Positions 1-47,636 of a DNA stretch of 47,636 nucleotides are shown here, in pieces; within the stretch, counting starts at the first letter, position 1, and each line of letters opens with the position of its first letter. The position numbers and the translations under genes are program-made. The stretch is from Ignavibacteriota bacterium (GTDB lineage: Bacteria; Bacteroidota; Ignavibacteria; UBA10030), in the NCBI GenBank assembly GCA_003142475.1, contig PLMK01000008.1:43614-91249 (forward strand), read 5' to 3'. The notes below the pieces were generated by a model. That model ran no database searches. It had not been told where the DNA came from and saw only the letters and a program-made list of their open reading frames with translations.

Positions 1-881
1 GGTTCAGTCTGGGTGTCCAGGATTTTAATGATGATGTACAAAAAGCAGTCAATCGCATTCAACCGGAACAATTGACACAACAGGTTTTTCATTGGTTACG
101 AGAACTTGGAATTAAAAGTATTAATGTTGACCTCATTTATGGCCTGCCCTTGCAGACTGTGGAGTCGTTCAAGATGACGCTGGAAAAAGTGATTGAATTG
201 TCACCGGAGCGGATTGCTGTATTCAACTTTGCATTTGTGCCATGGATGAAGCCGCATCAAAAACTGCTCCACCAGGATCAATTACCGACAGCGGAAGGAA
301 AATTGCATCTGCTGCAGCTGACAATCAACACGCTGATAAATGCGAGATACGTCTATGTAGGCATGGATCACTTCGCCAAGCCGACAGATGAACTGACGCG
401 TGAACAAAAACGTAAGGCATTACATCGGAACTTTCAAGGATATTCCGTTAAAGCGGGCGCCGATCTGTTTGGTTTTGGCATGTCTGCAATTTCGCACTTT
501 GGAACAGTGTATGCACAGAATGCAAAAGATCTTTCTACTTACCAAGAGATTGTCAACAGCGGAAAATTTCCAACAGTTCTCGGCTATAAAATGTCTGCTG
601 ATGATGAAGTGCGCAAGTTTGTTATTATGCGTTTGATGTGCAACCTTGAACTCGATAAGCGTGAAGTTGAACGAAAATTCGGAATTATTTTTGATGAATA
701 TTTTTCCGATGCATTAGTAAAGCTGCAAGAATTTGTTCCGCTTCATCTTCTTTCTTTGGAGGGTGACCGTATTGTTGTAAGCGATTCTGGCAGATTTGTT
801 CTTCGAAACATTGCCATGTGCTTCGACGCCTATTTGCCTGCGATGTCGAAGGAGAAGCCCATCTTTTCTCGCACAGTATAA
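1..881 (+). CDS. hemN: Oxygen-independent coproporphyrinogen III oxidase (3' part)
   Basis: This radical-SAM enzyme oxidatively decarboxylates coproporphyrinogen III to protoporphyrinogen IX in anaerobic haem synthesis. The reading frame is already open at base 3 and begins FSLGVQDFNDDVQKAV, so the gene enters from the left. The N-terminus with the CxxxCxxC iron-sulfur motif lies outside the window. Visible family landmarks are NVDLIYGLPLQT, VFNFAFVPW, GMDHFAKPTDEL, LHRNFQGYS, GFGMSAISHFG and the C-terminal RNIAMCFDAYL. These match true HemN along the whole visible length and are not the shorter HemW type. A TTG at 72 is in frame but is internal, not a start. The gene ends about 200 bp before the ilv leader and is probably a separate transcription unit. 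Confidence 0.93.
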   Translation, partial: FSLGVQDFNDDVQKAVNRIQPEQLTQQVFHWLRELGIKSINVDLIYGLPLQTVESFKMTLEKVIELSPERIAVFNFAFVPWMKPHQKLLHQDQLPTAEGKLHLLQLTINTLINARYVYVGMDHFAKPTDELTREQKRKALHRNFQGYSVKAGADLFGFGMSAISHFGTVYAQNAKDLSTYQEIVNSGKFPTVLGYKMSADDEVRKFVIMRLMCNLELDKREVERKFGIIFDEYFSDALVKLQEFVPLHLLSLEGDRIVVSDSGRFVLRNIAMCFDAYLPAMSKEKPIFSRTV

Positions 882-1035
882 TTACGCAAAGTGGTCATCG
901 CATAGTATTTGAAAATAGTTTTTAGAGCCTAATTCTCTCTCACACTTGCGCTTGATGCCGACAATAGAAAAGCTCATTTACCCATATTAATACCTGTTTA
1001 TTTCAGATTCGGATTAAGATTTTTCTGCTCAACTC

Positions 1036-1064
1036 TTGACAAACCGAAAAGAATTTCGTACAGT
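1036..1064 (+). promoter_or_regulatory. Possible promoter for the ilv leader and operon
   Basis: TTGACA at 1036-1041 is followed after 17 bp by TACAGT at 1059-1064, which matches 4 of 6 bases of the -10 consensus. TATATC at 1064-1069 is a second possible -10 box at poorer spacing. Transcription would start near 1071, about 20 nt before the leader-peptide GTG. The position fits a leader-regulated operon, but the -10 box is weak and lineage-specific promoter rules could differ. Confidence 0.4.
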
Positions 1065-1091
1065 ATATCAGAAATTATTTACTCAAATACA

Positions 1092-1247
1092 GTGAAACAG
1101 AAAAACCATATAGCCTCCGTTACAACAAACGGCACAGCTTCAACGAGTGTCGTGCCAACGGTTGTTCTGTCATCTAATGTAGTATTAGTACCGCTGACTC
1201 TTATTCTTAGCCTCGTGCTTACTCTTAGCCTTATTATTGTAGGCTGA
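1092..1247 (+). CDS. Branched-chain amino acid leader peptide (ilv attenuator)
   Basis: This 51-codon frame opens with GTG at 1092 and stops with TGA at 1245-1247. It contains 10 Val, 9 Leu, 4 Ile and 7 Thr codons. In residues 20-51, 21 of 32 residues are Val, Leu or Ile, including runs such as VVLVP, LTLILSLVL and LIIVG. Such composition just upstream of ilvD is the hallmark of a leader peptide whose translation senses charged Val-, Leu- and Ile-tRNA. Stalling here would change RNA folding downstream. No good Shine-Dalgarno sequence precedes the GTG, so initiation is the weak point. It is longer than the enterobacterial ilv leader peptides. No other role is apparent, and it is unlikely to be a functional membrane peptide. 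Confidence 0.75.
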   Translation: MKQKNHIASVTTNGTASTSVVPTVVLSSNVVLVPLTLILSLVLTLSLIIVG

Positions 1248-1252
1248 GAAAA

Positions 1253-1327
1253 GCCAGAGGCTGACGAAGCACACCGAAATCGGTATCCAACAAATTCAGG
1301 TCTTGCAACGTTCGCCTCTGGCAGAGG
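1253..1327 (+). promoter_or_regulatory. Mutually exclusive hairpins of the ilv attenuator
   Basis: GCCAGAGGC (1253-1261) is perfectly complementary to GCCTCTGGC (1314-1322). Four further pairs (1263-1266 with 1309-1312, one G-U) extend the stem beyond one mismatch. The downstream arm can instead fold locally as CCTCT-GGC-AGAGG (1315-1327). The two structures cannot form together. The first arm starts 6 nt after the leader stop codon, where a terminating ribosome would cover it. No U-run follows either hairpin, so this does not look like an intrinsic terminator. AGAGG at 1323-1327 looks like a ribosome binding site for the mini-ORF at 1335, which suggests control of translation instead. Confidence 0.6.
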
Positions 1328-1334
1328 AAAAAGT

Positions 1335-1361
1335 ATGTTAATTTCTGTCAGAAAGGAATGA
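1335..1361 (+). CDS. Eight-codon mini-ORF coupled to ilvD
   Basis: ATG at 1335 encodes MLISVRKE and ends with TGA at 1359-1361, 3 nt before the ilvD start. AGAGG at 1323-1327 lies 7 nt upstream at good ribosome-binding spacing. The mini-ORF is in the same frame as ilvD and overlaps the ilvD Shine-Dalgarno region (AAAGGA, 1352-1357). It also overlaps a small hairpin, TTTCT-GTC-AGAAA (1342-1354), which could mask that site. Translating the mini-ORF would open the hairpin and deliver ribosomes to ilvD. This is inference from position; so short a frame could arise by chance. Confidence 0.35.
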   Translation: MLISVRKE

Positions 1362-1364
1362 ATT

Positions 1365-3035
1365 ATGCGTAGTGACCTCATTAAAAAAGGGTTTGAACGC
1401 GCACCACACCGTGCCTTACTCCGTGCTGCGGGCGTAAAGGAAGCAGATTTCGGCAAGCCGTTCATTGCCGTTGCGAATTCTTATGTAGATATCGTACCCG
1501 GCCATGTTCACTTGCAGGCATTCGGAAAGTTAGTAAAGAATGCTATCCGTGCTGCTGGCGGTGTACCATTCGAGTTTAACACGATCGCTGTTGACGATGG
1601 TATTGCGATGGGGCATGTTGGAATGAAATACAGCCTGCCTTCACGCGAACTCATCGCTGACTGTGTGGAAACGATGATCGAGGCGCATGCGTTCGACGGT
1701 ATGGTGTGCATACCAAACTGCGATAAGATTATCCCAGGAATGGTAATGGCTGCTCTTCGGACGAATATTCCTACGATATTTGTTACCGGTGGCCCGATGA
1801 AGGCAGGAAAAACACCAGATGGAAAAGTAGTGGATTTGACTTCTGTGTTTGAAGGTGTTGGTGCATATAAAGCCGGTACAGTAAATGAAAAATGGTTGAA
1901 GGTGCTTGAGCGTTATGCATGCCCATCGTGCGGTTCGTGCTCGGGTTTGTTCACTGCCAACTCGATGAATTGTTTGTTGGAAGTACTTGGGCTGGCATTG
2001 CCTTACAATGGTACTGCACTTGCCAAGAGCAAGGAACGAAATGCACTTGCTGCGGAAGCGGGAAAACTTATTTTAAAACTTGTTGCAAAGAATATTTGTC
2101 CGCGCGATCTGGTTACGCAGGATGCTGTTGATGATGCATTTGCATTGGATATGGCGATGGGTGGCAGCACGAACACAGTGCTTCACACATTGGCTTTCTG
2201 CAATGAAATCGGATTAGAATATCCGCTTTCGCGCATTAATCAAGTGGCAGATAAAATTCCGCATCTTGCCAAGATCAGCCCATCCGGCCCATGGCATATT
2301 GAAGATTTACATAAGGCAGGTGGAATTCCTGCACTCTTAAATGAAGTATCAAAAAAAGGAGAAGACATTCTCCATCTTGATCGACCTACGGTAAGTGGAA
2401 AAACCATGCGGAATATTATTGCAAAAGCGAAAGTAAAGAATTCAGAAGTTATTCGGCCCGTGGAAAACCCGCATTCAGCAAAAGGCGGCTTGGCAATTCT
2501 CTTTGGCAATCTTGCACCCGAAGGTGCAGTGATTAAAACGGCGGGAGTTTCTCAGGCAATGCGTAAACATAGCGGACCAGCGCGAATTTTCGAAAGTCAG
2601 GAAGATGCGCAGGCAGGAATTCTTGCGGGACAAGTGCAAGCAGGCGATGTGGTCGTGATTCGTTACGAAGGGCCATGCGGCGGACCCGGTATGCAAGAAA
2701 TGCTTTCACCGACTTCGGCAATTGTGGGCATGGGGCTCGGTGATAAAGTTGCGCTCATTACCGACGGACGTTTTTCCGGCGGTACACGCGGCGCATGCAT
2801 CGGACATGTTTCGCCTGAAGCGGCGAGCGGAGGCCCCATTGCTGCATTACGTGCCGGTGATATAATTGACATTGATCTTGATGCACGCACGTTGAATGTT
2901 CGCCTGAGCGATGAAGAAATTCGTTCGCGTATTGCAGTGCTGCCGAAATTCGAATATCGCACAACAAGCAAATGGCTTCGACGGTACTCAAAGTTTGTTA
3001 CAAGTGCGAGCACCGGCGCGGTGTTGCGATCTTAA
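1365..3035 (+). CDS. ilvD: Dihydroxy-acid dehydratase
   Basis: This iron-sulfur dehydratase converts 2,3-dihydroxy-3-methyl acids to the 2-oxo acids leading to valine/leucine and isoleucine. It is cytosolic and shared by all three branched-chain pathways. The 556-residue length is normal for the family. Cluster and active-site signatures are visible: [54 protein letters not shown] and the C-terminal [25 protein letters not shown] lies 7 nt upstream of the ATG. It is the first enzyme gene after the leader peptide, so it should feel the attenuator directly. The 18-nt gap to the next frame indicates an operon. Confidence 0.97.
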
Positions 3036-3053
3036 AGTATAAAAGCATGACGG

Positions 3054-3314
3054 ATGCGTTTCCGAAAAGAAACCGCCGGCATGAGAAAAGTGTTGAGAAA
3101 ATCGTACAACCAACAGCGACAACAACTAGAAATAACCGGATACGAAATTTTCGTACGGTGTCTTGCAGCAGAAGGAGTTAATGTAATCTTCGGATATCCG
3201 GGTGCATCGATTGTTGGTATTCATGATGTGCTCTACGATATCAAGACTGCAAAGGTAAAAGGTATGGAAACAGAAGAAGATGGAATGACATCAAACAAAA
3301 GAAGGAATAATGTA
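3054..3314 (+). pseudogene. Vestigial acetolactate synthase N-terminal segment
   Basis: An open frame of 87 codons continues without a stop into ilvB. Its residues from ITGYEIFVRCLAAEGV onward repeat the authentic ilvB N-terminus (MTGAEIFVRSLVEEGV). I count 22 identities in 37 aligned residues, including a shared FGYPG, so it looks like a diverged second copy, not a recent duplication. It breaks off before the catalytic-glutamate segment. No ribosome binding site precedes the ATG at 3054, whereas the downstream ATG at 3315 has one. I read it as the remnant of a second ilvB-like gene. It could instead be translated as an N-terminal extension of IlvB or act as spacer RNA. Confidence 0.55.
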
Positions 3315-5075
3315 ATGACTCCGACAAAAGCATACGATAATCATCAAGGCAAAACGATGACAGGAGCAGAAATATTCGTTCGGAGCCTTGTCGAAGAAGG
3401 CGTGGATACTCTCTTTGGATATCCGGGTGGTGTCGTCATCGGAATCTATGATGTGCTCCACGATTTAACGCATATCAAACATATTCTCACGCGGCACGAA
3501 CAAGGAGCAACGCATGCCGCGGAAGGGTACTCGAAAGCGACCGGCAGGCCTGGTGTTGTGCTTGTTACATCCGGTCCTGGTGCAACAAATGCTGTTACAG
3601 GAATTGCCGATGCGTATATGGATTCGATACCGCTTGTTGTGTTCACGGGTCAGGTTGTTACGAATCTTATTGGAAACGATGCGTTTCAGGAAGTGGACAT
3701 CGTCGGTATTACGCGACCGATCACAAAACATAATTATCTCGTGAAAGATATCAACGAACTGGCAAATACCATCAAAGCGGCCTTTTATATTGCCACCACC
3801 GGAAGGCCAGGCCCGGTACTTGTCGATTTGCCAAAAGATGTTCTTGCGGCGAAGGCGGTTTTTGAATATCCCAAAACGATTTCGCTCCGCAGTTATAATC
3901 CGGTTGTGGAAGGGAACAGTAAACAAATTAAAAAGGCAGCGGAACTTCTCAATGAAGCGAAAAGGCCTCTATTATATGTCGGCGGCGGAGTTATCAGTTC
4001 CAATGCATCTGCTGAGGTTCGTGCACTTGCGGATAAACTGCATGCTCCAGTAACTACAACACTGCATGGATTAGGTGCTTATCCTGAGCAAAGCAAACTC
4101 GCGCTGGGCATGCTGGGCATGCATGGTACGTGGTACTCCAACATGGCTGTTGATCAGTGTGATGTACTTGTTGCTATCGGTGCGCGGTTTGACGATCGTG
4201 TGACCGGAAAAGTGGAAGCATTTGCAAAGAACGCAAAAAAAATTCATATCGATATTGATCCGTCCGCTATAGGTAAAAATGTACCGGCAGATGTTCCGAT
4301 CGTTGGAGATGTGAAACGCGTTGTCAAACAATTACTTGAACTTGTGAAACCGCTGGATACAAAAGAGTGGCTGAAGACGATCGATGGATGGAAAGCAGAA
4401 CATCCACTGAGGTATAAACAGGATGGATCGCTCCGTGCACAGCATGTTATTCATAAGCTTGGTGAAATCACGGACGGTGACGCCATTGTAGTTTCCGATG
4501 TTGGTCAATCGCAGATGTGGACAGCACAATTTTTCAAATGGAAACATCCGCGTACTCAAATTACTTCAGGCGGTTTGGGAACAATGGGTTTCTCGCTTCC
4601 CGCTGCTATGGGTGCAGCATTTGGCCGTAAAGACTTGCCGATTATTTGCATTAGCGGCGATGGCGGTTTTCAGATGAATATTCAAGAAATGGCAACGATT
4701 AAGCATAATAAGCTTCCTCTGAAAATTTTTATCATGAACAATGGATTTCTCGGGATGGTGCGCCAATGGCAAGAGTTGTTCTGGAAAAAAAGGTATTCGA
4801 ATACACGCATTACCAGTCCGGATTTCGTGAAATTGGCTGAATCGTACGGTATTCGCGGTATGCGAGTGACTTCACCTGCAGAGGTTGAAAGCACTATCAA
4901 AATTGCATTAAAATATAATGAAGGTCCTATTCTGGTGGAGTTTGTCGTTGCACCGGAAGAAAATGTCTATCCGATGATTCCTGCGGGACAAACTGTGAAC
5001 GAAATTATGGATAGTCCGGAACCACTGGAACAAAACCATGCGACCCATAAAACGATGATTCATGCAAAAGGATAA
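3315..5075 (+). CDS. ilvB: Acetolactate synthase large (catalytic) subunit
   Basis: This thiamine-diphosphate enzyme condenses pyruvate with pyruvate or 2-oxobutyrate, the committed step of Val/Leu and Ile synthesis. I start it at ATG 3315 because AAGGA (3302-3306) lies upstream and the resulting 586 residues match the family. The frame is open back to 3054, which would add 87 odd residues. The catalytic glutamate is in RHEQGATHAAEGYSKATG. A central cofactor domain includes IGARFDDRVTGK. The ThDP/Mg motif GDGGFQMNIQEM leads into MNNGFLGMVRQWQE near the C-terminus. The partner ilvH follows, with the ilvB stop overlapping an upstream in-frame ATG of ilvH, consistent with translational coupling. 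Confidence 0.96.
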   Translation: MTPTKAYDNHQGKTMTGAEIFVRSLVEEGVDTLFGYPGGVVIGIYDVLHDLTHIKHILTRHEQGATHAAEGYSKATGRPGVVLVTSGPGATNAVTGIADAYMDSIPLVVFTGQVVTNLIGNDAFQEVDIVGITRPITKHNYLVKDINELANTIKAAFYIATTGRPGPVLVDLPKDVLAAKAVFEYPKTISLRSYNPVVEGNSKQIKKAAELLNEAKRPLLYVGGGVISSNASAEVRALADKLHAPVTTTLHGLGAYPEQSKLALGMLGMHGTWYSNMAVDQCDVLVAIGARFDDRVTGKVEAFAKNAKKIHIDIDPSAIGKNVPADVPIVGDVKRVVKQLLELVKPLDTKEWLKTIDGWKAEHPLRYKQDGSLRAQHVIHKLGEITDGDAIVVSDVGQSQMWTAQFFKWKHPRTQITSGGLGTMGFSLPAAMGAAFGRKDLPIICISGDGGFQMNIQEMATIKHNKLPLKIFIMNNGFLGMVRQWQELFWKKRYSNTRITSPDFVKLAESYGIRGMRVTSPAEVESTIKIALKYNEGPILVEFVVAPEENVYPMIPAGQTVNEIMDSPEPLEQNHATHKTMIHAKG

Positions 5076-5101
5076 TGTTACTGAAAACAGGAGAAGAGAT
5101 C

Positions 5102-5620
5102 ATGGCATCATCAACGATCAATGAACATATGAAACAACATACGATTTCGATGACAGTGGAAAATCATTTCGGCACATTGAATAGAATTGCCGGACTCTTT
5201 GCGGCAAAGGGCTATAACATCGATAGTCTCACCGTTGGACCAACAGAAGATGATGCTGTCTCGCGCATGACCATTGTGACTCGCGGTGACGATCAAATTA
5301 TTGAGCAAATTTTGAAACAGCTCCATAAGCTGATTGATACAATTAAAGTGGTAGATTTGACAGACGATACGTTTGTTGATAGAGAATTGGCGTTGGTGAA
5401 AGTACAATGCACACCTATAACACGGATGGAGATCATGCAGATCTCGGAAATTTTCCGTACGAAAGTAGTGGATGTCAGTCCAAAAACATTAACAATTGAA
5501 GCAACAGGCTCGCAACTAAAGGTGGACGCAATTATTAATATGCTCAAACCCTTTGGTATCAAAGAATTGGCGCGCACTGGGCGTATTGCCATCAAACGGG
5601 AATTTCAAGGCGAAGTGTAA
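5102..5620 (+). CDS. ilvH: Acetolactate synthase small (regulatory) subunit
   Basis: The small subunit activates IlvB and confers feedback inhibition, usually by valine, through an N-terminal ACT domain. The ACT core is visible early as TISMTVENHFGTLNRIAGLFAA, split here as TISMTVENHFGT and LNRIAGLFAAKGYNIDSL. The usual C-terminal domain of this family follows. ATG at 5102 is chosen because AGGAG (5089-5093) sits 8 nt upstream, giving 172 residues. An in-frame ATG at 5075 overlaps the ilvB stop and would add nine residues. Placement directly after ilvB supports one complex. A 137-bp gap separates it from gltB with no clear terminator. Confidence 0.95.
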   Translation: MASSTINEHMKQHTISMTVENHFGTLNRIAGLFAAKGYNIDSLTVGPTEDDAVSRMTIVTRGDDQIIEQILKQLHKLIDTIKVVDLTDDTFVDRELALVKVQCTPITRMEIMQISEIFRTKVVDVSPKTLTIEATGSQLKVDAIINMLKPFGIKELARTGRIAIKREFQGEV

Positions 5621-5757
5621 GAAGGAAGTAATAAAATAGCAAAATGCAGATTACAGAATGTCGGAGCGGAATGTGATTCGCTTTGTTTGCAGGATTGAAA
5701 ACTACAGCTGGGTTACTGAAAGCTGATCATTAAAATTAAAAGGTAAAATAGATAGAT

Positions 5758-8700
5758 ATGATTCCAACGGTAGCAAAGGATTTTCCACTCTACGATCCGC
5801 GTAATGAACACGATGCGTGTGGTATCGGTTTTATAGTCAACCTGAATGCCGAGCGTTCGCATAATATTATTGTGAACGGAATTCAGATTTTAGTGAACCT
5901 TGCACATCGTGGTGCAAGCGGTTCCGATCCTAAGACGGGTGATGGTGCCGGCATAACAATTCAATTACCGCATCAGTTTTTTGCAAGGGAATGTGCGAAG
6001 CTTGGATTCACTTTACCTCCGGAAGGCGAATATGGAGTTGGTATGGTGTTTCTTCCGGTAGAACCACAATCGCGTTTTGAATGTGAAGCCATCATCGAAC
6101 GGATTGTGCAGGAAGAAGGATTGAGATTGCTCGGTTGGCGTGATACACCGGTAGATGCCGATGCTATCGGTCGTGTAGCGCGCGTGTCTCAGCCGTACAT
6201 CGAACAAATATTTATTCGCAATGCTCAGGGTATGAAGCAAGACGAATTAGATCGTAAACTCTACATCGTCCGAAAACGAATCGAGTCTGAAATTACTGCA
6301 TCCGATATTCGCGATAAGGCATTTTTCTCGATTCCATCGATGTCCTCATCGACAATTGTATATAAAGGATTACTGTTGGCTCAGCAGATTTCACGTTTTT
6401 ACAAAGAGTTATCAGATCCAGATACAATGAGCGCGTTGTGCCTTGTGCATCAACGGTTCTCGACGAATACATTTCCAAGCTGGCAGCTTGCGCATCCATT
6501 TAGATATCTTTGCCACAACGGGGAAATTAATACACTGCGCGGCAATGTGAACTGGATGCACGCACGCCAATCGGTACTTAAATCGGCAGTATTTGGTGAT
6601 GACATTGAAAAATTATTCCCAATCATCCAGCCGGGTGTAAGCGACTCTGCTGCATTAGATAATGCAGTAGAGCTGATAACGATGAGCGGGCGCAGTCTTC
6701 CTCACGCAATGACAATTCTTATTCCTGAAGCCTGGGATGCGAATGTCGGAATGTCGCCGGAGAAGCGCGCGTTCTATGAATACCATGCATCGTTAATGGA
6801 ACCATGGGATGGGCCTGCTGCAGTTGCCTTTACCGATGGCAAAGTCATTGGCGCAATTTTAGATCGCAATGGACTTCGTCCGGCGCGTTATGTAGTGACG
6901 AATGACAACTTACTTATCATGGCATCTGAGACGGGTGTGTTAGATATTGCGCCCGAAAACGTGAAGCATAAAGGATGCCTTGAACCAGGCAATATGCTAC
7001 TTGCCGATCTTACAGAGAAACGCATTATTCCTGATGAAGAGATCAAGGCGCGTCTTGCACAGCGGAAACCATATGGACAATGGATCAAAGAAAATCAGAT
7101 TACAATTGATCAATTGCCAGAACCACCACGCGCATTCGGTTTTAGTCCGGAAGATTTAATTAAACGGCAGCGTGCATTCGGTTATACCGAAGAAGAAATT
7201 AATATGATTGTAACACCGATGGCAGTGAACGGTCAGGAGCCGCTTGGTTCTATGGGAACAGATACACCGCTGGCATGTTTGTCTGATAAACCACAGCTGC
7301 TGTTTAATTATTTCAAACAAAACTTTGCGCAGGTCACAAATCCGCCAATTGATTCCATTCGTGAAGAATTGGTAATGTCGTTGACAAGTTATATCGGAAC
7401 TGAAGGTAACTTGTTAGATGAAACACCGCAACATTGCCACACGCTCAAACTGCCGAATCCGATTCTGACAAATCGTGATCTGGAAAAAATGCGGCGTGTG
7501 TCACAGGGTGATTTTCTTGCGACTATGCTGCCAACGCTATTTCGAGTGGAAGGCGGCGAGAAAGAATTGGAGCGAGCGCTGGACGGACTCTGTCGCAGAG
7601 CATCGCTTGCCATTAACTCCGGTTACACAATCATCATTCTTTCCGACCGAGGTGTTGATGAAGAGTATACGGCGATACCAAGTTTGCTTGCACTCACCGC
7701 TGTACACAATCATCTTATTCGCGAAAAAACACGTACACAGGTTGCGCTGATAGTTGAATCTGGTGAACCGCGCGAAGTGATGCACTACTGTCTCCTCATC
7801 GGTTTCGGAGCGAGTGCAGTCAATCCGTACCTTGCCATCGAAACACTTGAGGGGCTTGCGAACCGTGGATATTTGCCGGAAGGTTTAACATTCGAAAAAG
7901 CGCTCTATAATTATATGAAAGCGGTGAATAAAGGCATTCTCAAAACAATGTCGAAGATGGGCATTTCCACACTGCAAAGTTATCAGGGTGCGCAGGTGTT
8001 TGAAACGATCGGATTGGGAAAAGAGCTTGTTGATAAATATTTCACAGGCATTGCAACGCGCATTGGCGGTATCGGTTTGGATGTGCTGGCTCAAGAAGCG
8101 AAGATGAAACATGATTTTGCGTTTCGTAAGATTACGAGTGCTGATACGGAGCTGGACCTAGGTGGAAATTATCAGTTCCGCATTAATGGCGAAAAGCATC
8201 TTATAAATCCTGAAACAATAACAAAACTCCAACAAGCTGTCCGTTTGTCGGATGAGCAGAGCTACAAAGCCTATGCTCAACAATTGAACGATCAAAGCAA
8301 GAATTTATTTAACTTACGCGGGCTGATGGAATTCAAGAAAGGAACGCGCGGTATTCCGATTTCAGAAGTGGAATCGGCAAAGGAAATCGTCAAACGGTTT
8401 GTAACCGGTGCGATGTCGTACGGTTCCATCAGCAAGGAAGCACATGAAACGCTTGCAGTCGCAATGAACCGCATGGGCGGCAGGTCGAACACAGGTGAAG
8501 GCGGTGAGGACGAAGAAAGATTCAAACCGGATGGCGATGGAAATCTTCGCCGGAGTGCTATTAAACAAATTGCCTCTGGTCGCTTTGGAGTTTCTGCAAA
8601 CTATTTAGTAAATGCTGACGAAATTCAAATTAAAATTGCGCAGGGTGCAAAACCCGGCGAGGGTGGACAACTTCCCGGCCATAAAGTAGATGCTATTATT

Positions 8701-10317
8701 GCGAGAACACGACATTCTATTCAGGGTGTCGGACTTATTTCGCCGCCGCCGCATCATGATATTTACTCTATTGAAGATTTGGCGCAGTTAATTTTTGATA
8801 TGAAAAATGTAAATCCGCGCGCACGTATTTCTGTGAAACTTGTTTCTGAAAATGGTGTCGGTACAGTTGCCGCCGGTGTCGCGAAGGCGCATGCAGATTC
8901 GATCCTTATCAGCGGGGATTCCGGTGGAACTGGAGCATCGCCATTATCATCTATTAAACATGCCGGCATTCCATGGGAAATAGGACTTGCAGAAGCGCAG
9001 CAAGTTTTAGTGTTGAATGATTTACGCAGCCGCGTTCGCTTACAGACCGATGGTAAACTGCAAACAGGGCGTGATGTTGTCATAGCTGCATTGCTGGGCG
9101 CCGAGGAATTCGGCTTTTCGACCATGCCGCTGATTTCTTTAGGATGTATCATGATGCGTAAATGCCATCTCAATACATGCCCAGTCGGAATTGCAACGCA
9201 GGATCCGGAATTGCGAGCAAAGTTCCAAGGAACCCCGGACCATGTCATCAACTTTTTCTTCTTTGTTGCTGAAGAAATGCGTGAAATTATGTCCCGGCTT
9301 GGATTTAGAACAGTAGATGAAATGATTGGACGTGTGGATATGCTGGAAGCGAAACAAGAGATTGAACATTGGAAAGCAAAATACATTGATCTGTCGTTTC
9401 TCCTTCATAATCCTCCTGCACCATCTCGATTTGGACGCCGCTGTCAGATTGCACAGGATCATGGAATTGAAAATGTGCTCGATCATCAACTCATCGAACT
9501 GACACATGATACACTTGAAAAGAAAACACCGGTTGAGCTCACTCTGCAGATTCGAAACGTTCACCGCACGGTAGGTGCAATGCTCAGTGGAGAAGTTGCC
9601 AGGCGGTATGGCTCTGGCGGATTGCCGGATGATACAATTAAAATTCATTTCACCGGTTCTGCCGGTCAAAGTTTTGGCGCGTTTCTCGCAAAAGGTATTA
9701 CATTCATACTGGAAGGCGATGCAAATGATTACGTTGGTAAAGGGCTTTCTGGTGGTAAACTTATCGTTTATCCACCGAGAAAATCGACGTGTGTACCTGA
9801 AGAAAATACAGTAGTCGGAAATGTAATTTTATACGGAGCAACAAGCGGTGAAGCCTACTTCAACGGAAAAGCTGGCGAACGTTTTGCAATCCGCAACTCC
9901 GGCGCAACAGCTGTTGTGGAAGCAATTGGAGCGCACGGCTGTGAATATATGACTAACGGCATTGTAGTAGTGCTCGGACCAACAGGAAAGAATTTTGCGG
10001 CAGGGATGTCAGGCGGACTTGCATATGTGCTCGATGAAACAGGTGAGTTTGCTGCAACACGATGCAACCGCGCAATGGTGGATATCGATCCGCTTGATGT
10101 AAAAGATGAACAAACAATAAAGCAGCTTGTGGAAAAACATGCGGAGTTAACAGCAAGTCCACGTGCTCGTTTCATTCTCGAAAACTGGCCTACAATGGTA
10201 AAGAAGTTTGTAAAAATATTTCCACACGATTATAAGAGGGTATTGAATATTTCTAAAAAAGATCAGGAAAAGAAAACAATACCGGCAGATATTGCAAAGG
10301 AGGATTTTTATGGGTAA
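5758..10317 (+). CDS. gltB: Glutamate synthase large (alpha) subunit
   Basis: GltB releases ammonia from glutamine and channels it to 2-oxoglutarate, giving glutamate with electrons from GltD. Its 1519 residues are the usual bacterial size. The N-terminal glutamine amidotransferase begins after a short propeptide, with the predicted catalytic cysteine at residue 21 in HDACGIGF. The FMN-binding synthase domain carries [16 protein letters not shown]. The three 3Fe-4S cysteines are in [21 protein letters not shown]-terminal beta-helix domain shows [10 protein letters not shown] and [14 protein letters not shown]. The gene sits inside the branched-chain operon, where glutamate is the amino donor for the final transaminations. 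Its ribosome binding site is weak. Confidence 0.97.
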
Positions 10318-11731
10318 ACCGACCGGCTTTTTGGAAATTAAACGTGAAACACCTGCTCGTCGGTCTATTGCAGAACGTATCAACGATTGGAAAGATGTCT
10401 ATCAGGAATTTCCAGATCAGAAAGTACGCTCGCAAGGAGCTCGCTGTATGGATTGCGGTGTTCCATTCTGTCACACTGGTTGTCCACTTAACAATGTTAT
10501 TCCCCATTGGAATGATCTCGTCTATCGAAATCGATGGAAGGAAGCAATTCGTATTCTGCATTCGACAAATAATTTTCCAGAATTCACAGGACGTGTGTGT
10601 CCTGCGCCTTGCGAATCAGCATGTGTTCTTGGGATCAACGAACCGGCTGTGACAATCAAAGTTATTGAGCGGGCAATTATAGATGTCGCATTTCGTGAAG
10701 GATGGATTCGTCCTGAACGTCCCGCACAACGTACGGGAAAGACTATAGCTGTTATCGGATCTGGACCCGCTGGTCTTGCGTCAGCACAGCAATTAAATCG
10801 TGCAGGACATCATGTAACAGTTTATGAAAAAAGTGATCGCATTGGCGGTTTGATGCGTTATGGTATTCCCGATTTCAAATTAGAGAAATATCTTCTTGAT
10901 CGCCGTGTTGAATTGATGCAGGCAGAAGGCGTTGTATTTGCAGTAAAAGCTCATGTCGGTGTGAACATTGCTTCGGATGAATTATTGCGATCGTATGATG
11001 CGTTGTTGCTTTGTGGTGGTTCTGAATCTCCACGAGATTTGAAATTACCAGGCCGAGAATCGAAGGGAATTCATTTTGCCATGGATTTTCTAACTCAACA
11101 GAATCAGCGCGTTGGAGGCACTGTTGTCGATCCAGCGAAAGCAATTCTTGCAACTGGAAAACATGTCGTTATTCTTGGTGGTGGTGATACCGGCGCTGAC
11201 TGCCTTGGCACTTGCCATCGGCAGAAGCCGACATCGGTGCATCAATTTGAAATCATGCCGAAACCGCCGGCAGAAAGAGCTTCTAGTACGCCATGGCCAA
11301 TGTGGCCTTTACAGTTGCGAACGGAAAGCGCTCACGAAGAAGGCGGTGTGCGTGAGTGGGCTGTTGCGACAAATCGTTTTGAAGGTGATGCAAATGGTAA
11401 TGTAAAAAAGTTGCATGCGATTCGTGTAGGTCCACCACCGGATTTTAAACCAATTCCTGGATCAGAATTCACGCTTAATGCAGATTTGGTTTTACTTGCG
11501 ATGGGATTTACAGGTCCCACGAAAAGCGGATTGCTCGATGAATTAGGTGTCGCACTTGATTCTCGCGGCAACATTTCAACCGATGAAAACTTTATGACAT
11601 CCGTACCAAACGTTTTTGCGGCGGGAGATATGCGGCGTGGGCAATCGCTTGTTGTTTGGGCGATCACAGAAGGACGAAAGGCAGCACGTTGTATAGATCA
11701 TCATCTGATGGGTTTTTCTAATTTACCATAA
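10310..11731 (+). CDS. gltD: Glutamate synthase small (beta) subunit
   Basis: GltD oxidises NADPH and passes electrons through FAD and 4Fe-4S clusters to GltB. ATG at 10310 lies behind a strong AGGAGG and overlaps the gltB stop by 8 nt, indicating translational coupling. The protein is then 473 residues, normal for the family; a start at 10292 would add six residues without benefit. N-terminal cluster cysteines appear in [17 protein letters not shown] and [10 protein letters not shown]. The FAD site is [18 protein letters not shown], the NADPH site [13 protein letters not shown], and a C-terminal FAD contact is [16 protein letters not shown]. It shares an operon with ilv genes, an unusual position for gltBD. 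Confidence 0.97.
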
Positions 11732-11757
11732 GTTTAAAATTCGTACTTATCTGTCTT

Positions 11758-11788
11758 ATTTTGCGGCGGGAAGATGCACAAAATAAAA
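11758..11788. repeat. Inverted repeat upstream of ilvC
   Basis: TTATTTTG (11758-11765) and CAAAATAA (11781-11788) form a perfect 8-bp inverted repeat with a 15-bp GC-richer spacer, in the 133-bp gltD-ilvC gap. The geometry could suit a dimeric repressor or a weak RNA hairpin. No known operator is recognised, and there is no U-tract to make it a terminator. Confidence 0.3.
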
Positions 11789-11864
11789 ACTCCCTCATTT
11801 TCATAGCGAGAGAAGTTTGGAAGAGAAATATTAACCAGCAATAATTATAACAAGGAGAAATATA

Positions 11865-12965
11865 ATGGCTCTCATCGATTTTGGTGGAAAGAAAGAAAAG
11901 ATTGTTACACGCAAGGAGTTTTCACTTGCGAAAGCACGCAAAGTTCTTAAAAAAGAAGTTGTGGCTGTAGTCGGTTATGGTGTACAGGGTCCTGCCCAAG
12001 CGCTGAACATGAAAGATAACGGTATTAAGGTAATCATCGGTCAGGCAAAAGAATATAAGAAAGATTGGGACCGCGCGGTAAAAGATGGTTGGGTTCCAGG
12101 TAAGACATTGTTCTCTATCGAAGAAGCTGTTCAACGTGGAACTATTATCATGATGCTTGTGTCTGATGCCGCTCAACGTGTTGTTTGGCCGACAATCAAA
12201 AAGTATCTCAAACCCGGTGATGCGCTGTATTTTTCGCATGGATTCTCAATTACATATAAAGAACAGACCGGTGTGATTCCTCCGAAAAATGTTGATGTGA
12301 TTCTGGTTGCTCCAAAAGGATCAGGCCTCAATGTTCGCCGCAACTTTTTATCCGGTGCTGGCATCAATTCAAGCTATGGCGTGTTTCAGGATGCAACTGG
12401 CCATGCGAAAGAGCGTTGCTTGGCTATCGGTATTGCAGTCGGTTCGGGTTACTTATTCCCGACAACATTTTTAAAAGAAGTCTACAGCGATCTCACTGGT
12501 GAGCGTGGTGTGCTTATGGGTGCACTTGCCGGTATGATGCAAGCACAGTACGATGTGCTTCGCAAGAATGGCCATTCACCGTCAGAAGCATTCAACGAAA
12601 CAGTTGAAGAGCTTACACAGAGTCTTATCCGGCTTGTTGATGAAAATGGAATGGATTGGATGTATTCAAATTGTTCCGTTACTGCACAACATGGTGCTCT
12701 TAAGTGGAGACCAATTTTCTGTAAAGTGAATCTGCCGGTATTCGAGAAGCTCTACAAATCCGTTAAGAGCGGCCAAGAAACTCGTGAAGTTATTCGTGAC
12801 TGCGGCGGTAAGGATTATCAAAAGTATCTATCGAAAAAACTTGGAGAGATTCATAATTCCGAAATGTGGCGTACTGGTGCCGCTGTCCGCGCGCTGCGTC
12901 CCAAAGAAAAAGCAAAAGATATTTCCAAAGGTGTCAAAGGAATCGGCGGGCGGGGAAAGAATTAA
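11865..12965 (+). CDS. ilvC: Ketol-acid reductoisomerase
   Basis: IlvC isomerises and reduces acetolactate or acetohydroxybutyrate to the dihydroxy acids used by IlvD. The Rossmann motif is VVGYGVQGPAQALNM near residue 37. The following GQAKEYKKDW replaces the short phosphate-binding loop of enterobacterial enzymes and resembles Bacteroidota and fungal homologues. Catalytic-domain landmarks are VILVAPKGSG, YSDLTGERGVLMGALAG and NETVEELTQSL. It has 366 residues with a single knotted domain (class I size), ending in a lysine-rich tail. AAGGAG lies 10 nt before the ATG. It follows gltD after a 133-bp gap and precedes cimA across a palindromic repeat. Confidence 0.96.
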   Translation: MALIDFGGKKEKIVTRKEFSLAKARKVLKKEVVAVVGYGVQGPAQALNMKDNGIKVIIGQAKEYKKDWDRAVKDGWVPGKTLFSIEEAVQRGTIIMMLVSDAAQRVVWPTIKKYLKPGDALYFSHGFSITYKEQTGVIPPKNVDVILVAPKGSGLNVRRNFLSGAGINSSYGVFQDATGHAKERCLAIGIAVGSGYLFPTTFLKEVYSDLTGERGVLMGALAGMMQAQYDVLRKNGHSPSEAFNETVEELTQSLIRLVDENGMDWMYSNCSVTAQHGALKWRPIFCKVNLPVFEKLYKSVKSGQETREVIRDCGGKDYQKYLSKKLGEIHNSEMWRTGAAVRALRPKEKAKDISKGVKGIGGRGKN

Positions 12966-12971
12966 AATCAT

Positions 12972-13002
12972 GTAGGAGGGACGTTCAATTGAGCGTCCCT
13001 AC
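12972..13002. repeat. Palindromic dispersed repeat, copy 1
   Basis: A 31-bp imperfect palindrome, GTAG-GGACGTTCAATTGAGCGTCC-CTAC with a small asymmetry at the left end, fills much of the ilvC-cimA gap. It shares the core ACGTTCAATTGA with a perfect palindrome at 42195-42222, so it belongs to a REP-like family in this genome. As RNA it would form a hairpin, but no U-run follows, so it need not terminate transcription. Confidence 0.7.
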
Positions 13003-13040
13003 AAAGTTGTAACAAATTATAGACCGTTCAAAGGTCATCT

Positions 13041-14621
13041 ATGAAGCAAATTTATCTCTACGACACAACATTGCGCGACGGCACACAGGCAGAAGATATA
13101 TCCTTCTCAGCCGAAGACAAGATAAAGATCGCCAAACGGCTTGATGCGTTTGGTGTGGCGTACATCGAAGGCGGCTGGCCAGGTTCGAATCCGAAAGATA
13201 TGGAATTTTTTGAGCGAGCCCGTAACACTAAGTTCGTGCATGCAAAGATTGCAGCGTTCGGTTCTACGCGCCGTGCAAAAAATCCCGTCGAAAAGGATGC
13301 GAATATTCATGCTCTGTTGGATGCACAGACACCCGTCGTGACTATTTTCGGTAAAACTTGGCTGCTTCATGTAAAAGAAGCTCTGCAAATTTCTCCGGAA
13401 AATAATTTGTTGATTATCGCCGACTCCATTGCATATCTAAAAAAGCATGGAAAAGAAGTAATCTATGACGCGGAACATTTCTTTGACGGATATAAACAGG
13501 ACAAAGCTTATGCATTACAAACGTTAAGCGTGGCGGCAAAAGCGGGAGCAGAAATCCTTGTTCTTTGCGATACCAATGGTGGTACAATGCCATGGGAAGT
13601 AGCAGAAATTATACATGAGGTAAAAAATAATATTTCAACTCCGATTGGTATTCACACTCACAACGATTCCGGAACAGCTGTTGCAAGTTCGTTACTGGCG
13701 GTGCGCGAGGGGTGTATGCAAGTACAGGGAACGATCAATGGTTATGGTGAGCGATGCGGGAATGCCAACCTCTGCACAATTATTCCCGATCTTCAATTAA
13801 AAATGGGATATCATTGTGTTGCAGATGAACAATTACAGCATCTTACCACTATTTCGCGTTATGTAAGCGAATTGGCAAATATGAAGCACCAGAAGAATCT
13901 TCCGTTCGTTGGGGAAAGTGCATTTGCCCACAAAGGCGGTGTTCATGTAAGTGCAGTAATGAAAAGTGCACTCACGTATGAGCACATCATACCGGAAGCA
14001 GTAGGCAATGTACGCCGAGTTCTTATTTCAGATCTTTCGGGACGAAGCAATGTTCTTTTCAAAGTGAAGGAATTGGGCGTTGAGCTTGACGAAAAATCTC
14101 ATGCCGTGCAGAAAATCGTTGACGAAATCAAAGAGATGGAACACTACGGCTATAGTTATGAAGACGCCGAAGGATCGTTTGAGTTGATGGTGAAGCGTCA
14201 TACCGGAGAGATGAAACACTTCTTCGATTTGGAACGATTCAAGGTAAGTATCCAAAAGGATGATCTTGAAAAGGATGCTCGGTCTGAAGCCCTTATTAAA
14301 ATACGCGTAGGCGATGAAACTGAAATCACTGCCGCTGAAGGCGATGGGCCGGTCAATGCACTCGATAAAGCGCTGCGAAAGGCTCTTGAAAAATTTTATC
14401 CGGAACTTAGTGAGATTCACTTGACCGACTACAAGGTGCGTGTGCTTGACACACAAAATGCTACGGCAGCAAAAGTGCGTGTACTTATTGAGACTAAAAA
14501 TGATGAATCATCATGGAATACAGTCGGCGTATCTCCGGACGTCGTTGAGGCAAGCTGGAAGGCTCTGGTTGACTCGATCAGTTATCATCTGATGAAGCAT
14601 AAAACGAAAGATGTCAAATAA
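13041..14621 (+). CDS. cimA: (R)-citramalate synthase
   Basis: CimA condenses pyruvate and acetyl-CoA to citramalate, which leads to 2-oxobutyrate and isoleucine without threonine deaminase. The HMGL-like barrel begins with LYDTTLRDGTQAEDISFS. It contains EGGWPGSNPKD and AGAEILVLCDTNGGTMPWE, and the metal-binding HTHNDSGTAVASSLLAV is followed by GTINGYGERCGNANLCTI. The C-terminal third (about 380-526) is the LeuA-type allosteric domain. The long form at 526 residues and the GTQAED and GGWPG signatures separate it from LeuA, whose true copy lies two genes on. No clear ribosome binding site is visible. LeuC, LeuD and LeuB encoded downstream could carry citramalate onward. Confidence 0.93.
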   Translation: MKQIYLYDTTLRDGTQAEDISFSAEDKIKIAKRLDAFGVAYIEGGWPGSNPKDMEFFERARNTKFVHAKIAAFGSTRRAKNPVEKDANIHALLDAQTPVVTIFGKTWLLHVKEALQISPENNLLIIADSIAYLKKHGKEVIYDAEHFFDGYKQDKAYALQTLSVAAKAGAEILVLCDTNGGTMPWEVAEIIHEVKNNISTPIGIHTHNDSGTAVASSLLAVREGCMQVQGTINGYGERCGNANLCTIIPDLQLKMGYHCVADEQLQHLTTISRYVSELANMKHQKNLPFVGESAFAHKGGVHVSAVMKSALTYEHIIPEAVGNVRRVLISDLSGRSNVLFKVKELGVELDEKSHAVQKIVDEIKEMEHYGYSYEDAEGSFELMVKRHTGEMKHFFDLERFKVSIQKDDLEKDARSEALIKIRVGDETEITAAEGDGPVNALDKALRKALEKFYPELSEIHLTDYKVRVLDTQNATAAKVRVLIETKNDESSWNTVGVSPDVVEASWKALVDSISYHLMKHKTKDVK

Positions 14622-14656
14622 TATTTTGGGTTGTTAGATAAAGAGGAAATTGATCG

Positions 14657-15697
14657 ATGATTATTGTGATGAAAGCTGGCGCAGCCCAGAAGCAAATTGA
14701 TCGTGTATTTGAAAAAGTGCAAGAACTAGGATTCCGCGTACATCCGATTTATGGTGAATTGCGGACAGTGATTGCATGCGTGGGCGACGAACGCGGGAAG
14801 TACCGATTGCAAGCGCTTGAAACACTTGATGGAGTAGAAAATGTTGTTCCGATTTTGAAACCATTTAAACTTGCAAGCCGAGAATGGAATGAATCTCGAA
14901 CGACTATTACCATTCCTGCTCCGAATAACAGTAGTCTTCCATCTGTCGTCATTGGTAATGGCAATATTGTTGTCATGGCGGGACCTTGTTCGGTTGAAAG
15001 TCGTGAGCAAATTCTTCTTTCTGCAGAATTTGTGAAGAAAGCGGGCGCAAAAGTTCTACGTGGAGGCGCGTTTAAACCGCGAACATCGCCCTATGCATTT
15101 CAGGGTTTAGAAGAAGAAGGATTAAAACTCCTTGCCGAAGCGCGTGAAAAGACGGGACTACTCATTATAACAGAAGTGATAACACCGTCAGACGTACCCC
15201 TCGTGGCAGACTATGCAGACATTTTACAGGTCGGTGCACGGAACATGCAAAACTTCGCGCTGCTTAAGGATATTGGAAAACTAAAGAAACCGGTTTTACT
15301 AAAACGCGGCCAGTCCAGCACGTTGAAAGAATTGCTTATGTCGGCGGAATATATAATGTCGCAAGGGAACGAACAAGTCATTCTTTGCGAACGAGGTATC
15401 AGAACGTTCGAAGAATACACACGCAATACCTGCGATCTCTCGGCCGTGCCAGCTTTGAAAGAGTTGAGTCATTTACCTGTAATCGTTGATCCAAGTCATG
15501 GTACTGGTGTGCGTAGTCTTGTTACACCGCTTGCAAAAGCAGCCATTGCCGTTGGTGCCGATGGATTAATTATTGAAATGCATCCACATCCAGAAGAAGC
15601 ATTTTCGGACGGAGCGCAATCGCTGACACCGGAACAATTTGGGATATTAATGGATTGGGTTCGCAAGTTAGCACTGCTAGAAAATAAAACAGTATAG
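14657..15697 (+). CDS. aroF: 3-deoxy-7-phosphoheptulonate synthase, type I-beta with regulatory domain
   Basis: This enzyme joins phosphoenolpyruvate and erythrose 4-phosphate in the first step of aromatic amino acid synthesis. Residues 1-70 form a ferredoxin-like regulatory domain ([15 protein letters not shown] onward), known in this family to bind aromatic amino acids. The catalytic barrel follows with [52 protein letters not shown] and [12 protein letters not shown]. The 346-residue length is typical of the Thermotoga-like two-domain form. It sits between cimA and leuA with an 11-nt gap to leuA, so it is co-transcribed with branched-chain genes, a cross-pathway arrangement. AGAGGAAAT lies upstream of the ATG. 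Confidence 0.94.
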
Positions 15698-15708
15698 GAA
15701 AACAAACT

Positions 15709-17244
15709 ATGGAAAACCGAATATATATATTTGACACGACATTGCGTGACGGTGAACAATCTCCCGGTTGTAGTATGAATATTGAAGAAAAGCTTCGTCT
15801 CGCCCGTCAACTCCAGCTTCTCTGTGTCGATGTAATCGAGGCAGGGTTTCCTATTGCTTCTGTTGGTGATTTCGAGGCAGTAAAACTCATTTCGGAGAAA
15901 ATTAAAAAATGTACGATAGCAGCACTTGCCCGCACTGTAAAGCTGGACATAGATCGTGCATGGGAAGCAATTCAAGGAGCAGTGAAGTCGCGTATTCATT
16001 TGTTCCTTGCGACTTCAGATTTGCATCTGAAATACAAGCTGAAAAAATCTCGCGAGCAGGTTTTACAAGATGCAGTGTGGGCGGTGAAGTATGCTAAATC
16101 GCTTTGTCAAGAAGTGGAATTTTCATGTGAAGATGCCTCTCGAACCGATATTGATTATCTATGTACGGTTGTTGAAGCAACAATTGACGCCGGTGCAAGT
16201 ATTGTCAATCTGCCTGATACGGTTGGGTATGCTATTCCTGATGAATATGGTGCAATGTTTCGCATGGTGCGCGAACGAGTGCCGAATATCAACAAAGCGA
16301 TTTTGAGTTCACACTGTCACAACGATCTCGGTTTAGCCGTTGCCAATTCTATTGCCGCGATTCAAAATGGTGTGCGGCAGGTTGAGTGTACACTCAATGG
16401 AATTGGTGAACGTGCAGGTAATGCTTCATTGGAAGAAATAGCTATGGCCATCAAGACGCGACATGAAAAACTCGGATTCAAAACGAATATCGATACAGAA
16501 GAGATTTACAAATCAAGTAAATTATTAAGCAGCCTCACCGGCATGATGGTCCAGCGAAACAAAGCAATTGTCGGTGCAAATGCGTTCGCCCACGAAGCTG
16601 GTATTCATCAGGATGGAGTGCTCAAGAGCCCCATCACGTATGAAATTATGACCCCGCAATCAGTTGGTATCAAACATACAATGTTAGTGCTTGGAAAACA
16701 TTCAGGTAGACATGCATTGAAACAGCGTTATGCTGAGTTGGGATACAAATTATCAGATGATGAACTTCAGCATGCGTATAAACTTTTTTGCGAGATTGCT
16801 GATCAGAAGAAGGAAGTATTTGATGAAGACCTTGAAGCGATTCTAGAGACTGGCACTAGTGAAACTGAAGAAGTCTATCATTTATTGAACATACAAATCG
16901 TTAGCGGTACGAATCTTCGTCCGACCGCAACGATTGAATTGCAGCAAGGCGATCAAACAATTGTGGATTCTGCAACAGGTGATGGCCCTGTGGATGCTTC
17001 GTATAAAGCGATCGAACGTATAACCGGTGTAGTTGGTAAACTCACGGAATATTCTATTAAATCCGTTAGTCTTGGCCATGATGCAATTGGTGAAGTATTT
17101 GTGCGCGTTGAGTTTGATGGTGTGCAGTACAACGGTCGTGCTGCAAGCACCGACATTCTTGCCGGCAGCGCTCGGGCATATTTAGAAGCACTCAATCGAG
17201 CATTGGCATCAAAAAAACGGAAAGAAGGGCAGCAAAAAAAATAA
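15709..17244 (+). CDS. leuA: 2-isopropylmalate synthase
   Basis: LeuA condenses acetyl-CoA with 2-oxoisovalerate, the committed step of leucine synthesis. The barrel opens with [17 protein letters not shown]. It carries [34 protein letters not shown] and [19 protein letters not shown], and a linker with [14 protein letters not shown] and [13 protein letters not shown]. The C-terminal domain (about 370-505) is the leucine-sensing dimer domain, so feedback inhibition is likely. Length is 511 residues, typical of the long bacterial form. It is separated from aroF by 11 nt. GEQSPG distinguishes it from the cimA product. Confidence 0.96.
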
Positions 17245-17285
17245 AATTCATTCGAAGGATAGGGATAATGTCAAAATAGAATGTT

Positions 17286-17678
17286 GTGGACAATACAATG
17301 ATACGAACCGAAAGTGAAGAAATTAATTATAAAACGAAATTTTCTAATGGTACACATTCAGCCTTTTCAGATACGACGATTGACAAAGGAGGAAGTAATT
17401 CTGGTTTCAGGCCCCATGAACTTCTGGAGGCAGCAGTAGCATGTTGCATGAATATGCATATAAGGATGTTTGCTGAAAATCATAAAATGGATGTTTCTAA
17501 GGTAAAGACAGAAGTGTCGCTTAATAGAAACGATCCTGAATTTAGTGTATTCGATTACAAGGTAGAGATTAATGGAAAGTTAACTGGACTGGAAAAAAAG
17601 AAGCTTATGCAGGTAGTACAGAGTTGTCCAGTGAAGAAAACGCTATCAAAGAGAATAGAATTTATACGTATCAAATAA
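17286..17678 (+). CDS. OsmC/Ohr-family protein
   Basis: This 130-residue protein has the OsmC-like pattern. An N-terminal strand region is followed by GFRPHELLEAAVACCMNMHIRM, shown here as GFRPHELLEAAVACC, and a late cysteine in VVQSCPVKKTLSKRI. In OsmC/Ohr enzymes two such cysteines reduce organic peroxides. Here the first helix carries adjacent cysteines (ACC) and the second lies in SCPV, so both key positions exist. The start is uncertain: GTG at 17286 or ATG at 17298, neither with a strong ribosome binding site. It lies between leuA and leuC, 3 nt before an upstream extension of the leuC frame. A role in protecting the oxygen-sensitive LeuCD or IlvD clusters is speculation. Confidence 0.8.
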   Translation: MDNTMIRTESEEINYKTKFSNGTHSAFSDTTIDKGGSNSGFRPHELLEAAVACCMNMHIRMFAENHKMDVSKVKTEVSLNRNDPEFSVFDYKVEINGKLTGLEKKKLMQVVQSCPVKKTLSKRIEFIRIK

Positions 17679-17726
17679 CTGATGTTAGGTAGAGAAAATA
17701 AATTATCAAATTTAATGGATTATACT

Positions 17727-19133
17727 ATGGCTCAACCACTGACACTCTTTCAAAAGGTATGGAATCGACATGTTGTTGCACAAGAACCGGAATCGCCCGC
17801 TATTCTATATATAGACCTGCAGCTTGTGCATGAAGTAACTTCGCCTCAGGCGTTTGATGGATTACGCAGACGTGGACTAAAAGTTCGTCGTCCCGATCGA
17901 ACTGTCGGAACGATGGATCACAGTATTCCGACACTTCCTCCATCAGTTCCCATTTCAGATGAACTTGCCGCAAAACAAATGCGCCAGATGGAAATCAATG
18001 CAAAGGAATTCGGTTTTCATCTGTATGGAAAAGATCATCCGCAGCGTGGTATTGTGCATGTAATCGGACCGGAACGCGGATTTACTCAGCCTGGAATGAC
18101 CATCGTCTGCGGTGATAGCCACACAGCAACGCACGGAGCGTTTGGCGCTCTCGCATTTGGCATCGGCACGAGTGAAGTTGAACACGTGCTTGCGACTCAA
18201 TGTCTCTTGCAGCGACTTCCAAAAACAATGGAGGTTCGTATTGAAGGAAAACTTAATAAAGGCGTAACGGCTAAAGATATCATCCTTGCGTTGCTTGCAA
18301 AGATTGGCGTTGGCGGTGGTACAGGACATGTCATTGAATATACTGGATCAACTGTTCGCTCTTTATCAATGGAAGAACGCATGACCGTCTGTAACATGTC
18401 CATTGAAGGCGGTGCCCGCGCTGGCATGATGGCTCCAGACGATAAGACATTTGAGTTTCTTGCAAATCGGGAATTTGCCCCTAAGGGTGAAGCATGGGAA
18501 AGAGCGCTGAATTACTGGCGTTCCTTGCCCACAGATGCAGATGCAAAATACGATACAACCGTGGTGTTAGATATTTCAAAACTTGAGCCTATGTTAACCT
18601 TTGGTACAAATCCGGGTATGGGTTTACCGGTGACAGGACGAATTCCTGATCCATCCAAAATTAGCGATGTGTCCGAAAGGCAAACATTGGAGAAGTCGCT
18701 TCTGTATATGGGATTTAAACCGAATGAACCTCTTGTCGGTAAAAGTATAGATGTGGTATTCATAGGGAGTTGTACGAATTCTCGTATGTCAGATTTACGC
18801 GATGCTGCCCAAGTATTTCGCGGCCGCAAAGTTGCACCGAATGTGCGTGCAATGATTGTTCCCGGATCACAGGAGATCAAGCGTCAAGCAGAGGCAGAAG
18901 GATTACATAAAATATTTACTGATGCCGGTGCCGAATGGCGCGAGTCAGGTTGTTCTATGTGCATTGCGATGAATGGCGATGAAATAAAAGCCGGGCAATA
19001 TGCTGTGTCGACCAGCAATCGCAATTTCGAAGGACGGCAAGGCAAAGGTGGACGGTCATTACTTGCATCTCCGCTCACCGCTGCGGCAGCCGCTGTGACA
19101 GGTAAGATTACAGATGTTCGAACATTATTATAG
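17727..19133 (+). CDS. leuC: 3-isopropylmalate dehydratase large subunit
   Basis: LeuC carries the 4Fe-4S cluster of isopropylmalate isomerase and acts with LeuD. Family motifs are [54 protein letters not shown], the cluster cysteine in [12 protein letters not shown], and [13 protein letters not shown] with the remaining two. The frame is open from 17682, but the family starts near [20 protein letters not shown] at 17727 gives 468 residues, the usual length. An ATG at 17715 is also possible, and all candidates have weak ribosome binding sites. The partner leuD is displaced by an inserted methyltransferase gene. The same enzyme pair could also isomerise citramalate in the CimA route. Confidence 0.95.
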
Positions 19134-19142
19134 TAGATAAAA

Positions 19143-19937
19143 ATGCAAACGTATCAATGGAATGCGGTTGAGTATGCTAAAAGCTCCAGTGTTCAACAAC
19201 AATGGGCACGTGAACTTATTCTTAAGTTAAAGCTGAAAGGCAATGAGCGAGTACTCGATATCGGATGTGGTGATGGAAAAGTTACCGCTGAAATAGCTTC
19301 GTTTGTACCGGATGGATCTGTCCTTGGTATCGACAACTCAGAAGAGATGATAAAATTATCGCAAAGCAAATATCCAATTGATGCATTTACGAATTTACGA
19401 TTTCAAAAACAGGATGCAAGCAGTCTTCCATTCAACAATGAGTTTGATGTTATTTTTTCAAATGCGACGTTGCATTGGATTATCGATCATAATCCTGTAT
19501 TACAAGGAATTTCTGCAAGCTTGAAAGACGGCGGAAAAATTCTTTTACAAATGGGTGGGCGAGGAAATGCGCATGAAGTTGAAGTCGTAATGAAAAGGCT
19601 GATCAAAAAAGACGAGTGGAGTAGGTACTTCGATGATTTCAATTTCTCCTATGGTTTCTATGGGCCTGACGAATATAGCAGATGGCTTCTCGAAGCCGGG
19701 CTAAATGCAAAACGTGTGGAGTTGATTCCAAAGGACGCAAAACACGAAGGGTGCTCAGGTTTTAAATCATGGATCAGGACAACGTGGCTCCCATACACAC
19801 ACCAGGTGCCGGAAAAAGAAAGAGACCTTTTTATTACTCAGTTAGCAGATGAATATTTTAAGTATCATCCTGCTGATGAAAACGATATAGTTCATGTTAA
19901 AATGATGCGGCTTGAGGTCAAAGCTGTTAAATTATAA
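19143..19937 (+). CDS. SAM-dependent methyltransferase, trans-aconitate 2-methyltransferase-like
   Basis: A 264-residue class I methyltransferase. The SAM-binding motif is VLDIGCGDGKVTAEIA near residue 37, followed by the acidic motif II in LGIDNSEEMIKL, QDASSLPF, and FDVIFSNATLHWI. The N-terminal YQWNAVEYAKSS...QQQWARELI pattern and the WLPYTHQVPEKERD tail are typical of the Tam-like group. Tam methylates trans-aconitate, and the yeast relative Tmt1 also methylates 3-isopropylmalate. The gene sits 9 nt after leuC and 33 nt before leuD, so a substrate related to the isopropylmalate isomerase reaction is plausible. That substrate assignment is inference; the fold call is firm. Confidence 0.85.
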   Translation: MQTYQWNAVEYAKSSSVQQQWARELILKLKLKGNERVLDIGCGDGKVTAEIASFVPDGSVLGIDNSEEMIKLSQSKYPIDAFTNLRFQKQDASSLPFNNEFDVIFSNATLHWIIDHNPVLQGISASLKDGGKILLQMGGRGNAHEVEVVMKRLIKKDEWSRYFDDFNFSYGFYGPDEYSRWLLEAGLNAKRVELIPKDAKHEGCSGFKSWIRTTWLPYTHQVPEKERDLFITQLADEYFKYHPADENDIVHVKMMRLEVKAVKL

Positions 19938-19970
19938 ATTCATTTTCAATCACTAAAACCTAGAAAACCT

Positions 19971-20561
19971 ATGGCAACATTTACAAAGCTTACATCTCGT
20001 GTCGTTCCACTGCTCGTGGATAACATCGATACTGATCAAATTATTCCAGCGCGGTTTCTTAAGGTTACCGACAAGAATGGACTTGGCGAACAGCTGTTTT
20101 GCGACTGGCGCTACAATTCTGACGGCTCTCCTAAATCGGATTTTGTTTTAAACCAACCACAGCATCGTGGAGCCCACGTATTACTTGCAGGAAACAATTT
20201 TGGATGCGGCTCATCACGCGAACATGCACCTTGGGCACTTACTGCATTCGGATTCCGAGCGGTTATCAGCACAACAATTGCTGATATCTTCCGCAGCAAT
20301 TCGATGAAGAACGGACTTCTTCCAATTATTCTTACAAAAGAAGAACATCGGCAACTAAAAGAAGAAATTCAGAAGTCACCGAATGCTGAAGTGATAATCA
20401 ATCTTGAGAAACAGCAAATCGTTTTTCCATCTGGGAAAAATGCGACATTTCCAATTGATCCGTTTTCAAAATTCTGTCTTTTGAACGGCGTGGATGAATT
20501 GGAGTACTTGCGGCGGTTCAGCAAAGAAGTAGAACAATACGAAGCGAAATACGCATTGTAA
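19971..20561 (+). CDS. leuD: 3-isopropylmalate dehydratase small subunit
   Basis: LeuD supplies the swivelling domain of isopropylmalate isomerase and determines substrate specificity. Signatures are VVPLLVDNIDTDQIIPARFL near the N-terminus, seen as DNIDTDQIIPARFL, and GNNFGCGSSREHAPWAL in the middle, followed by the IADIFRSNSMKNGLLPI segment. At 196 residues it matches the bacterial proteobacterial/Bacteroidota-type small subunit. The upstream site is weak. It ends 13 nt before proC. Its separation from leuC by a methyltransferase gene is unusual but does not break co-transcription. Confidence 0.96.
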   Translation: MATFTKLTSRVVPLLVDNIDTDQIIPARFLKVTDKNGLGEQLFCDWRYNSDGSPKSDFVLNQPQHRGAHVLLAGNNFGCGSSREHAPWALTAFGFRAVISTTIADIFRSNSMKNGLLPIILTKEEHRQLKEEIQKSPNAEVIINLEKQQIVFPSGKNATFPIDPFSKFCLLNGVDELEYLRRFSKEVEQYEAKYAL

Positions 20562-20574
20562 CGGAGAACAGGCT

Positions 20575-21447
20575 ATGCAGACAAAAGCAAAAGAAGTGAC
20601 GCAAAAGCATGAAGACTATCACCACATCGATCGGCCGATTGCTATTCTTGGTGCCGGCAATATGGGATCGGCATTAATGAAAGGTATTATTAATGCGAAA
20701 CTGACGCCGCCTAAAAAGATCATTGCATGCGATGTTAATCCAGTCAAACTACAGGCCCTTGCATCGGAATGGAAAGTCCGCACAACGCTTGACATCAAGG
20801 AAGCTGTTAAAGAGTCGGATATTTTATTGCTCTGTGTGAAGCCGCAAACACTTACCAAAGTATTGGAGCTTATGAAAGAGTCAATTCGACCCAATCATCT
20901 CGTGATTTCAATTGTGGCTGGAATGCGGATTGCGTTCATTCAACAGATGCTTGGAACGAATCTTGGTATTGTTCGTACCATGCCAAATATTGCCGCAACG
21001 GTTGATGAAGGTGCAGCAGCCGTGGCGTTTGGAAAACATGTAACTGTTGAACAACAAAAAATTGCAAAATCCATATTTGAAGCCGTGGGTGAAGTTGTTG
21101 TTGTCACAGAAGATCAACTCGATGCCGTAACCGGCCTTAGCGGCAGCGGTCCCGCGTACATCTATATGGTGATTGAAGCGTTGATTGATGGCGGCGTGAA
21201 GATGGGATTGGCTCGTGACATTTCCACAAAACTTGCCATCCAAACGGTGCTCGGTTCAGCAAAATTGGCAAAATCTTCCGGTTTACATCCGGCAATTTTG
21301 CGCGATCAAGTGACAACTCCCGGCGGAACAACCATAAATGCAATTCACGAACTTGAATCGCATGGCCTTCGCTCAATGCTGATTGATGCAGTTGCTACAG
21401 CAACGCGCAGGTCAGAAGAATTAAGTAAATTAATGAATAACTTATAA
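20575..21447 (+). CDS. proC: Pyrroline-5-carboxylate reductase
   Basis: ProC reduces 1-pyrroline-5-carboxylate to proline with NAD(P)H. The Rossmann motif is AILGAGNMGSALMKGII. Further landmarks are CVKPQTL, SIVAGMRIAFIQQML, VRTMPNIAA, and the substrate-site TGLSGSGPAYIYMVIEA followed by DQVTTPGGTTINAI. There is a hydrophilic N-terminal extension of about 20 residues before the core; CGGAGAAC upstream of ATG 20575 supports that start. Total length is 290 residues against the usual 265-275. It lies between leuD and leuB, with no other proline gene in the window. Its substrate derives from glutamate, which GltBD makes in the same array. Confidence 0.95.
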   Translation: MQTKAKEVTQKHEDYHHIDRPIAILGAGNMGSALMKGIINAKLTPPKKIIACDVNPVKLQALASEWKVRTTLDIKEAVKESDILLLCVKPQTLTKVLELMKESIRPNHLVISIVAGMRIAFIQQMLGTNLGIVRTMPNIAATVDEGAAAVAFGKHVTVEQQKIAKSIFEAVGEVVVVTEDQLDAVTGLSGSGPAYIYMVIEALIDGGVKMGLARDISTKLAIQTVLGSAKLAKSSGLHPAILRDQVTTPGGTTINAIHELESHGLRSMLIDAVATATRRSEELSKLMNNL

Positions 21448-21486
21448 TAGAATAAAAATTTTTAACCAAGGAGCACAAGAAAAACA

Positions 21487-22548
21487 ATGGCAAAGAAATA
21501 CAAAATTGCAGTAATTGGCGGTGATGGGACGGGTCCAGAAGTAGTAGCTGAAGGTTTGAAGGTTTTAAAAGTCGTTTCTCAAAAATATGGATTCTCTTAT
21601 GATACGACTATGTTCGATTATGGCGGCGATAGGTACCTGAAAACAGGCAAGACAATTACCGATGAGGAACTTGAAGGTTTAAAGAAATTTGATGCAATCT
21701 TCCTTGGTGCAATCGGACATCCTGATGTGAAACCCGGAATTCTTGAACAGGGCATTTTGCTGAAGACACGTTTTGCTCTCGACCAGTATATTAATTTGCG
21801 TCCGGTCAAACTGTACAATGAAACGTTCTGCCCGCTGAAGGACAAAAAACCAGAGGATATCGATTTTGTTGTAGTGCGTGAGAACTCCGAAGGCTTGTAT
21901 AAGGGTTTGGGTAGTTTTGAAAATAAAGGGACGAAGGACGAGGTTGCGATTCAAATCTCGCATAATACACGCAAAGGTGTTGAACGTTGCATACGCTATG
22001 CGTTCGAGTACTGCAAAAAGCGCAATAACAAGAAACGAAAATTAACGCTCTGCGGAAAAACAAATGTATTGACTTTTGCATGGGATCTTTGGCAGCGCAC
22101 GTTTGACGAAGTGAAAAAAGAATATCCCGATATACAGACAGAATACGTCAACGTCGATGCGACGACGATGTGGTTTGTGAAAAATCCGGAATGGTTCGAT
22201 GTTATCGTAACGGATAATATATTTGGTGATATCATAACGGATCTTGGTGCAATGATACAGGGTGGCATGGGCATTGCAGCCGGTGGCAATATTAATCCGG
22301 AAGGTGTTTCCATGTTTGAGCCAATCGGTGGATCTGCTCCAAAATACACGGGTAAACATGTCATTAATCCGCTTGCAGCGATCTGCGCAATGGGGATGTT
22401 GTTAGAAACAGTTGGAGAAGAAAAAGCCGGTAAGGCAATTGAAAAAGCGGTAATAAAGATTGTACAGAAGAAACTCAAAACCCTCGCAGCAGGAAAAATG
22501 GGATATTCAACCGAAGAAATAGGTGATATGGTTGTTGCCGGGATATAA
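21487..22548 (+). CDS. leuB: 3-isopropylmalate dehydrogenase (isocitrate/isopropylmalate/tartrate dehydrogenase family)
   Basis: LeuB oxidises and decarboxylates 3-isopropylmalate to 2-oxoisocaproate using NAD. Motifs are AVIGGDGTGPEVVAEGL, an arginine-containing substrate loop in YINLRPVKLY, VVRENSEGLYKG, the metal-binding DNIFGDIITDLGAMIQGGMG, and EPIGGSAPKYTGKHVINPLA. The 353-residue length fits. The sequence leans towards the broader beta-decarboxylating/tartrate dehydrogenase branch more than classical LeuB. Since it is the only such gene in a leu cluster, isopropylmalate is the best substrate, and it may also serve the citramalate branch. AGGAG lies 13 nt before the ATG, slightly far. 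Confidence 0.9.
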   Translation: MAKKYKIAVIGGDGTGPEVVAEGLKVLKVVSQKYGFSYDTTMFDYGGDRYLKTGKTITDEELEGLKKFDAIFLGAIGHPDVKPGILEQGILLKTRFALDQYINLRPVKLYNETFCPLKDKKPEDIDFVVVRENSEGLYKGLGSFENKGTKDEVAIQISHNTRKGVERCIRYAFEYCKKRNNKKRKLTLCGKTNVLTFAWDLWQRTFDEVKKEYPDIQTEYVNVDATTMWFVKNPEWFDVIVTDNIFGDIITDLGAMIQGGMGIAAGGNINPEGVSMFEPIGGSAPKYTGKHVINPLAAICAMGMLLETVGEEKAGKAIEKAVIKIVQKKLKTLAAGKMGYSTEEIGDMVVAGI

Positions 22549-22573
22549 CGAGAGATTTATTTTTGTGGAATGA

Positions 22574-23671
22574 ATGGTGGACATACAAGTACCCTTTATA
22601 TTGCTTGGTTTAGGTCCTGTAGGGCGGACGTTGGTGCGTCAGATTCTCGACACACACAAAACCGTTGCCCAGAGAACCGGAATTCAGTTTGTCCTTGCAG
22701 GCATTTCTGATTCATCCGGTTTGATGTGGGAGGATGAGGGTATTTCCGACAAAATGCTGCAAAAAATTCTGCGTGATACCGATAATCGTCGAAAACTCAA
22801 CGGTGTTGCAGATCTTCATCCACATACAAAGTTGTATGATGTTCTGCTTCCTGGAACTCTTCTTGTTGATGCAACACATACACTGGAAACGACTTCCATC
22901 GTTCAGGATGCATTGAAAGCGGGATGCGGTATAGTTGTTGCAAATAAAATGCCCCTTGCCGCTGAATGGGCAAAAGCAAAAATGTATTATGACCATCCAC
23001 TCATCCGATATGAAGCGACAGTTGGTGCCGGGCTTCCGATCATTTCTACATTACGTTATCTGCTTGATACGGGAGATGAAATTACAAGTATCGAAGCATC
23101 TGTAAGCGGTACGTTGGGGTTTTTGTGTACTGCATTGGAATTGGGTGTCCCATATTCTGTCGCTGTGGCTAATGCAAAGAATATGGGTTACACGGAACCG
23201 GATCCTCGAGACGATTTGAGCGGACATGATATTGTACGAAAAGCATTGATTCTTGCGCGCACAGCCGGCTGGCCGCTGGAGATGAACAATTTAACTTCAG
23301 AACCAATGTATCCGCAATCGCTGGCGTCTGGCACAGTGGAAGATTTTATGGCAGCACTGCCATCGATTGATGAAATCTATGCGGCGCAGATTCGACTGGC
23401 ACAAAGCGAGGGAAGAACTCTTCGTTATGTTGCTCACATCTCACCGAAAGGTGGAAGAGTCGGTTTGATGTCGGTTGCCAGAGACGGACATATAGGATCT
23501 AAAAGTGGCCCGGCAAACTCTGTTGCGATCTTTACGCATCGTTATCAAGAAATGCCGCTTGTGATCTCGGGACCGGGCGCAGGTCCTGAAATCAAAGCCG
23601 CTGGTGTTATGGAAGACATGCTTCAGCTAGCAAATACTTTGCAGAACAAAACTACACCTTCAAGTCGTTAA
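22574..23671 (+). CDS. hom: Homoserine dehydrogenase, stand-alone form without ACT domain
   Basis: This enzyme reduces aspartate semialdehyde to homoserine. The nucleotide-binding motif is FILLGLGPVGRTLVRQIL at residue 8. The catalytic domain shows ATVGAGLPIISTLRYLL, SGTLGF and GYTEPDPRDDLSGHDIVRKALILAR, which includes the conserved acidic residues and lysine. It ends VVISGPGAG-type (LVISGPGAGPEIKAAGV), as in the family core. With 365 residues it has no C-terminal ACT domain, so threonine inhibition by that route is unlikely. The next gene, thrA, encodes a second homoserine dehydrogenase domain 16 nt downstream, an unusual tandem. VANKMPL occupies the position of NK in the thrA copy, suggesting it is active. 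Confidence 0.9.
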   Translation: MVDIQVPFILLGLGPVGRTLVRQILDTHKTVAQRTGIQFVLAGISDSSGLMWEDEGISDKMLQKILRDTDNRRKLNGVADLHPHTKLYDVLLPGTLLVDATHTLETTSIVQDALKAGCGIVVANKMPLAAEWAKAKMYYDHPLIRYEATVGAGLPIISTLRYLLDTGDEITSIEASVSGTLGFLCTALELGVPYSVAVANAKNMGYTEPDPRDDLSGHDIVRKALILARTAGWPLEMNNLTSEPMYPQSLASGTVEDFMAALPSIDEIYAAQIRLAQSEGRTLRYVAHISPKGGRVGLMSVARDGHIGSKSGPANSVAIFTHRYQEMPLVISGPGAGPEIKAAGVMEDMLQLANTLQNKTTPSSR

Positions 23672-23687
23672 ACGATAGAGAAACCAC

Positions 23688-26159
23688 ATGCATGTAAAGA
23701 AAATATTAAAGTTTGGCGGCTCATCAGTTGCCAATCCAGAACGGATTCGAGAAGTTGCTTCTATTGTTCTTGATGCCGCAAAAAAAGAACGCGTTGTTGT
23801 CGTTGTCTCCGCATTTCAAGGAGTTACAAATCAACTTATTGAATGTGCTCGGCTTGCAGAGGTAGGCGACACAAAGTTCCAATCAATGTATAAAGCACTT
23901 GTTAAACGTCATACGGGAATATTGAAGGCTCTTCATAATAATCGTCCGCCGAAGCAGGTTGTGGTAAATCTCCAAACAATGCTCGCGGAGCTTTGGGATG
24001 TTCTTCATGGAATTTATTTACTTCGACACAGTTCTCCGCGTTCGCTTGATTTAACGGCAAGTTTTGGCGAACAGCTTTCGGCATTAACTATTGCTTCATT
24101 TCTCCAAAAATCTCGACCATCTTGCTTTGTCGATTCACGCAAGCTGGTGGAGACTGATGATCAATACACACACGCCGTCGTTCAATTTGATAAAACCAAC
24201 CATGCGATCAAAGCGTATTTCAAAAAAATCTTTGGACAATCCAGCAAGCGACTTATTCCCGTTGTTACCGGATTCATCGGTTCAACCGACGACGGTCTTA
24301 CCACCACCATCGGAAGAAATGGATCAGATTATTCTGCTGCAATTTTCGGTGCGGCATTGGATGTTTCGCTAATTGAAATTTGGACAGATGTCGATGGAAT
24401 TCTCAGTGCAGATCCACGCTCTGTTCCAGCGGCATTCGTTGTGCCGCAAATGTCGTATGAAGAAGCAATGGAACTTTCCTATTTTGGTGCAAAAGTACTC
24501 CATGCTTCAACTATCGCTCCTGCAGTGGCGAAACATATTCCAATTGATATAAAAAATACGTTGAATCCGTCTGCTCCCGGCACTCATATCTCGCATCATG
24601 TCAACCGCTGGGAAGGCGTGGCGAAAGGAATCACTTCGGTTGACGATTGTACCCTTCTTACTTTGCGTGGTATAAGCATGGTGGGAGTTCCCGGAATCGC
24701 AGAGCGATTGTTTCGGGCGCTGGCATCACACGACATCAATGTAATTTTAATTTCTCAAGCATCATCTGAGCATACAATTTGCTTTGCTATCAGCACGTCG
24801 GATGTAGCCGCAGCGAAAAAAGCAGTGCATCAGGAATTTCACTTCGAACTTCAATCAAAACTGACTTCGTTGGATGAAAAAACTCATCAAACGATTGTTG
24901 CAATTGTCGGCGATGGGATGAAGGGCACACCGGGCGTGTCGGGAAAGGTATTTCAGGCACTTGGACGAAACAGCGTCAATATTTCTGCAATTGCTCAAGG
25001 AGCATCGGAACGTAATATCTCTTTTGTTATTGACGAAGCACAGAAACTTCGTGCGCTCAATGTTATCCACGAGGCATTCTTCGAGCCAAAGAAAAAACTT
25101 GGCGTGGTTTTGATTGGCCCCGGTAATATTGGTGGGACTTTTCTGAAGCAGATCCATCAACAGCAGTCTTACCTTCATTCAGAAGGATTTGATGTCCGTG
25201 TATGCGGAATTTATGATATCGGAAAAGCTGTTTTCTCTTCAAAAGGAATCGATCTGAAAAGATGGAGAGAACTTCTTGATAGCACTCCGAAGAAGATGAA
25301 ATATTCAGAATTGTTGCAGCAAATTGCAGCACTTCACTTAACGAATGCTGTTCTTGTCGATTGTACTGCGAGTCCGGAAATTGTCAATATGTACGAGGAC
25401 TTTGTGAAATTGAATATGCACATTATAACACCGAACAAGAGAGCGAATGTTCTTCCGTGGCAACAATATAAACAATTGACGGACCTCATGAAGAACCGAC
25501 AAAAATATTTTCTCTATGAAACAAATGTCGGTGCGGGTTTACCCATTATCTCCACACTTCAGGATTTGATTGCGAGCGGAGATCAAATTGTGAAAATAGA
25601 AGGAATGTTTTCTGGAACTCTAAGTCACCTCTTCAATTATTATGACGGCTCACGGCCATTCAGTGTGCTCGTAAAAGAGGCGCTCGGTCTTGGTTATACA
25701 GAGCCGGATCCACGCGAAGATTTAATGGGCGGCGATGTCGCAAGGAAACTTCTCATTCTTGCTCGCCAAATCGGTTTAAAGATGGATATGCACGATATCA
25801 AAGTTGAGAATCTTGTTCCGAAGCTTTTACAGGGTGAAAAATTCTCTAGCGCATTCTTTAAACGATATGCAAAGTATGATGACGCCATGAAGCGCCGTCT
25901 TGATATTGCTCTTGCAAATGGCTGTGTCCTTCGATATGTCGGAGTTTTGCAGGGTGATAAGGCATTTGCTGGTGTAAAAGAAGTTCCGACAAATCACATG
26001 CTTGCCTCTACAAAAGGAAGCGACAACATTATTGCGTTTACGACACAGCGATATTCAAAAACACCGTTAGTGGTGCAGGGTCCGGGTGCCGGTGCGGATG
26101 TGACAGCGATGGGAGTTTTTTCCGATCTCCTCAAATTGCTTCATTATTTACCCCAATAA
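23688..26159 (+). CDS. thrA: Bifunctional aspartokinase / homoserine dehydrogenase
   Basis: The fused enzyme catalyses the first and third steps from aspartate to threonine. Residues 1-285 are aspartokinase, with KFGGSSVANPERI, VVVVSAFQGVTNQL and GFIGSTDDGLTTTIGRNGSD. Residues about 310-450 hold paired ACT domains (ISMVGVPGIAERLFRALASH; GVSGKVFQALGRNSVNISAI), the usual site of threonine control. Residues about 470-823 are homoserine dehydrogenase, with VLIGPGNIGGTFLKQI, TPNKRANVLP, NVGAGLPIISTL, SGTLSH and GYTEPDPREDLMGGDVARK. The 823-residue length is standard for ThrA. It lies between the stand-alone homoserine dehydrogenase and a proposed homoserine kinase. Confidence 0.96.
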   Translation: MHVKKILKFGGSSVANPERIREVASIVLDAAKKERVVVVVSAFQGVTNQLIECARLAEVGDTKFQSMYKALVKRHTGILKALHNNRPPKQVVVNLQTMLAELWDVLHGIYLLRHSSPRSLDLTASFGEQLSALTIASFLQKSRPSCFVDSRKLVETDDQYTHAVVQFDKTNHAIKAYFKKIFGQSSKRLIPVVTGFIGSTDDGLTTTIGRNGSDYSAAIFGAALDVSLIEIWTDVDGILSADPRSVPAAFVVPQMSYEEAMELSYFGAKVLHASTIAPAVAKHIPIDIKNTLNPSAPGTHISHHVNRWEGVAKGITSVDDCTLLTLRGISMVGVPGIAERLFRALASHDINVILISQASSEHTICFAISTSDVAAAKKAVHQEFHFELQSKLTSLDEKTHQTIVAIVGDGMKGTPGVSGKVFQALGRNSVNISAIAQGASERNISFVIDEAQKLRALNVIHEAFFEPKKKLGVVLIGPGNIGGTFLKQIHQQQSYLHSEGFDVRVCGIYDIGKAVFSSKGIDLKRWRELLDSTPKKMKYSELLQQIAALHLTNAVLVDCTASPEIVNMYEDFVKLNMHIITPNKRANVLPWQQYKQLTDLMKNRQKYFLYETNVGAGLPIISTLQDLIASGDQIVKIEGMFSGTLSHLFNYYDGSRPFSVLVKEALGLGYTEPDPREDLMGGDVARKLLILARQIGLKMDMHDIKVENLVPKLLQGEKFSSAFFKRYAKYDDAMKRRLDIALANGCVLRYVGVLQGDKAFAGVKEVPTNHMLASTKGSDNIIAFTTQRYSKTPLVVQGPGAGADVTAMGVFSDLLKLLHYLPQ

Positions 26160-26185
26160 ATACAACCGAAAAAAGGAACGTATCA

Positions 26186-27376
26186 TTGAACAGGAAATAT
26201 GTCATCGTTGTGCCGGATGGAGCAGCCGATCAACCAATAAAAATGTTCGGCGGTAAAACTATATTCGAAGCTGCAGAAAAACCCAATATCGATTTTATAG
26301 CTATGAATGGAAGACAGGGACTTTGCCAGACAGTACCTCCTACGCTTCAACCTGGGAGCGATGTAGCAATGATGGCTGTGCTTGGTTATGATCCTGCCAA
26401 ATATTACACAGGCAGGGCGCCGATCGAAGCCGTTGCCCAAGGGATTGATGTTATAGAAAGCGATTGGATATTTCGCTGCAACCTTGTAACAACCGCGGGC
26501 GGTAAAATGGTTGATCATAGTTCAGGTAACATCTCAAGCGAAGAAGGCAAAATATTTATTGAAGAACTGAACAAAACACTTGGTAGTGAACATATCAGAT
26601 TTTATCCGGGAGTCGGTTATCGCCACTTGATGGTAGTAAAAGGGTATGATTTTCCGGATCTCCAATTACAGCCGCCGCATGATAATATCGGTATCGAAAC
26701 AGAAAAATTAATGCCTCGCGGGAAGAACGCCAATGTCCTGATAGATCTCATTAAAAAAAGTGAAACCCTATTGAAGGATCACAGTATCAATCTTGCTCGC
26801 AGGAATCTCAAGAAGAATGAAGCAACCTCAATATGGCTCTGGGGACATGGGAAAAAAGCACGAATGGAATTGTTCAAGAAAAAGTATGGTCTGAACGGAG
26901 CGGCGATCACAGCAGTGGATCTTGTAAAAGGATTGGCAAACCTCATTGGCTTCGATTTTATCAAAGTTGAAGGGGCAACCGGATATTTCGATACCGATTA
27001 CCGCGCAAAAGGATTAGCAGCAATTGAAGCGATCAAGAAATATGATATTGTTCTAGTGCATGTGGAAGCGACAGATGAGGCAGGCCATGCTGGAAAAGCA
27101 GACATAAAGAAGAAAGCTTTAGAAGAAATTGATAAACACATCGTCGGTCCAATATTGGCAGACCTTAAGAAGTATAAAAACTGGCGAATGCTTGTGATGC
27201 CTGACCATCCTACACCGGTATCGACCCAGGGACATACAGGTGAGGCGGTGCCTTTCGCGATGATGGGTGATGGAATCAGTGGTGAGGTACATCTGCCCCT
27301 TGGCGAAAAAAATGCCGTCAAGACGGGTATTAAGATCGACAACGGTTATGAACTGATGATATCTTTCCTAAAATAA
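26186..27376 (+). CDS. ApgM-family phosphotransferase, proposed homoserine kinase
   Basis: The 396-residue protein belongs to the alkaline-phosphatase-superfamily group of cofactor-independent phosphoglycerate mutases. The N-terminal metal site is VIVVPDGAADQPI. The phosphate-accepting serine lies in PPTLQPGSDVAMMAVLGYDP, seen as QPGSDVAMM. Later metal ligands appear in VHVEATDEAGHAG and MPDHPTPVSTQGHTG. TTG at 26186 is the start: AAGGA lies upstream and no in-frame ATG precedes the core. Members of this subgroup found beside thrA and thrC in genomes lacking thrB have been proposed as homoserine kinases. Here it lies exactly between thrA and thrC, with no GHMP-type thrB in the window. A glycolytic mutase role remains possible. 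Confidence 0.82.
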   Translation: MNRKYVIVVPDGAADQPIKMFGGKTIFEAAEKPNIDFIAMNGRQGLCQTVPPTLQPGSDVAMMAVLGYDPAKYYTGRAPIEAVAQGIDVIESDWIFRCNLVTTAGGKMVDHSSGNISSEEGKIFIEELNKTLGSEHIRFYPGVGYRHLMVVKGYDFPDLQLQPPHDNIGIETEKLMPRGKNANVLIDLIKKSETLLKDHSINLARRNLKKNEATSIWLWGHGKKARMELFKKKYGLNGAAITAVDLVKGLANLIGFDFIKVEGATGYFDTDYRAKGLAAIEAIKKYDIVLVHVEATDEAGHAGKADIKKKALEEIDKHIVGPILADLKKYKNWRMLVMPDHPTPVSTQGHTGEAVPFAMMGDGISGEVHLPLGEKNAVKTGIKIDNGYELMISFLK

Positions 27377-27385
27377 TTTTCACTC

Positions 27386-27979
27386 ATGAGTTTCAATTTA
27401 TTCGGCTATCTCATCTATGCATCGTTAATGTCGATTACACCGGGTCCGAACAACCTGATGCTCCTTTCATATGGAAAAGCATATGGGTTCAGTGATTCGA
27501 GAAACGTTATGCTCGGTATTTTTCTCGGGTTCTTTCTTATACTGTGCTCCGCCGGATATGGCATTGCAAAAATCATTACGAGCAGTCCAACGGCGGGATT
27601 GGTATTAAAAATTATCGGATCATTGTGGATGCTTTATCTTGCATTCGTATTGCGAAAACTCAATATAGAGGTAGAACCGGATAAAAAGGCAGCTATTGGG
27701 TTTGGTCAGGCATTTTTTATGCAATTTGTTAACCTGAAAGCATGGGTCATGGCAATCAGCGGAGCAAGTGCGTTTTTACCGCAATCCAACAACATTCATC
27801 TGAATGTCTTCATCTACGCGATAAGTTTTGGATTGATCGGATTTCCTTGTATGATAGTATGGCTCAAGATGGGAGATGTGATTGCGAAGATTATTAAATC
27901 GGAGAAAGCAAGTCAAATGCTGGGATATACAATGTTTTCGCTGATGATTGTTAGTATCGTAACGATCTGGATAAACTAG
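27386..27979 (+). CDS. LysE/RhtB-family amino acid exporter
   Basis: A 197-residue inner-membrane protein with about six hydrophobic segments. The family signature is near the N-terminus: SITPGPNNLMLLSYGKAYGF. Later hydrophobic stretches are LGIFLGFFLILCSAGYGIA, LKIIGSLWMLYLAFVL and LMIVSIVTIWIN, with QAFFMQFVNLKAW as a conserved loop. The family exports amino acids such as homoserine, threonine, leucine or lysine by proton exchange. It starts 9 nt after the homoserine kinase candidate and lies upstream of thrC, so homoserine or threonine overflow is the most likely role. The exact substrate cannot be read from sequence. Confidence 0.88.
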   Translation: MSFNLFGYLIYASLMSITPGPNNLMLLSYGKAYGFSDSRNVMLGIFLGFFLILCSAGYGIAKIITSSPTAGLVLKIIGSLWMLYLAFVLRKLNIEVEPDKKAAIGFGQAFFMQFVNLKAWVMAISGASAFLPQSNNIHLNVFIYAISFGLIGFPCMIVWLKMGDVIAKIIKSEKASQMLGYTMFSLMIVSIVTIWIN

Positions 27980-28016
27980 GGTAACATCAATGAAATTTAC
28001 TGCAGGAGAATAAAAT

Positions 28017-29342
28017 ATGCAGCAGAGTTGGTTAGAATGTATTAGAGGATGCGGAAAACGATATTCTATCTATGATGTAATCTATCGATGCGAGAATTGC
28101 GGTGGTTTGCTTGATGTTGAACATAATATTAAAGCGCTCAAACGTAGAACTGCGGCATCCTGGAAAAAACTTTTTGACGATCGTACGAGAACAAACAAAT
28201 GGCCTTATGCAAGCGGTGTGTGGGGAAAGAAAGAATGGGTCTGCCCGGATATTGATAATGAGAATGTCGTTTCTATGTACGAGGGTCATACGAATTGTTT
28301 TTGGGCAGAACGATTAGGAAAAGAGATCGGTGTTCCAGATTTATGGGTAAAACTTTGCGGTAACAGTCATACAGGTTCATTCAAAGATCTTGGAATGACG
28401 GTACTCATCTCTGTTGTGAAACAAATGATTGCCGATGGAAAGCCGATTAGGGCCGTTGCGTGTGCTTCTACCGGCGACACATCGGCAGCGCTCTCTGCTT
28501 ACGGCGCAGCGGCAGGTATTCCAACCATTGTCTTTTTGCCGAAGGGAAAAGTTTCCACAGCGCAATTAGTACAGCCGATTGCCAATGGTGCAACGGTCCT
28601 TTCTCTTGATACTGATTTTGATGGATGTATGCGTATTGTGCAGGAAATTACTGCCGATAATTCGATCTATCTTGCGAACTCGATGAATTCATTACGGATG
28701 GAAGGCCAAAAGACAGTCGGAATTGAAATCATCCAGCAGTTTGATTGGGAAGTGCCGGATTGGATTGTCATCCCCGCTGGAAATCTTGGCAACGTTAGCG
28801 CATTAGGCAAAGGTCTGCTGATGATGCGCGATCTCGGTCTGATTAAAAAACTTCCGCGTATTGCATGTGCACAAGCATCACATGCAAATCCGCTCTATCT
28901 AAGCTTTCTGAACGGATATAAAGAATATAAACCTGTTGAAGCAAAAAAGACTCTCGCTTCTGCAATCCAAATTGGTGCACCAGTGAGTTATGAACGAGCT
29001 GTGAAAGTACTGCGGCAATTTGATGGCATCGTAGAGCAGGCAACGGAAAATGAATTAGCAAATGCCTCCGCTCGTGCTGACCGTGCAGGATTGTTCACTT
29101 GTCCGCAAACCGGCGTTGCGCTTGCTGCGCTCTCAAAATTGATTGAACACAAAGTTATCAAGAAGAAAGACCGTGTTGTCGTTATCTCCACCGCTCACGG
29201 ATTGAAATTCTCGCAATTCAAGGTGGACTACCATGAGAAAAATCTTTCTGATGTGAATTCATTGTATCCGAATTCGCCGATTCTATTACCTGCAGATGTC
29301 AACGCAGTCCGGAAAGCAATTGACCATGCGATTGGGAAATAA
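28017..29342 (+). CDS. thrC: Threonine synthase
   Basis: ThrC converts O-phosphohomoserine to threonine with pyridoxal phosphate. The 441-residue protein begins with a small cysteine-rich region, [23 protein letters not shown], whose key parts are CIRGCG and CENCGG. This resembles the zinc-ribbon-like head of one threonine synthase class. The cofactor lysine is in [16 protein letters not shown]. The phosphate-binding and substrate regions include [35 protein letters not shown] and [16 protein letters not shown] lies 10 nt before the ATG. It is the last gene of the long biosynthetic array, and the 80-bp gap beyond contains a degenerate inverted repeat but no convincing terminator. Confidence 0.95.
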
Positions 29343-29422
29343 ATACGGAGGGACGCTCTCTTCAATGTCTTTCCTGCAGTAAAGAATAGAAACATAAATT
29401 AAATATATTTTGGAGATTAACG

Positions 29423-29794
29423 ATGACCCAGCAAGACAAACCGTATATCGTTGAGTATTACTATAAAACGAAGTGGGGACACGCCGAAGAGTTTATTCAC
29501 TTATTTAAGAAGAACCATTATCCAATTCTAAAAAGGCAGATAGAATTAGGAAGACTCCTCCAAATCTCGGCAGCCCACCCACGTCTCCATGCAACTGAAG
29601 ACGGTCGCTGGGATTATAGAGTCACTCTGATTTGGAAGAATGTACAAGCAACTGATGATGGATTTGATGAAGCCGAGCTTAGCCGGCAACTATTTAAAGA
29701 TCAGGAAACATTCAAAAAAGAAGAACAACGGCGGTTCGAAATATTGATCGGTCATTGGGATATACCGATTATTGACGTGAACTTAGATACGTAG
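29423..29794 (+). CDS. Conserved-looking small protein of unknown function
   Basis: A 123-residue soluble protein with no signal peptide or membrane segment. GGAGAT sits upstream of the ATG. Its YIVEYYYKTKWGHAEEFIHLF start, followed by a helix and a later strand (YRVTLIWKN), is reminiscent of dimeric alpha-beta-barrel (ABM/NIPSNAP-like) proteins. I do not recognise a named family. It lies alone between thrC and a MarR regulator. Codon use resembles that of its neighbours, so it is probably a real gene, but nothing indicates a substrate. Confidence 0.7.
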   Translation: MTQQDKPYIVEYYYKTKWGHAEEFIHLFKKNHYPILKRQIELGRLLQISAAHPRLHATEDGRWDYRVTLIWKNVQATDDGFDEAELSRQLFKDQETFKKEEQRRFEILIGHWDIPIIDVNLDT

Positions 29795-29816
29795 AGTAAT
29801 AAAGGCGAAAAAACCG

Positions 29817-29873
29817 GCAAATTGATTTATAATAACAATTTGTACCTGCCGCTATGGGTTCTGCTAAACCCAT
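29817..29873. promoter_or_regulatory. Inverted repeats upstream of marR
   Basis: CAAATTG and CAATTTG form an inverted repeat with an 11-bp spacer (about 29818-29842). TATAAT at 29828-29833 lies inside it, suggesting an operator over a promoter, possibly for the MarR protein encoded downstream. A second hairpin, ATGGGTT-CTGCTA-AACCCAT (29854-29873), follows and ends with a T-rich CTTGTCTT. It may be a weak terminator of the preceding gene. No -35 element is convincing. Confidence 0.35.
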
Positions 29874-29968
29874 CTTGTCTTACCACAACAGCGTTACCTT
29901 TCTCTTGATACTGGGAACTATCCATACTATCTTTCTGTTAAATAATTTGAACTTGAAAGGATAAATAA

Positions 29969-30427
29969 ATGAAAACTACAAAGCAGTATGGTAAAAAAGT
30001 CGATCTCGCCCTTTCGATGTGGGTAAAACTATCACGGGCTCATGATACATTCAGCCACCTGACAGCAGCAGACATCCATTCGTTCGGGTTGACACCGGCA
30101 CAGTTTGGCGTAATAGAATGTCTGGGTCACCTTGGCACCATGCTCATCGGAGATCTGACTAAGAAACATCTTGTCAGCGGCGGTAACATGACGGTTGTAG
30201 TAAATAATTTAGAAAAAGATGGACTCGTTGAGCGTTCAGTCAACGATGAAGACCACCGTGCTTTCTATGTGAAATTAACACCGAAAGGTAAGCATCTTTT
30301 CGAAAAAATATTTTCAAAACACGCGCGATATATAGTAAAACTTGCATCGGTGCTATCAGAATCTGAACAAGCAGAACTTGGAATTCTCTTGAAGAAGCTC
30401 GGCACCAGGTTACAAAAATTGTATTAA
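29969..30427 (+). CDS. MarR-family transcriptional regulator
   Basis: A 152-residue winged-helix repressor-type protein. The recognition region shows LTPAQFGVIECLGHLG, TKKHLVSGGNMTVVVNNLEKDGLVERSVN (core VSGGNMTVVVNNLEKDG) and the wing DEDHRAFYVKLTPKGKHLF. This is the family pattern in full. AAAGGA lies upstream of the ATG. MarR proteins typically repress adjacent genes until a phenolic, quinone or oxidant ligand binds or oxidises them. Neighbouring FMN reductase, DoxX and YceI genes fit a quinone or redox stress regulon. No nearby cysteine points to thiol sensing. The ligand is unknown. Confidence 0.92.
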   Translation: MKTTKQYGKKVDLALSMWVKLSRAHDTFSHLTAADIHSFGLTPAQFGVIECLGHLGTMLIGDLTKKHLVSGGNMTVVVNNLEKDGLVERSVNDEDHRAFYVKLTPKGKHLFEKIFSKHARYIVKLASVLSESEQAELGILLKKLGTRLQKLY

Positions 30428-30495
30428 TTATTTAATACAAATTTGAAACTATGAAAATTACCTTGCTGTTCTCAACAGCTTGCAGAGAATAAGAA

Positions 30496-30993
30496 TTGAC
30501 AATCAATACATTAAATATCTTAGCGTTTGCCGGCAGTTTGAGATCAGAATCTTTTAATCGGAAAGCGCTGCAGATAGCAAAACAGATCGTGTCTGAATTA
30601 AATGCGAATGTGATAGAATTAGATCTGAAAACGCTCAACCTTCCGATGCTTGATGAAGACCTGAGAGCATATGGATTTCCGGAATCAGTAAAGAAATTGA
30701 AAGACGCAATAGCTTCAGCCGATGTACTGCTGATAGCAACGCCTGAATATAACCATTCGATTCCCGGTATATTAAAAAATGCCATCGACTGGGCGTCCGA
30801 TATAACAAATCCGTTTGACGGGAAGGTTGCAGCTATTTTTGGTGCTTCAAATGGATTAAACGGAACATTGCGAGCGCAGCTTCACTTGCGGCAAGTCCTG
30901 GCGGCATTGAATGTGGAACTTGTTCCGCAGCCGCAGGTTTTCATTCGCACTGCACAGTCCGCATTCATGCCGGATGGCTCGCTTGTCGATTAA
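30496..30993 (+). CDS. NADPH-dependent FMN reductase, C-terminus cut by in-frame stop
   Basis: A flavodoxin-fold NAD(P)H:FMN or quinone reductase. Landmarks are the phosphate loop LAFAGSLRSESFNRKAL, then TPEYNHSIPGILKNAIDW and the FGASNGLNGTLRAQLHLRQVL region, all typical of the family. TTG at 30496 is the only suitable start, with a weak ribosome binding site. The frame stops at 30991-30993 after GSLVD. Reading on in the same frame gives KLRQQLRQLIEATLTLA, which looks like the normal C-terminal helix of this family. The coding frame therefore appears to be broken by a single TAA codon at position 166. The flavin-binding core is complete and may still work. Confidence 0.82.
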   Translation: MTINTLNILAFAGSLRSESFNRKALQIAKQIVSELNANVIELDLKTLNLPMLDEDLRAYGFPESVKKLKDAIASADVLLIATPEYNHSIPGILKNAIDWASDITNPFDGKVAAIFGASNGLNGTLRAQLHLRQVLAALNVELVPQPQVFIRTAQSAFMPDGSLVD

Positions 30994-31110
30994 AAATTAA
31001 GACAGCAGCTTCGTCAATTGATTGAAGCAACGCTAACACTTGCTTATCGTAAGCAGGTAAGTAGAAAAAGTTTAGAGAACGTAAAGAGTGTTGAAGTCGT
31101 CGGCACGTAA
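30994..31110 (+). pseudogene. C-terminal remnant of the FMN reductase beyond the TAA
   Basis: These 38 codons continue the reductase frame immediately after its TAA and end at TAA 31108-31110. The first half, KLRQQLRQLIEATLTLA, matches the expected amphipathic terminal helix of the family; the remainder is polar. The simplest explanation is a recent nonsense change, or a sequencing error, of a glutamate or lysine codon. Readthrough cannot be judged from sequence alone. Confidence 0.55.
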
Positions 31111-31148
31111 AGAATTATTTACAATCATTCTCATAAAGGAGGAATCGA

Positions 31149-31520
31149 ATGGAAACGACATTGCTCTATCTTGGTCGAATATTATTTGGTGGATATTTTG
31201 CCTATAACGGTTTCAATCATTTCAAAATGCTTGATATGATGTCCGGATATGCGAAGTCTAAAGGTGCGCCTATACCGAAATTATCGGTAGGGTTCTCTGG
31301 ATTACTGCTAATTGTAGGTGGATTAAGCGTGCTCTTTGATATATTGCCGAGTGTTGGGCTGGTTGCCTTAGTATTCTTTCTTATTCCTGTAACATTTATT
31401 ATGCACGCTTTTTGGAAGGTTCAAGATCCTACTGCAAAAATGCACGAGATGGTCAATTTTATGAAAAATATTGCGTTGCTTGGCGCTGTATTAATTCTGT
31501 TGTCACGTACATTTGTATAA
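31149..31520 (+). CDS. DoxX-family membrane protein
   Basis: A 123-residue protein with four hydrophobic segments. LGRILFGGYFAYNGFNHF opens the DoxX pattern, followed by LSVGFSGLLLIVGGLSVLF, VGLVALVFFLIPVTFIMHAFW and a final IALLGAVLILLS. DoxX-like proteins sit in the inner membrane and are linked to quinone or thiosulfate oxidation and to oxidative-stress complexes. AGGAGG precedes the ATG. It is in the MarR-associated cluster between the FMN reductase and a small isomerase-like gene, suggesting a shared redox role. The individual substrate is unknown. Confidence 0.88.
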   Translation: METTLLYLGRILFGGYFAYNGFNHFKMLDMMSGYAKSKGAPIPKLSVGFSGLLLIVGGLSVLFDILPSVGLVALVFFLIPVTFIMHAFWKVQDPTAKMHEMVNFMKNIALLGAVLILLSRTFV

Positions 31521-31575
31521 TCTCAAGAATGACAAATGAAAACAATTAATAATGTCATAAAGCAGACAGTCTCCG

Positions 31576-31872
31576 ATGAATGAGTATATGATTATTATCC
31601 GGTTCGCAAAATCGTTTAATCAGGAATTTGTTACTTTACTTCCCAGCCAGCGAACGCAAGTTAATCGTCTTATGGAAAAGGGAATAATCACGAGCTATAG
31701 TTTATCTGCCGATCGAGGAACACTCTGGGTAACATTGCTCGCAACTTCTTTGGAAGCAGTAAGGAAAACGCTTAAAATGATGCCATTGTTCAAGTTTATG
31801 CACTATGATGTCGTTGAGTTAATGTTTCATAACAGCCAAGTTCAAGCACAGATGCATTTATCTATGAACTAA
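31576..31872 (+). CDS. Muconolactone-isomerase-like small protein
   Basis: A 98-residue protein with a ferredoxin-like dimer pattern. MNEYMIIIRFAKSF is the first strand, a helix follows with LLPSQRTQVNRLMEKG, then GTLWVTLLATSLEAVRKTL and PLFKFMHYDVVEL. This arrangement resembles the muconolactone delta-isomerase (PF02426) fold family. Those enzymes act on aromatic breakdown products, but the fold is widely reused. No ring-cleavage pathway is visible here, so catalysis is not claimed. It follows doxX by 55 nt and precedes yceI by 59 nt in the same direction. Confidence 0.6.
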   Translation: MNEYMIIIRFAKSFNQEFVTLLPSQRTQVNRLMEKGIITSYSLSADRGTLWVTLLATSLEAVRKTLKMMPLFKFMHYDVVELMFHNSQVQAQMHLSMN

Positions 31873-31931
31873 TTTGCCGGTTTACAATACAGTGTGGTAA
31901 ATAAACATTCATTAATTACGGAGATACTATC

Positions 31932-32510
31932 ATGAAAAGAGTAACATTTATTCTTCTTACAATTTTCGCCACCACAGCATTTACATTGGCACAATCTGAT
32001 TGGAAGTTAGATAAAGTTCATTCCAGTATCATGTTCACAGTACAGCATATGGTTATTTCTGAAGTAACAGGAAGCTTCAAGGATTTCGCTATCACGTTGA
32101 AATCCGCAAAAGATGATTTCTCGGATGCAGAAGTCCGGAGCACCATCAAAGTCGGCAGCCTCAGCACAGATAATACAATGCGAGATAATCATCTAAAATC
32201 GGATGATTTTTTTAATGCTGAAAAATTTCCAGAAATAAATTTCAAGAGTACATCATTCGAGAAACTCGGCGATAATAAGTACAAAATTACCGGCGATTTG
32301 ACAATTCGTGATGTGACAAAGAACGTAACATTTGATGCGGTACTCAACGGTACGCTTAAAACTGATCGCGGTGTGCTTTCTGCCTGGAAAGCCACTACAA
32401 CAATCAACCGGTTCGACTACAATTTAAAGTGGAGTAAGACCTTGGAAACCGGCGGTATGATAGTTGGAAAAGATGTGACCATCACATTAAATTTGGAATT
32501 GAACAAATAA
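31932..32510 (+). CDS. Secreted YceI-family protein
   Basis: YceI proteins are periplasmic lipocalin-like beta barrels that bind polyisoprenoids or similar lipids. Residues 1-20 form a signal peptide (MKRVTFILLTIFATTAFTLA) with likely cleavage before QSDW. The YceI core begins WKLDKVHSSIMFTVQHMVIS and continues with GSFKDF, DNTMRDNHLKSDDFFNAEKF, and ITGDLTIRDVTKNVTFD, all family landmarks. Length is 192 residues, as usual. GGAG precedes the ATG. A strong hairpin 10 nt after the stop ends the transcription unit. YceI often appears with MarR and DoxX genes in stress or quinone-related sets. Confidence 0.92.
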   Translation: MKRVTFILLTIFATTAFTLAQSDWKLDKVHSSIMFTVQHMVISEVTGSFKDFAITLKSAKDDFSDAEVRSTIKVGSLSTDNTMRDNHLKSDDFFNAEKFPEINFKSTSFEKLGDNKYKITGDLTIRDVTKNVTFDAVLNGTLKTDRGVLSAWKATTTINRFDYNLKWSKTLETGGMIVGKDVTITLNLELNK

Positions 32511-32519
32511 TCCTTTCTA

Positions 32520-32554
32520 AAGATGGGGTCGGCATAATAAGTCGACCCCATCTT
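32520..32554. terminator. Strong hairpin terminator after yceI
   Basis: AAGATGGGGTCG (32520-32531) and CGACCCCATCTT (32543-32554) are perfect 12-bp complements around an 11-nt loop. The A/T-rich ends give short U-rich tails on both strands, so it may work in both directions. It starts 10 nt after the yceI stop. Confidence 0.75.
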
Positions 32555-32737
32555 GTAATTCCGATATCAAACACTAATATCACATTTTCACAAAGAAGTT
32601 ATCTGATACAACGAGTCTGTACAATTATTAGAGAATAACTCCCAAGCATTACAATTCATTCAGTGGCAATTGTTAGTTCTTCTCCATACCTTTTCAAATA
32701 TGAACATTGATACTAATAATTCATAATCGCTCATACT

Positions 32738-35700
32738 ATGCGTAAATACTTAGCACGGTACATTAACCTCTTTATCATTGTTTTCATTGCGACGGTCGTA
32801 CCAGGATTCGGTAAAACCATCATTTTTTTTGAAAAGAACTTCCCGACTATCGAGAATGGTGTGATTAGCCGCATGTCGCTTGAGCATGCATTCGCGCCTT
32901 TGAAACCTCGCTTTATCAATCTCTCAGAATTGCAAAAGAACGATGCGCTGACAGAAGGTGATCTACTTGTATTACCGTATGGATCTGCACTGCCTGCTGA
33001 TGCATGGGAAACGATTCAGCATCATCTCCGCAAGGGCAATTTGCTCGTACTGGGTGGTCGGCCTTTTTTCGTGCCCGTTTATTGGAAGGAAAATAACTGG
33101 CGGATCGATTATCCGCAGAACACATATGCACATTCCCTCGGTATAGAACACTCATATGAGGCACCGCAGCATGGACCATGGAATATGCAGTGCGACGAAG
33201 ATGCACCATGGTTTTATAACTCTATTTTAGATGCCCGTCGGGTTTTTGTGAATGCAGGATTTGGAGGAAGATATCGAGGACTTTGTTTTCTCGTTGATTC
33301 TCAAGGCAACCGCATTTCCGCTCCTGTGGTCGCTGAAGATCTGGTAGGCCATGGTCAGCCGCCGCGGCGGCGTGTCTATCTCAGCTTCGATACAAAACCC
33401 GAATTTTGGAATTCTAAAGATGGAATTGAATTGATACGGAAATCAGCTGTCTATGCATCTCTTGGCGGCAGCAGGCTATGGTTTAATCTCCAGCAGCTTG
33501 CCATAGAACCCGGAGATCACGTGTCTGGTTCTGTCGATGTTTTGCGCGATGGGCGGCCGGCAAAATTAACTCTTGAACTCCTTTCCGGATCAAAAATTCT
33601 CGCCGCAAGAACAACTGCATGCGGTAATTCATTGCAGGAAAATATCAATCTATCATTACCAATAAACGAACCCGGAATTTATAAAGTACGCGCTTCATTA
33701 TCTATCGGTGATACACTTTTTGAACAATATACATCAGGCGTTTTTGTACGCGATACGGCATTGCTCCGCTCGGGAGAACGCCTGGAAGCCGGACGCGATT
33801 ATTTCAGGCTTGGCGGAAAACCGTATTTAATGGCAGGTGCAAATTACTTTGGTACCGATGCTTATACACAGGGCTTTTTCTATGGGGGCAGCCTCGGAGG
33901 AAATGCATGGGTATGGGAAAAAGATTTTACGGAAATGGAACAACAAGGTCTCACCGCTGTGCGTACCGGGATATGGCTTAATCGTGCATCATATTTGAAT
34001 TGGGTGAACGGCGCTCCGGAAGAACGCCTGTTCAATGCTCTTGAAGCATACCTCAGTGCTGCGGCGCGCCATCACATGCAAGTTGTTTTTACTTTTTTTG
34101 CGTTCGATCCGCAAACCGAAATGCAGGGACAAGGTCAAGATGGCGGTCGTTTAGGGCCGGGATCGAATCCGTATTTGGATCCGGTAGCGATTGAAGCTCA
34201 GCTGAACTATGTTCGTGCAATCGTCACGCGTTTTCGGAATGTACCATTTTTAAGTTTCGATCTTATTAACGAACCAAGTTTTTCAAATCCGAAACGTATC
34301 TGGAGAGGTAATTCACCCAATGGAGATCCGGCAGAACTTGCTGCATGGCAAAACTGGTTGAAGCAGCGTTACATTACTGTCGATAAACTTGCTCAAGCCT
34401 GGCGAACAACTTTATCTGACTTGGGAGCATTTGAGAGAATCCCGCTGCCGTCTTTTTCCGATTTGGAATCATCGCGCTCAGGGAATCCGCGAAATGTGCG
34501 TGCAGTTGATTATAATCTTTTCGCGCAAGATGCTTTTACTCAGTGGGTCAATACTATGATTGAAGCAATTCGCAGTACAGGAGCACAACAAGCAATTACA
34601 GTCGGTCAGGATGAGGGTGGTATTGCGGATCGAGTACTCAATCAATTCTGGGCAAATTCAAAAGTCACTTACACTGTGAATCATAGCTGGTGGCGTGATG
34701 ATGCGCTTTTGTGGAGTTCCGTCGCAGCAAAAACTTTGAATAAACCAAATCTCATTGGAGAAACAGGCCCGCAACCTGCAGCATCTATAGATGGTTCGTG
34801 GCGCTGGGATGACGTGCAAGGGATGCCGCTTTTGGAAAGAAAATTAGCGCTTGGTTTTGCAAATGCAAACGCTGGAGTTCTTCATTGGGATTGGACACGC
34901 ACGGATAATTTCGGCCTCTTACGGCGCGATGGTTCATATAAACAATGGATGAACACGATCAGAGGTATTGCATCGTTTGCCCGCGAGGCACAGCCATATG
35001 CAACTGAATCACAATTACCGGAAATTGCATTAGTGCTTCCGCAATCGCTGCAACTTTCTGTCTACAGCGGTTGGGGATTATCTGCGCAGCAAAATGCCGT
35101 ACGAGCATTATATCACTATGCCCGCGGAACTGCATTCGCGATCGGTGAATATCAACTTTCGCAGATGCCTGACGCTAAATTGATCATCGTTCCTTCACCA
35201 TGGGTGTTGAGCCAGACTGCATGGGATATTTTGATGAATAAAGTACGGTCCGGTGCGACACTGCTTATTTCCGGAAGAGTTGATGCCGATGAGCATTGGG
35301 CGCCAGTTCCGGAGCGCGTACATGATTGGAATGCCGGCTATACATCAGCATCATTGACAACACGGGAGATACAAATAAGGTGGCCGGGAGATTCAGCACG
35401 GTTGAGCTATTCCGGCGATAAAACAACTTATACCGAACGGGGCGTCCTTCGGAATGATCAAACATTTCTTGACCTCCCGCTTGGAAAAGGTCATCTACTA
35501 TACTTTACGGTACCTCTTGAATTTTCCGATCAATTAAATATTGTAGGACGTATTTACAAATTTGCTATGAATTATGCCGGAGTAACTGCCGCATACGAGA
35601 CATCATGTGAAGATCCAGGCATTTTAATCTGCCCGACACAGTTACCAAATGCTACTCTATACGTTTTTACATCAGAAAGTTCAAGTTCTGTTCCATTCTC

Positions 35701-35815
35701 ATTTAAAGATAGTAAGAGCAAAACAAATGTTCGCATCAATCTGGAACCGGGCAGAGCAGCGTTAATGCTTATTGGTAAGGATGGACAAATCATCTCATCC
35801 TACAACGCTCGATAG
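32738..35815 (+). CDS. Secreted clan GH-A glycoside hydrolase (GH5/GH42-like, beta-galactosidase-type)
   Basis: A 1025-residue exported enzyme. Residues 1-25 form a signal peptide ending in VVPGFGK. Residues about 28-240 resemble a class I glutamine-amidotransferase-like domain (LLVLPYGSALP, LVLGGRPFFVP). The catalytic barrel spans about 350-740: the likely acid/base glutamate is E512 in FDLINEPSF and the likely nucleophile E675 in PNLIGETGPQ, with VNHSWW between them. A second amidotransferase-like region (LIIVPSPWVLS, LLISGRVDADEH) and a beta-rich tail follow. The NEP and GETG motifs place it in clan GH-A. The exact family (GH5, GH42 or a newer one) and the sugar are not resolved. It converges with the GH31 gene 68 bp away. 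Confidence 0.82.
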   Translation: MRKYLARYINLFIIVFIATVVPGFGKTIIFFEKNFPTIENGVISRMSLEHAFAPLKPRFINLSELQKNDALTEGDLLVLPYGSALPADAWETIQHHLRKGNLLVLGGRPFFVPVYWKENNWRIDYPQNTYAHSLGIEHSYEAPQHGPWNMQCDEDAPWFYNSILDARRVFVNAGFGGRYRGLCFLVDSQGNRISAPVVAEDLVGHGQPPRRRVYLSFDTKPEFWNSKDGIELIRKSAVYASLGGSRLWFNLQQLAIEPGDHVSGSVDVLRDGRPAKLTLELLSGSKILAARTTACGNSLQENINLSLPINEPGIYKVRASLSIGDTLFEQYTSGVFVRDTALLRSGERLEAGRDYFRLGGKPYLMAGANYFGTDAYTQGFFYGGSLGGNAWVWEKDFTEMEQQGLTAVRTGIWLNRASYLNWVNGAPEERLFNALEAYLSAAARHHMQVVFTFFAFDPQTEMQGQGQDGGRLGPGSNPYLDPVAIEAQLNYVRAIVTRFRNVPFLSFDLINEPSFSNPKRIWRGNSPNGDPAELAAWQNWLKQRYITVDKLAQAWRTTLSDLGAFERIPLPSFSDLESSRSGNPRNVRAVDYNLFAQDAFTQWVNTMIEAIRSTGAQQAITVGQDEGGIADRVLNQFWANSKVTYTVNHSWWRDDALLWSSVAAKTLNKPNLIGETGPQPAASIDGSWRWDDVQGMPLLERKLALGFANANAGVLHWDWTRTDNFGLLRRDGSYKQWMNTIRGIASFAREAQPYATESQLPEIALVLPQSLQLSVYSGWGLSAQQNAVRALYHYARGTAFAIGEYQLSQMPDAKLIIVPSPWVLSQTAWDILMNKVRSGATLLISGRVDADEHWAPVPERVHDWNAGYTSASLTTREIQIRWPGDSARLSYSGDKTTYTERGVLRNDQTFLDLPLGKGHLLYFTVPLEFSDQLNIVGRIYKFAMNYAGVTAAYETSCEDPGILICPTQLPNATLYVFTSESSSSVPFSFKDSKSKTNVRINLEPGRAALMLIGKDGQIISSYNAR

Positions 35816-35883
35816 ATTATAGTTTGTTTGATGCACCCCTACAGACCTGAAAGACATGTTTTTGGACATCTCTCCGTGCGGAT

Positions 35884-38800
35884 TTATTTCTTTACCCGTA
35901 CTGAACGACCGGTATACATGATTTCTTTCAGCGGCTGTTTCTCAATTTCCATGCCGACACCATGGTTTTCATCAACGAACACAATCTTTATTTTCCTTTT
36001 CTTTATCATTTCCGGATAGATACCTTCCCGGTTGCCGATGACAAGTGTTTTTGTTTTTTCGTTCCATGAAAATGGAATGATGGAATACATCCCTTTCTCG
36101 TAATCGAAATTATCGTTTTCATCCTCATAGAAAGAAAATGAACCATTGGATCCGGTGTAAACCCGCAATTCAATATCGCCGTTTGTTTTTTCTTCGGCAT
36201 ATTGAATGAATGGCCCCATCGGAACGATTGAACCCGCTTTTACAAATAGAGGAATTGTCTCAAGCGGTGCTGCAGCGTCGATAGTTTGATTCGATTCGTA
36301 TTTCTTCCCGGTCCAGAAGTCAAACCAGCCGCCGAAGGTTTTCGGCAGATACACTTTTCTTGAGTTCGCATGTTGTTCAACGACAGGGGAGACTAAAAAT
36401 TCATTGCCGAACATGAATTGGTCCTGAATGTTGTACACATTTGTGTCAGTTCTAAAATCCATGATGAGGGCGCGATAGATAGTGAAATCGTTCATGGTCA
36501 CCTTCACACCGAGAGAATAGATATATGGCATCAACCGGTAACGCAGGTTCGTATATTTTGTCAGAAGACCGGCGGTCATGCTGTCGTAATTCCAGAATTC
36601 AGTTTTTCTGCAGCCATGAACCCGCAGGATCGGCAAAAATGTTCCATACTGATACCAGCGTACAAGCAATTCAGGATATTCTGGTGAATCAGCAAATTTA
36701 TAAGGAACGAAACCGCCGATGTCGACTGTCCAATAGGGCAAGCCGGTAATGCAGTAATTCAACCCTGCCGGAATTTCTTTGCGATAGGTGTCCCAATCCG
36801 GACTCACATCGCCGTTCCAGGTTGTAGCTGCGTACCGCTGCTGACCGACAAAGGAAGAGCGGGTCAAAATGTACGGACGCTTCATGCTTCCGGTCGAGAG
36901 TTGTCCTTCGTACACGCCTTTCTTCGACATAAGCGGGTAGGCATTCAGAAACCGGTTGCCGGTCCCCATAGCAGTATGAGCTTGCGAAAAATCATAGCCC
37001 CATTCAGGTTCGGATGCATCCATCCACCAGCCATCGAAGCCGAGTTTGAAGAGTCGGTCGTTCATGAAACTCCAAAAGAGTTTTCTGGCTGCCGGATTGA
37101 ATGGATCATACGCCGCGTTCGGAGATTCATTTTGAAGTGCTACTCCTTCATTTGTTTTGCCCCAAGTCTCCTGAAGTCCGAGCAAATAACCTTTTGCATT
37201 CATACTATCGTACACATCAGTCCCTTTATTTATGCGCGGCCAAACAGAGACGATGGTATGCGCGTTCATTTGATGGATATGATCGACCATCGCCTTTGGA
37301 TTTGCATAACGACTTGAATCAAAAAAATGTGAGCCCCATAAATTATCGGGGTAGAGAGGCCAATACTCGGCATCCTGCACCACAACATCGAGTGGAATTT
37401 TCCGCTGACGATAGCCGTCGATAATACTCTCAATTTTTTCCTGAGTTTTCCAGCCGAACTGGCTCATGAACAATCCGTATGCCCATTTTGGATAGAGCGG
37501 GGCTTTTCCTGTAACTTTTCTGATACCCGCGATGATGTTGTCCGGTTCCGGCCCATAGAAGAAATAATAATTGATCGCGTCGGCGACTTTTGATTTGAAA
37601 GACATCTGCTGCGCCATACGGGGAGTACGGCAAGCCAGTCCGATCTGATCTGCAAAATGGCTGTCAATTGTTTTCTTGTCGCCGGTCCAGGAGAAACGAG
37701 CGGACGCTCCACCACCATTTTGATAATACTCAATTTTTATATCGTACACTTTCCCGGAATCAATATCCATATTATAACTGTCAATTTCAGGAGAACGGTC
37801 TCTCCAGCTCTCAACAATTTTTTTTCCATCAATATAGAGGCGAACACCATCATCGGTCGCCACATCAATTGACGCATTTTTCATTGTTGCAGGCGCTTTT
37901 AGTTTTCCTGTCCATCGGATAGAATATTCGATTGTTTTAAATCCCTTCTTCGGAGGCCCGTTTCCCCAATCAAAATCGATAACCGAATCGATCCGTACGA
38001 ATGATGGTTCACCTTGCAGTTTCATATTCGGAAAATATTCTCCTTTTAAACCGTGTTCTCCCGGTTTACCGTCTGCCGGAATTAGAAACTGCGACGTAAC
38101 TGCGGGATTGATTTGCTTCGCCAGATTTTTAATGTTGATCGAATAAGCTTTACCCGCTTCGAGATCCGCCTTTATAATAGAAGGGGAGTATCCGACGCCT
38201 GCAACAAAGCTGAATACTTTTTTCCCGTTCAATGTCATTTCTATCGGCGCTGAACCAGGCCGATCGAGTACAAGTGTGTATGTCCCCGAAACAACAGGCG
38301 TGAATTCTGTGCCGATGTTGTTGTCATCGATACTTTTTAATTCGATCTTTTCAGTTTCCGGATTGAATTCGGTGAATGAATAATTATCCCAGAACATACC
38401 ATATCCTTTGTTCGACACGATAACCGGACTCGCAATAGCCGTGTTTTGTTGTTTCATCTTCATGTGTCCGTTCTTCCAATTCATAACATCGAATTGGTAT
38501 TGTCCGAGGCCGAAGATTGCTTCATCGTCCGGTGACGAGAACTTCTGTTCGACAATCCACGCCGTATCGCCGGGAGAGTCCGATTTTTCGAATGTTCTTC
38601 CGTTTTGCCGTTCACCAAGGAGAAGGGTGCCGTTCGAATCAAAATATTTTATTGTTCCATCAGCTTTATTGATTTTTACAATCAGCTTTGAAGTTTTTAC
38701 AATATATTCATTTGCCGATTCCTGTAGAGAAAATTTGCCGGTCGACTTGAGGTTGTCCGTTTCCGACAAACTTTTTCTCTGCGGAAGTTTTTTTGTCGGT

Positions 38801-38967
38801 GATGCAATCACTTGCACGATAGTATTCGAAATCACCCTCAGTTTCAGTTTCCTTTCAGGTGTTTCAAAAACAACGCCGTCTTTTACTTTTGAATAATTTT
38901 TTATTTGTGCATGCGATAGTAATCCAGCAAAGATGGTGCATGCCACAATCAAAACCATTTTTTTCAT
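35884..38967 (-). CDS. Secreted GH31 alpha-glycosidase with PA14 domain
   Basis: A GH31 retaining enzyme of alpha-xylosidase or alpha-glucosidase type. ATG at 38967 (complement) is chosen because AGGAG lies 8 nt before it; the frame is open nine codons further. MKKMVLIVACTIFAGLLSHA is a signal peptide. A PA14 module (about 307-436) includes GLKGEYFPNM, ATDDGVRLYIDGKKI and IEYYQNGGGASARFSW. In the barrel the nucleophile is about D650 in WWMDASEPEW and the acid/base about D720 in TWNGDVSPDW. C-terminal beta domains follow. PA14-bearing GH31 enzymes in gut Bacteroides remove xylose from xyloglucan, so a plant polysaccharide target is plausible. No SusC/SusD pair is nearby, so no classical PUL can be claimed. 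Confidence 0.93.
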   Translation of the reverse strand: MKKMVLIVACTIFAGLLSHAQIKNYSKVKDGVVFETPERKLKLRVISNTIVQVIASPTKKLPQRKSLSETDNLKSTGKFSLQESANEYIVKTSKLIVKINKADGTIKYFDSNGTLLLGERQNGRTFEKSDSPGDTAWIVEQKFSSPDDEAIFGLGQYQFDVMNWKNGHMKMKQQNTAIASPVIVSNKGYGMFWDNYSFTEFNPETEKIELKSIDDNNIGTEFTPVVSGTYTLVLDRPGSAPIEMTLNGKKVFSFVAGVGYSPSIIKADLEAGKAYSINIKNLAKQINPAVTSQFLIPADGKPGEHGLKGEYFPNMKLQGEPSFVRIDSVIDFDWGNGPPKKGFKTIEYSIRWTGKLKAPATMKNASIDVATDDGVRLYIDGKKIVESWRDRSPEIDSYNMDIDSGKVYDIKIEYYQNGGGASARFSWTGDKKTIDSHFADQIGLACRTPRMAQQMSFKSKVADAINYYFFYGPEPDNIIAGIRKVTGKAPLYPKWAYGLFMSQFGWKTQEKIESIIDGYRQRKIPLDVVVQDAEYWPLYPDNLWGSHFFDSSRYANPKAMVDHIHQMNAHTIVSVWPRINKGTDVYDSMNAKGYLLGLQETWGKTNEGVALQNESPNAAYDPFNPAARKLFWSFMNDRLFKLGFDGWWMDASEPEWGYDFSQAHTAMGTGNRFLNAYPLMSKKGVYEGQLSTGSMKRPYILTRSSFVGQQRYAATTWNGDVSPDWDTYRKEIPAGLNYCITGLPYWTVDIGGFVPYKFADSPEYPELLVRWYQYGTFLPILRVHGCRKTEFWNYDSMTAGLLTKYTNLRYRLMPYIYSLGVKVTMNDFTIYRALIMDFRTDTNVYNIQDQFMFGNEFLVSPVVEQHANSRKVYLPKTFGGWFDFWTGKKYESNQTIDAAAPLETIPLFVKAGSIVPMGPFIQYAEEKTNGDIELRVYTGSNGSFSFYEDENDNFDYEKGMYSIIPFSWNEKTKTLVIGNREGIYPEMIKKRKIKIVFVDENHGVGMEIEKQPLKEIMYTGRSVRVKK

Positions 38968-39351
38968 TCTTATTCTCCTCGGACTATAAAACAATAAAAA
39001 TTATGCCTCATAAATACAACGGCAGTTGAAAATGATAATGGGTACATAGTATCAAACGTCATGCAGAGATTCAAGCGGTCTAGGATTCTTATAAGAAACG
39101 TTCACTGTCAATGAATTATTACATAAAGACATACAGAGATACTTAATTAAAAACATACAATACTTTGTAAAACTAAATAGAGATGGAACTTTTTAGGCGT
39201 CCAGGTCTTACTGAATGTAATTTATATCGCACTTCTGCAGTAATTTGGCATGACAGGCTTTTCGTTTTTTCGATACATCCCCAGCCATTCCTTACTCTTT
39301 TTTTGTATATTAATGAGATAATAGTACATTTATAAAAAGGAAAACGTTCGA
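38968..39351. other. Divergent intergenic region between GH31 and helicase genes
   Basis: This 384-bp stretch must hold the promoters for the GH31 gene (leftward) and the helicase gene (rightward). It is AT-rich and has no open frame worth reporting. I see AAGGA-type ribosome binding sites at both edges but no convincing -35/-10 pair, repeat or RNA structure. Confidence 0.6.
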
Positions 39352-40902
39352 GTGTTTAGAAAAATCGTTACACGAATTAAAAATGTGTTTGGTGCAGCAT
39401 CAAAACCCATTTCGCCGCCAATAGCAGTAACTATTAAAGAACCGAAATCATCGTCGGCGAGACGAAAAGAATTCCCGCACGAAAAACCCGAAGGTACGCA
39501 CCATCCGCGTGATATTCGGAAACGTGAGACCCGCGCAGAGTATGCTGCCCGAAGAGCTAAACTTGTACAGCAAACACCATCACAGACGCAGCCTCCAGCG
39601 GTCGTTCCGGCTGAGCCGTGGGTTAGTGCGGTATTCAAAGTTCCCGTTGTCGACGGCAAAACACGGTTTCACGATTTTGAGCTTTCAGATGAAATAATGC
39701 ATGCGGTGTACGATCTCAAGTTTCACTATTGCACTCCTGTACAGGCAGAAACTCTCATCAAGTCGCTGATTGGTGAAGATGTGACTGCTCAGGCACAGAC
39801 CGGAACTGGAAAAACCGCTGCATATCTCATTACAATTTTTGCTCACTTTCTTAAACATCCGATCGAAGGGAAACGGCATCACGGCACTCCCCGGGCGTTA
39901 ATACTTGCGCCAACACGCGAACTCGTAATGCAGATTGAGAGAGACGCGCGCGGACTCGGTAAATATATCACATGCAGTATTCTATCGATTCTCGGCGGGA
40001 TGAATTATACAAAACAAGAGGAAGTGTTGAAAAGCGAACCATGCGATATTCTTATCTGTACTCCCGGCCGTTTGATAGATTTCATGAAGAAAAAATTAGT
40101 GGACCTGAGCAAAGTAGAAATTCTCGTTCTTGATGAAGCCGACCGCATGCTCAATATGGGATTCATAGACGCTGTTCGTTCAATTGTTTTGAATACACCC
40201 CCAAAAGCAAAACGGCAGACGATGTTCTTTTCAGCAACCATGACGTCCGATGTCAAGCGGCTTGCCGAAACATGGACACGGCAGGCATTCGAAGTAAATA
40301 TCATGCCTGACAAGGTTGCCGTGGACAGCGTCGAGCAAATCACCTATATCACCACCTACAATCAAAAGGCAGCGCTCGTCTATAATCTGATCATGCAAAA
40401 GCACTTAGACCGTGTGCTGATGTTTGTCAATCGTAAAGATGAAGCGCGCCGTGTGAAGGAACTGCTCGAGACTTATGGGGTCAGCTGTGCACTTCTTTCG
40501 GGCGATGTGGAGCAGCATCAGAGAATCCGCAGATTGGAGCGGTTTCGTGAGGGAAAGATCCGTGTGCTGGTCGCAACGGATGTCGCATCGCGCGGACTTC
40601 ACATCGAAGGGATTTCGCATGTTATCAATTATAATATGCCACAGGATGTGGAAGAGTATGTGCATCGTATAGGACGAACCGGGCGCGCCGGAGCAAACGG
40701 TATATCTATCAACTTCGCCGATGAAGATGACGCGTACGAACTTGTGAAGCTCGAAGAATATTTAGGAAAAAAAATCAAGTGTACGTATCCTGACGAACAT
40801 TTGACGGCTCCTATTCCCGAACTTCCGCCCCGCCATTCACCGGAAAAGCATGAACGCACAGGGTATCAGCGCCGAAACAGAACGGGGCAGGGAAGAAAAT
40901 AA
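39352..40902 (+). CDS. DEAD-box ATP-dependent RNA helicase (RhlB/RhlE-like)
   Basis: A 516-residue RNA helicase. GTG at 39352 follows AAGGA at good spacing. Residues 1-100 are a basic, proline-rich tail (RKRETRAEYAARRAKL). The core follows: Q motif in YCTPVQAETL, motif I AQTGTGKT, Ia PTRELVMQ, Ib TPGRLIDF, II DEAD, III SAT, V ATDVASRGLHIEG and VI HRIGRTGRAG. The C-terminal tail (PELPPRHSPEKHERTGYQRR) is basic and probably binds RNA. Such enzymes unwind mRNA or ribosomal RNA, often at low temperature or in a degradosome. Order and length resemble RhlB or RhlE; the subtype is not decided. Confidence 0.94.
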   Translation: MFRKIVTRIKNVFGAASKPISPPIAVTIKEPKSSSARRKEFPHEKPEGTHHPRDIRKRETRAEYAARRAKLVQQTPSQTQPPAVVPAEPWVSAVFKVPVVDGKTRFHDFELSDEIMHAVYDLKFHYCTPVQAETLIKSLIGEDVTAQAQTGTGKTAAYLITIFAHFLKHPIEGKRHHGTPRALILAPTRELVMQIERDARGLGKYITCSILSILGGMNYTKQEEVLKSEPCDILICTPGRLIDFMKKKLVDLSKVEILVLDEADRMLNMGFIDAVRSIVLNTPPKAKRQTMFFSATMTSDVKRLAETWTRQAFEVNIMPDKVAVDSVEQITYITTYNQKAALVYNLIMQKHLDRVLMFVNRKDEARRVKELLETYGVSCALLSGDVEQHQRIRRLERFREGKIRVLVATDVASRGLHIEGISHVINYNMPQDVEEYVHRIGRTGRAGANGISINFADEDDAYELVKLEEYLGKKIKCTYPDEHLTAPIPELPPRHSPEKHERTGYQRRNRTGQGRK

Positions 40903-41134
40903 TATCATTGCAGATGAGATGCATACCATTCTATAATTATGCTCTGCTGTACATTACAAAAGTACGGTTGCATTCTTTCACATTTTCGAGTATTTTGATG
41001 TAGAACGTTCGGTACGGCAACGCCACTCCGTTATCGATCGAAACTGTAATTCTTCTCTTCCAGTTTCGAGAGAACTCTTTATTAGAGGCGAGTTATTCAT
41101 TATGTGGCTTAACACAGAACAACGAAAGATAAAT

Positions 41135-42127
41135 ATGACAAATTATAAAGAATTAGGATTGGTCAATTCGAAAGAATTATTCCAGAAAGCTATAAAAGGC
41201 GGATACGCAATTCCGGCCTTTAATTTTAATAACCTTGAGCAACTACAGGCAATCATCGGTGCCTGCGTGGAAACAAAATCACCTGTCATCTTGCAGGTTT
41301 CCAGCGGTGCCCGTAAATATGCGAATCAGACGTTGCTCAGATACCTCGCACAAGGCGCTGTGGAGTATGCAAAAGAATTAGGCTACGCAATTCCTATCGT
41401 GTTGCATTTAGATCACGGCGATACGTTTGAACTTTGTAAGTCCTGTATTGAATTCGGCTTTTCATCGGTGATGATTGATGGCTCACATTATCCCTATGAC
41501 AAGAATGTGGAACTGACCCGTCAAGTAGTTGAATACGCACATAAATATAACGTAACTGTCGAAGGCGAGTTGGGTGTTTTGGCTGGCATCGAAGATGAAG
41601 TCTCCAGCGCTGTCACTCATTATACAAAGCCTGCAGAAGTGGAAGATTTTGTGAAGAAGACTGGTGTGGACTCGCTGGCAATTTCGATTGGTACATCGCA
41701 CGGTGCGAACAAGTTTAAACCCGAACAATGCACTCGCTCCGCTGACGGTGTATTAATACCGCCGCCGCTTCGTTTTGATATTTTGGAAGAAGTAGAAAAA
41801 CGGATTCCAGGATTTCCTATTGTATTGCATGGTGCTTCATCTGTACCGGCTGATTTAGTGAAGATCATTAATTCGAACGGCGGTAAGTTGAAAGATGCAG
41901 TTGGAATTCCCGAAGACCAGCTCCGCAAGGCAGCAGCTTCGGCGGTATGCAAAGTGAACATCGATTCTGATGGACGTTTAGCCATGACAGCAGCAATTCG
42001 AAAAACGATGGCAGATAACCCAGCCGAATTTGACCCGCGCAAGTATCTTGGTCCGGCCCGCGATGCACTCAAAGTGCTTTACAAGCACAAGGTCACAAAC
42101 GTGCTTGGCAGTGCAGGCAAAGCGTAG
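41135..42127 (+). CDS. fba: Class II fructose-bisphosphate aldolase
   Basis: This zinc enzyme interconverts fructose 1,6-bisphosphate with dihydroxyacetone phosphate and glyceraldehyde 3-phosphate. The active site shows IPAFNFNNLEQLQAII, the zinc-binding HLDHGDTFELC, VEGELGVLAGIED, SIGTSHGANKF and VLHGASSVP. The frame is open from ATG 41102, but related enzymes begin at the equivalent of MTNYKELGLVNS, so I choose ATG 41135, giving 330 residues. Neither start has a strong ribosome binding site; AGAGGCGAG lies before 41102. It is followed by a near-perfect terminator and stands as a single gene. The extended class IIA/B insertion pattern matches Bacteroidota enzymes. Confidence 0.94.
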   Translation: MTNYKELGLVNSKELFQKAIKGGYAIPAFNFNNLEQLQAIIGACVETKSPVILQVSSGARKYANQTLLRYLAQGAVEYAKELGYAIPIVLHLDHGDTFELCKSCIEFGFSSVMIDGSHYPYDKNVELTRQVVEYAHKYNVTVEGELGVLAGIEDEVSSAVTHYTKPAEVEDFVKKTGVDSLAISIGTSHGANKFKPEQCTRSADGVLIPPPLRFDILEEVEKRIPGFPIVLHGASSVPADLVKIINSNGGKLKDAVGIPEDQLRKAAASAVCKVNIDSDGRLAMTAAIRKTMADNPAEFDPRKYLGPARDALKVLYKHKVTNVLGSAGKA

Positions 42128-42150
42128 GCTAATTCAATTATTAGAATACA

Positions 42151-42185
42151 AACAAAAAATCCCGCTTTGAGCGGGATTTTTTGTT
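42151..42185. terminator. Bidirectional intrinsic terminator between fba and sppA
   Basis: AACAAAAAATCCCGC (42151-42165) pairs perfectly with GCGGGATTTTTTGTT (42171-42185) around a 5-nt loop. T-runs flank the GC core on each strand, so it can end both the rightward fba transcript and the leftward sppA transcript. It lies 24 nt after the fba stop. Confidence 0.92.
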
Positions 42186-42194
42186 TTATAATCT

Positions 42195-42222
42195 GTAGAG
42201 ACGTTCAATTGAACGTCTCTAC
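42195..42222. repeat. Palindromic dispersed repeat, copy 2
   Basis: A perfect 28-bp palindrome, with arms GTAGAGACGTTCAA and TTGAACGTCTCTAC, lies between the fba and sppA genes. It shares its centre with the repeat at 12972-13002. Such short palindromes are usually REP-like elements spread by a transposase-like RAYT or left as hairpin relics; no transposase gene is in the window. Confidence 0.8.
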
Positions 42223-42238
42223 GCACCTCGCACGATTT

Positions 42239-44665
42239 TTACTTTGCCGGATTCATCATATCCATATCTTCCATTGGCAGCATAGGCAGCGGCTCACCGT
42301 TATGTTGTATTCGAAACTTCAATAATTCGATCATTGGATCGCTTGAGGTTTTAGCTTCGATGCCAAAAAGTTTCGGCATAAACATACTAAAATCTATCAA
42401 TCCCTTCTTCGGCATCTCTATTATAGTGATATCCTGATCCTTTGAGATACCGGCACGCTCCTTTGCAATATTGATTGCCGTTTCCAATCCACCCAAAACA
42501 TCCACGAGACCGTTCTGTTTTCCATCTAATCCAGACCAAACGCGGCCTTGTGCAATCTGTTCAATTTCATCGTATGTTTTCTTCCTTCCGAGAGAAACTT
42601 TTTCAACGAATTGTTTGTACATCGTTTTAATTGAACTCTCCATACGTGCTCGTTCTTCAATGGTCATATTACGATCCGGAATTCCGAGTCCAATAAACGG
42701 CAACCTGAATCCAAATCCTAGATCAGCATGCGCGCCAATCTTTACGAAATCGGTGGACATTCCAAGCGACTCTTTCAGTCCTTTGTTGTACATCCATCCG
42801 CCGATGACGCCGATGGAGCCGGTAATCGTGCCTGGTGCGGCAACGATCGTGTCTGCGTACATCGAAAGCCAGTATCCGCCGGATGCAGCAACAAATCCTT
42901 GCGAGACAATTATAGGCTTCTTGCCTTTCGCCTTCTTCATTGCCACGGCAATATAATCCGATGCCATTGCATCACCGCCAGGCGAATCGACACGAAGTAC
43001 GATAGCTTTTATGCGCGAATCATCTGCTGCCGCTTCAACATCTTTTACTAATCTGCGAGCAGTAATACCTTCATCCATCGCACAAGCCCCGAGTGCATAG
43101 ATAACCGCGATACGGGGCGGTTCGCCCCAATGGTTATCGTACGGCAGATTAAACTTTGTAAGCGAACCAGATGAAACAAACGATCCTTCGCCCCGTGTTT
43201 CTTTTTTCACAAGCTCCTTCACAATTTCCCATCGGCCCAGCGAATCCACCAATCCGTTCTCAATGGCTTGCTGCGGCAAGAAAAACACTTCTTCGTTCAC
43301 GAGTTTATCGAATTGCTCTGATGTCAGATGGCGGGCTTCACAAATATCTGACTTTGCAATTTTGTACCAATCATCAATGAGCTTTTGACGCTGTTCCCGA
43401 TCGGCATCTGACATTTTATCGCGTGAAATACTTTCAACTGCCGATTTGTATTTAAAGAACCGCCATTCATCAAAACCGATACCGATCTTCTCCAACGTAC
43501 CCTTGATAAACGTTCGTCCCATAATATATCCTTCCAGCGTCACATCGCCAAACGGATCCATGACAATTTTATCTGCTATTGAAGCAAAATGGTATAGATC
43601 GATATTGCACCGATCGATAAAGATGAAGACCTTTTTCCCGTTCGTCTTGAAATCTTTTAATTTCTCACGTAGTTCCCATAACTTTTCACGATCCGTCTCC
43701 ATCCCCGAAGTGTTGATCGCAATCCCGCCGATGGAGGGATCATTTTTCGCAGCATCAATTGTAATGAGCAGATCGCTCAGCACTTGTGTGTTGTCGAAAA
43801 GTATGTAGCGTTGATAATCAATATGTCCCGGCTGGTTTAGTTCAATAAATTTATCTTGTGAATGGAAATAAGCGGCGAATATATTCCTGTCGTACGCACC
43901 AAGACGAATACCATACGAGTTGTACGCGTGCTTCTGGTTGCCGTCATAGCGAGCTTGAGTTTCCAACCCAACATGGCCAAGGCTGAATTGCACACCGAGA
44001 GTAAATGCATCCGTATTGAAATACCGTCCGGTAATGCGAATGCCGGGCATTGCTTCTATGGCAACTCCGGCGCTCCACATATTTTGATTGAGTTGAGGTG
44101 TGCGGTGAAGAATGTAATCGGCAAAAATGGTTATCCGTTCGCTTCCCAGAGGGCGCCCGGCGATATCTCCTGCGAGTTCATATCCTTTCGTGTTCAATGC
44201 CGATGTATACGTAACACCTGTGGAAATAAACGGGAGTGGTCGATACAATGTACCTAACGTAAGCAGACTGGATTTATCAAGAGTAGGATTATCGGTAACA
44301 GTCCAGCCATAAGAAATTCCAGTACTGAGGGTTCTATCGCCTGTCGCAAGTGAAAGATTGTAATCGGCGATTGCGGCGCCGCCAATTCGTTCGTGCACCA
44401 TACCGAATCCTACATCTGGTAATCCGACAAACATGCCCCAACGATTTGCCGGATCGCCCGCATCATTCCACGTAACCAAAACATCCGGTTGACGAACATA
44501 CGAAAGCAAGGCGGGATTATCATATCCATATAATCCGAATTTCATTGCTCCAGGTGATGTAAAGAGAAAATCGTTACGTTCGTGGTATGGCGTGATTGTT
44601 GATTGTGCCAATACTGTGTTCTCTATAATAATAAATAACAGCACCAACAATACTATGCGTCTCAT
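42239..44665 (-). CDS. sppA: Signal peptide peptidase SppA (S49) with N-terminal barrel-like domain
   Basis: An 808-residue S49 peptidase with an unusual head. Residues 1-20 form a signal peptide (MRRIVLLVLLFIIIENTVLA). Residues about 25-280 alternate short beta-strand-like stretches with glycines and aromatics (FGLYGYDNPALLSYV, GISYGWTVTD, GVTYTSAL, GVQFSLGHVGL), resembling an outer-membrane beta barrel. Residues about 285-800 are tandem SppA domains: the general-base lysine K407 in FFKYKSAVES and nucleophile S595 in GFVAASGGYWLS are both present, followed by GTITGSIGVIGG. Long-form SppA cleaves remnant signal peptides at the inner membrane. The barrel-like head suggests a different location. 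It reads towards the shared terminator from a promoter beyond 44665. Confidence 0.88.
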   Translation of the reverse strand: MRRIVLLVLLFIIIENTVLAQSTITPYHERNDFLFTSPGAMKFGLYGYDNPALLSYVRQPDVLVTWNDAGDPANRWGMFVGLPDVGFGMVHERIGGAAIADYNLSLATGDRTLSTGISYGWTVTDNPTLDKSSLLTLGTLYRPLPFISTGVTYTSALNTKGYELAGDIAGRPLGSERITIFADYILHRTPQLNQNMWSAGVAIEAMPGIRITGRYFNTDAFTLGVQFSLGHVGLETQARYDGNQKHAYNSYGIRLGAYDRNIFAAYFHSQDKFIELNQPGHIDYQRYILFDNTQVLSDLLITIDAAKNDPSIGGIAINTSGMETDREKLWELREKLKDFKTNGKKVFIFIDRCNIDLYHFASIADKIVMDPFGDVTLEGYIMGRTFIKGTLEKIGIGFDEWRFFKYKSAVESISRDKMSDADREQRQKLIDDWYKIAKSDICEARHLTSEQFDKLVNEEVFFLPQQAIENGLVDSLGRWEIVKELVKKETRGEGSFVSSGSLTKFNLPYDNHWGEPPRIAVIYALGACAMDEGITARRLVKDVEAAADDSRIKAIVLRVDSPGGDAMASDYIAVAMKKAKGKKPIIVSQGFVAASGGYWLSMYADTIVAAPGTITGSIGVIGGWMYNKGLKESLGMSTDFVKIGAHADLGFGFRLPFIGLGIPDRNMTIEERARMESSIKTMYKQFVEKVSLGRKKTYDEIEQIAQGRVWSGLDGKQNGLVDVLGGLETAINIAKERAGISKDQDITIIEMPKKGLIDFSMFMPKLFGIEAKTSSDPMIELLKFRIQHNGEPLPMLPMEDMDMMNPAK

Positions 44666-44941
44666 AGGGTCTCCATGGTTATTAGCGGTTGAATTAGGTA
44701 TGATTGCGCTTATATTTTACGGACAATAAGCAAAAAAGTTTGTTGGATTGAAAGATAAAACCTGCGAAAATCTGTAAACCTTGTTAAAGGTTCAAACCCT
44801 TCACAATGTTCATGTTGTGGAAGTCTTTTTCAAACAATTAGAATACGAACTAATTGGCTGTCTGAAGTATAGAAAGTCCCAGAAAATATTTATATATTCG
44901 CTGTGCGTTTTGAAACCTACATAACCACTCGAGGTAATGCA

Positions 44942-45310
44942 ATGGCCGGTGTCTATGAACTCAATTATAAAAGTAAGAATATTCTATATTTGGATGTCGC
45001 GGAGCTAAAATTAAAAGATAAACTAGAGCTGCAAAAACATGTTGAATGTGCTGAGGAGCAGATCCGAAAGCATCCTCCTAAATCTTTACTGGTTATTACA
45101 AATGTTACGGACACCGCATTTGACACACAGATTGCTGCGATTATGGGAGAATATGCCGACCACAACACTCCATATATAAAAGCCAGTGCTTTAGTTGGAA
45201 TATCAGGAGTGCAGAAAATCGTGTTGGCCGCAATCAAAGCAATTGTGGGGAGAGATTTCTATCTTACCGATACTATAGAAGAAGCGCAGGAATGGCTGAC
45301 ACAGCAATAA
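44942..45310 (+). CDS. SpoIIAA-like (STAS/SEC14-type) protein, copy 1
   Basis: A 122-residue soluble protein of the SpoIIAA-like group (PF11964). The pattern is a strand pair (NILYLDVAELK), a helix, PPKSLLVITNVTDTAFDTQI, then YIKASALVGISGVQKIVL and the closing TIEEAQEWL. ATG 44942 is chosen because GAGG (44931-44934) precedes it and it matches the start of the next gene; the frame opens 13 codons earlier at 44903. The family is usually linked to lipid binding or regulatory partner switching, but specific functions are largely unknown. The neighbouring gene 16 bp downstream is a paralogue. Confidence 0.82.
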   Translation: MAGVYELNYKSKNILYLDVAELKLKDKLELQKHVECAEEQIRKHPPKSLLVITNVTDTAFDTQIAAIMGEYADHNTPYIKASALVGISGVQKIVLAAIKAIVGRDFYLTDTIEEAQEWLTQQ

Positions 45311-45326
45311 ATCAGGAGGCAACGAA

Positions 45327-45695
45327 ATGGCAGGTGTATACGAATTTAATCATAAAGGAAAAACAATTTTCTGCTTGGATATTGCAGAACTGCAATCAAA
45401 AGATAAACCGGTATTTTATGAGTATGTTAAACAAGCAAAAGAAATAATCCGAAAGTACCCTCCAAAATCACTGCTCGTCATTACAAAAGTAATAAATACC
45501 GGATTTGATACAGAGATAGCCGGTATAATTAAAGAGTACGCACAGCATAACACGCCATATGTAAAAGCCAGCGCAGTAGTTGGAATTACAGGTTGGTCGA
45601 AAATTATCTTGACGGCAATTAAAACTGTAACAGGGAGAGATTTCCATCTTGCGGATACTATGGAAGAAGCGCAGGAATGGCTGGTAAATCAGTAA
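45327..45695 (+). CDS. SpoIIAA-like (STAS/SEC14-type) protein, copy 2
   Basis: This 122-residue protein is a tandem paralogue of the preceding gene, aligned without gaps. By hand count about 78 of 122 residues are identical. The block PPKSLLVIT, the stretch HNTPY and the end EEAQEWL are shared. AGGAGG lies just upstream of the ATG. Differences cluster in the first helix (about residues 23-42), which may give the pair different partners. Its partner and ligand are unknown. Translation immediately after the first gene suggests coordinated expression, perhaps as a heterodimer. Confidence 0.82.
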   Translation: MAGVYEFNHKGKTIFCLDIAELQSKDKPVFYEYVKQAKEIIRKYPPKSLLVITKVINTGFDTEIAGIIKEYAQHNTPYVKASAVVGITGWSKIILTAIKTVTGRDFHLADTMEEAQEWLVNQ

Positions 45696-45807
45696 TATAT
45701 AAACGTTCATGTCGACAGTCATGTATAGTTAAGAATTTTAACGATGAGATAAAGTGATTATCGTTTTCTTTGTTCAAGCGTACGAAGAGATGGTTACTAA
45801 TACGATT

Positions 45808-46248
45808 ATGATTATCATTCAAAAAGAAATAAAACTTCAGGCACGTAGCCGAGGATTTCATCTGGTCACGCCGGAAATCATTTCTCAAATTCCGGAGTTG
45901 AAAACAATTCGCCACGGAGAGCTTCATGTATTTATTAAACATACATCAGCATCGCTCACACTCAACGAGAATGCCGATCCGACTGTCCGTGAAGACTTTG
46001 AAAAACACTTTAACAAAGTGGTGTCGGAACATGCATCATACTACGAACACGACACTGAAGGGTCCGACGACATGCCAGCGCACCTTAAAGCTTCAATACT
46101 TGGCAGTAGTGTGTCCATCCCGGTGACGGATGGAAGATTGAATTTTGGTACGTGGCAGGGAATTTATTTCTGCGAGCATCGTAATTATGGCGGAGCCAGA
46201 GAATTAGTGCTGACACTTATTGGAGAAGAAATCGGTTCTTCAAGATAA
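45808..46248 (+). CDS. YjbQ-family (UPF0047) protein
   Basis: A 146-residue protein of the YjbQ/UPF0047 family, some members of which have thiamine-phosphate-synthase-like side activity; the true role is unsettled. Landmarks are KEIKLQARSRGFHLVTPEI, VFIKHTSASLTLNENADP, EGSDDMPAHLKASILGSSVS and GTWQGIYFCEHRNYGG, with conserved histidines and acidic residues. I start at ATG 45808 because the family begins at this strand; ATG 45790 or GTG 45754 would extend it by 6 or 18 residues. No start has a strong ribosome binding site. It follows the SpoIIAA-like pair and precedes a gene-free region. Confidence 0.9.
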   Translation: MIIIQKEIKLQARSRGFHLVTPEIISQIPELKTIRHGELHVFIKHTSASLTLNENADPTVREDFEKHFNKVVSEHASYYEHDTEGSDDMPAHLKASILGSSVSIPVTDGRLNFGTWQGIYFCEHRNYGGARELVLTLIGEEIGSSR

Positions 46249-46711
46249 ATCAAATTTTAGTTGACAAATCTTATTCAATTATTTCGACGCTAAACTTAAT
46301 CACTGGCATTACGTAAAACCACCCTATATGCTAGTTGTATATAGAACAAAGTATACTCTCGATTCCTTCTTCTTTGTGAGGTCATTTTATTTTTTGCGGG
46401 ACTTTTTATATGCACCGACGTTCATTGTGTGCAATATCACAATTGAGCGCCTGTATGAAAATAGTGCTTGCTTAATTGGGGCTCATACATTATGTTATTC
46501 CAGAGAAATTCAGAAAAACAAAATCCTCAAACAATTACTGATAGCACCTAATTTAATAGAGTAAAAAAATAATTTTGAAAGAACATGAAAAGAAACTTAG
46601 CGCTTGTGGAAAAGAATAATGAAAATTAATTTAAACTTTTTACAAAATCCTTAACGAGAACCCACGAATTGGGCGAAATTACTGATAACGCTTTACCCAA
46701 AGACAGGCGTG
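46249..46711. other. AT-rich gene-poor stretch
   Basis: About 460 bp without a convincing gene. A small inverted repeat GAAGAA-ATCGG-TTCTTC (46225-46241) at the end of yjbQ may be a weak terminator. TTGACA at 46261-46266 has no matching -10 box. A 78-codon open frame at 46328-46564 has no ribosome binding site or family resemblance. Confidence 0.5.
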
Positions 46712-46739
46712 CTTTTTTGTGCGCTGACGCACAAAAAAG
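46712..46739. repeat. Perfect 12-bp inverted repeat abutting a promoter
   Basis: CTTTTTTGTGCG (46712-46723) and CGCACAAAAAAG (46728-46739) are perfect complements around CTGA. The T-run lies on the 5' side and the A-run on the 3' side, so the transcript has no trailing U-tract and it is not a normal terminator. It ends 2 bp before the -35 box at 46742, a place suited to an activator or repressor site. Confidence 0.5.
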
Positions 46740-46741
46740 AC

Positions 46742-46770
46742 TTGACAAGTTTGTCGAATTCTCATATATT
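46742..46770 (+). promoter_or_regulatory. Near-consensus sigma-70-type promoter
   Basis: TTGACA (46742-46747) is followed after exactly 17 bp by TATATT (46765-46770), matching 6 of 6 and 5 of 6 consensus bases. Transcription should start around 46777, leaving a leader of about 340 nt before the surface-protein gene at 47114. Confidence 0.72.
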
Positions 46771-46776
46771 GCTTGC

Positions 46777-47113
46777 AATTAGATACCGAAGAAATTAAGC
46801 GTTTTTTAAGGGCTGCGTTTGGTTTGGTATCTATGTCCGAATATAATAGTTCGGACAGACGTGCCGAGTAAGAATTCCCTAGAATATCTTTTCACAAAAT
46901 AAGGAGTTTAGCTGATGATAAGATGGTTAACATTTAATTCTAGTTAATTCCCGTCGCGTCCTAAGCGATCTACATCTAAAAAAAATGGCGTGATTGCGGG
47001 TTCGAACTTTTGAAGTCTGGAATTCTTTAAAAGTTTTTGTGGATGAAGAATTTGTAAGGGATGCCGTAAAGAGGCATTTAGAAATTTCAAATAATCTCAT
47101 ATCGGAGGAACAA
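46777..47113 (+). promoter_or_regulatory. Structured 5' leader of the surface-protein gene
   Basis: The predicted transcript begins with two consecutive stems: TAGATACC (46780-46787) with GGTATCTA (46826-46833), then TGTCCGAA (46834-46841) with TTCGGACA (46850-46857). They are directly adjacent and could stack. Further on are a mini-ORF at 46915 and a small stem, ATGCC/GGCAT (47061-47077). I do not recognise a known riboswitch core. The length and paired elements suggest a regulatory leader, but this is inference and no covariation evidence is available. Confidence 0.5.
46915..46947 (+). CDS. Possible 10-residue leader mini-ORF
   Basis: ATG at 46915 is preceded by AAGGAG (46901-46906) at 8-nt spacing, a strong ribosome binding site. 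It encodes MIRWLTFNSS and stops at TAA 46945-46947. The ribosome binding site is better than that of many real genes here. It may be a translated upstream peptide, a decoy, or the broken start of an older gene. It carries no obvious repeat of a single amino acid that would identify a sensing role. Confidence 0.35.
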   Translation: MIRWLTFNSS

Positions 47114-47636
47114 ATGTTTACAAAAAAACTTTTCAAACTTGGTGCACTGCTTGTCGTGCTGACTATAGTTCTGAGTATTTCTGTACTTGCTCAGATTTAT
47201 GTAAGCGCAACTGACGGTGACGATACATTTGGTACTGGCGTTGCAATGGGAACGCAAGCATACAGTTCCATTTCTAAAGCCATTAGTATGGCTGCTACTG
47301 GAACTACTATTTATGTTGAAGCTGGCACGTACGATGCCGCCCATGTCAGACCGGTTCAAGCAGGTGGGACAGGTGATGATATTTTAGCCGTCACAGGCAC
47401 AAAGAGCTTAACTTTTGTTGCTGTGGCACGCGGTGTTGATGTTACGGTAATCGTAACATATGGTATCAATATTAATACGAGCGGTACCGTAAGCTTGGGG
47501 CAGACCGGTGAAACTTTTAATTTAGGTGTTACTGCTACTGCTTTAAAGCTTACACAAGGCACACTGAATATTGGATCTGCGAAAGTTGTTCTGGGCAACG
47601 GTGCAACTCTTACGGTTACAGATGGTACATTAAATG
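47114..47636 (+). CDS. Secreted beta-helical surface protein (5' part, runs off window)
   Basis: The frame opens at ATG 47114 behind GGAGG (47104-47108) and remains open for 174 codons to the window end. Residues 1-27 form a signal peptide: KK, a hydrophobic run ending VLTIVLSISVLA, then cleavage before QIYV. The mature start QIYVSATDGDDTFGTG, then AYSSISKAISMAATGTTIYVEAGTYDA (core AISMAATGTTIYVEAGTY), is typical of parallel beta-helix (pectin-lyase-like) surface proteins. Repeating Thr/Gly/Val strands follow (SLGQTGETFNLGV, KVVLGNGATLTVTDGTL). It is probably a large adhesin-like or cell-surface protein. The C-terminus, including any sorting domain, is not visible. Confidence 0.82.
   Translation, partial: MFTKKLFKLGALLVVLTIVLSISVLAQIYVSATDGDDTFGTGVAMGTQAYSSISKAISMAATGTTIYVEAGTYDAAHVRPVQAGGTGDDILAVTGTKSLTFVAVARGVDVTVIVTYGININTSGTVSLGQTGETFNLGVTATALKLTQGTLNIGSAKVVLGNGATLTVTDGTLN

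Follow-up and report, generated by a model that had tools for sequence, protein, structure and literature searches.

Introduction

The ilv and leu operons of enterobacteria are controlled by transcription attenuators that combine a branched-chain leader with a terminator as output. Firmicutes such as S. aureus were added after 2010 to the groups in which leader peptides are known to mediate control by amino acids. Canestrari 2020 is said to describe mycobacterial polycysteine leader attenuators, with an amino-acid-responsive short ORF for an operon; these, unlike the system treated here, sense cysteine and are leaderless. In 2010, the demonstrated cases of amino-acid control by leader peptides were stated to be confined to Proteobacteria and Actinobacteria, ermC aside (PMC2965389). 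A Flavobacterium study found "strong clues" that leader peptides attenuate amino-acid operons (PMC9723704), so the wider group is not without precedent for such leaders. Our literature search, whose coverage left out most subscription papers, found no description of the element reported below.

We have analyzed a stretch of 47,636 nucleotides from an Ignavibacteriota bacterium (the window), in which a short frame rich in Val, Leu and Ile codons precedes ilvD. An earlier note had likened this frame to the leaders of enterobacterial ilv operons. The likeness holds for the branched-chain-codon leader, the competing hairpins and the control of genes of the same pathway (cf. PMC5794164). It fails for the output, since the window has no intrinsic terminator at this place and the alternative partner of the 3' arm of the hairpin is, at most loci, the Shine-Dalgarno (SD) region of the next gene. 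The leaders described here also differ in length, 42-58 codons at 62 of 63 loci, and their RNA is unrelated in sequence.

Other described systems share parts of this arrangement. For S. aureus, a Leu/Ile-rich attenuator with a terminator hairpin and poly-U is proposed; as here, the leader lies directly ahead of ilvD outside Proteobacteria, and the RNA is different (PMC5794164). The M. tuberculosis ilvB1NC attenuator resembles our proposal in that a branched-chain leader and a ribosome at the stop codon that masks RNA set the fold, but its output is a Rho-independent terminator and it belongs to a different phylum (PMC13236596). In ermC, stalling on the leader alters RNA folding and exposes the SD, as proposed here, but the system senses a drug and controls resistance (PMC10219788). 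The actinobacterial LEU element ahead of leuA has a Leu-codon leader and a structure that reaches the SD; it is described with a Leu codon run that pairs with the SD, a proposed pseudoknot, and leucine codon mutants that were still regulated (PMC1262725). Unlike in that element, here a segment 3' of the leader stop, B, would pair with the SD of ilvD, ilvB, gltB or cimA.

Results

The Leader Frame in the Window

The frame occupies positions 1092..1247 of the + strand and has 51 codons, a GTG start and a TGA stop; its 51-residue translation is MKQKNHIASVTTNGTASTSVVPTVVLSSNVVLVPLTLILSLVLTLSLIIVG. Recounting confirmed the frame and the composition claimed for it by the earlier note: 23 residues are Val, Leu or Ile, 21 of these fall within one 32-codon stretch, and a direct count gives 7 Thr. 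The Val/Leu/Ile codons that would be regulatory lie mainly in the last 32. The next gene is indeed ilvD (dihydroxy-acid dehydratase, 1365..3035, + strand), the presumed first regulated gene, at a distance of 117 nt, and the genes of the window bear out that the array encodes enzymes for Ile/Val, Leu and Thr. None of 1000 dinucleotide shuffles of positions 900-1364 reached 21 Val/Leu/Ile per 32 codons; their best open 32-codon stretches held at most 20 (mean 11.1), and across the whole window (47.6 kb, six frames) the leader's stretch is the only one with at least 21. A sigma-70-like promoter, TTGACA-17-TACAGT, lies at 1036..1064 (+ strand) and matches the consensus at 10 of 12 positions, a kind of site of which 0.9 are expected by chance in that region. 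The locus L062, from the same genus, has ATG where the leader of the window has GTG.

Occurrence in Related Genomes

From 12 leader regions we built an RNA covariance model (R1) that spans the end of the leader frame together with the hairpin that follows. It matched 47 places in 41 of the 98 genomes of the order, and a second model (R2) was built from those places. R2 matched 50 of the 391 genomes in a sample of the class, all from the window's own order, and 12 of 395 in a sample of the phylum. Six of these 12 belong to family f43 of another class, where the matches are weak (E-values 0.0009 to 0.009) and all precede ilvB-ilvN. The genome of the window itself gave a single match even at E up to 10. 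The searches of relatives yielded 63 loci in total, and the next recognised gene is ilvD at 37, ilvB at 20, gltB at 5 and cimA at 1, with an RNA model that holds no information on genes. When ilvD was sought in 61 genomes it was present in 32; in family f1, ilvD and the element share one set of 21 genomes out of 32. A DNA pattern derived from the element was found in 16 named genome records, 11 labeled Ignavibacteriae or Ignavibacteriales and 5 Bacteroidetes bacterium. No Rfam 15 family, T-box included, matches the window at gathering score, and the region 880-1450 gave four matches at chance level, each to a snoRNA or microRNA family.

At each of the 63 loci a Val/Leu/Ile-rich frame ends just 5' of the hairpin. 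When the candidate start nearest 48 codons is taken, the one leader outside the length range given above is that of L123, with 26 codons, and a one-codon indel separates leaders of 50 and 51 codons. The promoter pattern TTGA[C/T]N-N16/17-TANNNT occurs within 80 nt of the leader start at 57 of 63 loci, compared to none of 313 control stretches taken inside downstream genes; the six loci that lack it are the six of f43, where the leader start is poorly fixed. Among 43 representatives, Val, Leu or Ile stands at codons -2 and -3 from the stop in 81% and 95%, respectively, with the residues varying. Over the last 18 codons, 17 changes stay among Val, Leu and Ile and 9 lead to or from other residues, against an expectation of 0.21 to 0.45 (single steps, last-28-codon base), counts that come from 15 non-independent pairs and few independent events. 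Neither a frameshift nor a loss of the codon bias, which the earlier note had named as evidence that would refute it, was seen at any of the 63 loci. The position, the bias and the stop position are kept and the peptide residues drift, so that the branched-chain-rich leader noticed ahead of ilvD outside Proteobacteria is conserved in relatives. The seven Thr codons of the window's leader, by contrast, are not shared: leaders before ilvD have a mean of 0.81 Thr in their last 25 codons, and sensing of Thr is not supported because its codons are not conserved.

In six genomes a second copy of the element precedes gltB or cimA. Over the last 25 codons, these second copies are lower in Leu in 6/6 cases, and higher in Ile in 5/6 and equal in 1/6; since they come from three genera, they do not amount to six independent cases. 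The gene order reads gltB-gltD-cimA at L093 and L095, gltB-gltD at L097 and cimA-leuA at L105, L104 ends in gltB, and at L075 gltB is followed by unidentified frames. Citramalate synthase, the cimA product, opens an Ile-specific route. The Ile share is also high at loci where ilvB comes first (0.51 in f5 and 0.56 in f43 versus 0.26 before ilvD), so both the lineage and the gene shape it. In the window, the glutamate synthase genes gltB and gltD (5758-11731) are located within the ilv/leu/thr array; some relatives have the leader element ahead of gltB itself.

Hairpins Downstream of the Leader

The fold of 1071-1364 is more stable than expected (z = -3.9), with 0 of 200 shuffles as stable. The earlier note had placed hairpins after the frame, and two can be located: a short one, P0, at 1224..1248 (+ strand), which pairs 1224-1231 with 1241-1248 and overlaps the leader stop codon, and a long one at 1253-1322. 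Hairpins of the P0 type average -9.1 kcal/mol compared to -5.5 with codon order shuffled, and 35 of 43 representatives have a value below their shuffle mean. The 5' side of the long hairpin is segment A (1253..1266, + strand), which supplies the 5' arms of P1 (1253-1261) and P2 (1263-1266) and contains an invariant SD-like GAGG at 1257-1260. An inner arm with an open loop follows at 1269..1306 (+ strand), with P3/P4 pairing 1269-1271 with 1304-1306 and 1273-1275 with 1299-1301. Segment B (1309..1322, + strand) contributes the 3' arms of P2 (1309-1312) and P1 (1314-1322), carries an invariant CCTC at 1315-1318, and could pair with either A or C, the SD region described below.

In an alignment of 47 sequences, 90.6% of the A:B cells are paired, and double-changed cells number 44, versus 14.9 in shuffles and at most 15 with slid partners, in an alignment that was itself fitted to the RNA model. 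A permutation test of A:B gave 0/20,000 but is biased; we do not rely on it, because A and B were picked at each locus for their best mutual pairing. The GAGG/CCUC letters of P1 are all but invariant, and the neighbouring pairs covary (L065, L069, L098 and others), as if the SD-like and anti-SD-like letters might matter in themselves. At many loci B can also form a hairpin with the bases right after it (GUUC..GAAC, CCUCU..AGAGG); this hairpin is weaker than A:B and, in the window, comes without a U run.

Complementarity of B to the Shine-Dalgarno Region

Segment C (1345..1367, + strand) comprises the AAAGGA Shine-Dalgarno sequence at 1352-1357 and the ilvD start region. The B:C duplex of the window itself is modest (-8.1 kcal/mol). 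Examples from other loci are guucAccu with AGGUGAAC at L068, guucGccu with AGGCGAAC at L074 and gcaaccuc with GAGGUUGC at L133. Each locus's own B:C pair scores -10.54 on average, compared with -9.59 after permutation within families, and 4 of 20,000 permutations were as good, although such counts are not clean probabilities because the loci are related. Control pairings of B with codons 2-8 and 9-16 gave 1954/20,000 and 7600/20,000. The selection bias noted for A:B does not affect B:C, but the starts of L076, L093, L132, L134 and L135 had been set by hand after their complementarity had been viewed (the ATG chosen at L093 lies outside the gltB frame, which opens >100 nt further on); leaving these five out gave 117/20,000, and keeping one locus per genus and gene gave 171/20,000. 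By family, the signal is clear in f6 (11/5000) and f1 (181/5000) but not in f5 (835/5000) or f43 (600/5000). As judged from the sequences, the B:C complementarity is locus-specific.

Predicted Effect of a Ribosome at the Leader Stop Codon

With the stop codon in its A site, a ribosome covers a downstream stretch of about the length masked below. For a codon being translated, cover is stated to extend about 12 nt to its 3' side (PMC4833913). A spacer of 3-10 nt separates the leader stop codon from the start of A, and a stop-codon ribosome would cover only the first few bases of A. Cover was simulated by forbidding pairing of the first 0, 6, 8, 10 or 12 nt after the stop. With these values the mean probability of A:B over the 63 loci was 0.75, 0.71, 0.44, 0.18 and 0.06, respectively, while that of B:C was 0.11, 0.16, 0.35, 0.50 and 0.58. 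The predicted folding thus switches at 8-12 nt of cover, and the following hairpins that the earlier note had taken to fit ribosome-mediated sensing find a counterpart in A:B and B:C, which exclude each other and are selected in the model by ribosome position. These are equilibrium folds from which the coding part of the leader was left out and in which co-transcriptional folding was ignored; in them, the full switch from A:B to B:C is predicted at 33 of 63 loci, A:B falls below 0.5 without cover at 15/63, and B:C stays below 0.4 at 12 nt at 21/63.

With cover, the start region of the next gene (-13 to +3) becomes more than 1 kcal/mol costlier to open at 55 of 63 loci, compared to 0/63 when 12 nt midway along the hairpin are occluded as a control, and the opening cost of the SD hexamer rises by more than 0.5 at 54/63. 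The start opening cost falls by more than 0.5 at three loci, L075, L103 and the window itself (L061). In the window, B:C reaches a probability of 0.88 with 12 nt covered, and the SD hexamer cost goes from 2.8 to 3.3, but the -13 to +3 cost drops from 8.5 to 6.8 kcal/mol. It is not raised by cover because the start region is already structured, and the case that the folding model makes for start-site occlusion in the window is equivocal. The genus mates behave differently, with start costs predicted to go from 5.5 to 9.9 (L062), 6.0 to 9.5 (L063), 5.8 to 7.2 (L064), 3.6 to 9.8 (L065) and 6.7 to 7.7 (L066).

Discussion

We consider that the frame is a leader that senses branched-chain amino acids and controls the next genes, with a probability of about 0.9. 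The leader would report the supply of branched-chain aminoacyl-tRNA and act on the start of ilvD or, in relatives, of ilvB, gltB or cimA. It would do so through an RNA switch of three segments, in which A lies near the stop, B lies about 40-75 nt beyond A, and C is the SD of the next gene. When the amino acids are scarce, a ribosome would stall in the Val/Leu/Ile run and leave A free, so that A:B forms and the start is open; when they suffice, the ribosome would reach the stop codon and cover the base of A, and B:C would close the start. We infer that the leader is translated and that ribosomes stall on it; the direction of control, with stalling opening the gene, is suggested by the geometry together with the logic of feedback. 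The output is probably translational in the main, with B:C closing the start as in the folding model.

The output could instead be ribosome-mediated transcription attenuation, with an intrinsic or Rho-dependent terminator as the alternative to A:B, as in enterobacterial ilv, S. aureus ilvD and mycobacterial ilvB1. The leader logic would be the same, and transcription attenuation appears to exist in this cell, because a Trp leader and a terminator-like site precede trpE in the same genome. Terminator-like sites occur at 11 of the 63 loci, seven of them in f5, where B forms such a hairpin with a copy of GAGG or with nearby bases immediately 3' of it at 7 of 15 loci (L107, L126, L127, L128, L130, L134 and L076) against 0.4 expected, so the output may differ by lineage. 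Outside f5 the count is 4/48 against about 0.8 expected, which leaves 44 of 48 loci without a site. In the window, the + strand of 880-1480 holds no terminator-like site, none lying between the leader and ilvD, and we rejected the terminator reading there, although, as far as sequence can tell, Rho-dependent termination may still operate. What is more, B and the SD region covary, and a terminator would leave this unexplained. As the general output, transcription attenuation is therefore unlikely in our estimation, and occlusion of the SD by B is preferred.

Two further explanations were weighed. If the hairpin were aptamer-like, bound by a protein or small molecule with the leader as a secondary input, one could understand that the inner P3-P4 arm keeps its sequence as well as its pairing, and that an A occupies the unpaired columns 68 and 157 in 40/46 and 39/46 sequences, respectively; yet the loop's sequence and length vary, nothing in Rfam matches at gathering score, and the codon bias and the position effects are explained without a ligand, all of which makes such an aptamer very improbable. 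The frame might also encode a small membrane protein, its hydrophobic codons serving a transmembrane helix. The last 25 residues are hydrophobic, the length and the end are conserved, and a composition of this kind could serve in such a helix, but in the 37 leaders before ilvD these residues lack Met, Trp, Tyr, Asp and Glu altogether and are poor in Phe and Ala (means 0.73 and 0.95), a make-up that usual membrane helices do not have. Copies within one genome, moreover, differ in composition, the distance between the stop and a covarying hairpin is fixed, and P0 overlaps the stop codon. We regard a membrane protein as barely credible, and less so than an aptamer.

A broader interpretation of the sensing leader, to which we give somewhat less than even odds, is that the loci form a lineage-specific switch family without an entry in Rfam 15, whose single amino-acid-sensing core is retuned by codon content toward different branched-chain genes and joined to an exchanged output. 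The core would consist of the leader and the A:B hairpin with the invariant SD-mimic GAGG and anti-SD CCUC, and the outputs would be SD occlusion in most families and a terminator-like hairpin in part of f5. If true, this would be a leader-peptide system whose expression platforms can be exchanged, as those of riboswitches are known to be. The sensing leader itself would widen the taxonomic range of leader-peptide control to Ignavibacteria-like bacteria, and would provide an amino-acid-sensing translational attenuator that works through an SD-mimic/anti-SD pair instead of a terminator. The copies before different genes, with their differing Ile and Leu content, offer a natural test of codon-specific sensing.

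Other leaders and features of the same genome were also noted. Among the short frames read upstream of hisG, none is a His-rich leader. Upstream of trpE (contig C72, near 95,200) lies the locus L152, with the Trp leader MSQSVNHIVSSINRWWWRSSVSKRTGMKTDS, which has three consecutive Trp codons, a TTGACT-17-TATATT promoter and, just 5' of trpE, a terminator-like hairpin with a U run. By its sequence this is a classic-looking candidate trp attenuator, in contrast to ilvD of the same genome. Codons 6-7 of the branched-chain leaders (1107-1115 in the window) often read His followed by Ile, Thr, Val or Ser, with DNA around CATA, in 39 of 63 leaders compared to 33 of 630 control windows, and the Trp leader also has NHI at codons 6-8. 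Finally, the ilvB frame of the window contains a partial N-terminal duplication, 3099-3254 versus about 3327-3479, in which residues 16-67 share 50% identity with a stretch from near residue 92 (E = 5e-15).
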